This document shows positions 1 to 41,544 of a stretch of 41,544 nucleotides of DNA, piece after piece. The number at the start of each line of letters is the position of its first letter. Within the stretch, counting starts at the first letter, position 1. The translations under genes and the position numbers were made by a program. This DNA comes from Acidimicrobiaceae bacterium. GTDB taxonomy: Bacteria > Actinomycetota > Acidimicrobiia > Acidimicrobiales > RAAP-2. The notes under the pieces were generated by a model. That model had not been told where the DNA came from, did not search any database, and saw only the letters and a program-made list of their open reading frames with translations. The DNA lies in the NCBI GenBank assembly GCA_003136415.1, contig PLEI01000052.1, positions 1 through 41,544 of the forward strand. Direction: 5' to 3'.

Positions 1-2
1 GC

Positions 3-806
3 CTGCACCCCGACATCTACGACCGTTTCGGTGGTGCGACGCCCGAGGCCCTGGTCGAGTCGGCGCGACTCGAGCTCGCCTATTTTGAAGAAGTCGGCTT
101 TGACGACGTGAAGATTTCGGTGAAGGCGTCATCGGTCGCGACGATGATCGCCGCCTATCGACTCGCCTCGGAGACTTTCGACCATCCGTTGCACCTGGGC
201 GTCACCGAAGCCGGCCCGTTGCCCGGGGGCCTCTTGAAGGGCACCGCCGGAATCGGCACGCTACTCGCCGAGGGCATTGGCGACACGTTGCGCTACTCAC
301 TCACCGCCGACCCCGTCGAAGAAGCCAAGGCCGGTCGTCAGTTGCTCGAGGTGCTGGGCCTGCGCGAGCGCACCGGTCTCGACCTCATTGCGTGTCCGAG
401 TTGTGGTCGGGCCGAGGTCGACGTTATCAAGGTCGCCACCGAGGCCCAGACGGCCCTGTCGGCCCTGGATATTCCCATTCAAGTAGCGGTGATGGGTTGC
501 GTGGTCAATGGCCCCGGCGAGGCGCGCCACGCGGACCTCGGCATCGCCGCGGGCAAACGCCGCGGGCACCTCTTCATTCGCGGTCAGATCATTCGCGTGG
601 TGCCCGAGGACGAGATGGTGGAGGCCCTCGTCGAAGAGGCGCAAAAGATCGCCAAGGAGGGTATCGAGGCCCGGCTGGCGGCGCGCGACGAGTCGGCCGA
701 GGCCGAAGCCGCAGCGGACCGGGCCGAACTTCTTGACGCCAAGGGTGCCAACGCCAACAACGCCACGCAGATCATCGAGCGAATCCGTCGTCGCGACGAG
801 CGCTAA
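3..806 (+). CDS. ispG: 4-hydroxy-3-methylbut-2-en-1-yl diphosphate synthase (IspG/GcpE), 5' truncated by window edge
   Basis: Open frame from window edge: LHPDIYDRFGGATPEALVESARLELAYFEEVGFDDVKISVKAS...; contains CPSCGR and GCVVNGPGEARHADLGIAAG typical of IspG. Confidence 0.95.
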   Translation: MHPDIYDRFGGATPEALVESARLELAYFEEVGFDDVKISVKASSVATMIAAYRLASETFDHPLHLGVTEAGPLPGGLLKGTAGIGTLLAEGIGDTLRYSLTADPVEEAKAGRQLLEVLGLRERTGLDLIACPSCGRAEVDVIKVATEAQTALSALDIPIQVAVMGCVVNGPGEARHADLGIAAGKRRGHLFIRGQIIRVVPEDEMVEALVEEAQKIAKEGIEARLAARDESAEAEAAADRAELLDAKGANANNATQIIERIRRRDER

Positions 807-830
807 TTAGAGCGTTCGGCGCCGATTCAC

Positions 831-836
831 TAGGCT
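831..836 (+). promoter_or_regulatory. Putative -10 box (TAGGCT) for proS
   Basis: TAGGCT 24 nt before proS GTG; same hexamer recurs before other genes in this window. Confidence 0.4.
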
Positions 837-860
837 CAGTCCACGTCGAAGAGGAGAAGT

Positions 861-2270
<1,410 letters not shown>

Positions 2271-2326
2271 GGATTTCTCCTCGTCAGGGGGTTCCTACGG
2301 GCCCGATCAGTCGGGGCGTGCGACGG

Positions 2327-2355
2327 TTGTTACCATTAGACGAAACTGCTACAAT
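2327..2355 (+). promoter_or_regulatory. Putative sigma70-type promoter of rimP-nusA-infB operon
   Basis: TTGTTA (2327-2332) - 17 nt - TACAAT (2350-2355). Confidence 0.7.
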
Positions 2356-2393
2356 TGAAGCCGACAGTCCGCTCAGGACGTTTGGACTCGTTT

Positions 2394-2425
2394 AAGCGCG
2401 GGCCTCGGGCCCGCGCTTTTTCTTT
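2394..2425 (+). terminator. Intrinsic terminator/attenuator hairpin in the rimP leader
   Basis: AGCGCGGGCC-TCG-GGCCCGCGCT-like stem followed by TTTTTCTTT, downstream of the putative promoter and upstream of rimP ATG. Confidence 0.7.
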
Positions 2426-2457
2426 GTCCGAACGCTGGTGGCATAGAGAGGAGAGGC

Positions 2458-2952
2458 ATGGAATTAGAGACCCCATTGCGCTCGCTCCTATCCAGCCTCG
2501 GACTGGATCTCTACGATCTCGAACTCGCCAAAGGCACGCTCAGCATCACCGTGAACAAGACCGGCGGCGTGGATTTGGAGGCCCTGACCAAGGCAAATAG
2601 GGCCATCTCGGAATGGCTGGACCTCAATGACCCCATTCCCGGACGTTTCACTCTTGATGTTTCGAGTCCCGGCTTGGAGCGCCGTCTGCGTACCGCCGAG
2701 CATTTTCGCTCGGCGCTGGGTGAAGTGGTGACGCTACGCGAGCAGCGCGAGGGACTCGCCACGCGTCGCCTCGAGGGCCCGCTGCTCACGGTGGGCGATA
2801 CCACCGTGACCCTGGCGGACAAGAGCGTCGGTGAGGTCGAGGTGTCTATCGCATCGGTGGAGCGCGCGCGCACGGTGTTTCAGTGGGGCGGCGAAGCCAA
2901 GCCGTCGCCCTCTCGCGGCAAATCATCGACAACGACGAGCAAGAAAGGCTAA
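2458..2952 (+). CDS. rimP: Ribosome maturation factor RimP
   Basis: SD agaggagagg; LDLYDLELAKGTLSITVNKTGGVDLEALTKANRAISEWLD...FTLDVSSPGLERRL. Confidence 0.93.
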   Translation: MELETPLRSLLSSLGLDLYDLELAKGTLSITVNKTGGVDLEALTKANRAISEWLDLNDPIPGRFTLDVSSPGLERRLRTAEHFRSALGEVVTLREQREGLATRRLEGPLLTVGDTTVTLADKSVGEVEVSIASVERARTVFQWGGEAKPSPSRGKSSTTTSKKG

Positions 2953-2955
2953 GAC

Positions 2956-4185
2956 ATGGCGAATTTCGAATTTTTAGAAGCCCTCGGACAGATTGCGCGT
3001 GACCAGAACATCGACGAGGGGGAGCTCCTGATTGCTCTGGCCAACGCCCTGTTGGCCGCGTACAAGCGACGCCCTGACTCCGCCGAGGACGCCGAAGTCG
3101 AAATCAACCCCGAAACCGGCGAAATCAAGGTATGGGGCCTGGAGCTCGACCTTGAGGGGAACGTCACTCGCGAGTGGGACGCCACCCCCGAGGACTTTGG
3201 TCGTATCGCCGCCCAGACGGCCAAGCAAGTACTGATGCAACTGATTCGCGACATCCAGCGTCGTCAGATGTACGAGGAGTTCGCCAACCGCGAGGGCGAT
3301 ATCGTTTCGGGCACCGTCCAACAGAACGACAACCGCTACACCTTGCTCGACCTCGGTCGCGTCGAGGCCCTGCTGCCCCAGGCCGAGCAGATCGCCTTCG
3401 AGCGCTACGAGCACGGCGCGCGCGTCAAGGTGTACATCGTCGAGGTGCGCAAAACCAACAAGGGCCCCCAGATCGTGGTGAGCCGCACGCACCCCGCCCT
3501 GGTCGCCAAGCTCTTCGAGATCGAAGTGCCGGAGATTGCCAACGGCATCGTCGAAATCAAGGCGCTGGCGCGCGAGCCCGGTCACCGCTCGAAGATTGCC
3601 GTAGCGTCCAATGACAACATGGTCGACCCCGTCGGTGCCTGCGTGGGTGCACGCGGTTCGCGCGTGCGCAACATCACCAATGAACTTCGCTCGGAGCGCA
3701 TCGACGTCGTGCCCTACAGTGACGACCCCATTGCGTTCATCCAGGCCGCGCTGGCACCCGCGCGCGTGCGTGAAGTGCGGCTCAACGAGGAAGAGGGCAT
3801 TGCCACCGTTATCGTGCACGACCAGCAGCTCTCGCTGGCCATTGGCAAAGAGGGCCAGAACGCGCGTCTGGCCGCTCGCCTCACCGGTTGGCGTATCGAC
3901 ATCCGCTCCGAGAACGAGGGCGAAGACGAAGTGGTCGAGGAAGTCTGGACCGAGGGCGGTGTCGTGGTCGACGAAGTCGTCACCGTGGTGCACGACGAGC
4001 ACGCGCACGATCACGACCCCGTCACCGAGGTTTTCACCGACGGGGTCATCCTGGTGGAGGAGACCGTCGACGTCGTCGGTGACGACGCGGGGCACCAAGT
4101 TCGCATCGTTGACGAGGTCGTCGTGGACGAAAACGGCACCGAAGTGGAAGTACTCGAAGTCGAAGTCGTGGAGGACGAGGTATAA
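2956..4185 (+). CDS. nusA: Transcription termination/antitermination factor NusA with long acidic C-terminal tail
   Basis: S1/KH domain signatures: DPVGACVGARGSRVRNITNELRSERIDVVPYSDDP, LAIGKEGQNARLAARLTGWRIDIRSE; acidic tail after about residue 320. Confidence 0.96.
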   Translation: MANFEFLEALGQIARDQNIDEGELLIALANALLAAYKRRPDSAEDAEVEINPETGEIKVWGLELDLEGNVTREWDATPEDFGRIAAQTAKQVLMQLIRDIQRRQMYEEFANREGDIVSGTVQQNDNRYTLLDLGRVEALLPQAEQIAFERYEHGARVKVYIVEVRKTNKGPQIVVSRTHPALVAKLFEIEVPEIANGIVEIKALAREPGHRSKIAVASNDNMVDPVGACVGARGSRVRNITNELRSERIDVVPYSDDPIAFIQAALAPARVREVRLNEEEGIATVIVHDQQLSLAIGKEGQNARLAARLTGWRIDIRSENEGEDEVVEEVWTEGGVVVDEVVTVVHDEHAHDHDPVTEVFTDGVILVEETVDVVGDDAGHQVRIVDEVVVDENGTEVEVLEVEVVEDEV

Positions 4186-4448
4186 GCCCGGTTCGGACCT
4201 GCGTGGTTTGTCGCCGGCGCCGCGAGGAGGCCGACCTGCAACGAGCGGGTCGTACCCCGAGCGGAGCCTGGTACCTCGGTCGGGGCACCGGACGAGGGCT
4301 GTGGTGGTGCCGCGACGGGGAGTGCGGGTCGGGTGTGAACCTGGCCCATTCGTCGCGGTCTCTGCGGTGTTCGTTGCGTGAAGTGGACGTCGTAGCGTTG
4401 CGTGAGGTCGCGCAGCGCTCGAAAACGGTTGTAGTTGTGGAAGAATAG
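4182..4448 (+). CDS. ylxR: YlxR (DUF448) family RNA-binding protein; start codon unclear
   Basis: Between nusA and infB; frame reads (I)SPVRTCVVCRRRREEADLQRAGRTPSGAWYLGRGTGRGLWWCRDGEC; only in-frame canonical start (GTG 4203) lies inside the CxxC motif; ATA at 4182 overlaps nusA stop. Confidence 0.75.
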   Translation: MSPVRTCVVCRRRREEADLQRAGRTPSGAWYLGRGTGRGLWWCRDGECGSGVNLAHSSRSLRCSLREVDVVALREVAQRSKTVVVVEE

Positions 4449-4493
4449 AGAACTGTGCTTGCGAACTGCGAGCACACGATTCAAGGGAATGTT

Positions 4494-7169
4494 TTGGCGC
4501 AGAAGAAGATCCGGGTACACGAGCTCTCCAAGGAGCTCGGTCTAACGAGCAAGGAGTTGCTCGCGCTCGCCCAGACCCTGGGCATTGGCGCCTCGAGCCC
4601 CTCCGCCTCGATTGAGGACGCCCAGGCTGACCGCATCCGCCGCAAGGCCGATAACGAGGGATTACGCCGTGCGGTGGCCCCCGAAGAGCCCGTGAAGACC
4701 AAGACGCCTCGCGCCGTGACCACCCGGTCCGAAGCGGTCGAGACTCCCGCGACGACCACGGTCGTGAGCGAGGCACCGGTGGTTGCGGTAGCGCCGACGG
4801 CCGATGTTGCGACCGCCGAGGCTCCACGCGTCGTGCGAAGCCGCCCCGCGGCCGTTCCCAAGCCGGCGCCGCCGCGCGTGGCCCCGACTGAGGGGCCCAC
4901 GACCATTCGACCCACCCAGCGTCCCACGACTGGTGACAACGGCGAGGCACCGACTGCCACGCGCCCGCCGCTCTCGCAGAGTGGCCGTCCCATTCCGCCA
5001 CCCCCGGGACGTCCTATTAGCCCTACGGGCCGTCCCATTCCGCCACCCCCGGGCGTTCGCCGCCCCGGCGGACCCGGTGCCCCGTCGTCGAGTCGTCCCA
5101 GTGGTCCCGGCGGACCTCGACCCATGAGCGCTCGCCCCTCGACCGGCGGACCACCTCGTACGGGAGGACCGTCTCGCCCCGGTGGTGGCACCGGTTTTGG
5201 CGGCGCTCGCCCCGGAGCTCCCGCGGGAGGCCCCGCCGCCGGTCCCGGTCGCGGGGGCCCCGCCAATCGTGGCAGCGGTGGACCTCGCGGGTCCCAGCGC
5301 AAGACCACGCGCCGTCGCCGTCGCAACGTTGAAGAGCTCGAGCCGACCCAGATGACCACGTGGCAGCCGAGTTCAGCTCCGGTGCCCGATGGCGACATCA
5401 TCATCGAGCGAGGTTCGACTGCCAAGGATGTCGGACCCAAGCTCAACCGCTCGGCCGCCGACATCATCCGCTTCCTCTTCCTACAAGGTGAGATCGTCAC
5501 CGCAGTGCAGGGGCTCAGCGACGACATGATCGAGCTCTACGCCGCCGAAGTCGGTGCGGCGGTCAAATTGGTGGACCCGGGCGAACAACAAGAGGCGGCG
5601 TTGCTCGCTCGCTTCTTCGACGAAGAGGACATGGACGAGGAGATCGAGGCTACGCCACGTCCGCCGGTCGTGACCGTCATGGGCCACGTTGACCACGGCA
5701 AGACCAAGTTGCTCGACCGCATCCGCAAGACCAACGTCGTCGCCAGCGAAGCGGGTGGCATCACCCAGCACATCGGCGCCTACCAAGTCTCGTGGCACGG
5801 CAAGTCCATCGCATTCCTCGACACCCCCGGACACGAAGCCTTCACCGCCATGCGCGCGCGCGGCGCCAAAGTGACGGACATCGTGATCTTGGTGGTCGCC
5901 GCCGACGACGGCGTCATGCCCCAGACCGTCGAAGCGATCAACCACGCGAAAGCGGCTGAAGTGCCGATCATCGTGGCGGTCAACAAGATCGACAAGGAGG
6001 ACGCCAACCCCGACCGTGTGCTCCAGCAGTTGAGCGAACACGGACTCGTTCCCGAGAAGTGGGGCGGAGACACCATCACCGTCGAGATTTCTGCGTTGCA
6101 GGGCCTCGGTATCGAGGACCTGCTCGAGCAGGTGCTGTTGGTGGCGGAACTCGCCGAACTTAAGGCCCGTGCGACTGGTCGTGCGACCGGTACCGTGCTC
6201 GAAGCCAACCTCGAGATCGGCCGCGGCCCCGTGGCCACGGTCATGGTCCAACAGGGTCTGCTGCGCGTGGGCGACCCGGTCGTCGCCGGCGCCGCCTACG
6301 GCAAGGTCAAGGCACTCATCAACGACCAGGGCAAGCAAATCAAGTCTGCGGGCCCTTCGACGCCGGTACAGATTCTCGGATTTTCCGAGCCGCCCTTCGC
6401 CGGTGACGAGATGCGCGTCGCCCGGGACTTGGGTAATGCCCGTTCACTGGCCGAGGCCCGCGCCCAGCGCGTGCGTCTGGTGGGTCACCAGCCCGTCGCG
6501 TCGGCCTCGGGCGCGCGTCTCGAGGACCTCTTCGAGCAGATTCAGCGCGGCGAGACCGCGACGCTCAATATTGTCTTGAAGGCCGACGTGCAGGGCTCGC
6601 TCGAGGCCTGCACCGAATCGCTGCGCAAGCTCGAACGCGACGACGTCAAACTCGTCATCGTTCACCGTGGCGTTGGCGGTATCACTGAGAATGATGTGCA
6701 GTTGGCCAAGGCCTCAACCGCGACGATCATCGGGTTCAATGTTCGCCCCGACCGGCGCAGTCGTGAATTGGCCGAGGCCGAAGGCGTGGAGATTCGCACC
6801 TACGAAATCATCTACAAGCTGATTGAGGAGATTGAGGCCGCGATGCTCGGTCTGTTGTCTCCGGTTTACGAAGAAGTGGTCACTGGCGAAGCCGAGGTGC
6901 GCGAAGTGTTCCGGGTTCCCAAGCTCGGCGCCATCGCCGGTTGCTTCGTTCGCGAAGGTGTCATCACGCGCGGATCGAAGGTGCGCTTCTTGCGCGAGGG
7001 CACCATCATCTGGAAGGGTTCGATTACGTCGCTTCGTCGCTTCAAGGACGACGCCCGAGAGGTTGCGGCTGGTTTCGAGTGCGGTATCGGGCTCTCGGAC
7101 TACCAGGACCTCAAGGACGGCGACATCATCGAGACCTTCGAAGAGCGCGAGATTCCGCGCACGTCCTAG
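4494..7169 (+). CDS. infB: Translation initiation factor IF-2
   Basis: TTG start at 4494 gives [23 protein letters not shown] (ORF track extends to GTG 4455); [42 protein letters not shown]; Pro/Gly/Arg-rich N-terminal region. Confidence 0.96.
4983..5053 (+). repeat. Two identical 26-bp direct repeats inside infB low-complexity region
   Basis: ggccgtcccattccgccacccccggg at 4983-5008 and 5028-5053, encoding GRPIPPPPG. Confidence 0.85.
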
Positions 7170-7172
7170 CCC

Positions 7173-7532
7173 ATGGCCCGTTCCTCGAGTCACCACCCCT
7201 ACCCCCGTTCGGCACGGGTCAACCAGATTCTGCGCGAGGTCATTTCCGAAGAACTGCTGCGCCTGGGCGACATTGATGAACGCCTGGGCTTTTTGACAGT
7301 CACCGGAGTGGAGACGACCGCCGACATGCGCCAGGCCATCGTCTACTTGGACTCGCTTGATCCGAGTCGATCCGAAGCGCTCGAGGAGCGCCGCGCCCAG
7401 ATTCAGAGTTCGGTGAACGCTCAGACTCGTCTCAAGCGCACTCCCAAATTGTCCTTCATGGCCGATCCGGCCATCGCCAGCGGCAACGCCGTGGAGGACG
7501 TTCTGCGCCGACAGCACCATGACGACGAGTAG
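7173..7532 (+). CDS. rbfA: Ribosome-binding factor A
   Basis: RSARVNQILREVISEELLRLGDIDERLGFLTVTGVETTADMRQAIVYLDSL; between infB and truB. Confidence 0.92.
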   Translation: MARSSSHHPYPRSARVNQILREVISEELLRLGDIDERLGFLTVTGVETTADMRQAIVYLDSLDPSRSEALEERRAQIQSSVNAQTRLKRTPKLSFMADPAIASGNAVEDVLRRQHHDDE

Positions 7533-8412
7533 TGGCCTGCTGCTGATTGACAAACCCGCCGGGCTCACCAGCCACGACGTAGTGGCGCGGTTGCGCAAGT
7601 TGTTCAATGAACGGCGCATCGGACACGCCGGCACGCTCGACCCGATGGCCACTGGACTATTGGTCGTTGCGGTCGGCACATCGACGCGGCTGCTGCGATT
7701 CGCCCAGGCCCAGACGAAGCGCTACACCGGCACGGTTCGACTGGGGGTGGCGACCGATTCACTCGACGCCGACGGAACCGTCACGGCAACCGCCGCGGTG
7801 CCGGCGATCTCCCTCGAGGGGATCAACGCCGTCGCCGCCACGATGATCGGGCGCCAGAGCCAGGTGCCGCCGATGGTCTCGGCTCTCAAAGTGGGCGGCA
7901 AGCGACTTCACGAAATGGCGCGCGCGGGAATTGAGATCGAACGCACACCGCGCGAAATTGTGATCGAGAGCTTCGAGGTGAGCACCAACGCCGAGCGGGA
8001 CCAGTGGGACTTCGACGTGACGTGTTCGGTCGGGACCTACGTACGGGTCCTGCTGAGCGACTTGTCGGTGAACATCGGGACCGTGGGTCACTTGAGCGCA
8101 TTGCGACGAGTGTCGAGTGGAGCGCATCACGTGGACAATGCCCGCACGCTCGATGAACTCGCAGTCCTTGATGACGTGACGGTCGCCTTGGCGAGACCGG
8201 CTCAGTTGGTGGGCGAACTCGAGTCCACGGTGCTCGACGCGACGGACATCGCCAAGATGCGAATGGGTCAGCGCGTGGCCCTGACCGCATCCTTCGTGGA
8301 TGAGGAGATCGCCGCCCTGGACGCCGAGGGCGAATTGGTGGGGGTGCTGCGTCGTCGCGGAGAGTTGTGGAAGCCCGAGATCGTGATGGCCGGCGAAGCG
8401 GGCGCCCCGTGA
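7519..8412 (+). CDS. truB: tRNA pseudouridine(55) synthase TruB
   Basis: GLLLIDKPAGLTSHDVVARLRKLFNERRIGHAGTLDPMATGLLVVAVG. Confidence 0.95.
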   Translation: MTTSSGLLLIDKPAGLTSHDVVARLRKLFNERRIGHAGTLDPMATGLLVVAVGTSTRLLRFAQAQTKRYTGTVRLGVATDSLDADGTVTATAAVPAISLEGINAVAATMIGRQSQVPPMVSALKVGGKRLHEMARAGIEIERTPREIVIESFEVSTNAERDQWDFDVTCSVGTYVRVLLSDLSVNIGTVGHLSALRRVSSGAHHVDNARTLDELAVLDDVTVALARPAQLVGELESTVLDATDIAKMRMGQRVALTASFVDEEIAALDAEGELVGVLRRRGELWKPEIVMAGEAGAP

Positions 8413-9359
8413 GGCTCAGTCGCTTCGATGCGGAACTACAGATTCCCAGTGTCGTCGCCTTCGGGGTATTTGACGGATTGCACCTCGGACACCAAGCGCT
8501 GATCGCCCACGTCGTACGACTGGCGAAGGAGGTGTCGGCCACGGCGAGCATCATCACCTTTGATCCGCACCCGGCGCTGGTCTTGTCGCGCGCCACGGCG
8601 CCGCGGCTGATTGGAACCCTGGAACAGCGCCTCGAGGGGCTTGATCGACTCGGCATTGAACAGGTCGGCGTCCTGGGTTTTGATGAACTATCCGCTAGCG
8701 AGAGCGCCGTATCGTTCGTGCGGCGTGTTCTCGTGGGCCGACTCGGTGTGGCCGAGCTCGTGGTCGGCGACGACGTGCACTTCGGGCGCGACCGTGCGGG
8801 TGACATCGATCTGTTGACGCGCGAAGGCGCCCGCCACGGTTTTCGGGTGCACCACTCGCCCACTTACGGAGGTGAGCAGCGTTACAGCTCCACGCGAGTT
8901 CGTACGAGCCTTCACGCGGGCGACGTCGCCACGGCGGGCCAGATTCTGGGACGCCCCTTCGTCCTGCGTGGCACCGTCGTGCACGGCGACGCACGGGGGC
9001 GTGAACTGGGCTTTCCGACGGCGAACCTGCGCGTGGGGGAGCGACAGGTACTGCCGGCCCTGGGGATCTACGCGGCGGCAGTGCACCTCGCCAGCGGTGA
9101 GTGGCGCTGTGGCGCCGTCTCGATCAGCACTCGTCCACAGTTCTACGACAACGGTGGTGTCGTGGTGGAGGTTCACCTGCCTGAGTTCGAGGGCGATCTC
9201 TATGATCAGGTGCTCGACGTGGCGTTCTTAGAGCGACTGCGCGGCGAGGCGACGTTCGCGACTCTCGAGGAACTGCTGGCCCAAATGACGCTCGACGTGG
9301 TGAAAAGTGGGGAGATCTTCCAGGAATTTTCGCCCGCGGCCTCGGTCCTGCTAGGATAG
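8409..9359 (+). CDS. ribF: Bifunctional riboflavin kinase/FAD synthetase
   Basis: GTG at 8409 overlapping truB stop; VVAFGVFDGLHLGHQALIAHVV, RPFVLRGTVVHGDARGRELGFPTANL. Confidence 0.93.
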   Translation: MRLSRFDAELQIPSVVAFGVFDGLHLGHQALIAHVVRLAKEVSATASIITFDPHPALVLSRATAPRLIGTLEQRLEGLDRLGIEQVGVLGFDELSASESAVSFVRRVLVGRLGVAELVVGDDVHFGRDRAGDIDLLTREGARHGFRVHHSPTYGGEQRYSSTRVRTSLHAGDVATAGQILGRPFVLRGTVVHGDARGRELGFPTANLRVGERQVLPALGIYAAAVHLASGEWRCGAVSISTRPQFYDNGGVVVEVHLPEFEGDLYDQVLDVAFLERLRGEATFATLEELLAQMTLDVVKSGEIFQEFSPAASVLLG

Positions 9360-9443
9360 AACTTCGGTCAGCGACGCTGATCGTGTGGGTCGTCACGTTG
9401 GCGACTCGCAACGGGACCCCCGACTCATAAGGCAAAAAACGTT

Positions 9444-9701
9444 ATGGCTGAGAAGCAGCAGATCATCAAGGACTACCAGGCTCACGCTACGGACACGGGC
9501 TCGCCCGAAGTCCAAATCGCGATTCTGACGGACCGGATCTCGCACCTCACCGAGCACCTCAAGGTTCACAAGGGTGATCATCACACCCGTCGCGGACTCA
9601 TGAAGCTCATTGGCCAGCGCCGCCGTCTGCTCGATTACGTGCAGCGCGGCAACGTGGAGCGTTACCGCGAGTTGATCGGCCGTCTCGGCATTCGTCGCTA
9701 A
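9444..9701 (+). CDS. rpsO: 30S ribosomal protein S15
   Basis: [50 protein letters not shown]. Confidence 0.97.
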
Positions 9702-9707
9702 CCGGTC

Positions 9708-9728
9708 CACGTCGACGCCGTCGACGTG
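9708..9728 (+). other. Perfect 9-bp hairpin between rpsO and pnp
   Basis: CACGTCGAC-GCC-GTCGACGTG. Confidence 0.7.
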
Positions 9729-9835
9729 ATCAACACATCCGAGCCCTCGGAGGCCAGTGGAGAACAGTCGCGACAAGCGACGGTTGCTCACTGGGATCCG
9801 GGCGGAGTGTTGCTAACCGCATAAGGAGCACATCC

Positions 9836-12292
9836 ATGACTGACGCAATCCGCGTAAGCAGTCCCATCACGGGCACTGACAAAACCTTAAGTTTTGAAGC
9901 GGGCCATCTGGCCCAACTCGCCGACGGGGCGGTCCTCGCCCGTCTCGGCGACACCGTCCTACTCGCCACCGTCGCCGCCGCGCGCAACGTGCGCGAAGGC
10001 ATCGACTTCTTCCCCCTGACGGTCGACATCGAGGAGCGGGCCTACGCGGCCGGCAAGATCCCCGGTTCGTTCTTCCGTCGCGAAGGTAGGATCTCGGACC
10101 AGGCAGTGCTGATTTGTCGTTTGATCGACCGTCCGCTTCGTCCTTCGTTCCCGAAGGGCTTCCGCAACGAGGTCCAGGTCGTCGGCACCGTCTTTAGCGC
10201 CGACCAGGAAAACCCGCATGACATCTTGGCCATCAACGCCGCTTCGGCTGCGCTGATGATCTCGGGCATCCCCTTTGACGGCCCCATCGGCGCCGTTCGC
10301 CTGGCCTTCACCACCGACGGCGAGTGGGCGCCGCACCCCACCTTCGCCGAAGGTGACGCCGCTACGTTTGAACTCGTTGTGGCCGGTCGTGCCCTCGAGG
10401 ACTCCGTCGAATCTGACATCGCGATCATGATGGTCGAAGCGGGCGGCACCGAGGGTTCTTTCGAGATGTACGCCGACGGCGCCCCCAAGGTGTCCGAGGA
10501 AGTACTCGCGGCCGGCCTGGAAGCGTCCAAGCTTTGGATCCGCGAGGCGATCAACTTGCAGCGTCAGTTGGTGCGCGACTACGTCGCCCAACATGGTGAG
10601 ATCAAGACCATCGAGTACACGGTCGTTACCGACTGCGCGGACGACGTCCTGGCGCGAGTGAAGGAAGTCGGCGAGTCCGCCCTGAGCGAAGCCAACAAGT
10701 TCACCACCAAGACGGCGCGCAACGAAGCCCTCGACGAAGCCACCAAGTCCATCATTGAGCAGCTACCCGAGTATGCCGATCGACTGAGCGAAGTCAAGGC
10801 CGCCGTCAAGTCCATTACGAAGAAGATCGTGCGCAAACGCATCACGGCTGAGGGCATCCGCATTGACGGCCGCACCTCATCGGAGATTCGTCCACTGTCG
10901 GCCGAGATCGACCTCTTCCCGATGACGCATGGCTCGGCGCTCTTCCAGCGCGGCGAGACGCAGGTCGTCAACGTGACGACCTTGGGCATGCCACGCATGA
11001 AGCAGCAGATTGACTCGATTACTCCTGACGAATTCCGCCGCTACATGCACCACTACAACTTCCCGCCCTACTCGGTCGGTGAAACCGGCCGCGTGGGTGC
11101 GCCCAAGCGCCGCGAAGTCGGTCACGGCATGTTGGCCGAGCGCGCGCTCGTGCCCGTTTTGCCCAGTGAGCAGGAGTTCTCTTACACGCTGCGCGTGGTG
11201 TCCGACGTCTTGCAGTCCAATGGTTCGACGTCAATGGCGTCGGTCTGTGGATCGACTTTGTCGTTGATGGCCGCCGGTGTGCCGATCAAGGCGCCCGTCG
11301 CTGGCATCGCCATGGGGCTCGTCTACGAAGACGGCGTCTACTCGACGTTGACCGACATCCTCGGCGCCGAGGATGCCTTCGGCGATATGGACTTCAAAGT
11401 CGCCGGCACCGCCGACGCCGTGACGGCGTTGCAGCTCGACACCAAGATTGACGGTCTCCCGGCCGACGTTCTGGCCAAGGCGCTGCACCAGGCTAAGGAA
11501 GCCCGCCTGGCCATCCTCGACGTGATCACTTCCACGATTGCCGAGCCGCGACCCGAGGTTGCCGCCGTGGCTCCCAAGATCGTGTCGATCGAGATTCCGA
11601 TTGACAAGATCGGTGAGGTCATTGGACCCAAGGGTAAAGTCATCAACACCCTCCAGCAGGAGACCGGCGCCGACATCGCTGTCGACGACAACGGCGTGGT
11701 GGGTACCGTCACCATCGGTGCCAAGGACGGACGAGCCGTCGAAGAGGCCAAGCGCCGCATCTCGCTCATTCTGGACCCGCCGACGGCGGAAATCGGTGCG
11801 GTCTACCAGGGCCGCATCGTCAACATCGCCAAGTTCGGCGCGTTCGTGAGCATCCTGCCCGGCCGTGACGGACTGTTGCACATTTCCAAGATGTCGCCGC
11901 TTAACGGTGGAAAGCGCATCGGGCAGGTTGAAGACGTGGTCGAGCTCGGACAAGCTATCGAAGTCAAGGTGGACGACATCGACCCGCAGGGCAAGGTGTC
12001 GTTGTCGCTGGCCGGCGAATTCGCCGACATGGCCGTTGATGACGCACCGCGCGAGCGTTCGGACCGTGGTGACCGAGGCGACCGTGGTGATCGAGGTGCC
12101 CGCGATCGCAACGACCGTGGCGACCGTGGCGAGCGTGCCCCGCGTCCCGTGGCGTCGACGCCGTCCTCGAGCTTTGAAGCTGCGTTCGAGGCTGAGTTGG
12201 CTGACGAAATCGGCGACCTGGGCCCCGGTGGCCCATCGTTCTCCGACAGCAGCGACGGCAGCCGCCGCGGACCGCGTCCGCGTCGCCGCTAG
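9836..12292 (+). CDS. pnp: Polyribonucleotide nucleotidyltransferase (PNPase)
   Basis: SD ataaggag; RNase PH domains, KH (DKIGEVIGPKGKVINTLQQETGADIAVDDNG), S1 domain; C-terminal RGD/RND-rich tail. Confidence 0.96.
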   Translation: MTDAIRVSSPITGTDKTLSFEAGHLAQLADGAVLARLGDTVLLATVAAARNVREGIDFFPLTVDIEERAYAAGKIPGSFFRREGRISDQAVLICRLIDRPLRPSFPKGFRNEVQVVGTVFSADQENPHDILAINAASAALMISGIPFDGPIGAVRLAFTTDGEWAPHPTFAEGDAATFELVVAGRALEDSVESDIAIMMVEAGGTEGSFEMYADGAPKVSEEVLAAGLEASKLWIREAINLQRQLVRDYVAQHGEIKTIEYTVVTDCADDVLARVKEVGESALSEANKFTTKTARNEALDEATKSIIEQLPEYADRLSEVKAAVKSITKKIVRKRITAEGIRIDGRTSSEIRPLSAEIDLFPMTHGSALFQRGETQVVNVTTLGMPRMKQQIDSITPDEFRRYMHHYNFPPYSVGETGRVGAPKRREVGHGMLAERALVPVLPSEQEFSYTLRVVSDVLQSNGSTSMASVCGSTLSLMAAGVPIKAPVAGIAMGLVYEDGVYSTLTDILGAEDAFGDMDFKVAGTADAVTALQLDTKIDGLPADVLAKALHQAKEARLAILDVITSTIAEPRPEVAAVAPKIVSIEIPIDKIGEVIGPKGKVINTLQQETGADIAVDDNGVVGTVTIGAKDGRAVEEAKRRISLILDPPTAEIGAVYQGRIVNIAKFGAFVSILPGRDGLLHISKMSPLNGGKRIGQVEDVVELGQAIEVKVDDIDPQGKVSLSLAGEFADMAVDDAPRERSDRGDRGDRGDRGARDRNDRGDRGERAPRPVASTPSSSFEAAFEAELADEIGDLGPGGPSFSDSSDGSRRGPRPRRR

Positions 12293-12303
12293 GAACTGAG
12301 TCA

Positions 12304-12342
12304 CACCCCGCCGCGGGACCCCAGGGTCAACGCGGCGGGGTG
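12304..12342 (+). terminator. Strong hairpin downstream of pnp (terminator-like, no T-tract)
   Basis: CACCCCGCCGCG (12304-12315) / CGCGGCGGGGTG (12331-12342), 12 bp perfect, 15-nt loop. Confidence 0.6.
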
Positions 12343-12379
12343 CGTGCTGTCTCGGCACCAAGTTGCAAAGTGCTCCCGG

Positions 12380-12385
12380 TAGGCT
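12380..12385 (+). promoter_or_regulatory. -10 box of leaderless-type dapB promoter
   Basis: TAGGCT, 6 nt, GTG at 12392. Confidence 0.5.
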
Positions 12386-12391
12386 CACGTG

Positions 12392-13162
12392 GTGAAGAGA
12401 ATCGCAATGGTGGGCGGCGCGGGCCGCATGGGTCAGTCCCTCGCCGAGAACTTGAACTTGATTGACGGCATGGTGGTGTGCGCTCTCGTCGACACTCATG
12501 AGCCTGAGCATCTTTATGGCGCGACCTACTTCGCGAGCCTCGCCCAAGTTGATCCTTCCGGCGTTGACGTGGTGGTCGACTTCTCACAGCCCGATTCCGT
12601 GGTGACTAGTGCGCGGTGGTGCGCCACCAATCGCGTGGGACTGGTCATTGGAACTACGGGACTCAGCGACGATCAGCGCGCGAACGTGGAGTCCGCCGCT
12701 GCTGCAACGGGAATCATCATGGCGTCGAACTTTTCGCTCGGCGCAGTCCTGAGTGAGCGATTCGCCGCAATGGCCGCGCCGTACTTCGAGCGCGTCGAGA
12801 TTATCGAATTGCACCATGATCGAAAAGTTGATGCGCCCTCGGGCACGTCCCTTACCGTCGCGACACGAATCCGCGATGCTCGTGCCGCCGCGGGACGCGT
12901 CACCCCCGAGGAACCTACCAAGCGATTCACCCTCGAGGGCGCACGCGGGGCCGACGCGGGCGACGGTGTGCGTATCCACTCGGTGCGACTGCCCGGGCTC
13001 ATCGCACATCAGGAGCTTCTCTTCGGTGGAGCGGGGGAGGGGCTGACCATTCGACACGACTCCTACGACCGGGTGAGCTTCGTCCAAGGTGTGGCGATTG
13101 CGGTGGCCCACGTCGACGCAACCCCGGGTTTCACCTGGGGAATTGACGACTTCATCACCTGA
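12392..13162 (+). CDS. dapB: 4-hydroxy-tetrahydrodipicolinate reductase
   Basis: KRIAMVGGAGRMGQSLAENL, VVVDFSQPDSV, GTTGLSDDQ, ELHHDRKVDAPSGTSL; start GTG 12389 or 12392. Confidence 0.94.
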   Translation: MKRIAMVGGAGRMGQSLAENLNLIDGMVVCALVDTHEPEHLYGATYFASLAQVDPSGVDVVVDFSQPDSVVTSARWCATNRVGLVIGTTGLSDDQRANVESAAAATGIIMASNFSLGAVLSERFAAMAAPYFERVEIIELHHDRKVDAPSGTSLTVATRIRDARAAAGRVTPEEPTKRFTLEGARGADAGDGVRIHSVRLPGLIAHQELLFGGAGEGLTIRHDSYDRVSFVQGVAIAVAHVDATPGFTWGIDDFIT

Positions 13163-13191
13163 GGCGACTTAAGAGCCGCAGTAATCGCTGG

Positions 13192-13197
13192 TAACTT
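13192..13197 (+). promoter_or_regulatory. -10 box of leaderless-type dapA promoter
   Basis: TAACTT, 6 nt, ATG at 13204. Confidence 0.5.
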
Positions 13198-13203
13198 CGT
13201 TAG

Positions 13204-14100
13204 ATGGCCGCGCCCCGTTTTGGATATTTGCTGACCGCGATGGTCACCCCCTTCGCCCCCGACGGTTCGCTGGCGTTCGACGCCGCGAGGGATCTCGCAC
13301 GCTTTCTCGTGGAACAGGGAAACGATGCTCTGGTGGTCGGCGGTTCGACGGGTGAGGGTTCGGCCTTGTCCGACGCGGAGAAGCTCGACCTGTTCGCGGC
13401 GGTCGCCGAAGCAGTCAATGTGCCGGTGCTCGCGGGGACCTCTTCGTCGGATACCGCGCGCTCCGTGGAACTGACCGCACAGGTGGCCGCCACTGGTGCG
13501 GCGGGGATACTGGCGACGACGCCGGCCTACGCCCGGCCCAGCCAGCACGGCATTGCGGCGCACTTCGGCGCGATGGCCGAGTCGACCCCGTTGCCGCTCA
13601 TGCTCTACGACATCCCCGTACGCACCGGGCGCAAGGTGTCGTCGGCGACAACTATTGAGGTGGTGCGCCGCTACACCAACGTGGTGGCTTTGAAGGACGC
13701 CTCGGCCGACCTGGTGTCAGCCGCTACGACCAAGGCCGAACTGGGAGAGGCAATAGACCTTTACAGTGGTGACGACGCGTTGTTGTTGCCGTTCCTCGCC
13801 ATTGGCGCGGTGGGCTTGGTATCGGTGGCCGCTCATTGGGCGGCTCCGGAGTTCGCGGCGCTCATACGTTCGGCGCACGCCGGCGACTGGAACGCCGCGC
13901 GAGTTCTTAATGCACGTCTCGCCCCCAGTTGTACGTTCGAATCGAGTGACATGTATCCCAATCCGCTTCCGTCCAAGGCCGCCATGCGCGCCCTCGGCTT
14001 TGTCGTCGGCCAGTGCCGTCTGCCCCTCGGTGTGAGCGACGACGTCCTCGACCAGTCGGCGCGTGACGTGGTGTCTGCGTTAGCGGCTACGCGTGGCTAA
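13204..14100 (+). CDS. dapA: 4-hydroxy-tetrahydrodipicolinate synthase
   Basis: LLTAMVTPFAPDGSLAFDAARDL, VVGGSTGEGSALSDAEK, LMLYDIPVRTGRK, VVALKDAS. Confidence 0.94.
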   Translation: MAAPRFGYLLTAMVTPFAPDGSLAFDAARDLARFLVEQGNDALVVGGSTGEGSALSDAEKLDLFAAVAEAVNVPVLAGTSSSDTARSVELTAQVAATGAAGILATTPAYARPSQHGIAAHFGAMAESTPLPLMLYDIPVRTGRKVSSATTIEVVRRYTNVVALKDASADLVSAATTKAELGEAIDLYSGDDALLLPFLAIGAVGLVSVAAHWAAPEFAALIRSAHAGDWNAARVLNARLAPSCTFESSDMYPNPLPSKAAMRALGFVVGQCRLPLGVSDDVLDQSARDVVSALAATRG

Positions 14101-15754
14101 GGACAGCGTCCGGGTCACCTTCCTCGGGGGGCTCGGCGAAATTGGCCGCAACTGCGCGGCGATCGAGCAAGACGGCCGCATTGTGGTGGTCGACGCGGGA
14201 TTGATGTTCCCCGAGCCGACCATGTACGGCGTGGACCTGATTCTGCCGGACTTTCGCTGGCTCATCGAACGACGCGACCGCGTCGACGCGATCGTGCTGA
14301 CCCACGGTCACGAAGACCACACCGGGGCATTGCGCTATCTGGTGAAAGACGTCAACGTCCCGATATACGGCTCGCCGCTCACACTGGGTTTCGCCCGCCA
14401 CCGCCTCACCGAGGCGCGCGTCGCCCACGACTTGACGTTCATCGAGGTCGCTGACGGCGAGCGCCGACGCATCGGTCCCTTTGACGTGGAGTTCATCCAA
14501 GTAACGCACTCGGTGCCCAGTGCCCACGCCCTCGCTTTTCACACCAAGGTCGGCGTCATTGTGCACTCGGGCGACTTCAAGCTCGACCTCACGCCCATTG
14601 ACAATCGACGCACTGACGTGTCGCGCCTCGCCGCCCTCGGCGACGAGGGCGTGGCGCTTCTATTGTGCGACTCAACCAACGCTGAAGAACCCGGGTTCAC
14701 CGCCTCGGAGCGCTCGGTCGGCGTCGCGCTGCGACGTCTTTTCCTGGAACGACCCCATCGACGTCTGGTGGTGGCGTGCTTCGCCAGCCACATCCACCGT
14801 GTCCAACAGATCATTGACGTGGCACGAGAACAGAATCGCAAGATCGCCCTCATGGGTCGCTCCATGGAGGCCAACGTCAAACTGGCCCGCAAGTTAAATC
14901 TGTTGCACGTGGACACTGCGGACTTCGTCGACATCGAGAATGTTGACCGCTACCAGCCCGGTGAAATCTGCGTGATCTGCACCGGGAGCCAGGGTGAGCC
15001 CCTGGCCGCCCTCTCCAAGCTCTCGCGCGGCGACGCACGAAATTTCTCGGTGGGCGCCGACGATACCATTATCCTCTCGTCGCACCCGATTCCCGGCAAT
15101 GAGTGGTCGGTGGGGCGCGTCATCGACGATCTGCATCGCGCGGGCACCGAAGTAATTCACTCCGGTCAGGAGCCGGTGCACGCGTCGGGTCACGCTCGTC
15201 AGGGAGAGTTGCGGACCTATCACCAATTGCTGCGCCCCAAGAACTTCGTGCCGGTGCACGGCGAGTACCGCCACCTGCGCCACCACGCGGACCTGGCGGC
15301 GTCGATGGGCCTGGCGGACGAGCACATTTTGATTTGCGAAGACGGCGACCAGATCGACGTGACGACTGACGGCATCCGTCGCGCTGGCCAAGTTCCGGCC
15401 GGCTTTCACTACATTGACGGCAGCGCCGGTGATTTGGACGAGCGGCCACTCGAAGAGCGTCGCATGCTGGCGGAATTCGGCGTGGTCCAGATTACGGCGG
15501 GCGTCGACGCTCAACGCGGCGTCATTAGTCAGCCGGTGCGGGTCACCGCGCGCGGCTGGTTCGAAGGCGACCACGGCCGCGGGGTGATTGACGCGGTGAC
15601 CGCGACGGTGCGCGAGGCCGTGGAATCGGCCTTGAAGGACGGTAACCGTGACGACGAGTCGCTGTCGAAGATCGCCCAACGCGCCGCGGGACGCCTCCTC
15701 GGCCAGAAGTATCGTCGCCAGCCGGTGTTGCTCGCCGCCGTCGTCGTACTCTAG
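14093..15754 (+). CDS. rnj: Ribonuclease J
   Basis: VRVTFLGGLGEIGRNCAAIEQDGRIVVVDAGLMFPE, LTHGHEDHTGALRYL, CTGSQGEPLAALSKLS, VHGEYRHL. Confidence 0.94.
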   Translation: MAKDSVRVTFLGGLGEIGRNCAAIEQDGRIVVVDAGLMFPEPTMYGVDLILPDFRWLIERRDRVDAIVLTHGHEDHTGALRYLVKDVNVPIYGSPLTLGFARHRLTEARVAHDLTFIEVADGERRRIGPFDVEFIQVTHSVPSAHALAFHTKVGVIVHSGDFKLDLTPIDNRRTDVSRLAALGDEGVALLLCDSTNAEEPGFTASERSVGVALRRLFLERPHRRLVVACFASHIHRVQQIIDVAREQNRKIALMGRSMEANVKLARKLNLLHVDTADFVDIENVDRYQPGEICVICTGSQGEPLAALSKLSRGDARNFSVGADDTIILSSHPIPGNEWSVGRVIDDLHRAGTEVIHSGQEPVHASGHARQGELRTYHQLLRPKNFVPVHGEYRHLRHHADLAASMGLADEHILICEDGDQIDVTTDGIRRAGQVPAGFHYIDGSAGDLDERPLEERRMLAEFGVVQITAGVDAQRGVISQPVRVTARGWFEGDHGRGVIDAVTATVREAVESALKDGNRDDESLSKIAQRAAGRLLGQKYRRQPVLLAAVVVL

Positions 15755-16521
15755 AGGTCCTTCGAGGGTTCGCCATTGGGGCCGTTTGATTGGCCGACTC
15801 GGTAAAAGGCCTTCAGGCTGATCTGTTCGGAACGCAGACCGCGGTCGAGCATCGCGGTCTTGATGGCGTGCATGACGTGGTACTCGCCGAAGAGATAGGC
15901 GTGTCCCTCGTCGGGCGGCAAAGTGAAGGCGGCGAGACCACTCATCAACCCCGCGGAGTCGTCGGGTGAACGTCCATCGCGGTCCACGAATATTGCCGTC
16001 ACGCCCAGCTCATCGTCGAATGTGGCCGTGAGCGCGTCGCCCGGGGAATCGAGTTCGACGATGAAAATGGCGCGACCCGGCACCTCGATGCTCTGGGCCA
16101 TGCGATAAAAGGATCCCAAGGACGCGACGTCGCCGACGAACAAGTGCCAGTCAGCCGAGTCGTCGAGAGGAATTTTTCCTCGAGGGCCGACGATGTCAAC
16201 TGAGTCACCCACGACGGCCGACCGCGCCCAACGAGCCGCGGGTCCGTCGTGCGTGGTCGAGATCCATAGGGAAAAGGTGTCGTTGTCCGCGTCCACGGCG
16301 CGCACGCTGAAGCGCCGGCGCGTCAGCGTTCTCTCACCGGTCTCGACCAGCACCATCACGTCATTGCCGGCGACACCCGCCAGAACGACGGCGTCGCCCT
16401 GGAGGACGACTTCGACCAGCGACGGCGACAAGGAGGTGCGGGCCGCGACGACACAACTGCGCGCCAGGACCTTGAGGCGCGCCGCGAGGTCGACGGAACT
16501 CTGGTGTCGGGGGACGGCCAT
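15751..16521 (-). CDS. Siderophore-interacting protein (ViuB/SIP family FAD-dependent reductase)
   Basis: RRFSVRAVDADNDTFSLWISTTHDGPAARWARSAVVGDSVDIVGPRGK, HLFVGDVASLGSFYRMAQ, AYLFGEYHVMHAIK...LKAFYRVGQSN. Confidence 0.85.
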   Translation of the reverse strand: MAVPRHQSSVDLAARLKVLARSCVVAARTSLSPSLVEVVLQGDAVVLAGVAGNDVMVLVETGERTLTRRRFSVRAVDADNDTFSLWISTTHDGPAARWARSAVVGDSVDIVGPRGKIPLDDSADWHLFVGDVASLGSFYRMAQSIEVPGRAIFIVELDSPGDALTATFDDELGVTAIFVDRDGRSPDDSAGLMSGLAAFTLPPDEGHAYLFGEYHVMHAIKTAMLDRGLRSEQISLKAFYRVGQSNGPNGEPSKDL

Positions 16522-16527
16522 TGCACC

Positions 16528-16533
16528 AGATTA
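16528..16533 (-). promoter_or_regulatory. -10 box of leaderless-type promoter for the SIP gene
   Basis: Minus strand TAATCT, 6 nt (GGTGCA), ATG at 16521. Confidence 0.5.
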
Positions 16534-16551
16534 GGGCAGTGGTCACTTTGG

Positions 16552-16565
16552 CGAATACTTGTTCG
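16552..16565 (+). promoter_or_regulatory. Candidate LexA (SOS) box upstream of ftsK
   Basis: CGAATACTTGTTCG, one mismatch to CGAAC-N4-GTTCG. Confidence 0.55.
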
Positions 16566-16574
16566 GTAACTTGG

Positions 16575-18926
16575 ATGGTGGTGGCTACCTCTCGTCGAAC
16601 ATCCGCGCCCGCGAAGGGTTCGTCCAAGAGCAAGGCTCGTCACGCCCGTAACGCCCGTGAGAGCGTGTGGAGCCGCCACCAACGCGACATCTGGATTGTC
16701 GTGATGATTTTGTTGGGTTTGCTGATCTTGCTCGCGGAAATGGACGCCCTCGGCCCCGTGGGACGTGGAATGTCCGAGGGACTCAAGCTGGCCTTCGGAG
16801 TCGGTCGCGTGGCCATCCCCGTCTTGCTGATCGGACTGGGCATCGTGTTAGTGATGGGTCGCGTTGAAGTCGAGCGCGCGCGCTTTCTCTGGGGGATTTC
16901 CTTGGCGCTCGTCAGCGTCTCGGGTCTGGGCGACGTGATTGAGGGTCGTCCGAGTTTGCGCGCATCGGTGGCGCACCTGGGACACGCCGGCGGCTGGTTG
17001 GGGGTGCTCGTCGGGGGCACACTGGCGCGCTTCATCGGACCCGGTGGCGCGCTCGCGGCGCTGTTGGCTCTGTTCATCATTGCGTTGATCATCGGCACAT
17101 CGGTAGGACTGGGCACCCTGATCAAGTCGACGGGCGCGGTTCTGACCTACGTCGGCCGACATCTGGTTCAATGGTGGAGCGCGCGGCCCGCACCGTCGTA
17201 CGAGAACGACGAGGCCGTTGACGCCGAAGTCGATGCCGAGCCTGCGGCGCGATCGCGTCGCAAGAGTGACCGCTCGCTCGTCGACGAGGAGCTCGAACAG
17301 ATCGAGCCCGTCGCGGTGGGTTACGACGAACCCGACGACTACGAGTACGACCAAGAACCTGAGGCGAACGTCGAGCCCGGGGGAGCACCATCACCCGTCG
17401 CATATTTCCCGCCCAGTGAGTCGCATTGGGAGTTGCCGCCCATGGCGCTGCTCTCACGCACCCGCGAACAGCGACAAGACCGCGACGCCATCGAGGCGGC
17501 GGGCGAAGAGCTCGTCGAAGCACTCGGCGCTCACGGGGTCGAAACGACACTGGTCGGATTCACGATGGGCCCCACCGTCACGCGCTTCGAGCTCGAACTG
17601 GGTCCGGGCGTCAAGGTGTCGCGAGTGACCTCGCTCAACAAGGACATCGCTTACGCGATGGCGAGCCCCGACGTGCGAATCTTGGCGCCGATCCCCGGTC
17701 GCTCGGCCATTGGCGTGGAAGTGCCCAATCGCCAGCGCGCGCTGGTGGCCCTGGGGGACCTGCTGGCCTCGGAGGAAGCGATCGCCGCCACGCACCCCCT
17801 CGACGTGCCCATCGGTCGCGATATCTCGGGAAAGACCGTTGTCGTCAACCTCGGCGAGATGCCCCACGTGCTGATTTCGGGTGCCACGGGGGCGGGCAAG
17901 AGCTCGTGCATCAACTCGCTCATCACCTCGCTCGTCATGCGTGCGACTCCCGAGCAGGTCAAGTTACTCCTCGTGGACCCTAAGCGCGTCGAGATGGGCC
18001 ACTACAACGACTTGCCGCACCTTCTGGCTCCGGTGGTGGTGGATCCCAAGAAGGCGGCCGGCGCCCTGGCGTGGGCGGTGAAGGAGATGGAGCGGCGCTA
18101 CGACGTGCTCGCCGAGAACGGCGCGCGCGACATCACCAGTTACCAGCAAATGCTGGCGCGCGGCGACGTGGCCCTCGAGGCCACCACCGAAGAGTTGGTG
18201 GGTGACGCCATCGAACGCTCGACGTCCTTGGACTCCGGGGTGGCGCGCCGCGAACCCGAGGTCCTGCCCTACATCGTGATTGTCGTCGACGAGCTCAATG
18301 ATCTCATGATGGTGGCGGCGCGCGACGTCGAGGAATCCGTCGTGCGCATCGCCCAGATGGCGCGGGCCGTCGGCATCCACCTGGTGCTGGCCACTCAGCG
18401 TCCTAGTGTGGACGTCATCACCGGTGTTATCAAGGCCAACGTACCCAGCCGCATGGCCTTCGCGGTGTCGTCGCTGGCGGACAGTCGCGTCATCTTGGAC
18501 CAGGCAGGAGCCGAACGACTGATTGGCAAGGGCGACATGCTTCTCGTGACTGCTTCGAGCAATATCGCACGTCGACTGCAGTCCCCGTGGGTGTCCGAAG
18601 AGGAGGTGCGCCGAGTCGTCGAAAACTGGCGAGCCCAGGGCGGGCAGCGTGAAACGGTGGTTGCCCTGGACGTGCCTTCGAGCCGTGCGGAGTCGTCGTC
18701 GGGTTCGGGTGACGACGACGACGAGATTCTGCGCCAGGCGCGAGAAATTGTCATCCGCAACCAGTCGGGGTCCACCTCAATGCTCCAGCGCAAGTTGCGG
18801 GTGGGTTTCGCTCGCGCGGGACGCATCATGGATCAACTCGAAATCGAGGGTGTCGTGGGCCCGGGTGACGGGTCCAAGGCCCGTAAGGTCCTCGTCGCGC
18901 CCGAGGACTTCGACGACACCCTGTAA
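16575..18926 (+). CDS. ftsK: DNA translocase FtsK/SpoIIIE
   Basis: N-terminal TM segments; PHVLISGATGAGKSSCINSLITSLVMRATPEQVKLLLVDPKRVEMGHYNDLPHL; C-terminal gamma-like SMLQRKLRVGFARAGRIMDQLEIEGVVGP. Confidence 0.95.
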   Translation: MVVATSRRTSAPAKGSSKSKARHARNARESVWSRHQRDIWIVVMILLGLLILLAEMDALGPVGRGMSEGLKLAFGVGRVAIPVLLIGLGIVLVMGRVEVERARFLWGISLALVSVSGLGDVIEGRPSLRASVAHLGHAGGWLGVLVGGTLARFIGPGGALAALLALFIIALIIGTSVGLGTLIKSTGAVLTYVGRHLVQWWSARPAPSYENDEAVDAEVDAEPAARSRRKSDRSLVDEELEQIEPVAVGYDEPDDYEYDQEPEANVEPGGAPSPVAYFPPSESHWELPPMALLSRTREQRQDRDAIEAAGEELVEALGAHGVETTLVGFTMGPTVTRFELELGPGVKVSRVTSLNKDIAYAMASPDVRILAPIPGRSAIGVEVPNRQRALVALGDLLASEEAIAATHPLDVPIGRDISGKTVVVNLGEMPHVLISGATGAGKSSCINSLITSLVMRATPEQVKLLLVDPKRVEMGHYNDLPHLLAPVVVDPKKAAGALAWAVKEMERRYDVLAENGARDITSYQQMLARGDVALEATTEELVGDAIERSTSLDSGVARREPEVLPYIVIVVDELNDLMMVAARDVEESVVRIAQMARAVGIHLVLATQRPSVDVITGVIKANVPSRMAFAVSSLADSRVILDQAGAERLIGKGDMLLVTASSNIARRLQSPWVSEEEVRRVVENWRAQGGQRETVVALDVPSSRAESSSGSGDDDDEILRQAREIVIRNQSGSTSMLQRKLRVGFARAGRIMDQLEIEGVVGPGDGSKARKVLVAPEDFDDTL

Positions 18927-18929
18927 CGT
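18924..18929 (+). promoter_or_regulatory. -10 box of leaderless-type promoter for the D,D-carboxypeptidase
   Basis: TAACGT, 6 nt, GTG at 18936. Confidence 0.45.
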
Positions 18930-18935
18930 TTACTG

Positions 18936-20153
18936 GTGACTCGTCCGTCGTCTCGCCATCCCGCCCTTCGAGGTCTGGTGACGCGTCTGTTCTCGATGAC
19001 CTTGGGTGCGACCATGGCCGCGAGCATGATCTTCATGATGCAGGCGCCGCTCTTGCATCAGCCGTCGACATTCGTGTCGGCTCTCTCGCGACTTGGTTTT
19101 CTTGGTTCGACGCCCATCGCCTGGCCCACTCTCGGTAGCGCCGCGGTGGTGATCCCCGCTCTCGGCGTTGAGCGTTCGCACCACGACGCGGTAGTTCCCA
19201 TTGCGAGCCTGACCAAGATGATGACGGCCTACGTGACTCTGCAGAAGTTGCCCCTGGTAGCGGGAGAGACGGGTCCGTGCTTGAACGTGAACTCCGCCGA
19301 CGTCGCCTATTACAAATCAATAGCTGCCGACGGTGAATCCAGTGCCGCGGTCGCAGTCGGTGAGACCTTGTGTGAGAATCAATTGCTGGCGGGCCTGCTC
19401 GTGCACTCCGCGGGAAATTTTGCCACGATGCTGGCGAACCTCGCCTGGGGTGGCACCAATACGTTCGTTGCGCACATGAACGCCGAGGCGAATGCTCTTG
19501 ATCTCAAGGGCACCCATTACGTGGACGTCTCGGGCGTCGATACGGGATCGGTATCGACGGCCCTCGATCAGGGTGAGCTCGCCGCACTCTTGATGCAGTC
19601 CGACGTCGTTCGTGCCATCGTCGACCAGCCGTCGGTCACCCTCCCGGTCGCGGGTACGTTGGGATCCTTCACTCCCTACGCCGGGGTGGACAACGTGGTG
19701 GGTGTCAAATCGGGTCGCACGGATGCTGCGGGAGGATGCGACGTGATGGCGATGACGTTCACGCTCAATGGACAGACGCAACTGGCCTTCGCCGTGGTCT
19801 TGGGAGCACGCGGCGGCAACCTCTTGGGACCGGCGGGCGACGAGGCTCTCGCCCTGGAACATTCAGTCGTGAACAGTCACGAGTCGTTGGCGATCCCCGC
19901 GGGGACCGTCGTGGGGACACTGGGTTGGGACAACCAGCGAGTCAACGTCATCACCACGAACTACCTACAACTCAGTTGGTTCACGGCGCTCTCATCAGCC
20001 AACGCGAGAGCGAGCATCTTCCCCGAGAACGGTCCCGTTAAGTCGGGACAAGTGGTCGGCTGGCTCAGCGTGGATGGGGGCTCAACCCTTCGCGTGCCGT
20101 TGACCGTGGCGCGACGAATTGCCCCGCTCACTCTGATGCAACGCGTACGCTGA
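18936..20153 (+). CDS. D-alanyl-D-alanine carboxypeptidase (PBP5/DacA-like)
   Basis: N-terminal hydrophobic segment; SLTK (SxxK), SAGN (SxN), KSGRT (KTG-like) motifs in order. Confidence 0.85.
   Translation: MTRPSSRHPALRGLVTRLFSMTLGATMAASMIFMMQAPLLHQPSTFVSALSRLGFLGSTPIAWPTLGSAAVVIPALGVERSHHDAVVPIASLTKMMTAYVTLQKLPLVAGETGPCLNVNSADVAYYKSIAADGESSAAVAVGETLCENQLLAGLLVHSAGNFATMLANLAWGGTNTFVAHMNAEANALDLKGTHYVDVSGVDTGSVSTALDQGELAALLMQSDVVRAIVDQPSVTLPVAGTLGSFTPYAGVDNVVGVKSGRTDAAGGCDVMAMTFTLNGQTQLAFAVVLGARGGNLLGPAGDEALALEHSVVNSHESLAIPAGTVVGTLGWDNQRVNVITTNYLQLSWFTALSSANARASIFPENGPVKSGQVVGWLSVDGGSTLRVPLTVARRIAPLTLMQRVR
20146..20151 (+). promoter_or_regulatory. -10 box of leaderless-type thrB promoter
   Basis: TACGCT, 6 nt, ATG at 20158. 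Confidence 0.5.
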
Positions 20154-20157
20154 CTCA

Positions 20158-21006
20158 ATGCTTGCGCGCGTTCCTGCTAGTTCCGCCAACCTCGGCCCCG
20201 GATTCGACGCCCTCGCGGTCGCCCTGACGCGCTACGTTGAAGTGTCGGTGCAGCCCGCTGACAGTTTCTCGATCTCCAGTGAGGGCTTTGGCGCGGGACT
20301 GTTCGATGACGAGCGCCACCTCGGCGCTCAAGTGGCGGCGCGAGTGCTCGGCCACCGCAATTTCGCCCTGCACGTGAAGTCGGAGATTCCCCTGTCGCGA
20401 GGGTTGGGTTCGTCCGCCGCGCTGGCCCTCGCCGCCGCGGCCGCCGCGGGTTCGCCTCGCGCACTCGAGCTCGCGACCGAAGTTGACGGTCACGCGGAGA
20501 ATGCCGCGGCGTCATTGCTGGGCGGACTGGTGGTCGCGAGTGTCAACGAGCGTGAGGGCATCGTTGCGCGCTCCCTGGCGCTCGACCCGGCGTGGCGTTT
20601 CGTGGTGGTGGTGCCCGACGAAGAACTCCCCACCGCTGACGCGCGACGCGTGCTGCCCAGCGAGGTTCCCTTCAAGGACGCCGTGCACAACGTCAGCGCG
20701 GTGGCGCTATTGATCGCGGGCCTGGCTCAACGTGATGACTTCGCGCCCGGCTCGATGGATGATTTCTTGCATCAGCCCTATCGGATGTCGTTGTTGCCCT
20801 TTGCTCAGCCGCTCTTGGGGTGTCTGCGAGAGGCGGGTGCGGCGGGTTCGTGTTGGTCGGGCGCGGGATCGACGATGCTCGCGCTGTGTGACGAGCGCTC
20901 GTCACCGCCAGTGGCGCGGGCGGCCGAGAATTTCCTCGAGGAACACTCCGTCGCCGGTGTCGTGTGGGAACTCGACGCGGACCGCCGTGGCCTGCAACTC
21001 TCCTAG
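20158..21006 (+). CDS. thrB: Homoserine kinase
   Basis: ARVPASSANLGPGFDALAVALTRYVEV, IPLSRGLGSSAALALAAAAA (GHMP kinase motif). Confidence 0.9.
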   Translation: MLARVPASSANLGPGFDALAVALTRYVEVSVQPADSFSISSEGFGAGLFDDERHLGAQVAARVLGHRNFALHVKSEIPLSRGLGSSAALALAAAAAAGSPRALELATEVDGHAENAAASLLGGLVVASVNEREGIVARSLALDPAWRFVVVVPDEELPTADARRVLPSEVPFKDAVHNVSAVALLIAGLAQRDDFAPGSMDDFLHQPYRMSLLPFAQPLLGCLREAGAAGSCWSGAGSTMLALCDERSSPPVARAAENFLEEHSVAGVVWELDADRRGLQLS

Positions 21007-21010
21007 ACCC

Positions 21011-21880
21011 GTGAACACTCCTGGGTCGCGAGTATCCCTCGCGGGCGCCGGCTTTATCATTCTGGGCGCCACGTCCATTCAGTGGTCCGCCGCCATCGTG
21101 CAACCGGCCTTTGCTCGACTGGGCCCGGTCGCCACCAGCGGTTGGCGTTTCTTGCTGGGAGCGCTCATCTTGCTCGTCGCGACGCGGCCGCGTCTTCGTC
21201 ACTGGCGTAGCGAGCAGTGGCGCGCGGCGGTCATACTCGGAGTCACCGTCGCCTTCATGAACGTGTGTTTCTATCAGGCGATTGCGCGCATTCCCCTCGG
21301 CAGCGCCGTGACGATTGAGTTTCTGGGTCCCCTGTGCGTCGCGGTGTTTGGCCGACGCAGCGGGCGCCACTTCATCTTCGCCTTCCTGGCCGCGCTCGGT
21401 GTGGTTCTATTGGCACACCCGGGCGGCGGTGTCACGCTGGTGGGTGCGCTCTTTGGACTGGGTAGTGGACTCGGCTGGGGTGGCTACGTCTTCGCCGCGG
21501 CGCGCGTGGGCGGCGCGACGACGGGCTTTGGTGGCTTGGCGGTCTCGATGAGTGTGAGCGCCCTGGTGACATTGCCGTGGGCGCTGTCAAAGTTCGCCCT
21601 CCTGGCGCACCATCCGACCTTGAGCGGGCGCCTCGCACTAGTGGGGCTGATGTCGATCGTGTTGGGCTTCGCAGCTGAATTGCAGGCGTTGCGCAGGCTG
21701 AGTCCGGCGGCGGCGGGAGTGTTGATGAGTCTTGATCCCGCCATCGCCTTCGTCATCGGCGTTCTCGTGCTGCACGAACGGGTGACGCCGTGGGTGATGG
21801 TTGGTTTGGCCTGCGTCGTGGCGGCGGGGGTGGGTGTGACGATTGACCGCACCGCACCCGAGCAGTTAGTGCCGCAGTAG
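21011..21880 (+). CDS. EamA-family transporter, RhtA-like (threonine/homoserine exporter type)
   Basis: GTG 21011; ten-TM-like hydrophobic profile; IPLGSAVTIEFLGPLCVAV, LSPAAAGVLMSLDPAIAFVIGVLVLHERVTPW. Confidence 0.8.
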   Translation: MNTPGSRVSLAGAGFIILGATSIQWSAAIVQPAFARLGPVATSGWRFLLGALILLVATRPRLRHWRSEQWRAAVILGVTVAFMNVCFYQAIARIPLGSAVTIEFLGPLCVAVFGRRSGRHFIFAFLAALGVVLLAHPGGGVTLVGALFGLGSGLGWGGYVFAAARVGGATTGFGGLAVSMSVSALVTLPWALSKFALLAHHPTLSGRLALVGLMSIVLGFAAELQALRRLSPAAAGVLMSLDPAIAFVIGVLVLHERVTPWVMVGLACVVAAGVGVTIDRTAPEQLVPQ

Positions 21881-21915
21881 CGGAGGCCACCGAGGGGCAA
21901 TCGGAGTCCGAAGAT

Positions 21916-21921
21916 TAGGCT
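21916..21921 (+). promoter_or_regulatory. -10 box of leaderless-type miaB promoter
   Basis: TAGGCT, 6 nt, GTG at 21928. Confidence 0.45.
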
Positions 21922-21927
21922 GGAAGG

Positions 21928-23322
21928 GTGTCGAGTCCCAAATCATTCGCAATTCGGACCTTTGGTTGCCAGATGAACGAACACGACTCCGAACGCCTCG
22001 CGGGACTGCTCGTGAGCGAGGGAATGGTGCCCGCCGAGGACGATGCCTCGGCCGACGTCGTGATCTTCAATACCTGCACCATCCGTGAGAACGCCGACCT
22101 CAAGCTCTACAGCGCGCTCGGGCACCTCAAGGCGGAGAAGGTGCGTCGTCCCGACATGCAGATTGCCGTGGGAGGATGCATGGCGCAAAAGGATCGCGGC
22201 CAGATTCTCGAGCGTGCGGGCTGGGTTGACGTCGTCTTTGGCACGCACAATCTCGCCTCCGCGCCCGCCCTGTTGCGCCGCGCGGCAGCGGAGGGACCCC
22301 TCGTTGACGTCTGGGACGCTCCCGACCCCGAAGCCGCTCGTGACATGGCACCGGCTCTCTACGCGGTGCGCGAATTACCCTGGGCCGCGTGGATGACGAT
22401 TCAGACCGGTTGCGACAACACCTGTGCGTACTGCATTGTCCCCTCGGTACGCGGCGAGGAGATCAGCCGACCCCTCGACGACCTCGTTGCCGAGGGCACA
22501 ATGCTCGCCAAGTCCGGCGTCACCGAAATTACCGTGCTGGGCCAGAACGTCAACTCCTACGGCCGCGACATCACGAAGCGCCGCCCCCTCTTCGCCGATC
22601 TATTGCGCGCCCTGGGAGAGATTGAGGGAATCGAGCGGATTCGCTTCACGAGCCCCCACCCCAAGGATCTGGGACCCGAGACCATCGCCGCGATGGCCGA
22701 GACGGCGGCGGTGTGTCCGCAGTTGCATTTGCCGTTGCAGTCAGGCTCGGACAAGGTGCTCTCGGCCATGCGTCGCGGCTACAACAGTGCGCGCTACTTG
22801 TCGCGACTGGCCGACGCACGCGCGCGTATCGATGATCTGCACGTGACCACTGACCTCATTGTGGGTTTCCCTGGCGAGACCGAGAAAGATTTCGAGGAGT
22901 CGCTGGCGGTGGTCGCCGAAGCTGACTTCGACTCCGCCTACACCTTCATCTTCTCGCCGCGCGAGGGGACCCGTGCCGCTGACATGGTCGACGACTTCGT
23001 CGCCGATGAGGTCATCGCGGATCGTTTTCGCCGACTCAAGGAAGTACTGGACCGTTCGGCGCTGCGCCACCACGTAGCGCGTGAGGGACGCCGTGAGGAA
23101 GTCCTCGTCGAGGGGCCCTCGCGGCGCAACGACCAGATGATCTCGGGACGCACGCGCCAGGGAAAGTTGATTCACTTTCCCATCACCGATGTGTCGGCGC
23201 GTCCCGGCGCACTGGTGCACGTCGAGGTCACGCACGGCGCGCCCTATCACTTGCTCGGTGAACTGGTCTCGGTGGAGCGCGGCCCGCGCCACAAGGTGCG
23301 CTTGCCGCTGCTGCGCTCGTGA
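21928..23322 (+). CDS. miaB: tRNA-2-methylthio-N6-dimethylallyladenosine synthase MiaB
   Basis: FAIRTFGCQMNEHDSERLAGLL, IQTGCDNTCAYCIVPSVRGEEISRP (radical SAM CxxxCxxC), TRAM-like C-terminus. Confidence 0.95.
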   Translation: MSSPKSFAIRTFGCQMNEHDSERLAGLLVSEGMVPAEDDASADVVIFNTCTIRENADLKLYSALGHLKAEKVRRPDMQIAVGGCMAQKDRGQILERAGWVDVVFGTHNLASAPALLRRAAAEGPLVDVWDAPDPEAARDMAPALYAVRELPWAAWMTIQTGCDNTCAYCIVPSVRGEEISRPLDDLVAEGTMLAKSGVTEITVLGQNVNSYGRDITKRRPLFADLLRALGEIEGIERIRFTSPHPKDLGPETIAAMAETAAVCPQLHLPLQSGSDKVLSAMRRGYNSARYLSRLADARARIDDLHVTTDLIVGFPGETEKDFEESLAVVAEADFDSAYTFIFSPREGTRAADMVDDFVADEVIADRFRRLKEVLDRSALRHHVAREGRREEVLVEGPSRRNDQMISGRTRQGKLIHFPITDVSARPGALVHVEVTHGAPYHLLGELVSVERGPRHKVRLPLLRS

Positions 23323-24248
23323 GGAACCACGGCGGTATGGCCGTCGCCCTCGTGGGTGCGACGGCGTCGGGCAAGTCAGCCCTCGCGCACCAGTTGGCCC
23401 TGGAGAGCGGCGGCGACGTCGAGATCTTGAGCGTGGACTCCATGACGGTGTATCGCGGCATGGACCTTGGTACGGCCAAGGCGACCAAGCGCCAGCGCGA
23501 CGAGGTCACCTATCACCTGATCGACCTCATCAATCCGCCAGAGGAGTTCACGGTCGCCCAGTTTCAATACGAGGCTCGCGCCGCCGCGGAGCTGGTATGG
23601 GCGGTGGGCGGATCGGTTCTCTACGTCGGCGGAGCAGGCCTCTACGGCCGCGCGGTGCTCGATGATCTCGATCTTCCGGGACAGTTCGCGCAGGTGCGCG
23701 CCGAGCTCGAAGCTCGGGGCGACGACGCGACGCGATTGTACGAGGAATTATGCCGAGTGGACCCGGTGGCGGCCGTCAAGATGGAGCCCACCAATCTCCG
23801 GCGGATTGTTCGCGCCCTCGAGGTCACGGTCGGTAGCGGTCGGCCATTTTCCAGTTACGGAGTGGGTCTTCGCCATTACGGGCCCCCGCGGGTGGTTCAA
23901 GTGGGGCTGAATTGTGAATTTGATGTTCTTGATGTGCGAATCCGTGGACGTTTTGAGGCTTGGATGGATGAAGGACTACTGGAGGAGGTCGCACACCTGA
24001 AGGAACAAGGAATGAGTCGCACGGCCCGACAGGCCGTGGGGTACCGAGAACTGCTTCGCCATCTCGAAGAAGGCGTCGATCTGGAGAAGTGCGTCGAGGA
24101 CGCGATTGTCCAGAGTCGGCGACTGGCTCGCCGCCAGCGTTCTTGGTTTCAGCGCGATCCGCGCGTGGAGTGGTTCGATGACCCCTCCGACGCGGCGAAG
24201 CGCCTCGATGAAGTTCTGAGAAGTCCCGACGGGTTCGTGCGAGGATAG
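23319..24248 (+). CDS. miaA: tRNA dimethylallyltransferase
   Basis: AVALVGATASGKSALAHQLALE, SVDSMTVYRGMDLGTAK, YHLIDLINPPEEFTVAQF; start could instead be ATG 23337. Confidence 0.93.
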   Translation: MRNHGGMAVALVGATASGKSALAHQLALESGGDVEILSVDSMTVYRGMDLGTAKATKRQRDEVTYHLIDLINPPEEFTVAQFQYEARAAAELVWAVGGSVLYVGGAGLYGRAVLDDLDLPGQFAQVRAELEARGDDATRLYEELCRVDPVAAVKMEPTNLRRIVRALEVTVGSGRPFSSYGVGLRHYGPPRVVQVGLNCEFDVLDVRIRGRFEAWMDEGLLEEVAHLKEQGMSRTARQAVGYRELLRHLEEGVDLEKCVEDAIVQSRRLARRQRSWFQRDPRVEWFDDPSDAAKRLDEVLRSPDGFVRG

Positions 24249-24253
24249 ACATT

Positions 24254-25021
24254 ATGGCACTTCGATCGTTACAAAAGTGGCAGGGAGCGGGCAATGACTT
24301 CTTGGTCGACGTCGTCGAGCAGGGTTCGGCTCCGTGGTGGAATGCGCAGCGAGCGCGTGCCGTATGTGATCGTCACGTCGGCGTCGGCGCTGACGGATTG
24401 CTCGTCGGGTCGGTGGGTTCGGCCATCTCGATGACTATCTACAACGCAGACGGCACGATTGCCGAGATGTCGGGCAACGGCATTCGCTGTCTCGTCGCGG
24501 CGGTGCGCCGAGCGACGGGTCGCTCGGAGCGCGAGATGCACGTCAACACGCTGGCGGGAGAACGACTCGTCACGCTCGATTTGCGCGACGACTGCGGTGT
24601 CGGCAGCGTCGACATGGGCCCGGTCACGTTGGGCCGCACCCTCGAGGGCGCGCTCGGCGTGGCGCACGTGGGTAATCCCCACGTGGTCGTCGTGGATAAT
24701 CCCGACTGGGACGACATCAATCGTGAAGAGATGGCCGCCAAGTTGGCCTTCCAATTGGGCGGCGCCAACGTCGAGTTCGTCGAGATCATCGACGAAGCTC
24801 ACGTGGTCATTCGCGTGATTGAGCGCGGCGTGGGCTGGACCCTGGCGTGCGGAACGGGCTCGGTGGCCACCGCGGCGGTGTGTCACCAGCGAGGCCTCAC
24901 CGGAGCGCAGGTGACCGTCGACAACCCCGGTGGTTCGCTGCACGTCTCCTTGGGCGAGGGCGGAGCCCGACTCGAAGGTCCCGTGAAGTTCGTAGCGACC
25001 GTGGAGTGGCTCGGCGGGTGA
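24254..25021 (+). CDS. dapF: Diaminopimelate epimerase
   Basis: LQKWQGAGNDFLVDVV, GADGLLVG, YNADGTIAEMSGNGIRCL, ACGTGSVATAAV. Confidence 0.94.
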   Translation: MALRSLQKWQGAGNDFLVDVVEQGSAPWWNAQRARAVCDRHVGVGADGLLVGSVGSAISMTIYNADGTIAEMSGNGIRCLVAAVRRATGRSEREMHVNTLAGERLVTLDLRDDCGVGSVDMGPVTLGRTLEGALGVAHVGNPHVVVVDNPDWDDINREEMAAKLAFQLGGANVEFVEIIDEAHVVIRVIERGVGWTLACGTGSVATAAVCHQRGLTGAQVTVDNPGGSLHVSLGEGGARLEGPVKFVATVEWLGG

Positions 25022-26298
25022 CCTACGTCCCCACCACACTTATCGACCGCACGTTTCGCGAAAAGATTGTGTTGGTGGGTGTCCAGTTTCCCGGGATGAC
25101 CTCAGATGAACTCGAGCACCAACTCGACGAGTTGGCCCTACTGGTAGATACTGCTGGTGCCGACGTGGTCGCGCGCGTGGTGCAGCGTCGCGATGCCCCC
25201 GATCCGGCCACCTTCCTTGGCTCGGGCAAGGTGAATGAATTGAAGGAGGTCTGCCTCGCGGTCGACTCCGACACGGTGGTCTTCGAGCAGAATCTGTCGC
25301 CCGCCCAGCAGCGTAATTTGGAGAAGATACTTGGTCGCACGGCCATTGACCGCACGGCGGTCATTCTCGACATCTTTGCGCAGAACGCGCGCACCCCCGA
25401 GGGCAAGGCCCAGGTGGAACTCGCGTTGCTGCAGTACCGACTGCCGCGGTTGCGTCGCGCGAGCGGGTCGCTGTCCCAGCAGGCGGGCGGTATTGGCACG
25501 CGAGGTCCGGGTGAGACTCAACTCGAGGTCGACCGGCGCCGCCTCGTCAACCGGATTCACCACATTCGCCAAGAGCTCAAGCAGATCGACCGTACTCGAG
25601 ACGTGCAGCGACAGGGTCGTGAGCGGGGCCGCCACCGCGAGGTGACGTTGGTGGGCTACACCAACGCGGGCAAGTCCTCCATGCTCAATGCCCTCACTGA
25701 CGCCGACGTGGAGGCCGAGGACCGACTCTTCGTCACCCTCGACCCGCGCACTCGCCAGCGCCAACTTCCCGGCGGCGAGACGATTCTGGTGACCGACACC
25801 GTGGGATTCATCTCCAACTTGCCTCACGAACTCGTCGAAGCGTTCATGAGCACCCTTAAATCGGTGCAGTTGGCGGACCTGCTCGTGCACGTGGTTGACG
25901 GCGCCAGTGACGACGCCGAAGCGCAAATTGCCGCGGTGCGTGAAGTGTTGCGCGAGATTCACGCCGACGCCGTTCCCGAGCTGCTCGTCTTTAACAAGGC
26001 CGACGTGCCGGGCTCTCGCTCGCGGGACCTGGCGAAGTTGTACGAGGGAAGCGTCTGGGTGTCGGCGGTGACGCACGAGAACCTCGACGAGTTGATCGCG
26101 ACCGTGGGAGATCGGTTGCGCACGAAGGACCGGGTGATGACGCTTCGCCTGCCCCTCGAGCGCGGCGATCTCGTGGCGGCCGCGCACCGCGAGGGCGAAG
26201 TGGTCGACACCTCGGTGGACGATGAGTTTGTGACCATTCGAGTCGTACTGGATGAAGTCGGGGCGGCGCGCTTCGCCGAGTGGAGAACAGTTCCGTGA
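25018..26298 (+). CDS. hflX: GTPase HflX
   Basis: GTG 25018 overlapping dapF stop; PATFLGSGKVNELKE, NARTPEGKAQVELALLQYRLPRLR, GGIGTRGPGETQLEVDRR, LVGYTNAGKSSMLNALT, DTVGFISNLPHELVEAF. Confidence 0.94.
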   Translation: MTYVPTTLIDRTFREKIVLVGVQFPGMTSDELEHQLDELALLVDTAGADVVARVVQRRDAPDPATFLGSGKVNELKEVCLAVDSDTVVFEQNLSPAQQRNLEKILGRTAIDRTAVILDIFAQNARTPEGKAQVELALLQYRLPRLRRASGSLSQQAGGIGTRGPGETQLEVDRRRLVNRIHHIRQELKQIDRTRDVQRQGRERGRHREVTLVGYTNAGKSSMLNALTDADVEAEDRLFVTLDPRTRQRQLPGGETILVTDTVGFISNLPHELVEAFMSTLKSVQLADLLVHVVDGASDDAEAQIAAVREVLREIHADAVPELLVFNKADVPGSRSRDLAKLYEGSVWVSAVTHENLDELIATVGDRLRTKDRVMTLRLPLERGDLVAAAHREGEVVDTSVDDEFVTIRVVLDEVGAARFAEWRTVP

Positions 26299-27401
26299 GC
26301 TTCACGCCGCCGTCGTACCCCTACGAACGCCTCGACGGACTCAAGTCCATCGCGTCGATGCACGAGGGTGGCGCGATTGACTGTTCGATTGGCACCCCCG
26401 TGGATGCGCCGCCCGAATTTGTGGTGACTGAACTCGCCAAGGCGACGGGCGCCCGCGGCTACCCGCCCTCGGCTGGCACTCCTCGCTATCGCGAGGCCGC
26501 GAGCGGCTGGTTGGGGCGGTGTTTCAACGTCGAGGTGGCGCCCTCGCAACTCGCGGCCTGCGTCGGCACCAAAGAATTCGTAGCGTCCCTGGCCCACTAC
26601 TTGCACCTGCGACGCGACGATCGCGACACGGTGCTGTACCCCGCCATCTCCTATCCCACTTACGCCATGGGTGCGGCGTTGGCGCGCTTGCGCGCGGTGC
26701 CGGTACCGATGAGCGGTGGCACCCTCGACCTCGGGGCTATCGACCCCGAGGACGCCGCGCGCGCCCTCGTGTTGTGGTCGAATTCACCGTCGAACCCGAC
26801 CGGTCACCTCGACGACCTCGGGGCGGCCGCGCAGTGGGGACGAGAGCACGACGTGCTGGTGGCCAGTGACGAGTGTTACGCCGACTACACCTGGAAGGAT
26901 CACCCGCGCACGATCCTCGAACACGGCTCCGACAATGTCCTGGCGCTGCATTCGATCTCCAAGCGATCCAATCTGGCGGGCGTGCGCGCAGGTTTCTACG
27001 CCGGCGACGCCGACGTCGTGGCGTACCTACGACTGGTGCGCCAGCACGCGGGGATGATGGTGGCCGCTCCGGTGCAGGCCGCCGTGGCATTGGCCTACGA
27101 CGACGACGCCCACGTTGAGACCCAGCGTGAGGTGTACTACCGGCGCCTCAACGTGCTGGGCGACGCCCTGCGCGAGGCCGGCGTGTCGTGTCCGCCACCC
27201 CAGGGGTCGTTCTATCTGTGGTGTGCGCGCGAGGGGATGGACGGCTGGCAACTCGCCGCGTGGCTCGCCGAAGTATCGGGTCTCGTCGTCAGTCCCGGCG
27301 AACTCTACGGTCCCGAGGGCGGCAATTTTGCGCGTATCGCCATGGTGCAACCCGACGAGCGAATCGAACTCGCGGCGGCACGACTCAAGGATTCGGCCTA
27401 G
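26295..27401 (+). CDS. dapC: PLP-dependent aminotransferase, succinyldiaminopimelate aminotransferase-like (DapC)
   Basis: Class I/II aminotransferase signature (SNSPSNPTGHLDDL, SDECYADYTW, SISKRSNLAGVRAGFYAGD); context dapF-hflX-X-dapD-dapE. Confidence 0.8.
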   Translation: MSFTPPSYPYERLDGLKSIASMHEGGAIDCSIGTPVDAPPEFVVTELAKATGARGYPPSAGTPRYREAASGWLGRCFNVEVAPSQLAACVGTKEFVASLAHYLHLRRDDRDTVLYPAISYPTYAMGAALARLRAVPVPMSGGTLDLGAIDPEDAARALVLWSNSPSNPTGHLDDLGAAAQWGREHDVLVASDECYADYTWKDHPRTILEHGSDNVLALHSISKRSNLAGVRAGFYAGDADVVAYLRLVRQHAGMMVAAPVQAAVALAYDDDAHVETQREVYYRRLNVLGDALREAGVSCPPPQGSFYLWCAREGMDGWQLAAWLAEVSGLVVSPGELYGPEGGNFARIAMVQPDERIELAAARLKDSA

Positions 27402-27411
27402 GGCCCCCCAC

Positions 27412-27417
27412 TACGAT
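27412..27417 (+). promoter_or_regulatory. -10 box of leaderless-type dapD promoter
   Basis: TACGAT, 6 nt, ATG at 27424. Confidence 0.5.
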
Positions 27418-27423
27418 TGGTCC

Positions 27424-28248
27424 ATGAGCGACCTTGAAGCACGCATCCGTCACTGGTTCGAACACATCGGGGAGATGACGCCCGAGCACGTGGAGGCCCG
27501 TCGCGACGTCGAGTTGGTCATCACCAAATTGGATGATGGGCAGTTACGGGTCGCCGAGATCGACGAGAACAATGACGTTCTGGTGCACGAGTGGGTGAAG
27601 CAGGCAATTCTGTTGTTGTTTCGCCTCCGCGGCATGGAGACGACACAGGCTGGCCCCTTTGAGTTTCACGACAAGTTAGACCTGAAGACTGACTTCGCGC
27701 GTCGCGGCGTGCGCGTGGTGCCCGGAGCATCAGCGCGCCGTGGTAGTTACCTCAGTCCCGGCGTCATCATGATGCCCAGCTACGTGAACATTGGAGCCTG
27801 GGTGGGGCCGGGGTCAATGGTCGACACGTGGGCGACCGTGGGTAGTTGCGCGCAGATCGGCGCCAACGTCCACCTCGCCGGAGGCGTGGGCATCGGGGGA
27901 GTGCTCGAGCCGGCCAATGCCGTGCCGGTGGTGATCGAGGACGGCGCCTTCATTGGCAGCCGATGCATGGTCGTGGAGGGCGCGCGGGTCGGAAGGGGCT
28001 CGGTGTTGGGAGCCGGCACCATCTTGAGCCCGTCCATTCCGGTCATCGATGCCGAAACGGGCGATGAGGTGTCGCGCGGCTACCTGCCCGACTACTGCGT
28101 GGCCGTCTCGGCCCAGCGGCGTCGGGAGTATCCCGGTGGTGAGTTCTTTCTTCCGTGCGTCTTGATTATCAAGCGAATGGACGAGAAAGAACGCCATTCC
28201 AAAGTGGCGCTCAACTCGCTCCTGCGCGACCACGGTGTCGCCACGTGA
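27424..28248 (+). CDS. dapD: 2,3,4,5-tetrahydropyridine-2,6-dicarboxylate N-succinyltransferase
   Basis: RGVRVVPGASARRGSYLSPGVIMMPSYVNIGAWVGPGSMVDTWATVGSCAQIGANVHLAGGVGIGGVLEP (hexapeptide repeats, DapD type). Confidence 0.92.
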   Translation: MSDLEARIRHWFEHIGEMTPEHVEARRDVELVITKLDDGQLRVAEIDENNDVLVHEWVKQAILLLFRLRGMETTQAGPFEFHDKLDLKTDFARRGVRVVPGASARRGSYLSPGVIMMPSYVNIGAWVGPGSMVDTWATVGSCAQIGANVHLAGGVGIGGVLEPANAVPVVIEDGAFIGSRCMVVEGARVGRGSVLGAGTILSPSIPVIDAETGDEVSRGYLPDYCVAVSAQRRREYPGGEFFLPCVLIIKRMDEKERHSKVALNSLLRDHGVAT

Positions 28249-29309
28249 TCACGCTCGACGACGTCCTGGCACTGGTGGCGGTCGACTCGGTCAGTCGCAA
28301 CGAGCGCGCGCTGGCGACTCTGGTGCACGAGCGGCTTCTCGCGAACCCCGCGCTCGACGTGGAACGAATTGGCGACAACGTCATTGCTCGCACGTCGGGA
28401 CATCACGCTACGAGACTCTTGGTGGCGGGACATCTCGACACCGTCCCCGGGGACGCCTCTGCGGCCCGAATTGAGGGCGACGTGTTGCACGGACTCGGGG
28501 CGTGCGATATGAAGGGGTCACTCGCGGGGATGCTGGACTTGGCCCTCGACCCGACGCCGCGACCGGTCGAAGTGACGTGGGTCTTTTACGCGCGAGAGGA
28601 GATTGCGCGAGCGGAGTCGGGTTTGCTCGAAATCGGTGAACTGCGTCCCGACCTCTTGGTGGCGGACGCGGCGGTACTCGCCGAGCCCACCGGTGATCGA
28701 GTCGAAGCCGGATGTCAGGGAACGCTACGCATTCGGGTCGTACTCAAGGGCGTTCGCGCCCATACCGCGCGGCCCTTCACTGGTCGCAACGCCATTCATC
28801 GCCTGGGCGACCTCCTCAGCTTCGTGGCACTCTACGAGCCTCGTGACGTACGACTCGACGGTGTTGTGTTCACCGAGCAGCTTCAGGCGGTCAGTATCGA
28901 AGGAGGAGTGGCGCCCAACGTGGTGCCCGACTCAGCCTCGTGCGTTCTCAACCATCGGGTCGCACCGGACCGCTCAAGCGACGAGGCAGTCGCGTGGCTG
29001 CGTGACTTCCTCGGCGAGCTCGTGTGCGATGACGACGTTCTCGAGGTGATCGATTGGGCGCCGTCAGCAACCCCGGAGTTGGGCAACGTCCACTTGGCGC
29101 GTCTGGTGTCGTTGTCGGCGACACCACCGCGCGCCAAAGTGGGATGGACTGACGTGTCGACGTTTCGCGCGCTCGGGGTGCCGGCGACGAACTTTGGGGC
29201 AGGCGATCCCCTGTTGGCTCACCGCAGCGACGAGATGGTGACCCTTGTTGAGGTGCGACACTTCGTCGCCGTTATGAACGCGTGGCTCAACTCACCACCC
29301 TCGAGGTGA
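28245..29309 (+). CDS. dapE: Succinyl-diaminopimelate desuccinylase (M20 family)
   Basis: GTG 28245 overlapping dapD stop; LLVAGHLDTVPGD, GLGACDMKGSLAGML, FYAREEIARAESGL. Confidence 0.88.
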   Translation: MITLDDVLALVAVDSVSRNERALATLVHERLLANPALDVERIGDNVIARTSGHHATRLLVAGHLDTVPGDASAARIEGDVLHGLGACDMKGSLAGMLDLALDPTPRPVEVTWVFYAREEIARAESGLLEIGELRPDLLVADAAVLAEPTGDRVEAGCQGTLRIRVVLKGVRAHTARPFTGRNAIHRLGDLLSFVALYEPRDVRLDGVVFTEQLQAVSIEGGVAPNVVPDSASCVLNHRVAPDRSSDEAVAWLRDFLGELVCDDDVLEVIDWAPSATPELGNVHLARLVSLSATPPRAKVGWTDVSTFRALGVPATNFGAGDPLLAHRSDEMVTLVEVRHFVAVMNAWLNSPPSR

Positions 29310-29522
29310 TTCGTCGTCGAGTGCCCTAGCAACTCGACGCTGCGTGGGACGAACGATTGACATGCGGCAATCCCTTATCCGGACTGACGATGTACCAAGT
29401 CCATAAGTTCGCGGTCGAACCGCGGTGGCACGGTGCGAACCCCAACGACTTGGTGCCGTCGTCGAGTGAAAGTACCCCTCCATCAGTTCTTTTGCCCACT
29501 GGGTCGCCACTCGTGACGATTC

Positions 29523-29552
29523 TGTTAATAGTCGGTGTCGCTTTTGTTAATA
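29523..29552 (+). repeat. Direct repeat TGTTAATA x2, 22 bp apart, upstream of livJ-like gene
   Basis: TGTTAATA at 29523-29530 and 29545-29552. Confidence 0.5.
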
Positions 29553-29627
29553 CCAGCTGTCGAAGCAAAGTCAGGTGCTACTTTAAGAGAACGGCAAATG
29601 CCGAAAGCTGTTCCGAGAGGGGAAAGA

Positions 29628-30863
29628 ATGAAGTTAGGTATGAGAAATCTCGGGATTGTCGCCTCCGCGGGCGCCATGATCGTCTCGACCGGCTTTGTGC
29701 TCACGACGTCGGCTGCCAACGCCGCGTCGAGCAAATTGCCGACTTATGAGATTGGTTACGAGGGTCCGTTGTCAAACGGAAACGCGGCAACTGGTTTGTA
29801 CGAGGAGTACGGTACCGACTTGGCGGCGAAGCAGTGGAATGCCAATCCGAAGCGTCACTTCAACGTCCGCATCGTCCCCGGTGACGACCAGGGTGACCCG
29901 AACATTGCTCCCCAGGTGGCCACGGGCTTCGTGCTCAACCCGGCGATCAAGGCGGTCGTGGGACCGGCGTTCTCGGGTGCGACCATCGCCGGCATCAACA
30001 TCTACGGTGCCAACCACATGGCTGAAGTGAGTCCGTCGGCGACGCGAGTGTCCATCACTGTGCACGACAAAACTGCGGCCAAGGGATCACAGGGACCGTA
30101 CAACAAGTACCACAACTTCTTCCGCGTCGTTGCTAATGACGGCGTCCAGGGTCCGGCCGATGGCGCGTACCTGGCGAAGGTTGTGAAGACTGGCAAGATT
30201 CTGGTGGTGTCGGACACCTCGACCTACGGTCAGGGCCTGGCTCAACAGGTATACAACGCCATTCCGGCCGCGCGTCGTGCGGGTTCGATTTTGAACCTTC
30301 CGTACTCCAACGCGTGCACTACGGGTGGCACTGGTACCAGTGACTTGATTTCCTCGAGCCTGACGGCGGGAGTTTCAGCCGTCTTCTACGGTGGTTACTA
30401 CTGTGACTTCTCGCAGGTGATCGATGGTCTCCGCACGACTGACAGCTTCACCGGTACGATCATGTCGGGTGACGGATCTGACGAGCCCCAGTCAATCTCT
30501 GGTGTGAAGAGCGCCCAGGCTGACTTCGCGCACCCGGTGTTGCTGACCTGTGCGTGCTCGAACTCCGCTTCCGCCTCGTGGAACGCCGCGTACAAGAAGA
30601 TTGCCAAGGAAGCTCCCGGCCCCTACGCTGCTGAGTCCTACGACGCGACGAACCTGATCTTGAAGGTGATGCAGGGTCTGAAGTCAGTGACCCGCACCAA
30701 CATCGTCAAGGGTATCGCCAAGGTCAGCTACAAGGGAATCACCAAGACAATCAAGTTCAACGCTGCTGGTGACGTTGCGGGTACCGCAATCTTCGCTAAC
30801 CAGGTGAAGGGTTCGGGCTCTGGAGCCTCGGGCTACAAGATTGTTCAGTTGGGCCTCGAGTAG
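29628..30863 (+). CDS. Branched-chain amino-acid ABC transporter substrate-binding protein
   Basis: SD gagagggg; signal peptide; EIGYEGPLSNGNAATGLYEEYGTDLAAKQWN...AVVGPAFSGATIAGINIYGANHMAEVSPSAT; followed by livHMGF-like genes. Confidence 0.88.
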   Translation: MKLGMRNLGIVASAGAMIVSTGFVLTTSAANAASSKLPTYEIGYEGPLSNGNAATGLYEEYGTDLAAKQWNANPKRHFNVRIVPGDDQGDPNIAPQVATGFVLNPAIKAVVGPAFSGATIAGINIYGANHMAEVSPSATRVSITVHDKTAAKGSQGPYNKYHNFFRVVANDGVQGPADGAYLAKVVKTGKILVVSDTSTYGQGLAQQVYNAIPAARRAGSILNLPYSNACTTGGTGTSDLISSSLTAGVSAVFYGGYYCDFSQVIDGLRTTDSFTGTIMSGDGSDEPQSISGVKSAQADFAHPVLLTCACSNSASASWNAAYKKIAKEAPGPYAAESYDATNLILKVMQGLKSVTRTNIVKGIAKVSYKGITKTIKFNAAGDVAGTAIFANQVKGSGSGASGYKIVQLGLE

Positions 30864-30882
30864 TTAAACGGCCTCAAGAATT

Positions 30883-30926
30883 CAATCAAGAAGCCGGCTG
30901 CGTTACCGCAGCCGGCTTCTTGATTG
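30883..30926 (+). terminator. 20-bp perfect hairpin between livJ-like and livH-like genes
   Basis: CAATCAAGAAGCCGGCTGCG-TTAC-CGCAGCCGGCTTCTTGATTG. Confidence 0.75.
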
Positions 30927-30981
30927 GACTACTGTTCTCTACTTAGTGGTCACGGTCACGTGACAACAAGCAAGGGGTGGC

Positions 30982-31893
30982 ATGTCGAGTTACATCGCGG
31001 CAGGTTTGTTCGCCGGCCTTATTTATTCGATGGTTGCCCTAGGATACACCTTGGTGTACGGAGTACTTCGTCTCATCAACTTCGCTCACTCGGAGGTTCT
31101 GATGAGCGGAGGCTTTGCGGGTTATTTCTTCCTGCACTACTTCATGAAGTCCAACAATGAGCCCACCGGGACTCGAGTTCTGCTCCTGATTGGAGCTCTG
31201 GTTGCCAGTGGTGCGGCGGGTGCGGTGGTCGCCATGTTGGTCGAGCGTTTCGCCTACCGGCCCCTGCGTCGGCGTAATGCCCCTAAGTTGACCTATCTGA
31301 TTTCGGCGATTGGTGCCTCTTATTTTCTTTTGAATTTCGCGGGCAAGGAATTCGGTCGCAACCCCATTTCTCCTCCATCGCCCATATCGGCCACTTTGCA
31401 GTGGAATATTCTCGGCACCCAGGTGTCGCTGTTTGACGTCGTCTTGTTGATAGTGACCCTGGTCCTGTTCTTCGGCGTCAACGTGCTGGTCAACAAGTCC
31501 AAAGTCGGCCGCAGTATCCGTGCCGTGGCCCAAGACCAGGAGACCGCGACGTTGATGGGCGTGAACGTCAACTCCACCATTGCCGCCACCTTCGCCATTG
31601 GCGGCTTTATGGGAGGTATCGCGGGTCTCTTCGTGGGTATGAGTTCGGTCGTTGACTACAACATGGGTTTCACCCCGGCCCTACTCGCATTCACCGCCGC
31701 CGTCCTGGGCGGCATTGGCAATATCCGCGGCGCAATGGTCGGTGGCGTGGTCCTGGGAATCTGCATGTACGTGCCGATCTACTGGATTGGACAGCCCTAC
31801 TACGAGCCGGTGATCGGTTTCTCGATCCTGGTCCTGGTTCTTCTCGTGAAACCCACCGGCCTGTTTGGTGAAAGCCTGGGGAGGTCCGCGTGA
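30982..31893 (+). CDS. livH: Branched-chain amino-acid ABC transporter permease (LivH type)
   Basis: SSYIAAGLFAGLIYSMVALGYTLVYGVLRLINFAHSEVLMSGGF. Confidence 0.9.
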   Translation: MSSYIAAGLFAGLIYSMVALGYTLVYGVLRLINFAHSEVLMSGGFAGYFFLHYFMKSNNEPTGTRVLLLIGALVASGAAGAVVAMLVERFAYRPLRRRNAPKLTYLISAIGASYFLLNFAGKEFGRNPISPPSPISATLQWNILGTQVSLFDVVLLIVTLVLFFGVNVLVNKSKVGRSIRAVAQDQETATLMGVNVNSTIAATFAIGGFMGGIAGLFVGMSSVVDYNMGFTPALLAFTAAVLGGIGNIRGAMVGGVVLGICMYVPIYWIGQPYYEPVIGFSILVLVLLVKPTGLFGESLGRSA

Positions 31894-33737
31894 GCGTCGA
31901 CGAGCCACGTCGCACGCATTTCAACAAGGAGGATGTTCGCCTGGCCGCCACCTGCGTGGCAAGTGGACTGCTTCTCGCCGTGATGACCGGTCCGGCGGGT
32001 AACCCGGAGTCACCTCTTGAAGCCGCTCGGCTGTCCCTGTTCACCGGCCACGTGTGGGGATTCCTCCTCTTTGGCATCGTCGTGGCGGTTATCAGCGTCT
32101 TTCGGCGCAAGGTGCGAAATGGCGAGTGGCAGTCGTCGCGGGCGGTGCCCCGGCGTTCGATGAAGGCCTACTTCGGTGATTTCCTGGCGTCGATGAGCAC
32201 TTCGTGGTGGGTGGCCTTCTTCGCGTTGGCTGTCCTCCTCGCGCTGGCGATCGCCGACTTCACTGGTCCCTACGTCCCTGGCAAGTTGTCGTTCGTTCAA
32301 CTCTTCACTCAGCTGCACGACACGAGGACGTACGGCTACATCGGGTTCCTCTGGTGGATTATCAACAGCATCCGCCTGCGTCGCTCGGTCCACGCGCGTC
32401 ACGGCGTGCTACCAGGATTCATGAAGACGCCCGTGTTTCGGATACTGGCGAGTGCGTTCGGGGGCTTCATTTTCGCATTCTGCGCGGACCCCTGGTTGCC
32501 CGAGCGATTTTCGTTCTCGTACTTCAAGTTCGGTGGCGGATCGACCACGGCGTTCTTGTCACACCTGCCAACGTGGCTCTGGACGGCGTGCGGATTGCTG
32601 TTGGGTGTGCGTGCCGTGCTGGGCGAGCGCAATAAGACGGTCCACGCCAACCGCCTTCGTGCGCGCCAATTCGCGGTGAGTTCTAACACCAGCATCGCCC
32701 TCTACGGCATTGGTCTGTTCGCGGCGTTCGAGGCGCCCAAATTCCTCTCGCCGTTCTGGCAAGAGGCCATCTTCCAGCAAATCGGCATCTTTTGTTTCTT
32801 GGCCATTGGCCTCAACATCGTCGTTGGATTCGCCGGACTGCTCGACCTCGGTTACGTCGCGTTCTACGCCATCGGCGCCTACGTGAACGCATACTTCAGT
32901 GGTGCGCTGCCCATCCAGCCACCCTTCATCCTTAATCCGTTCTTGTCGATTCCGGTGGCGATTCTCGTGGCCATGACCGCTGGGGTGTTGCTAGGACTGC
33001 CCACGCTACGTTTGCGAGGCGACTACCTGGCGATCGTGACACTGGGCTTCGGTGAGATCGTCTACGTTCTCGCCAATAATCTTCAGAACTTGACCGGTGG
33101 GGCCGGTGGCTCAGGTGTCATTGGTAACTTCTCGATCAACGTTCCACTCGTGCACCTCTCCTTGAACGGGCAGGCGTTGGGTCAGGACCTCGACTTTTAT
33201 TATTTGCTCCTTGCGTTCATGATTCCCATTTTGATCCTTTTCACGTCGCTCAATAATTCCAAAGTGGGCCGATCGTGGGCGGCCATTAGAGAAGACGAAG
33301 TGGCCGCGGCGTCGTTGGGTATCAATGGCCTGAAGTACAAGGTGATGGCCTTCGCTATTGGCGCCTCGACGTCGGGAGTCGCGGGAGTACTTTCCTCGGT
33401 GAAGCAGGGAATTCTCTTTCCCTCGAACTTCGCCCTTCAAGTCTCGATCACCGTATTGGTGTTGGTGATCTTCGGAGGGATGGGTTCGATCACGGGGGTC
33501 TTGATTGGTTCAGCGGTGATTGGGTGGTTGCTGCAATTCCTCTTGTTCCACTCCTTCATTGACTATCAGGACGCGGACAAGTACATGTATATCGGCGCCC
33601 TGTTGATCCTGACGATGATTTTCCGGCCGCAGGGTATTTGGCCCGCGAAACGACGGGCCCGTGAGTTTCACGATGCCGAGATCGGTCTGGGGACGGCGGA
33701 CGCCGTCGGTGAGCCTGCGGAAGGGCCATTGGCATGA
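31890..33737 (+). CDS. livM: Branched-chain amino-acid ABC transporter permease (LivM type) with about 270-aa N-terminal membrane extension
   Basis: C-terminal half: GLNIVVGFAGLLDLGYVAFYAIGAYVNAYF, TLRLRGDYLAIVTLGFGEIVYVLANNLQNLTGGAGG; N-terminal half is extra hydrophobic sequence. Confidence 0.88.
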   Translation: MSVDEPRRTHFNKEDVRLAATCVASGLLLAVMTGPAGNPESPLEAARLSLFTGHVWGFLLFGIVVAVISVFRRKVRNGEWQSSRAVPRRSMKAYFGDFLASMSTSWWVAFFALAVLLALAIADFTGPYVPGKLSFVQLFTQLHDTRTYGYIGFLWWIINSIRLRRSVHARHGVLPGFMKTPVFRILASAFGGFIFAFCADPWLPERFSFSYFKFGGGSTTAFLSHLPTWLWTACGLLLGVRAVLGERNKTVHANRLRARQFAVSSNTSIALYGIGLFAAFEAPKFLSPFWQEAIFQQIGIFCFLAIGLNIVVGFAGLLDLGYVAFYAIGAYVNAYFSGALPIQPPFILNPFLSIPVAILVAMTAGVLLGLPTLRLRGDYLAIVTLGFGEIVYVLANNLQNLTGGAGGSGVIGNFSINVPLVHLSLNGQALGQDLDFYYLLLAFMIPILILFTSLNNSKVGRSWAAIREDEVAAASLGINGLKYKVMAFAIGASTSGVAGVLSSVKQGILFPSNFALQVSITVLVLVIFGGMGSITGVLIGSAVIGWLLQFLLFHSFIDYQDADKYMYIGALLILTMIFRPQGIWPAKRRAREFHDAEIGLGTADAVGEPAEGPLA

Positions 33738-34546
33738 GTGAGGACCTGATTTTCGACGTCAAGAACGTGACACTGCGTTTTGGCGGTGTGACCTCGCTCA
33801 ATGACGTCACCCTCGAGCACCGTCGCGGCGAGATCCTGGCGGTCATCGGTCCCAACGGGGCGGGCAAGACGTCGTTGTTCAACTCGCTGACTGGCGTGTA
33901 CCAGCCCCAAAAGGGCACCATCGACTTTAATTCGGCGCGCAACGGTTCCTCAGCCATCATCGGCAAGATGCCGCACTCCGTCGCCCGGCTCGGCATTGCG
34001 CGAACGTTCCAGGCCAGTCGCCTGTTTAACGCACTCACGACGTTCGAGAACATCAAGGTCGGAGTGGAGTCGGGTCAGAAGACCGGGCCCATCGGTGCGA
34101 TGTTGAGGCTTCCGCGCACCCGTCACGAAGAGAACGCGTCGGACGAACGCGCCCTCGAGCTCTTGGAGTTTGTGGGACTGGAACATCGACTCAATACCAT
34201 GGCCGACTCGTTGCCTTACGGTGACCGACGCCGACTGGAGATTGCCCGCGCCCTAGGAACGAACCCCGAAGTCTTGCTGCTCGACGAGCCCGCCGCGGGC
34301 ACCAACCCGGTGGAGAAGCAGGAGTTGACCAATTTGATTCGCAAGATCGGTCGCGATTTCGGAATATCGGTCCTGCTGATCGAGCACGACATGCGTTTGG
34401 TGATGGCCCTGGCCGAGCGTCTCTACGTGTTGAACTTCGGATCGGTCATCGCCCAGGGAACTCCCGATGAGATTCGCGCCAATCCTACGGTGATCGATGC
34501 GTACTTGGGTTCAACTGGCCCCGACGCCGCGAAGGAGAGTCACTGA
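33734..34546 (+). CDS. livG: Branched-chain amino-acid ABC transporter ATP-binding protein (LivG type)
   Basis: VIGPNGAGKTSLFNSLTGVYQPQKG, LPYGDRRRLEIARALGTNPEVLLLDEPAAGTNPVEK. Confidence 0.93.
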   Translation: MSEDLIFDVKNVTLRFGGVTSLNDVTLEHRRGEILAVIGPNGAGKTSLFNSLTGVYQPQKGTIDFNSARNGSSAIIGKMPHSVARLGIARTFQASRLFNALTTFENIKVGVESGQKTGPIGAMLRLPRTRHEENASDERALELLEFVGLEHRLNTMADSLPYGDRRRLEIARALGTNPEVLLLDEPAAGTNPVEKQELTNLIRKIGRDFGISVLLIEHDMRLVMALAERLYVLNFGSVIAQGTPDEIRANPTVIDAYLGSTGPDAAKESH

Positions 34547-35253
34547 TGCTCAAGGTCGAAAGCGCGGTCGTACGTTACGGCCAGATCACCGCCCTGCACG
34601 GCGTGTCCTTTGAGGTCGATCAGGGTGAGATTGTCACTTTGCTCGGCGCCAACGGGGCGGGCAAGACCACGACGCTGCGCATGCTGTCGGGACTGCACAC
34701 CCCGGCGTCGGGCGTGATCTCCTTTGAGGGTCGCGACATCACCAAGGTTCCGGCTCATCAATTTGCCAACATGGGCATCAGCCACGTTCCCGAGGGTCGA
34801 CGAATCTTTTCGGTGATGTCGGTTGAAGAAAATCTTGACATGGGTGCCTTCGGCCGCAAGGACAACTACGACGACGACATGGAACGCGTCTACACGATGT
34901 TTCCCCTCTTGAAGGACCGCCGCAAGCAATTGGGCGGCAACCTGTCCGGTGGCGAACAGCAGATGCTGGCGATTGGTCGCGCACTCATGTCGCGTCCGCG
35001 CTTACTGTTGCTGGACGAACCATCGATGGGTCTGGCGCCCATGATTATCGACCAGATCTTTCGCATCATTGGAGAAATTCGCGAAAGCGGCACGACGGTG
35101 CTCGTGGTAGAGCAAAACGCCGCACAGGCCTTGAGATTGGCCGATCGTGGCTACGTCATGGAGAACGGTCGGATCGCCTTTACCGACGAAGCATCGGCCC
35201 TCTTGGATGACCCTCGCGTTCGCGCCGTGTACCTGGGCGAGACGATCGACTAA
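34546..35253 (+). CDS. livF: Branched-chain amino-acid ABC transporter ATP-binding protein (LivF type)
   Basis: [56 protein letters not shown]. Confidence 0.93.
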
Positions 35254-35897
35254 TTCGAAGTCTTGTAGCTTCGTAGTACCGACACGACTCGACCGAAGAG
35301 GACCACGTCGGCGGCGTCGAATTCCAGTGGCTCCATGGCGGAATTCTCGGGCTTCAGTACCACCCGGGAACCCTGTGGGTAGTATCGCTTAATTGTTGCT
35401 TCATTGTCAGGAATACCCGCGACCACGATCTCGCCCTTTTGCGCGGTGGCATCTCGTTGTACGACGACGTAGTCGCCGGGGAGGATGCCCGCCTCGATCA
35501 TCGATTCTCCGCGAACCTGCAGGACAAAACTCTCTCCTCGACCGGCGAACTGCTCGGGAAGCGACATGAACTCGTGATGGTTCTCGGCGGCGATGACCCC
35601 CGTACCCGCCGCTACGTCCCCCACGAAGGGAATCTGACGAATGGTCGTGACGCTCGCATCCGGAATTGAAGTGTCGGCGTCGAGGCGGACGGTGAGGGTT
35701 CGCGGCTGCTTCGGATTGCTTTCGATGTAGCCGGCCTTTTTGAGGACTTCGATGTGGTTGGCGACGGTCGCGGGGGCGTTGAGGCCGACGTGGGCCGCGA
35801 TTTCTCTGATCGTGGGAGGAAAGTTACGCTCGCGTTGGCAGGTGACGATGTACTCAAGGATCTTGCGTCGCATCGGGGTAAGTACTTCGGCCATCAT
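35250..35897 (-). CDS. lexA: LexA SOS repressor
   Basis: MMAEVLTPMRRKILEYIVTCQRERNFPPTIREIAAHVGLNAPATVANHIEVLKKAGYI; cleavage-site AAGTGV, catalytic GESMIEAGILPGDYVVV and QKGEIVVA; upstream GGAGG and LexA box. ORF-track start (35951) would include the operator. Confidence 0.95.
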   Translation of the reverse strand: MMAEVLTPMRRKILEYIVTCQRERNFPPTIREIAAHVGLNAPATVANHIEVLKKAGYIESNPKQPRTLTVRLDADTSIPDASVTTIRQIPFVGDVAAGTGVIAAENHHEFMSLPEQFAGRGESFVLQVRGESMIEAGILPGDYVVVQRDATAQKGEIVVAGIPDNEATIKRYYPQGSRVVLKPENSAMEPLEFDAADVVLFGRVVSVLRSYKTSN

Positions 35898-35907
35898 TCC
35901 TCCATCA

Positions 35908-35921
35908 CGAACAGTTGTTCG
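35908..35921 (-). promoter_or_regulatory. LexA box (autoregulatory) in lexA promoter
   Basis: CGAACAGTTGTTCG (+ strand), perfect CGAAC-N4-GTTCG. Confidence 0.9.
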
Positions 35922-35922
35922 T

Positions 35923-35951
35923 ATGTTAGGGCAGAATGCGTGCTCTGGCAA
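35923..35951 (-). promoter_or_regulatory. lexA promoter
   Basis: Minus strand TTGCCA (35951-35946) - 17 nt - TAACAT (35928-35923). Confidence 0.65.
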
Positions 35952-35962
35952 ACACCTGTTCG
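35949..35962 (+). promoter_or_regulatory. LexA box upstream of MoxR/VWA operon
   Basis: CAAACACCTGTTCG, one mismatch to CGAAC-N4-GTTCG; core identical to the box at 38101. Confidence 0.75.
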
Positions 35963-36010
35963 TCTTTTTTTCAGATGATGCCCGACAGTTGGGACTCCCG
36001 AGGAGGCGCG

Positions 36011-36739
36011 ATGACCGAGAAGGAAATGCCGATAGGGGAATGCTGGAGCGACGTGACTGACGTCTTGGCGGCGGGTGTTGGCCGAATCCTCCTCTACGGA
36101 CCCCCAGGCACCGGCAAGACGTACGCAGCGCTCAAGCTCGGCCTCATCAAGGGGATCTCGGAGCGTCTGGTCTGCACCGAGGACCTGACAACGGGCGAGA
36201 TTACTGGCACGTGGATGCCCGCGGGTGCCGGCAAATGGGAATGGCGCGAAGGTCCGGCCATTCGAGCGTGGAAGAGCAATGCCGGGCGCGGTGGACGACT
36301 GGTGGTGGACGAAGTCGACCGTGCGTCGGGTGACGCTCTCAGTACCTTGCTCGCAATCACGGACTCCGCCGACTCAGCGCGATGGCGCAATCCCGAGACG
36401 GGCCAGTGGGTGAAACCCGGACCCGATTTCTCGGTGGTGATGACCACGAATATCGAGGACCTGGAGGATATTCCCCTGGCGTTACGTGACCGATTTCCGG
36501 TGTCGATTCGCATCGACCGACCTCATCCCAACGCGGTGACTTCATTGAGCGACGACTTGAAGGAACCTGCGTTGCACGGGTCGGTCGGAGACTCCAACCG
36601 GCGAGTGTCGTTGCGAAGCTTCTACGCCTTTGATCAATTGCGCTCGCACTTAGGGGCACCTCGGGCGGCCCGTTTACTCTTCGGCGAGACCGCCGGCCAA
36701 GCCATCCTTGACGCGCTGTCCATTGGGTCCCTGGAGTGA
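36011..36739 (+). CDS. MoxR-type AAA+ ATPase
   Basis: SD gaggagg then ATG 36011; Walker A GPPGTGKT, Walker B RLVVDEVDR, sensor-1 VVMTTN, Arg-finger-like ALRDRFPVSI. Confidence 0.88.
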   Translation: MTEKEMPIGECWSDVTDVLAAGVGRILLYGPPGTGKTYAALKLGLIKGISERLVCTEDLTTGEITGTWMPAGAGKWEWREGPAIRAWKSNAGRGGRLVVDEVDRASGDALSTLLAITDSADSARWRNPETGQWVKPGPDFSVVMTTNIEDLEDIPLALRDRFPVSIRIDRPHPNAVTSLSDDLKEPALHGSVGDSNRRVSLRSFYAFDQLRSHLGAPRAARLLFGETAGQAILDALSIGSLE

Positions 36740-38076
36740 CGCGGGCGGTGTACCCGGAACTCGTTCACGGTCGTCGCGACGGCTTCGAACAGGGCTCCTG
36801 GAGTGTCGAAGTTGGATCGGTCTTTCGCGGAGGGGCGAGCTGTAACTTGACCGAGCGCTCCCTTAAGGTGCCTGACGGCAGTGACGACGTGTCGCGCGTG
36901 GTGCGCGCGCACGAATTAGTGCACATTCGCGTCAGTCCCTTCATGAGTGCACATGCGCCGACGGACCCTGAGACTTTCGAACGGGCCGTGGAGTGCGCCG
37001 AGGAGTACCGGGTAAACTTTCTGCTCTCGATGTTGGGATTCGACACCGGCCTGCTGTGCGACGGGACCGAGCGATTGGGTGGTCAGCGTATTGCCCAAAT
37101 GGGTCAGTGGGGAGAAGCGGCATGTTTCTTCCTGGCGGTCCTCGGCACGGGAGCCGAGTCAAACTATCTGCGCGGAATTCGCTCCTCGCAACCGTCGTGG
37201 CCCGCCGGCTTGCGAGCCATCAAGAAACGAGTGCTCGCCATCGTGGCGGGACTCGACGCAGTCCAAATTGGCGACACCACCTTGAACGATGATGGCTTGC
37301 CCCGCGGATTTCACAGCGTTACCATTCCGATTGCCCGTCTCCTCAGCCGCTCGATGAGTGCCGCCGCGCCCGAGGGCCCCGACGCTCTTCGCGTCTTTCG
37401 CCGTTCACTCGAACCAGGGGGGCGTCGCGCGCCTAGCGCGGTATTTGCTCCCTTGGTCTTCGACGATTCGATGACCTACGTCACACGGCGCCGCCATCGC
37501 GCACACCGTCGCGCCCGCCCGGCGGAGTGCGGCACCGTCATGCGTTATCCGAGCCGTCTCTTGATTGACCCAATGCAACGCGCTTTCGCCCGCAAGACGC
37601 CCGCCACGGGGGGAGTCATCGTGATTGATCAGTCCGGCTCGATGGATGTCACTGTCGAGGAGCTGGACGGACTCTTGGGCAATGCCCCCGACGCGCTCAT
37701 CGTGGGTTACAGTCACCGGCCGGGCGATACCGGCGAGACGCCGAATGTCTGGCTACTCGCCGTGGATGGTCGAGTGGCGAGTCAGGCACGTACCGGGAAC
37801 ATCGGCAACGGCGTCGACGGACCGGTCCTGCGGTGGGCAGCGCGCACCGCCAATCCCTGTGAGCCGATCATTTGGGTCACCGATGGACAGGTCACCGACT
37901 CTCACGATCACCCGTGTCACAGCCTCTCGGTACAGTGTGCCCAAATGGTTCAGCGACACCGAATTCGGCTGGTTCACAGCCTCAGCGAGGCGGAGTTGGC
38001 TCTACGAGGCCGTCGGGTCACGGGGGGTTCCTTTGGTCGGGTGGGACGTGAATTGCAGATAATCCGGCGAGGGTGA
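36736..38076 (+). CDS. VWA-domain protein with N-terminal HExxH metallopeptidase-like region (resembles DUF2201 architecture)
   Basis: GTG overlaps MoxR stop (GTGA); RAHELVHIRVSP (HExxH) followed by ECAEEYRVNFLL; MIDAS VIVIDQSGSMDV (DxSxS) and IIWVTDGQVTD. Confidence 0.75.
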   Translation: MTRAVYPELVHGRRDGFEQGSWSVEVGSVFRGGASCNLTERSLKVPDGSDDVSRVVRAHELVHIRVSPFMSAHAPTDPETFERAVECAEEYRVNFLLSMLGFDTGLLCDGTERLGGQRIAQMGQWGEAACFFLAVLGTGAESNYLRGIRSSQPSWPAGLRAIKKRVLAIVAGLDAVQIGDTTLNDDGLPRGFHSVTIPIARLLSRSMSAAAPEGPDALRVFRRSLEPGGRRAPSAVFAPLVFDDSMTYVTRRRHRAHRRARPAECGTVMRYPSRLLIDPMQRAFARKTPATGGVIVIDQSGSMDVTVEELDGLLGNAPDALIVGYSHRPGDTGETPNVWLLAVDGRVASQARTGNIGNGVDGPVLRWAARTANPCEPIIWVTDGQVTDSHDHPCHSLSVQCAQMVQRHRIRLVHSLSEAELALRGRRVTGGSFGRVGRELQIIRRG

Positions 38077-38093
38077 ACTGGGAGAAATAGGTA

Positions 38094-38122
38094 TTGCGAA
38101 CGAACACCTGTTCGCTTATACT
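38094..38122 (+). promoter_or_regulatory. Promoter of LysM gene
   Basis: TTGCGA (38094-38099) - 17 nt - TATACT (38117-38122). Confidence 0.75.
38101..38114 (+). promoter_or_regulatory. LexA box 1 of LysM gene (inside -35/-10 spacer)
   Basis: CGAACACCTGTTCG, perfect CGAAC-N4-GTTCG. Confidence 0.9.
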
Positions 38123-38124
38123 TA

Positions 38125-38138
38125 CGAACAAGTGTTCG
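38125..38138 (+). promoter_or_regulatory. LexA box 2 of LysM gene (just downstream of -10)
   Basis: CGAACAAGTGTTCG, perfect CGAAC-N4-GTTCG. Confidence 0.9.
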
Positions 38139-38162
38139 CAATGCTTTGAGAAGGAGAGTCCA

Positions 38163-38600
38163 GTGGCTGCAGTGGAGTTGTTCCCCAGCGAGTATGAGTA
38201 CCGCGAGTCGTCACGTCCGACCCTTCGCCTGATGCCTGATGTCTGCGAAGTTCCTCGGTATCGCCGTGGTCCCTTGGTGGCAAACCGTCGGGCCGCGCGG
38301 GCGCGTATGAAGCTCCGCCGCCGCCGTAGCGCTCTCGCCGTGCTCGTACTAGCTAGCCTGGTGTCGCTGGCGTGGCCGGGACACGCCTTTGGTGGCACGA
38401 ACGGCGTGGGGCTCTCAACGGATCTGGCCTCGAGTTCCACTCTGTCGTCGGGAATGGTCTACGTCGTCCAACCCGGTGACACCCTCGCGACGATTGCGCG
38501 AACGCTCAATCCGGTGAATCCCTCAGTGGCCCGATCAGCACTGGTCGCTGAGTTGGACGCCAGTGTCGTCATCACTGGCGAACACGTCCTAATCCCTTAA
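38163..38600 (+). CDS. SOS-controlled single-TM LysM protein (candidate YneA/DivS/ChiZ-like division inhibitor)
   Basis: GTG 38163 with SD aaggag; basic region then TM (ALAVLVLASLVSLAWPGHAF), C-terminal LysM (MVYVVQPGDTLATIARTLNP...GEHVLIP); located between lexA region and nrdR. Confidence 0.75.
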   Translation: MAAVELFPSEYEYRESSRPTLRLMPDVCEVPRYRRGPLVANRRAARARMKLRRRRSALAVLVLASLVSLAWPGHAFGGTNGVGLSTDLASSSTLSSGMVYVVQPGDTLATIARTLNPVNPSVARSALVAELDASVVITGEHVLIP

Positions 38601-38619
38601 TTTTACAGGTATTTCGGTG

Positions 38620-38625
38620 TAGCCT
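38620..38625 (+). promoter_or_regulatory. -10 box of leaderless-type nrdR promoter
   Basis: TAGCCT, 6 nt, GTG at 38632. Confidence 0.5.
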
Positions 38626-38631
38626 GATGGC

Positions 38632-39102
38632 GTGCGTTGTCCATTTTGTTCCGCCGACGACGACCGGGTGGTCGATTCGCGTCTCGCGGAGGATGGCGTG
38701 GCGATTCGTCGACGACGCGAGTGTTCCGCCTGCAACCATCGGTATACGACCTTTGAGCGTATTGAAGAGGTCGGACTCTACGTGACGAAGCGATCTGGTG
38801 ACCGTGAGCCTTTTGAGCGCTCCAAAATCCTTTCGGGGATCCGCTCCGCCTGCAAGAACCGTCCGGTTGATGAAGCGCGCCTCGACGCAATCGCCGAGTC
38901 GGTCGAAGAGGCGATGCGTCTGCTCAATCGCGACGTGACCAGTGAAGAGGTGGGGATGGCCACCCTGGATGCCCTGCGCGACGTGGATGACGTGGCGTAC
39001 GTGCGCTTTGCGTCGGTCTACAAGGGATTTGAGGACGCCAACGACTTCGCTCGTGAGATTGGCATGCTGGTCAAGACGACGGCTCCCAAACTCCGGAGTT
39101 AA
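38632..39102 (+). CDS. nrdR: Transcriptional repressor NrdR
   Basis: MRCPFCSADDDRVVDSRLAEDGVAIRRRRECSACNHRYTTFERIEE (zinc ribbon + ATP cone). Confidence 0.96.
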   Translation: MRCPFCSADDDRVVDSRLAEDGVAIRRRRECSACNHRYTTFERIEEVGLYVTKRSGDREPFERSKILSGIRSACKNRPVDEARLDAIAESVEEAMRLLNRDVTSEEVGMATLDALRDVDDVAYVRFASVYKGFEDANDFAREIGMLVKTTAPKLRS

Positions 39103-39105
39103 CAA

Positions 39106-39813
39106 ATGAGAAGTCTGACTCTGCACCCCCGGATTGCCATGGCGGTGTACGCGCATCCGGACGACGCCGACGTCGCCGCGGGCGGCGTCATGGCTCAGTG
39201 GGCCGCCGAGGGCTGTGATGTGCACCTGGTGGTCGTGTGCGACGGCTCCAAGGGTGCTCATGGCTCGCAGACCAAACCCGAGCGGTTGCGCGACGTGCGT
39301 CGCGCCGAGCTGGAATTGGCGGCTGATCTCCTGGGGGTGCGCGAGGTGCACGGCCTCGAAGTGCCCGACGGCGATGTGACCAATTCGGATCAATTGCGCT
39401 CGACGTTGGTGGGATTGATTCGTCGGGTGCGTCCCGACGTCGTCTTGGGACCCGATCCCACGGCCACCTTTTTCGGTGGCGTCTACGTCAATCATCGCGA
39501 CCACCGCGAGACCGGGTGGGCGTTGCTTGACGCTGCGGCCCCAGCGTCGGCTATGGCCCTGTACTACCCCGAACAGGGTGAGGCCCACCAAGTGTCGTGG
39601 TTGCTGCTGAGCGGGACCCACGAGCCCGACGTGGCCATCGACGTCGCCTCGACAATCGACGTGAAGGTCAAGGCGGTGCTCGCGCACCATTCACAGACCG
39701 GCGACGACGCCGAGGGCGTCAGTGATGTCGTGCGCGGGCGCGCGTCGCAAGCCGGGCGCTCCCTGGGGCTTTCCTTCGCGGAGGCCTTTCGCAGTGTCGA
39801 ACTCGCCGGCTGA
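39106..39813 (+). CDS. PIG-L/LmbE family deacetylase
   Basis: MAVYAHPDDADVAAGGVMAQWAAEGCDVHLVVVCDGSKG (HPDD motif), YVNHRDHRETG. Confidence 0.9.
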   Translation: MRSLTLHPRIAMAVYAHPDDADVAAGGVMAQWAAEGCDVHLVVVCDGSKGAHGSQTKPERLRDVRRAELELAADLLGVREVHGLEVPDGDVTNSDQLRSTLVGLIRRVRPDVVLGPDPTATFFGGVYVNHRDHRETGWALLDAAAPASAMALYYPEQGEAHQVSWLLLSGTHEPDVAIDVASTIDVKVKAVLAHHSQTGDDAEGVSDVVRGRASQAGRSLGLSFAEAFRSVELAG

Positions 39814-41128
39814 ATCGCCTTCGCTCGAGGAAGCGCCAATTCTTCACGTCGACCTCGACGCGTTCTTTGCGTCGGTCGAGATTCTCGACGACCCGAGTTT
39901 GCGTGGTAAGCCCGTCTGTGTGGGTGGCGCGGCCGAGCGAGGCGTCATTGCGAGTGCGAGTTACGAGGCGCGACGCCATGGTGTCAAGAGCGCTATGCCG
40001 TCGGTGGTCGCTCGTCGACTCTGCCCTGATCTGATTATTTTGCCGGGTCGTTTCGACCGCTACGAGGAGTATTCGCACCAATTTCACGGTGTGGTCAACG
40101 ACCTCACCCCCGACTACGAGCCACTCGGCCTCGATGAGGTTTTCGCCGACCTGCGGAGTTTGCGCCGACTTGGCGTGCGGCCGCTCGATGCCGCGAGGGA
40201 GCTTCGGGGCCGGATTCGAGAGGAACTCCAGCTCGAGTGTGGAGTGGGTCTCGGTCGCAACAAACTCTTCGCCAAACTCGCGTCCAAGCAGTCCAAACCT
40301 CACGTCGTCGACCACCAACTTGTGGTCGGTGAGGGGGTCGTGTGGGTCAGTCCCGAACTCGAGGAGAGGTGGATCGCGGAGCTCCCGGTGCGCGCGCTGT
40401 GGGGTGTGGGACCCCAAACGGCGACGAAACTGCACCAGTTGGGGCTGCGCTGGGTGCGTGACCTCGCCAAGGTGGACGAGGAGACGCTGGCGCGCCACCT
40501 GGGCGCGGCGATGGCGGCCACGCTGGTGGCGTACGCGCGAGGGGAGGACGAGCGCACGGTGACCGTGCATCGAGAGCTCAAGTCACTCGGACACGATCAG
40601 ACGTTTGCGATCTCGCTCACCAGCCTCGAGGAGGTTCTGTCCCAGTGCCGACACCACGCGGGGGTGGTGGCGCGCGCACTGCGGGGCCAGGGGCGAGTAG
40701 CCCGCACCATTAGCGTGGTCCTGCGTTTTGACGACCTGGAGTCACTGTCGCGGTCCCAGACCCTGCCCTTTGGAATTGATGACGAGTCCGCTCTGACGTC
40801 GGTGGCGCAGGCACTGGTGCGCAGCGTTGACCTCAGTCGACCAGTTCGACTGCTCGGTCTCTACGCATCGTCATTCCTAGAGCGTTCCGACAATCAGGTG
40901 CAACTCAGTTTTGACGTGGTCACTGAGGGCGATCGGCGCAACGAAGCCATTGAACAATCTCGTGAATATCAGGTGTCCTCGGCGTCATTGCGCGACGCCC
41001 TCGACGACATTCGTCGGCGATACGGTGCGAGTTCGGTGGGCGTCGCGTCAGATTTGGCGTCGCAGGGACTTCGCATTGAGCGACAGCGTGGCAGTCACGC
41101 GTTTGGTCCCGAGGGCCCGGTTAAGTAA
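39794..41128 (+). CDS. dinB: DNA polymerase IV (Y-family)
   Basis: GTG 39794; ILHVDLDAFFASVEILDDPSLRGKPVCVGG, YEPLGLDEVFADL, GVGLGRNKLFAKLASKQSKPH; possible clamp-binding motif QVQLSFD. Confidence 0.94.
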   Translation: MSNSPAESPSLEEAPILHVDLDAFFASVEILDDPSLRGKPVCVGGAAERGVIASASYEARRHGVKSAMPSVVARRLCPDLIILPGRFDRYEEYSHQFHGVVNDLTPDYEPLGLDEVFADLRSLRRLGVRPLDAARELRGRIREELQLECGVGLGRNKLFAKLASKQSKPHVVDHQLVVGEGVVWVSPELEERWIAELPVRALWGVGPQTATKLHQLGLRWVRDLAKVDEETLARHLGAAMAATLVAYARGEDERTVTVHRELKSLGHDQTFAISLTSLEEVLSQCRHHAGVVARALRGQGRVARTISVVLRFDDLESLSRSQTLPFGIDDESALTSVAQALVRSVDLSRPVRLLGLYASSFLERSDNQVQLSFDVVTEGDRRNEAIEQSREYQVSSASLRDALDDIRRRYGASSVGVASDLASQGLRIERQRGSHAFGPEGPVK

Positions 41129-41134
41129 GTCCGC

Positions 41135-41544
41135 CTAGGCGCGAACAGTGACCAGGGTGCCCACCAAAGTGTGGGGCCAGATTGTCGCCGCCGAGGCGAA
41201 GGGCATTTCGACGCAACCGAGACTCTGGGGGTAACCGTAAGAGGCGCGGAGGAAGCCGTGCAGCGCGTCGCCGCCGTTGAAGTACGAGACCCACGGGATG
41301 CCCGGATCGGAGTAGTGCGAGCCATCAGGGTTGGTGCCGGACATTGTCTGAGTCGTGTAGCGCAGGTAGACCGGATATGTCCCGAAGGACGTCGGGGCCA
41401 CCGAAATGCCGGTGTTGACGAAGGTGCGGAACTTGCCGACACCGTTCACGTACATGACGAGGATTTCGGGCGACGACTCGATGACGTCAATGTAGTTGTA
41501 GCTCGAGGGATTCACCTGATGGGCGTTGGCGGCCTCGACGAGAG
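41135..41544 (-). CDS. L,D-transpeptidase (YkuD) catalytic domain, 5' end outside window
   Basis: HGFLRASYGYPQSLGCVEM (HGx...SxGC motif); frame remains open to the window edge upstream of the GTG at 41515. Confidence 0.85.
   Translation of the reverse strand, partial: LVEAANAHQVNPSSYNYIDVIESSPEILVMYVNGVGKFRTFVNTGISVAPTSFGTYPVYLRYTTQTMSGTNPDGSHYSDPGIPWVSYFNGGDALHGFLRASYGYPQSLGCVEMPFASAATIWPHTLVGTLVTVRA

Follow-up and report, generated by a model that had tools for sequence, protein, structure and literature searches.

AAA+ ATPases of the AAA_5 subfamily coupled to a VWA partner are known from NorQ/NorD, CbbQ/CbbO, and midasin. Two-gene cobST clusters are widespread in phages, and their cobT is often annotated as a peptidase (PMC8651126). 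Couples of MoxR and vWA proteins have also been proposed as switches of conflict systems (PMC7159879). Here we describe a MoxR-type ATPase gene (moxR) and an adjoining gene for a predicted zincin-VWA protein, located between lexA and a lysM-nrdR segment in a 41,544-nucleotide stretch of Acidimicrobiaceae DNA (hereafter, the window). The pair matched no curated protein family, in agreement with the first-pass annotation, which had considered it a candidate undescribed module. The family is real and phage-type, apparently without a named function in the libraries and literature searched.

The moxR-VWA locus and its two products

The features of the locus are listed in Table 1. The two open reading frames (ORFs), their 4-nt overlap (GTGA, 36736–36739), the LexA-type box, and the motifs GPPGTGKT, VVDEVDR, HELVH, EEYRVN, DQSGS, and TDG, all reported by the first-pass annotation, were present in the window, and the placement of the pair between lexA and the LysM/nrdR segment was as described there and conserved. 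The order lexA, moxR-VWA, lysM-nrdR recurred within the genus and in the divergent locus L127, and was thus not a peculiarity of a single genome; lexA was the neighbor of moxR-VWA in some loci, not in all. The conserved moxR start is the ATG at 36011. An in-frame ATG further upstream (35936) was ruled out as the start, since the alignment of homologues begins at 36011.

Table 1 Features of the moxR-VWA locus in the window.
Feature	Position	Strand	Remarks
lexA	35250..35897	-	TIGR00498, 184 bits
LexA box 1, CGAACAGTTGTTCG	35908..35921	none	Perfect box; assigned as lexA operator; lies between box 2 and lexA
LexA box 2, CAAACACCTGTTCG	35949..35962	none	Position fixed to lexA, not moxR; assigned as second lexA operator
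Conserved leader element CCGACAGTTGGG (consensus GCGACCGTTGnG) of the moxR-VWA operon	35982..35993	+
MoxR-superclade AAA+ ATPase gene (moxR)	36011..36739	+	242 aa; AAA_5; relatives midasin, NorQ, CbbQ
Predicted zincin-VWA protein gene	36736..38076	+	446 aa
HELVH codons, residues 59–63	36910..36924	+	Predicted zinc-binding helix
ECAEEYRVN codons, residues 86–94	36991..37017	+	E90, predicted third zinc ligand
DQSGS MIDAS motif of the VWA domain, residues 298–302	37627..37641	+
lysM LexA box	38101..38114	none
lysM LexA box, second	38125..38138	none
LysM-type protein gene (lysM)	38163..38600	+	LysM match under Pfam cut-off; SOS neighbor
nrdR	38632..39102	+	Assigned from sequence and position

The ATPase matched the AAA_5 profile with 61 bits (cut-off, 22), and its best solved relatives were midasin, NorQ, and CbbQ. 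It contains Walker A and B motifs, and its structural model (pLDDT 86) has the helix-2 hairpin insert (E66–72/E75–80) of the MoxR superclade. The profile of MoxR proper (AAA_3, PF07726) reached 21.1 bits against a cut-off of 27. Based on sequence and model, we place the ATPase in the midasin/NorQ/CbbQ (AAA_5) branch. A PADLOC search returned only weak, short P-loop AAA matches for it.

The N-terminus of the VWA protein is predicted to be gluzincin-like, with HExxH in one helix and E90xxxN94 in the next. In its model (pLDDT 88), HExxH lies in helix 51–66 and ECAEEYRVN in helix 82–99, followed by further helices and then the VWA domain. The zincin-like reading of the first-pass annotation depended on conservation of HExxH and its co-location with EEYRVN in a predicted fold, and both held: the residues are conserved and lie in adjacent helices of the model, with H59, E60, H63, E90, R92, N94, D298, S300, S302, and D383 invariant in 30 genus homologues. 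Sequence and model therefore agree on a conserved HExxH with a candidate third ligand in the following helix, as in zincins. HExxH was intact in 63 of 68 homologues, every one of which had Asp or Glu at position 90, and broken in the other five, where residue 90 is A twice and Q, T, or C once each. This joint loss, seen in two or more separate regions of the tree, is the strongest indication that a single metal site is formed by H59, H63, and E90. The zinc site is thus probably real. Proteolysis would not be the sole function of the family, because some viral homologues have lost the site. As for the VWA domain, the fold and a DxSxS MIDAS are both present, DQSGSM being invariant, but GNGVDG stands in place of the usual threonine loop of the MIDAS.

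No Pfam or NCBIfam family was found for the VWA protein. The DUF2201 profiles (PF13203/PF09967) gave no match, and hhalign joined it to DUF2201 in the VWA part alone (probability 75.5%); membership in DUF2201 was rejected by the profile search and, outside the VWA part, by hhalign. The CobT profiles of Pfam and NCBIfam matched neither the VWA protein nor its viral relatives. PADLOC returned no match for the VWA protein, and assignment to a known anti-phage defense system was rejected on this ground. A Foldseek search of the PDB with the model gave no match at E ≤ 0.001, the best fold match being a weak one to the NorQ-NorD VWA complex entry, and a PDB profile search with the VWA alignment gave nothing useful (best E 0.025, an unrelated kinase-like protein).

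Operators of lexA and lysM

The genome contains 16 sites with at most one mismatch to CGAACANNTGTTCG, among them those of recA, ruvC, and a SRAP gene, compared with one site for the reversed control, indicating that this is a genuine SOS box type. At up to two mismatches, the window held 25 boxes against 23.7 expected, which is no excess. One further SOS-type box with one mismatch (CGAACAAGTATTCG) lies at window positions 16552–16565.

Sixteen distinct loci have lexA adjoining moxR in divergent orientation; the second box was scored in 15 of these. Its distance to the lexA start was 50–57 bp (sd 2) in the 15 loci, versus 35–273 bp (sd 61) to the moxR start. Both boxes, with the same 41-bp step, were kept at all nine genus lexA genes that do not adjoin moxR. 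Other families of the order have lexA and lysM/nrdR in divergent orientation with no moxR in between; often three or four boxes are present, and the second box is again commonly CAAAC....GTTCG. No convincing LexA box was found in 52 moxR upstream regions without a lexA neighbor: four sites had at most one mismatch, two of them in the truncated loci L012 and L125, and the remaining two read CGAACCTTGATTCG and CGCACGACTGTTCG.

The first-pass annotation had considered the pair, with the box at 35949–35962 in its promoter region, to be probably part of the SOS regulon. This was not borne out by the neighbor-swap genomes and the spacing statistics. Because the spacing and persistence of box 2 follow lexA, and the box is missing at moxR operons without lexA, SOS control of the pair is unsupported as a conserved feature; no box is conserved with the promoter of moxR itself. 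Judged by these comparisons, the box is a real LexA-type box and the second operator of lexA. LexA could still influence moxR in this strain, though not as a conserved design. A damage-response role of the pair would need evidence beyond the 35949 box. Nothing on the pair emerged from literature searches that combined LexA with MoxR or addressed LexA/SOS in Acidimicrobiia.

Where the locus sequence extends that far, the lysM gene retains its own two boxes with practically no exception, and it looks as if lysM, not the MoxR pair, is the SOS-controlled gene here. The lysM boxes are 24 bp apart (38101–38138) and are kept across the genus. On the simplest reading of the compared sequences, an older divergent SOS promoter was split by the insertion of moxR-VWA, with the operators of lexA on one side and those of lysM on the other.

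Phage relatives, distribution, and a shared leader element

A profile scan of IMG/VR revealed 40 viral contigs with relatives (24–41% identity), with the ATPase gene directly upstream in 37 of them; adjacent homologous genes for both proteins thus occur as a two-gene module on contigs of uncultivated phages. Phage genes in their neighborhood include those for DNA primase, RecE-like exonuclease, integrase, and WhiB. Among PHROG families, phrog_33218 (unknown function) and phrog_16448 (ATPase) matched the two proteins of the window, and the ATPase also matched phrog_249 ("porphyrin biosynthesis") at a score well below that of phrog_16448. PLSDB plasmids and INPHARED phages gave no tblastn match. 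In maximum-likelihood trees of both proteins, the cellular sequences formed two groups within the viral diversity; an Ilumatobacteraceae-type clade was nested among viral rows, and one viral row joined the genus clade in the VWA tree. Given midpoint roots and the length of several viral branches, we can only infer the direction from virus to cell. On these grounds we regard the pair as a phage-type module fixed on the chromosome of one Acidimicrobiaceae genus. The possible phage response mentioned in the first-pass annotation touched on something real in that the module itself is phage-type, as seen on viral contigs and in the trees.

The genus is represented in this analysis by metagenome assemblies. 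A single-sequence search found the VWA gene in the genome of the window and in 30 of 36 same-genus relatives, whereas 24 genomes of other families gave no match. When 398 genomes of the phylum were searched with a profile, the gene was found only in the genus. Across this genus the pair is syntenic with lysM-nrdR. In a named collection, the moxR-VWA-lysM-nrdR order occurred mostly in Acidimicrobiaceae and actinobacterial metagenome assemblies. The actinobacterial locus is also present on contigs whose titles name Saccharibacteria, Bifidobacterium breve, or Acidobacteria (L085, L132, L076, L094), which are probably mislabelled or mixed assemblies. In L127, a divergent relative with 39% identity, lexA adjoins the pair. 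The acIV/Ilumatobacteraceae-type contigs form a group that is 33–43% identical, with a different neighborhood and a conserved third gene, which was not found in the genus (search without a positive control). In loci L131–L140 of this type, the third gene has a marginal TY-Chap match, and a second VWA gene and an N-acetylglucosaminidase gene are often added. A clean natural absence is seen in one genus member, G005 (95% complete), which retains lexA, lysM with both of its boxes, and nrdR but has no pair between them; another short ORF occupies its place before the lysM boxes (L168:15674-16278).

The leader element GCGACCGTTGnG was present in 56 of 59 moxR leaders at ≥8/10 matches (shuffled, 2/59), usually 20–40 nt ahead of the moxR start, with or without an adjoining lexA. 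At the same threshold it preceded a gene for a TrwC-domain relaxase-like protein in 30 of 30 sampled genomes (shuffled, 2/30) and was found in all 22 sampled leaders of a VirB2-type operon (shuffled, 1/22), three of which had first been found through the motif and the rest chosen by their VirD4-like gene. The operon comprises VirB2/TrbC-like, TraG_N-like, VirB4-like, and VirD4-like genes, and the Pfam matches in the transfer genes were TrbC/VIRB2, P-loop_TraG, and T4SS-DNA_transf. The trwC-like gene was present in 37 of 37 genus genomes. None of the lysM, nrdR, pigL, dinB, and lexA leaders contained the element at ≥9/10; a high "liv" count and two "vwa" matches in this comparison arose from negative slice coordinates in truncated loci and were left out. 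The element was also found ahead of some integrase-like, ArdC-like, and short ORFs, and may therefore belong to a broader class of promoters or leaders. Its interpretation as a stem-loop (CGACC-GTTG-GGTCG) was dropped, as many leaders cannot pair in this way. Excisionase-like ORFs, too, are preceded by the element in some genomes (L291–L318).

The loci examined (L203, L204, L206, L208, L211–L240, L271–L290) contain the genus-wide chromosomal trwC-like gene, convergent with a VirD4-like gene, and the VirB2/VirB4/VirD4-like operon, both with the element. A gene for a tandem-WYL protein lies directly upstream of the trwC-like gene. Its stop codon abuts the trwC-like leader element in L206:261-2213 and L203:10486-12432. 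The protein looks like a fused PafBC-type regulator; that a PafBC-type protein controls the leader element is only an idea. The shared element suggests, at the level of sequence, a link of the moxR-VWA pair to DNA transfer. G005 lacks the pair yet has retained both the trwC-like gene and a gene of VirD4 type, so the transfer genes do not strictly depend on the pair.

Proposed function and comparison with known systems

The explanation that we consider best overall, with a probability of roughly 0.55, is that a phage-family AAA+/HExxH-VWA pair became fixed on the genus chromosome, where it would act as a processing metalloprotease, has no LexA box conserved with its own promoter, and would be expressed with transfer genes and not the SOS regulon. 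The pair would most likely work as other AAA_5-VWA couples do: the ATPase would form a ring, the VWA MIDAS would capture and hold a client protein, and ATP hydrolysis would remodel it. Unlike in NorQ/NorD or CbbQ/CbbO, a zincin domain attached to the partner would then clip the client, resulting in a small ATP-dependent processing metalloprotease. The chromosomal copy would descend from a phage module inserted between two lexA and two lysM operators, and it may, more tentatively, be expressed through GCGACCGTTGnG together with the conjugation-like DNA-transfer genes of the genus and not with the SOS regulon. The AAA+/VWA coupling follows from knowledge of the family, and the zinc site is supported by its joint loss; proteolysis, the client, and the DNA-transfer role are predictions of decreasing strength, in that order.

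A possible, though doubtful, proposal is that the client is the DNA-transfer apparatus of the genus (TrwC-like relaxase and VirB2/VirB4/VirD4-like proteins), a machine that the pair would assemble, mature, or disassemble under a common regulator acting via the leader element. It would account for the same element at three operons across the genus, the trwC-like gene in every genus genome, and the Pfam matches of the transfer genes; against it, the element is found at other genes too, G005 retains the transfer genes without the pair, and the viral relatives are not beside transfer genes in the loci read. Bolder still, and unlikely, would be a phage ATP-dependent metalloprotease domesticated on the genus chromosome to serve a hitherto unrecognized DNA-transfer regulon that spans the genus, comprises homologues of relaxase, pilin, VirB4, and VirD4, and has a new cis element as its mark. 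Improbable is the SOS effector envisaged by the first-pass annotation, in which LexA at 35949–35962 would repress moxR-VWA and DNA damage would induce it for proteolysis or remodelling. In the window, the end of the box lies 49 bp ahead of the moxR start, where LexA could act in this strain, and the pair lies between lexA and the SOS-boxed lysM, but the position of the box is tied to lexA, and moxR operons without a lexA neighbor have no convincing box.

Both remaining explanations draw on phages, and we consider each of them improbable. One regards the pair as a CobS/CobT-like chelatase partner boosting a cellular CobN-type chelatase, as proposed for phage cobST, and would fit the widespread phage cobST clusters with their often peptidase-annotated cobT (PMC8651126) and the phrog_249 match of the ATPase. 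CobT profiles of Pfam and NCBIfam, however, matched neither the VWA protein nor its viral relatives, phrog_249 scored well below phrog_16448, and the conserved HExxH and E90 point to metal binding by the VWA protein itself. The other sees a captured phage module turned against phages, which might serve in superinfection exclusion, for instance, or as a switch of a conflict system, the role proposed for MoxR-vWA couples (PMC7159879); the phage provenance of the pair and the third gene of the Ilumatobacteraceae-type loci, with its marginal TY-Chap match, speak in its favor. Here, however, a third component or variable effector is absent, the PADLOC results amount to weak AAA matches for the ATPase, and within the genus the pair is vertically syntenic, with a single loss documented, and does not form a patchy island.

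Phages and bacterial chromosomes share this family of AAA+/VWA couples, in which the zinc site co-evolves, and because natural variants either keep or lack the site, the role of proteolysis can be tested. The comparative data correct an attractive SOS assignment that they do not support, and through the conserved leader element the pair is linked to an apparently vertically inherited DNA-transfer apparatus of the genus.

With the MoxR-vWA ternary conflict systems (VMAP, iSTAND, FtsH, beta-propeller; PMC7159879), the pair shares the couple of a MoxR-like and a vWA protein, but it has no third component in the window, and bpMoxR scored 11.3 bits against a cut-off of 27. It resembles MoxR with DUF2201 (PF13203/PF09967) in having an N-terminal HExxH..[DE]xxxN and a C-terminal VWA beside a MoxR-like ATPase, but PF13203 did not match and the profile-profile alignment covers the VWA alone, at the probability given above. 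Phage CobS/CobT (phrog_249 being CobS) is likewise encoded by phage-borne adjoining AAA+/VWA genes; the present pair differs in lacking a CobT profile match, in keeping the zinc site in most members, and in matching other PHROG families best. Finally, NorQ/NorD, CbbQ/CbbO, and midasin are like the pair in ATPase subfamily and VWA partner, and the VWA complex entry of NorQ/NorD is the best, albeit weak, fold match of the partner. Neither nitric oxide reductase nor Rubisco genes were found next to the pair, and its partner, in contrast to those of all three, has a predicted HExxH/ExxxN zincin domain.
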